Assembly: GCA_025774865.1 (NCBI GenBank)
Contig: JALGZO010000624.1
Location: forward strand, 1-5,141
Origin: a bacterium
Lineage (GTDB): Bacteria > ARS69
Length of the DNA stretch: 5,141 nucleotides
Direction: 5' to 3'
A model generated the notes under the pieces. It was not told the origin of the DNA. It did not search any database and saw only the letters and a program-made list of their open reading frames with translations. Within the stretch, counting starts at the first letter, position 1. Each line of letters begins with the position of its first letter. The translations under genes were made by a program, and so were the position numbers. Below, one piece after another: positions 1 through 5,141 of this stretch.

Positions 1-67
1 CGTAATTGACCATCAATGGTGGTGCGCGAACCCGCGTGCACGATTCGTTCGTCAACAGTTCGTTCGG

Positions 68-73
68 AAGGAG
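68..73 (+). promoter_or_regulatory. Shine-Dalgarno site deciding the GTG start of the Ubl gene
   Basis: AAGGAG lies 8 nt before the GTG at 82. It supports this start over the longer in-frame ATG at position 16, which has no comparable purine tract upstream. Confidence 0.8.
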
Positions 74-81
74 AGGAAACT

Positions 82-300
82 GTGTCGACCCTGATCGCCC
101 CCGTGACGCTCACCGCGTTCGGCAAAGGACGCTTCGAGAGTCCTGCAGGTCCCGACATGACGGTCTCCGACGTGCTCGGCAAGCACGGCGTGCAGACGAA
201 CGGCCAGCGCGTTGCTCTCAACGGGCACAGTGCGACCCTCGATACCCCCGTGCAGGAGCACGATGAGCTCACCGTGATTCCCCGCGTGGTGGGGGGGTAA
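82..300 (+). CDS. ThiS/MoaD/ubiquitin-like beta-grasp protein with native C-terminal Gly-Gly
   Basis: This 72-residue protein looks like a small beta-grasp carrier or modifier of the ThiS/MoaD/ubiquitin-like group. Seen directly: an N-terminal strand pair (about residues 5-20), then TVSDVLGKHG (27-36) matching the family helix, the VALNGHS turn (44-50), an acidic loop QEHDELTVIP (58-67) like the family's 'D-G-D-x-V' segment, and a terminal VVGG directly before the stop. In such families the exposed Gly-Gly is adenylated by an E1/ThiF enzyme and then thiocarboxylated or conjugated. The GTG start at 82 is chosen because AAGGAG lies 8 nt upstream; the in-frame ATG at 16 would add 22 residues with no family counterpart and no good ribosome site. 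An E1-like gene lies in the same cassette. Whether the tail acts in sulfur transfer or in protein conjugation cannot be decided from this sequence. Confidence 0.85.
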   Translation: MSTLIAPVTLTAFGKGRFESPAGPDMTVSDVLGKHGVQTNGQRVALNGHSATLDTPVQEHDELTVIPRVVGG

Positions 301-313
301 CCGCTGAACGCGT

Positions 314-348
314 CGAGGGAAGGGCGGTACGACGACGCCCTTCCCTCG
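314..348. terminator. Perfect 13-bp hairpin between the Ubl gene and the next gene
   Basis: Bases 314-326 (CGAGGGAAGGGCG) are the exact reverse complement of 336-348, with a 9-nt loop. The stem starts 14 nt after the Ubl stop codon. It is followed by TTCGCGGGG, not a T tract, so it does not look like a full intrinsic terminator. I infer a partial terminator, attenuator or 3'-end stabiliser that would give more transcript of the small modifier than of the two downstream genes. The structure is seen directly; the function is inferred. Confidence 0.6.
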
Positions 349-353
349 TTCGC

Positions 354-361
354 GGGGAGGG
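354..361 (+). promoter_or_regulatory. Shine-Dalgarno site deciding a TTG start
   Basis: GGGGAGGG, with core GGAGG at 356-360, stands 6 nt before the TTG at 367. This strong site is the reason for accepting the rare TTG as the start of the 357-residue protein. Confidence 0.75.
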
Positions 362-366
362 ACATC

Positions 367-1440
367 TTGCCTGGCCTCGAGTCATCGATCCAGCGAGAGA
401 TTCTCCGTCTCGAGCTCGGGAAACGAGTCGTCTTCATCGATGATCCGAGCACCGTGCTCGTCAATCAGGGCACGGACTCGATCACCTCGCCGGTTCCGTA
501 CGTACTTCTGGAGCGCGGAGGAGACAAGTACGAAGGGCGCCGTGAGCGCCTCGACTTCGAAGGCGAGGGCGGGAACTTCGCGCTACTCGCGCGCCGGCGG
601 ACGCCGCCTGCGCTCGCGGGCAAGAAGCGGAACTGGATCGGGTACGTGACCGGGGAGTCCGGCCGGGAGCTTCCCGTCACCGTCGTCGATCCGAAGAGCC
701 ACACCATCCACGTTCTCGTGGACCTGGAGAGAAGCGAAGTCATCGAGGGCGACGTGAGTCGCGCCGCCGCCGCCGTCGTGGCGGTCCTCGTGGGGCGCCC
801 GCTGGAGCTCATCCTCGCGAAGGGCGGGCGGCCTTCGGTGGGTCGTCGGGTGCCGCATCGGCTCCGTGCGCTCCTGCAGAGGCAAGGCCGACATTCCCGA
901 CGGATGTTGGAGCGCGAGGTCGCGGTCCTTCGCCGACTGGGAGCGGGAGCGACGTCCCCGAGGTATGTGATCGGTCGCCGGCTGGCGCTCGTGGAGGCGG
1001 CGCTGGAGGGAAAGCGGACCCGCGAGGTCGAGCTCGCCGTGTGTGAGCGCGAAAGCCAACGACTGGGACAACTGCTGGAGAGCCGCGCCTGCGCGTCTCT
1101 CCAGGTGGACGCGGACCGGATCCGTGGACTCCTGAACCCCCGGCTGATCGACGAGTCGTGGGGCGTTCAGGCGTTCAACTTCTCGCTCTGGCCGGCGCCG
1201 GAGCTCGGACGCCCGGAGCTCGCGCTTTGGGCGGTGGGTCGGCGGCAGCCGCCGGCGGCGCATCTGTGCATCGGCCCGGAGGCCACGGAAGTGCTGAGGA
1301 GCCTGGAGGACACCTGCAACGTCTTCGGACTGATCGACACGGTCCTGAACTTCGTGGAGACCAACAAGTACGGCCGGGTCCGATCGACGGGCGAAGCTCG
1401 GCGCCCGGTGCGGCACCGACCTGCCAGACTCGAGCTCTAG
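367..1440 (+). CDS. Unrecognised 357-aa cassette protein, possible divergent E2-like
   Basis: I do not recognise this protein as a whole. It has no signal peptide or membrane segment, so it is probably cytoplasmic. Residues 1-150 look like an alpha/beta domain with several strands (RVVFID, PYVLLER, NFALLA, TIHVLVDL). Residues 160-250 are rich in Arg and Leu and probably helical. Residues 265-335 run from strand-like FNFSLW and ELALWAV into HLCIG (299-303, Cys301), then helices ending VFGLIDTVLNFVE. The order of strands, a His near a Cys in an 'x-L-C-I-G' setting, then helices resembles the catalytic region of prokaryotic E2-like proteins, such as PRTRC protein B, which occur beside Ubl and E1 genes. 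This is inference from a short motif plus context; the domain is short for a full E2 core. The gene lies 66 bp after the Ubl stop and 20 bp before the E1-like start, so co-transcription is likely. The last 20 residues are Arg-rich and look unstructured. Confidence 0.75.
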   Translation: MPGLESSIQREILRLELGKRVVFIDDPSTVLVNQGTDSITSPVPYVLLERGGDKYEGRRERLDFEGEGGNFALLARRRTPPALAGKKRNWIGYVTGESGRELPVTVVDPKSHTIHVLVDLERSEVIEGDVSRAAAAVVAVLVGRPLELILAKGGRPSVGRRVPHRLRALLQRQGRHSRRMLEREVAVLRRLGAGATSPRYVIGRRLALVEAALEGKRTREVELAVCERESQRLGQLLESRACASLQVDADRIRGLLNPRLIDESWGVQAFNFSLWPAPELGRPELALWAVGRRQPPAAHLCIGPEATEVLRSLEDTCNVFGLIDTVLNFVETNKYGRVRSTGEARRPVRHRPARLEL

Positions 1441-1447
1441 ACCCTCG

Positions 1448-1454
1448 AAAGGAG
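1448..1454 (+). promoter_or_regulatory. Shine-Dalgarno site deciding the GTG start of the E1-like gene
   Basis: AAAGGAG ends 6 nt before the GTG at 1461. It lies in the 20-bp gap after the previous stop codon and selects this GTG over upstream in-frame ATG and GTG codons that overlap the preceding gene. Confidence 0.8.
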
Positions 1455-1460
1455 CATCTC

Positions 1461-2117
1461 GTGGAATACCTTCGTCAGCTGGAACTGCTCGTGCCCGAGG
1501 ATCTCGAAGGACTCGATGTCGACCTCGTCGGGGCGGGGTCTCTGGGAGGCGCCGTCCTCCTCTGCCTCGGCAAGATGGGTTTCGGGATCCGGAACCGGAT
1601 CACGGTGACCGACTTCGACCGGTGCGAGGAGCACAATCTTCCCACGCAGTGGTTTCGGCCCGCCGACGTCACGATGGCTCGCCCGAAGGTGGAGGCGCTC
1701 GCGGAAATGGCGGCGTGGATCTTCGATCGGGAGATCGAGCCGGTGGAGGCGCGTTTCACCGGAACCGAGGACCGGCGGCTCGGCCCGATCGTCATCGTCG
1801 CCGTGGACTCGCTGGAGGAACGCCGGAAGATCTGGGAGCGGCTCTCGGCCCGGGACGACGTGCGCTTCCTGGTGGACGCGCGGGCCGGGGCCGAAGTCGT
1901 GGAGATTCGCGCCGTGGATCTCGAGCGGGATTCGCGCGAAGACTACGAGCGGAGCCTCGAGGGCGAGCCGTTCGAGGAGCGGTGCACGAGGCAGGTGATC
2001 TCCTACACCGTCCTCGGGGCGGCGTCGTTCGTCGGCAGCGTCATCCGCGCGTGGGTGCGCCGCGACGAGTACCCGCGATCCTTCGTGTTCGACTTCCAGA
2101 ACTTCTGGACCGCATGA
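1461..2117 (+). CDS. Small E1/ThiF-like adenylating enzyme
   Basis: This 218-residue protein is an E1/ThiF/MoeB-type Rossmann enzyme, expected to use ATP to adenylate the C-terminal glycine of a ubiquitin-like partner, most likely the Gly-Gly protein at the head of this cassette. Seen directly: the nucleotide loop DLVGAGSLGG (21-30), the ribose-binding acidic pair DFD (51-53), NLPTQ (59-63) where the family usually has N-L-x-R-Q, the conserved lysine in ARPKVEAL (73-80, Lys76), VAVDSLEERR (113-122, Asp116 and Arg121) like the Mg/ATP aspartate motif, and CTRQVISYTVLGAASF (175-190), a Cys-led helix common in ThiF relatives. There are no CxxC pairs, so the zinc site of MoeB/ThiF is absent. Cys175 is the best candidate for a catalytic cysteine, though it may be structural. 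At 218 residues it is shorter than the usual 240-250. Its stop lies 21 bp from the stop of the convergent gene. Confidence 0.88.
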   Translation: MEYLRQLELLVPEDLEGLDVDLVGAGSLGGAVLLCLGKMGFGIRNRITVTDFDRCEEHNLPTQWFRPADVTMARPKVEALAEMAAWIFDREIEPVEARFTGTEDRRLGPIVIVAVDSLEERRKIWERLSARDDVRFLVDARAGAEVVEIRAVDLERDSREDYERSLEGEPFEERCTRQVISYTVLGAASFVGSVIRAWVRRDEYPRSFVFDFQNFWTA

Positions 2118-2138
2118 GGGAGCGGCTTCAGACCACCG

Positions 2139-4265
2139 TCAACGGGGGCGTGAAGGAGGGCGCTCGGGCGATGGCCTCCAGTCCACTTCGCCCTCCGGGC
2201 GGTCCACCCCGATCGAAAGGTTCCGCACCTCGCGATTCGGCGAGTCCGGCGGGTCGAGCCAGACGGAGTCGTTCGCGGCCTCGGCCACGTCGTACTCGTC
2301 CGCCCCGCCGAGGTCGAGGAAGAGGCCGACGGCCGACGCCTCGGCGAAGTACGTGTGTGTGGTGTCGTAATCGCCAAAACGCTGGTCGAAACGGGCGAAG
2401 CCGGGCTTGTTGCCCTCCTTCGTGCGGTAGGAGTCATTGCCCGCCGTGTCGATGAGCATCACGACGCTCCGGTTGATGGAATAGCCGAGCCCATCACCCT
2501 CCGGGATGTCGTAGACGTCGTCGCCACCCTGATTGATGAGGAGACTCACGGAGAAGTCGTGTCCGAACGCGACGGATGCGCTTCCTTTCTCTTCGATGAG
2601 GTGCCGGTCGTCTCCGCCCTCGTCGATGAGCGCGCCGATGCAGAAGTGGGCGCCCGATCCCTGCGACCACACGACGCCGCGGTAGGTATCATTCCCGGAC
2701 GCGTCGTGGAGCAGCCCGGTGCCGAACCAGTAGCCCACGCCCTGCGACCAGTTCCCCGCGAGATACGTGTCGTCTCCCTCGACGTCGAGAAGCTGGCCGA
2801 GGCCACCGGCCCAGGAATGGCCATCGCCGCCGTCACCGCGACGCCCGGCTCCCGCGCCCTGCGCCATGGATACCGAGACGCGTCCCTCCGAGTGCGAGGA
2901 GGGACGGCCCGTGACCGCGGGATCACGAACTGCTTCGTAGCGGTCGTTTCCGCTACGGTCCGCGAGGGTCCCCACGCCGCCCACCGCACCGAAGCCCTGG
3001 CCCTCGGACTCGACGCGGTAGGAATCGCCGCCCTCGGCGTCGAGAAGGAGTCCCACTCCGAGGAACGCGGCGGCCTGCGACGAGAAGCGAGACAGGTATT
3101 CGTCGGCGCCCGCGAGGTCGGCGAGGACGCCTAGCCCCATCGAGCCCATGCCCTGGGCGCACTGGGTCGCTTCGTACCTGTCGTTCCCGGCCACGTCGAC
3201 GAGGACGCCGACGGCCGCGAGACCGGCGCCCTGGGTCGGGCGTTCGTCGCCCACGTAGGCGTCGGCGCCGGCGAGATCCAGGAGGACGGCGAGGGACCGG
3301 CCGGGGGCCGGGGCGGCCACGGCGCCGGCGTAGCGGTCGTTGCCGCCGAGATCGACGATGAGAAACGAGTCGTGGCCCCTGATCTCGTCGCGACCGGTGC
3401 CGCGGAAGCGGATCCAGCCCAAGGGGGAGGACCAGTCGAAGGTGAAGGAGCCCGAGTGTAGGTCGCGCAGGGCGTGGGCGGCCCGTTCCGCCGCCGCCAC
3501 GGTTCGGAGCCCGCCGTACCAGAGGCTCGCCTCGTCGAGGGCGGCAGCCGCGTCGTCGAACTCGGGGAAGTACTCGAGGGCGTCCGTCATGCCCACGCCG
3601 AGGTCCCAGCGGCGTTGCACTGCGAGCCGGTCGGAGGGATCGACGTTGCGGAACGCCAGCTCGACCCATTCGTGCGCGTCGACGAGGTCGAGAACGAGGC
3701 GACCGAGTGGAGCCCGTGCCGGGTCCGGAACGGTGGCGGCCACGGCGTCGAGATCTTGCCGGAGATTCGGATAGTCGGCCTCGTTGCCGAACGTGATGTA
3801 CTTCGTGCGGCGGCCGGCGCGTCGGTGAAGCTCCAGGATCGCGTCCACGAGATCGACGCGCGCCGTGTCCAGGTTCGCGGAGTACGCGCGGAACGCTCCG
3901 AACTTGCGGTCGACGCCGAGCTGCTGGACGGCCCGGTAGAGGTGCCCAGATGATCCGTCGGCCAGGTCGGCCAACGCGTCGGCTGCGAGGTGGACGCGAG
4001 CGGCGGCGGCCGCCGTGCGGGTGAAGGTCACGGTGGCGAGGGGCTGGGCCAGGATCGCATCGAAGTGGCGGAGCTTGTAGGGAATGTCGGCGGGGTAGCG
4101 GGACCAGTACCCGCGAGGAGACCAGCCCAGGTCCGCCCGGTGAAGCCCTTCGTGGGTGAGGGCATCGTCCAGGGCGTCGGCGTGACCGGCCACGGGAGCG
4201 CCGATGCCGAGGAACACCGTAAAGAGAATCACTCCGAGTGGACTCATTTCCCGACGTCGTACCAT
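2139..4265 (-). CDS. Exported repeat protein with about twelve G-x-D-x-Y solenoid-type repeats
   Basis: The 708-residue product starts with a signal peptide: MVRRRE, a hydrophobic stretch from about residue 9 to 25, then AGHA with likely cleavage after Ala29. It should act in the periplasm, on the surface or outside the cell. Residues 30-295 form a domain I do not recognise, mostly helical and rich in Ala, Leu and Asp. From about 301 to 665 come some twelve degenerate repeats of 23-30 residues, built on L-L-D-x-x-G-(N/A/G/D)-D-x-Y followed by about seven residues and Q-G-x-G-x-x-G; examples are VDLGGNDRY (304-312) and LDLGGADEY near the end. The regular hydrophobic, Gly and Asp spacing suggests a beta-solenoid, perhaps with metal binding, but it is not the nine-residue RTX pattern. 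The ATG at 4265 is chosen over the upstream one at 4319 because GGGGAG stands 9 nt before it and the signal peptide follows at once. The C-terminal 40 residues are Pro/Arg-rich. Function is unknown. Confidence 0.85.
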   Translation of the reverse strand: MVRRREMSPLGVILFTVFLGIGAPVAGHADALDDALTHEGLHRADLGWSPRGYWSRYPADIPYKLRHFDAILAQPLATVTFTRTAAAAARVHLAADALADLADGSSGHLYRAVQQLGVDRKFGAFRAYSANLDTARVDLVDAILELHRRAGRRTKYITFGNEADYPNLRQDLDAVAATVPDPARAPLGRLVLDLVDAHEWVELAFRNVDPSDRLAVQRRWDLGVGMTDALEYFPEFDDAAAALDEASLWYGGLRTVAAAERAAHALRDLHSGSFTFDWSSPLGWIRFRGTGRDEIRGHDSFLIVDLGGNDRYAGAVAAPAPGRSLAVLLDLAGADAYVGDERPTQGAGLAAVGVLVDVAGNDRYEATQCAQGMGSMGLGVLADLAGADEYLSRFSSQAAAFLGVGLLLDAEGGDSYRVESEGQGFGAVGGVGTLADRSGNDRYEAVRDPAVTGRPSSHSEGRVSVSMAQGAGAGRRGDGGDGHSWAGGLGQLLDVEGDDTYLAGNWSQGVGYWFGTGLLHDASGNDTYRGVVWSQGSGAHFCIGALIDEGGDDRHLIEEKGSASVAFGHDFSVSLLINQGGDDVYDIPEGDGLGYSINRSVVMLIDTAGNDSYRTKEGNKPGFARFDQRFGDYDTTHTYFAEASAVGLFLDLGGADEYDVAEAANDSVWLDPPDSPNREVRNLSIGVDRPEGEVDWRPSPERPPSRPR
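2271..3365 (-). repeat. Tandem protein repeats, about twelve copies, of the L-x-D-x-x-G-x-D-x-Y type
   Basis: Read on the minus strand, the segment encodes successive units opened by motifs such as LLDLAGADAY, LVDVAGNDRY, LADLAGADEY, LLDAEGGDSY, LLDVEGDDTY, LLHDASGNDTY, LINQGGDDVY and LIDTAGNDSY. Many units continue with Q-G-x-G or S-Q-G and a small-residue tail. The repeats are conserved as protein, with diverged bases, which suggests old duplication under selection, not recent DNA slippage. Unit 6 carries an extra stretch of roughly 20-30 residues (about 447-488), and unit 9 has His in place of the Tyr. Confidence 0.8.
2881..2906. repeat. Perfect 9-bp inverted repeat inside the unit 6 insertion
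   Basis: CGTCCCTCC at 2881-2889 is the exact reverse complement of 2898-2906, with an 8-nt spacer. It falls inside the extra residues of repeat unit 6 (near residues 454-462 of the exported protein). It may be the relic of a small palindromic insertion, or chance in GC-rich coding DNA. Confidence 0.45.
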
Positions 4266-4456
4266 CGATTCTCTCTCCCCACGGATCCGATCTACGGAGG
4301 CTATCCACCGCACGCGCAAAGCGCAACGGAACCTCGAGACGGCGGGTCCGAACCGAATGCCGGCTCGTCCACCTCGTGGCGCCAGGTCGAAGGTGCGGTC
4401 GCGAGGGAACGGAAGGTGTAGTAACGTGTTTGCCGGGCCGAAAATGGGAGTCGCGA
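4266..4456. promoter_or_regulatory. Divergent intergenic spacer between two exported-protein genes
   Basis: This 191-bp spacer must hold the control signals for the minus-strand repeat protein and the plus-strand DUF3450 gene. I find no convincing -35/-10 pair on either strand; TAGTAA at 4419-4424 is the only -10-like hexamer on the plus strand, and no good -35 partner lies 17 bp upstream. No AT-rich Fur-type box is visible, although iron control is common for TonB-linked operons. The plus-strand gene has GGGAG at 4446-4450, 6 nt before its ATG. Confidence 0.4.
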
Positions 4457-5141
4457 ATGAAGGACCACCGGATCCGAATTGTCTCGGCGATCGTACTCGG
4501 GCTCACGATGGCGAGCCCCGCGATCACGGCCGACCTCTCCACCGTGATCGGCGCGAGTGCCGACAATGTCCAGCTCGCCCAGGCTTCCCAGAAGAGGATC
4601 GATGACGTCGTGCTGCAAACCGAGGACCTCGAGATCGAGTACAAGCAGGTGATGAAGCGTCTCGACGGCCTCGAGGTCTACAACGAGTACATGGAGCGGC
4701 AGATCGCTCACCAGGAACAGGAGCTCGCCGAGCTCCGCCGGTCGATCGACGAGGTCAGCAGCGTGGAGCGTCAGATCATGCCGCTGATGATCCGGATGCT
4801 CGACGGTCTCGAGCAGTTCATCGAGCTGGACGTGCCCTTCCTGAAAGAAGAGCGAATGAACCGCGTCGCCGGCCTCCGGTCTCTCATGGAGCGGGCCGAC
4901 ATCTCGGTGGCCGAGAAGTTCCGCCGGCTGACCGAGGCTTTCCAGATCGAGAACGACTTCGGCCGTACGATCGAAACCTACAAGGACACCCTGACCCTCG
5001 ATGACGCCACGCTCGAGGTCAACGTCCTGCGCCTCGGCCGCGTGGGGCTTTTCTACCAGACGAACGACACGAGCCAGACCGGTTTGTGGGACCAAGCGGC
5101 CCGGCAGTGGGTCTCCCTCGGGTCCGGGGCGGCGCGCAACC
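4457..5141 (+). CDS. Exported DUF3450 coiled-coil protein of a TonB/ExbB-type system, 3' end cut off
   Basis: The first 228 codons are present and the frame is open at the window edge. Residues 1-25 form a signal peptide (MKDHRIR, a hydrophobic core, ending AITA before Asp26), so the protein is periplasmic. Residues about 40-105 are heptad-like and charged, a coiled coil. Residues about 108-220 match my recollection of DUF3450: LMIRMLDGLEQFIELDVPFL (110-129), ERADISVAEKFRR (145-157), FQIENDFGRTIETY (162-175), LRLGRVGLFYQ (191-201) and a final W-D-x-x-x-R-x-W (211-218). In known bacteria this family is encoded with ExbB/TolQ-like, ExbD and TonB proteins and is thought to assist outer-membrane transport energised by the proton gradient. 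The ATG at 4457 has GGGAG 6 nt upstream; the nearby ATG at 4444 is out of frame. Family members are usually only somewhat longer, so perhaps 25-30 residues are missing here. Confidence 0.9.
   Translation, partial: MKDHRIRIVSAIVLGLTMASPAITADLSTVIGASADNVQLAQASQKRIDDVVLQTEDLEIEYKQVMKRLDGLEVYNEYMERQIAHQEQELAELRRSIDEVSSVERQIMPLMIRMLDGLEQFIELDVPFLKEERMNRVAGLRSLMERADISVAEKFRRLTEAFQIENDFGRTIETYKDTLTLDDATLEVNVLRLGRVGLFYQTNDTSQTGLWDQAARQWVSLGSGAARN

Follow-up and report, generated by a model that had tools for sequence, protein, structure and literature searches.

The window, by which is meant the whole 5141-bp stretch of DNA that was analyzed, is the entire contig C628 of a 4.7 Mb bacterial genome (G000) assembled in 785 contigs. 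Three closely spaced genes lie on its plus strand. The first (82–300) has a GTG start and a TAA stop, and specifies a 72-residue ubiquitin-like protein (Ubl) of the beta-grasp type that matches Pfam ThiS above the curated cut-off (E 3.5e-07) and terminates with Gly-Gly (IPRVVGG). Following a gap of 66 bp, a gene with a TTG start (367–1440) encodes a middle protein of 357 amino acids which had no match in Pfam, NCBIfam or PADLOC, and which profile alignment to canonical E2-like proteins suggests is a divergent E2-like protein. The third gene (1461–2117, GTG start) is separated from the second by 20 bp and encodes a minimal E1-like adenylating enzyme of 218 amino acids with a ThiF fold (Pfam ThiF, E 1.1e-12, also over the curated cut-off). 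The tight three-gene operon proposed in a first-pass annotation was borne out by the positions and shared strand of these reading frames and by the Pfam matches. The right-hand neighbor of the cassette, a repeat-rich protein encoded on the minus strand (2139–4319), is unrelated.

A survey of whether the three genes stay together recovered the cassette, whole or in part, from five genomes. It is found in two of four other genomes of the same family: G004 possesses the genes for the Ubl, middle protein and E1, and G002 retains the end of the middle-protein gene together with the E1 gene. In two other genera of the family, the E1 proteins are 74 and 65% identical and the middle proteins 43 and 35% identical to those of the cassette, and the gene order is kept. 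As the E1 and middle protein are conserved in the same order in two other genera, the association of the genes reflects more than chance.

The E1-like enzyme comprises an adenylation domain with a conserved cysteine and has no rhodanese, JAB fusion or second adenylation domain. Residues R5, D51, D53, N59, Q63, K76 and D116 (E1 numbering) are shared with the MoeB-like enzyme of the same genome, and the arginine position in the MoeB-type NLxRQ motif is occupied by Thr62 in this E1 and by Asn in the E1s of the sister operons described below. The putative thioester cysteine, Cys175 (codon at 1983–1985, plus strand), is located in a CT motif (ERCTRQ). Cys175-Thr176 is invariant in an alignment of eight E1 sequences, and the CT motif is present throughout the E1s of the tree set except in L051 and two outgroups. 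When an E1 profile was compared with solved structures, ubiquitin-type E1s (UBA6, UBA7, UBA1 and UBA3) ranked highest, by a small margin over ThiF and MoeB.

Over 114 bp (positions 1–114, plus strand), the window is an exact reverse-complement match to the start of contig C490, the minus strand of which extends the locus leftwards and carries a further gene, here designated X (C490:353–1735). X specifies a protein of 460 amino acids, is divergent from the cassette, and starts 319 bp from the start of the Ubl gene. It escaped the first reading as it lies outside the window. The same arrangement recurs in G004 through another 114-bp contig overlap. Moreover, a single contig of G387 spans X, the Ubl gene and the beginning of the E2-like gene and so confirms this order without an overlap, and X and the E1 gene are divergent neighbors at locus L044. 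No match to X was detected in Pfam, NCBIfam, PADLOC or PDB, and PHROGs yielded noise only. The first-pass annotation had advised that the genes to the left of position 1 be inspected for JAB, sulfurtransferase or biosynthetic functions: C490 revealed none of these, and the conserved gene X was found instead.

The middle protein and its putative E2-like core

The N-terminal part of the middle protein (approximately residues 1–160) has no assigned fold and is followed by predicted long helices (approximately residues 162–215) and by an E2-like core (approximately residues 223–335) that was delineated by profile alignment and predicted secondary structure. The corresponding proteins of the sister operons carry the motif HPH...C-[LW]-G-N which resembles the HPN...Cys motif of E2 enzymes. 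With a profile of these sister proteins, the six best matches among solved structures were all UBE2L6 chains (E 0.045 and worse), and HPH...C was placed on HPN...Cys. Alignment of four derived middle proteins with the sister E2-like family using hhalign gave an E-value of 0.0017 and a score of 28.8 over 104 columns that include the cysteine, compared to 21.0 for the best of 200 column shuffles and 9.8 for the reversed control. Cys301 and Gly303 are the sole residues identical across all 17 aligned derived and canonical sequences. The codon of Cys301, the putative E2 catalytic cysteine (LCIG), is at 1267–1269 on the plus strand.

AlphaFold2 modeling of the middle protein with only three sequences produced an unusable model (pLDDT 39). 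With the 17-sequence alignment, the mean pLDDT was 58.9, values in the core were mostly 66–84, and the C-terminal half of the model is usable. The predicted core consists of a helix (223–239), four strands (242–289), the cysteine loop, and two further helices (304–315 and 319–333), an order that in the model is that of the UBC domain. Foldseek searches with this model produced no significant match; the weak rows for Knl1 RWD, VPS37A UEV and Ctf19-Mcm21 RWD, which we take to be E2-fold relatives, had E-values of 0.2 or worse and are not counted as evidence. No E2 was among the chains re-aligned by VIA-align, the rows of which were long-helix matches to residues 154–222, and the missing E2 rows do not count against an E2 fold. 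Overall, the profile alignment, the equivalent operon position, the predicted order of strands and helices, and the invariant Cys301 are indirect evidence, and the homology is remote and weak, but they consistently support the view, first raised from a motif in the sequence, that the middle protein is a divergent E2-like protein.

The derived middle proteins have diverged to 28–44% identity, and the persistence of Cys301-x-Gly303 in four of four despite this divergence points to a retained role for Cys301. In contrast, HPH precedes the cysteine at 25 of 26 canonical loci and in none of the four derived proteins. The chemistry therefore may differ in the derived clade, or the middle protein may be an adaptor. 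Loss of HPH also would fit an explanation in which the middle protein is an inactive or regulatory variant that retains an E2-like fold, and the Ubl goes straight from the E1 to a target, perhaps X. E2-less direct transfer from E1-like enzymes has been proposed for SAMP-type systems. Furthermore, inactive versions do arise, as the E2-like protein at sister locus L051 lacks HPH...Cys and the accompanying E1 lacks the CT motif. The survival of Cys301-x-Gly303 in every derived protein argues against this explanation, which is considered unlikely.

Sister operons and the clade without JAB

A profile of three close E1s identified more distant E1s in 7 of 386 sampled genomes, and a pattern scan of 84,980 species added 31 further sister loci. 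An earlier scan based only on the E1 had peptide patterns too narrow to find anything. Sister operons, which hold the nearest relatives of the E1 outside its own clade, were found in Myxococcota, Ignavibacteriota, Deltaproteobacteria, patescibacteria and others, usually in the order Ubl (where visible), E2-like protein, JAB and E1. They share with the cassette a homologous E1 (30–41% identity), a homologous E2-like core, the same type of Ubl and, usually, the Ubl–E2–E1 order, but differ in the presence of JAB between E2 and E1, in the HPH before the cysteine, in residues that usually follow the Gly-Gly of the Ubl, and in the absence of X. JAB adjoins E1 at 30 of the 31 scan loci, which are not independent cases as many Myxococcales loci share few draft genomes, and the HSH...S..D metalloprotease motif is intact in all of these JABs.

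The JAB-less E1s form one clade of six genomes in a maximum-likelihood E1 tree (support 98/96). Three Acidobacteriota genomes (L042–L044) were added by the genome-wide scan, with E1s that are 55–60% identical to that of the cassette; across genera, E1 identity is 57–75%, and the adenylation residues and Cys175 are kept. The middle-protein gene directly precedes the E1 gene in L042 and L043, and L044 retains E1 and X with the Ubl and E2 missing beside E1. G000 and G004 each have all three cassette genes intact. L043 belongs to G387, where one contig carries the Ubl gene with the beginning of the E2-like gene and another carries E2–E1, and where X is intact. Many contigs stop just to the left of E1, so that G000 and G004 were at first the only genomes that showed the Ubl. 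The collections of viral contigs, phages and plasmids that were searched yielded no relatives of X, the E1 or the middle protein.

A hidden Markov model (HMM) built from the JABs of the sister operons detected no JAB in the regions flanking the six JAB-less loci, and none is present in the window or on C490. Thus, the absence of JAB remarked on for the window holds to the left and right of the cassette and characterizes the whole clade. The Pfam Prok-JAB model lacks the sensitivity needed for this JAB family, so the genome-wide lack of Prok-JAB matches in G004 is no proof of absence, and the family-specific HMM covered the neighborhood of the cassette only. Relatives of the cassette carry JAB, and this clade has lost the tag-trimming protease from the locus.

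The tails of the Ubls follow a similar division. The Ubls of the JAB-less clade stop exactly at Gly-Gly in the three genomes in which they were seen (G000, G004 and G387), and the orthologs in the latter two both end in VPRVQGG. Most sister Ubls carry one to four residues beyond Gly-Gly (GGN, GGS, GGSK, GGAR, GGAHHA and GGM) and so would need to be trimmed, which is a task for a JAB protease. Trimming of a Ubl precursor by JAB is described for BilC acting on BilA (PMC11354881), as is action of archaeal Rpn11 on a ubiquitin precursor (PMC6043591). As the three Ubls seen in the clade are made with a bare Gly-Gly, no protease is needed for their maturation. The earlier claim that the tail requires no processing therefore holds for the Ubl of the cassette, in which VVGG is followed directly by TAA, and for its orthologs in G004 and G387. 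Two sister loci, G346 and G076, have a Gly-Gly-ending Ubl yet retain JAB, and a bare Gly-Gly alone thus is no predictor of JAB loss.

Among 80 targeted genomes, X accompanies the JAB-less E1 in four of six and is absent from the remaining 74, which include 15 that carry the sister system (Fisher p 9.5e-6). Both genomes of the clade that lack X are draft assemblies in which the contig breaks off within the E2-like gene or where that gene ends. X is not a hidden JAB, as it has no JAMM motif and its hhalign comparison with the JAB alignment was at noise level (E 0.19), and it similarly was rejected as an E2 (hhalign E 0.53, noise). As the sole gene that follows the JAB-less version of the system, X is the best candidate for a target, adaptor or effector. 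What is new here is a JAB-less clade of a known kind of Ubl operon that is extended by this fourth gene. No description of the clade or of X was found in the literature searched, in which few subscription journals were covered.

Conjugation, sulfur transfer and described systems

The sequence comparisons favor the view that the cassette is a reduced, protease-less Ubl-conjugation system with X as its dedicated target, adaptor or effector, which is regarded as reasonably probable. Points against it are the weak remote homology behind the E2 assignment, the loss of HPH, Thr62 in place of the NLxRQ arginine in the E1, the sister loci that combine a bare Gly-Gly with a JAB, and locus L044, where the Ubl and E2 are missing beside the E1 and X. 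For the catalytic steps and the role of X we infer the following course. The E1 would adenylate the C-terminal Gly-Gly of the Ubl, which probably would be held on Cys175 of the E1 before its transfer to Cys301 of the divergent E2-like protein, and the latter would attach it to a target. X may be that dedicated target, or else a target-selecting adaptor or an effector. With no JAB at the locus, the Ubl mark would be irreversible or would be removed by an unlinked enzyme. A more specific version is advanced only tentatively: a four-gene, protease-free module in which a bare Gly-Gly Ubl would be conjugated irreversibly through a minimal E1 and an E2-like protein that lacks the His, and in which X could be the target, an E3-like adaptor or an effector.

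The first-pass annotation had offered either a reduced conjugation system or a dedicated sulfur-carrier pathway; the former is supported and the latter is less likely. In a sulfur-carrier pathway, adenylation of the Ubl by the E1 would lead to a thiocarboxylate, with the middle protein as an acceptor or sulfur-transfer partner. The Ubl indeed is ThiS/MoaD-like and has a bare Gly-Gly and no JAB, as do classical ThiS and MoaD, and the E1 is small and without a Cys domain. However, no sulfurtransferase, rhodanese, cysteine desulfurase, or cofactor or other biosynthetic gene was detected in the flanks on either side of the cassette in any genome that has it, and the flanking genes vary among genomes, where a repeat-rich secreted-type protein, an M13-type peptidase, an EamA-type transporter and a DUF362-type protein were read from sequence. 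Moreover, the middle protein groups with E2-like proteins, and the genome has separate, ordinary sulfur-carrier genes. This reading accordingly is judged improbable.

The ordinary set (JAB, a ThiS-like protein and MoeB/ThiF-rhodanese) is on contig C173, away from the cassette, and includes an unlinked JAB beside MoeB. The notion that the middle protein is an unrelated enzyme and that the Ubl and E1 are the ordinary ThiS-ThiF or MoaD-MoeB pair, with pathway genes nearby, was not borne out. The cassette resembles these pairs in its Gly-Gly-ending ThiS-like Ubl, ThiF-fold adenylating enzyme and lack of JAB, but it has no thiamine, molybdopterin or rhodanese genes and does have an E2-like protein. 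Further, the E1 scored below the curated cut-offs for both ThiF (39.7 versus 159 bits) and MoeB (22.9 versus 376.55 bits). A second Ubl system of the same genome is on contig C234. Finally, the loss of JAB, the partial loss of the E2 motif and the absence of Ubl and E2 beside the L044 E1 might mean that a canonical Ubl/E2/JAB/E1 operon is in decay here and no longer has a function, but this is most improbable, as the genes are intact in G000 and G004, X is intact in G387, the E1 adenylation residues and Cys175 are kept, and four genes would not stay intact in several genera under decay.

Interpreted as a conjugation system, the cassette can be set beside those already described. BilABCD, the ISG15-like antiphage system, similarly combines Ubl, E1 and E2 in one operon, but its Ubl has two domains, its E1 is long and two-lobed and includes a Cys domain, its E2 bears a CEHH motif, and a JAB is present (PMC11354881), whereas the cassette has a single-domain Ubl of 72 residues, an E1 of 218 residues, no CEHH and no JAB. 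Membership of the BilABCD group was rejected as the two-domain Ubl, the E1 with two adenylation domains and JAB are all absent, and the PADLOC BilD model gave only 23 bits. CBASS Cap2-Cap3 was discounted as there is no E2-E1 fusion and no CD-NTase was recognized in the window or C490, as was PRTRC, for which PRTRC_ThiF scored 37.9 bits against a curated cut-off of 144.75. Types 6a–6e of Iyer, Burroughs and Aravind (2006; PMC1779556) place E1-like, E2-like and Ubl proteins in one cluster, and type 6d likewise includes an E2-like protein in which the usual His is missing. In that paper, the E1s of E1/E2 clusters typically are fused to JAB, and otherwise always adjoin one, except in a subset of type 6e that has an unrelated N-terminal domain; the E1 of the cassette is unfused and JAB-less.

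The existence of a JAB-less clade with a Gly-Gly-ending tag separates two possible tasks of JAB, precursor trimming and tag removal, and raises the question of whether conjugation is workable if it is never reversed. The cassette also provides a very small candidate E1–E2–Ubl set (218, 357 and 72 residues, respectively) that is convenient for reconstitution, and X (~460 residues, no family) is a single defined candidate for a substrate or adaptor, which rarely can be named in bacterial Ubl systems. Some sister E2-like proteins have a Cys-rich tail. A 2011 paper from the Iyer, Burroughs and Aravind group reportedly describes RING domains in bacterial ubiquitin-like operons, and the sister operons with these tails may be covered there.

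Open frame between the Ubl and E2-like genes

In three genomes of the JAB-less clade (G000, G004 and G387) the Ubl and E2-like open reading frames share a common frame, and the linker following the Ubl stop codon remains open (window 298-366; L006:178-252; L109:3244 onward, respectively). Read-through of the stop codon would yield a Ubl-E2 fusion, but the common frame in these genomes probably arises by chance, for which the expectation is about 1 in 9. Contigs of the same three genomes also end at almost identical positions, either next to Ubl/E2 or within it (window 1-114; G004 C221:1-114; the end of C99 and start of C123 in G387). The contig overlaps are exactly 114 bp in two of the three broken assemblies and start ~81 bp before Ubl. 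The shared position may reflect either strain variation or an assembly effect.

Genes accompanying the cassette

The strict companion of the JAB-less cassette is protein X, a divergently encoded protein of 460 aa without a known family that is located outside the window in G000 (C490:353-1735; locus L100). Conserved features of X are the C-terminal sequence LVLRLRV and, further inside the protein, a DYGVIRR...ENT...EG...GT.G motif. The right-hand neighbor in the window (2139-4319, minus strand) specifies a 726-aa protein with an N-terminal hydrophobic segment and many GGDDxY/GNDRY-type repeats. This protein had no match in Pfam; it is probably secreted, as a repeat protein that has no relation to the cassette.

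Other Ubl-type clusters

G000 also possesses a second, different Ubl-type cluster (C234, about 470-6315; locus L011). It comprises a 441-aa E1 of the ThiF fold, an apparently E2-like protein that bears HPN...C, a 348-aa JAB-like protein, an AAA+ ATPase and a small protein whose sequence ends in TLTIQPIIEAG. Among uncultured Myxococcales drafts (L052-L075), a single draft genome can hold several canonical Ubl/E2/JAB/E1 clusters, the copies of which are nearly alike; bin-2060 has six such loci. In an Uhrbacteria relative (L051:4159-5100) the E2-like protein carries HPLIRNGIPFLPG and lacks the active-site Cys, the E1 lacks the CT motif that includes the putative thioester Cys, and JAB is retained. 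This locus is apparently an inactive version of the sister system.
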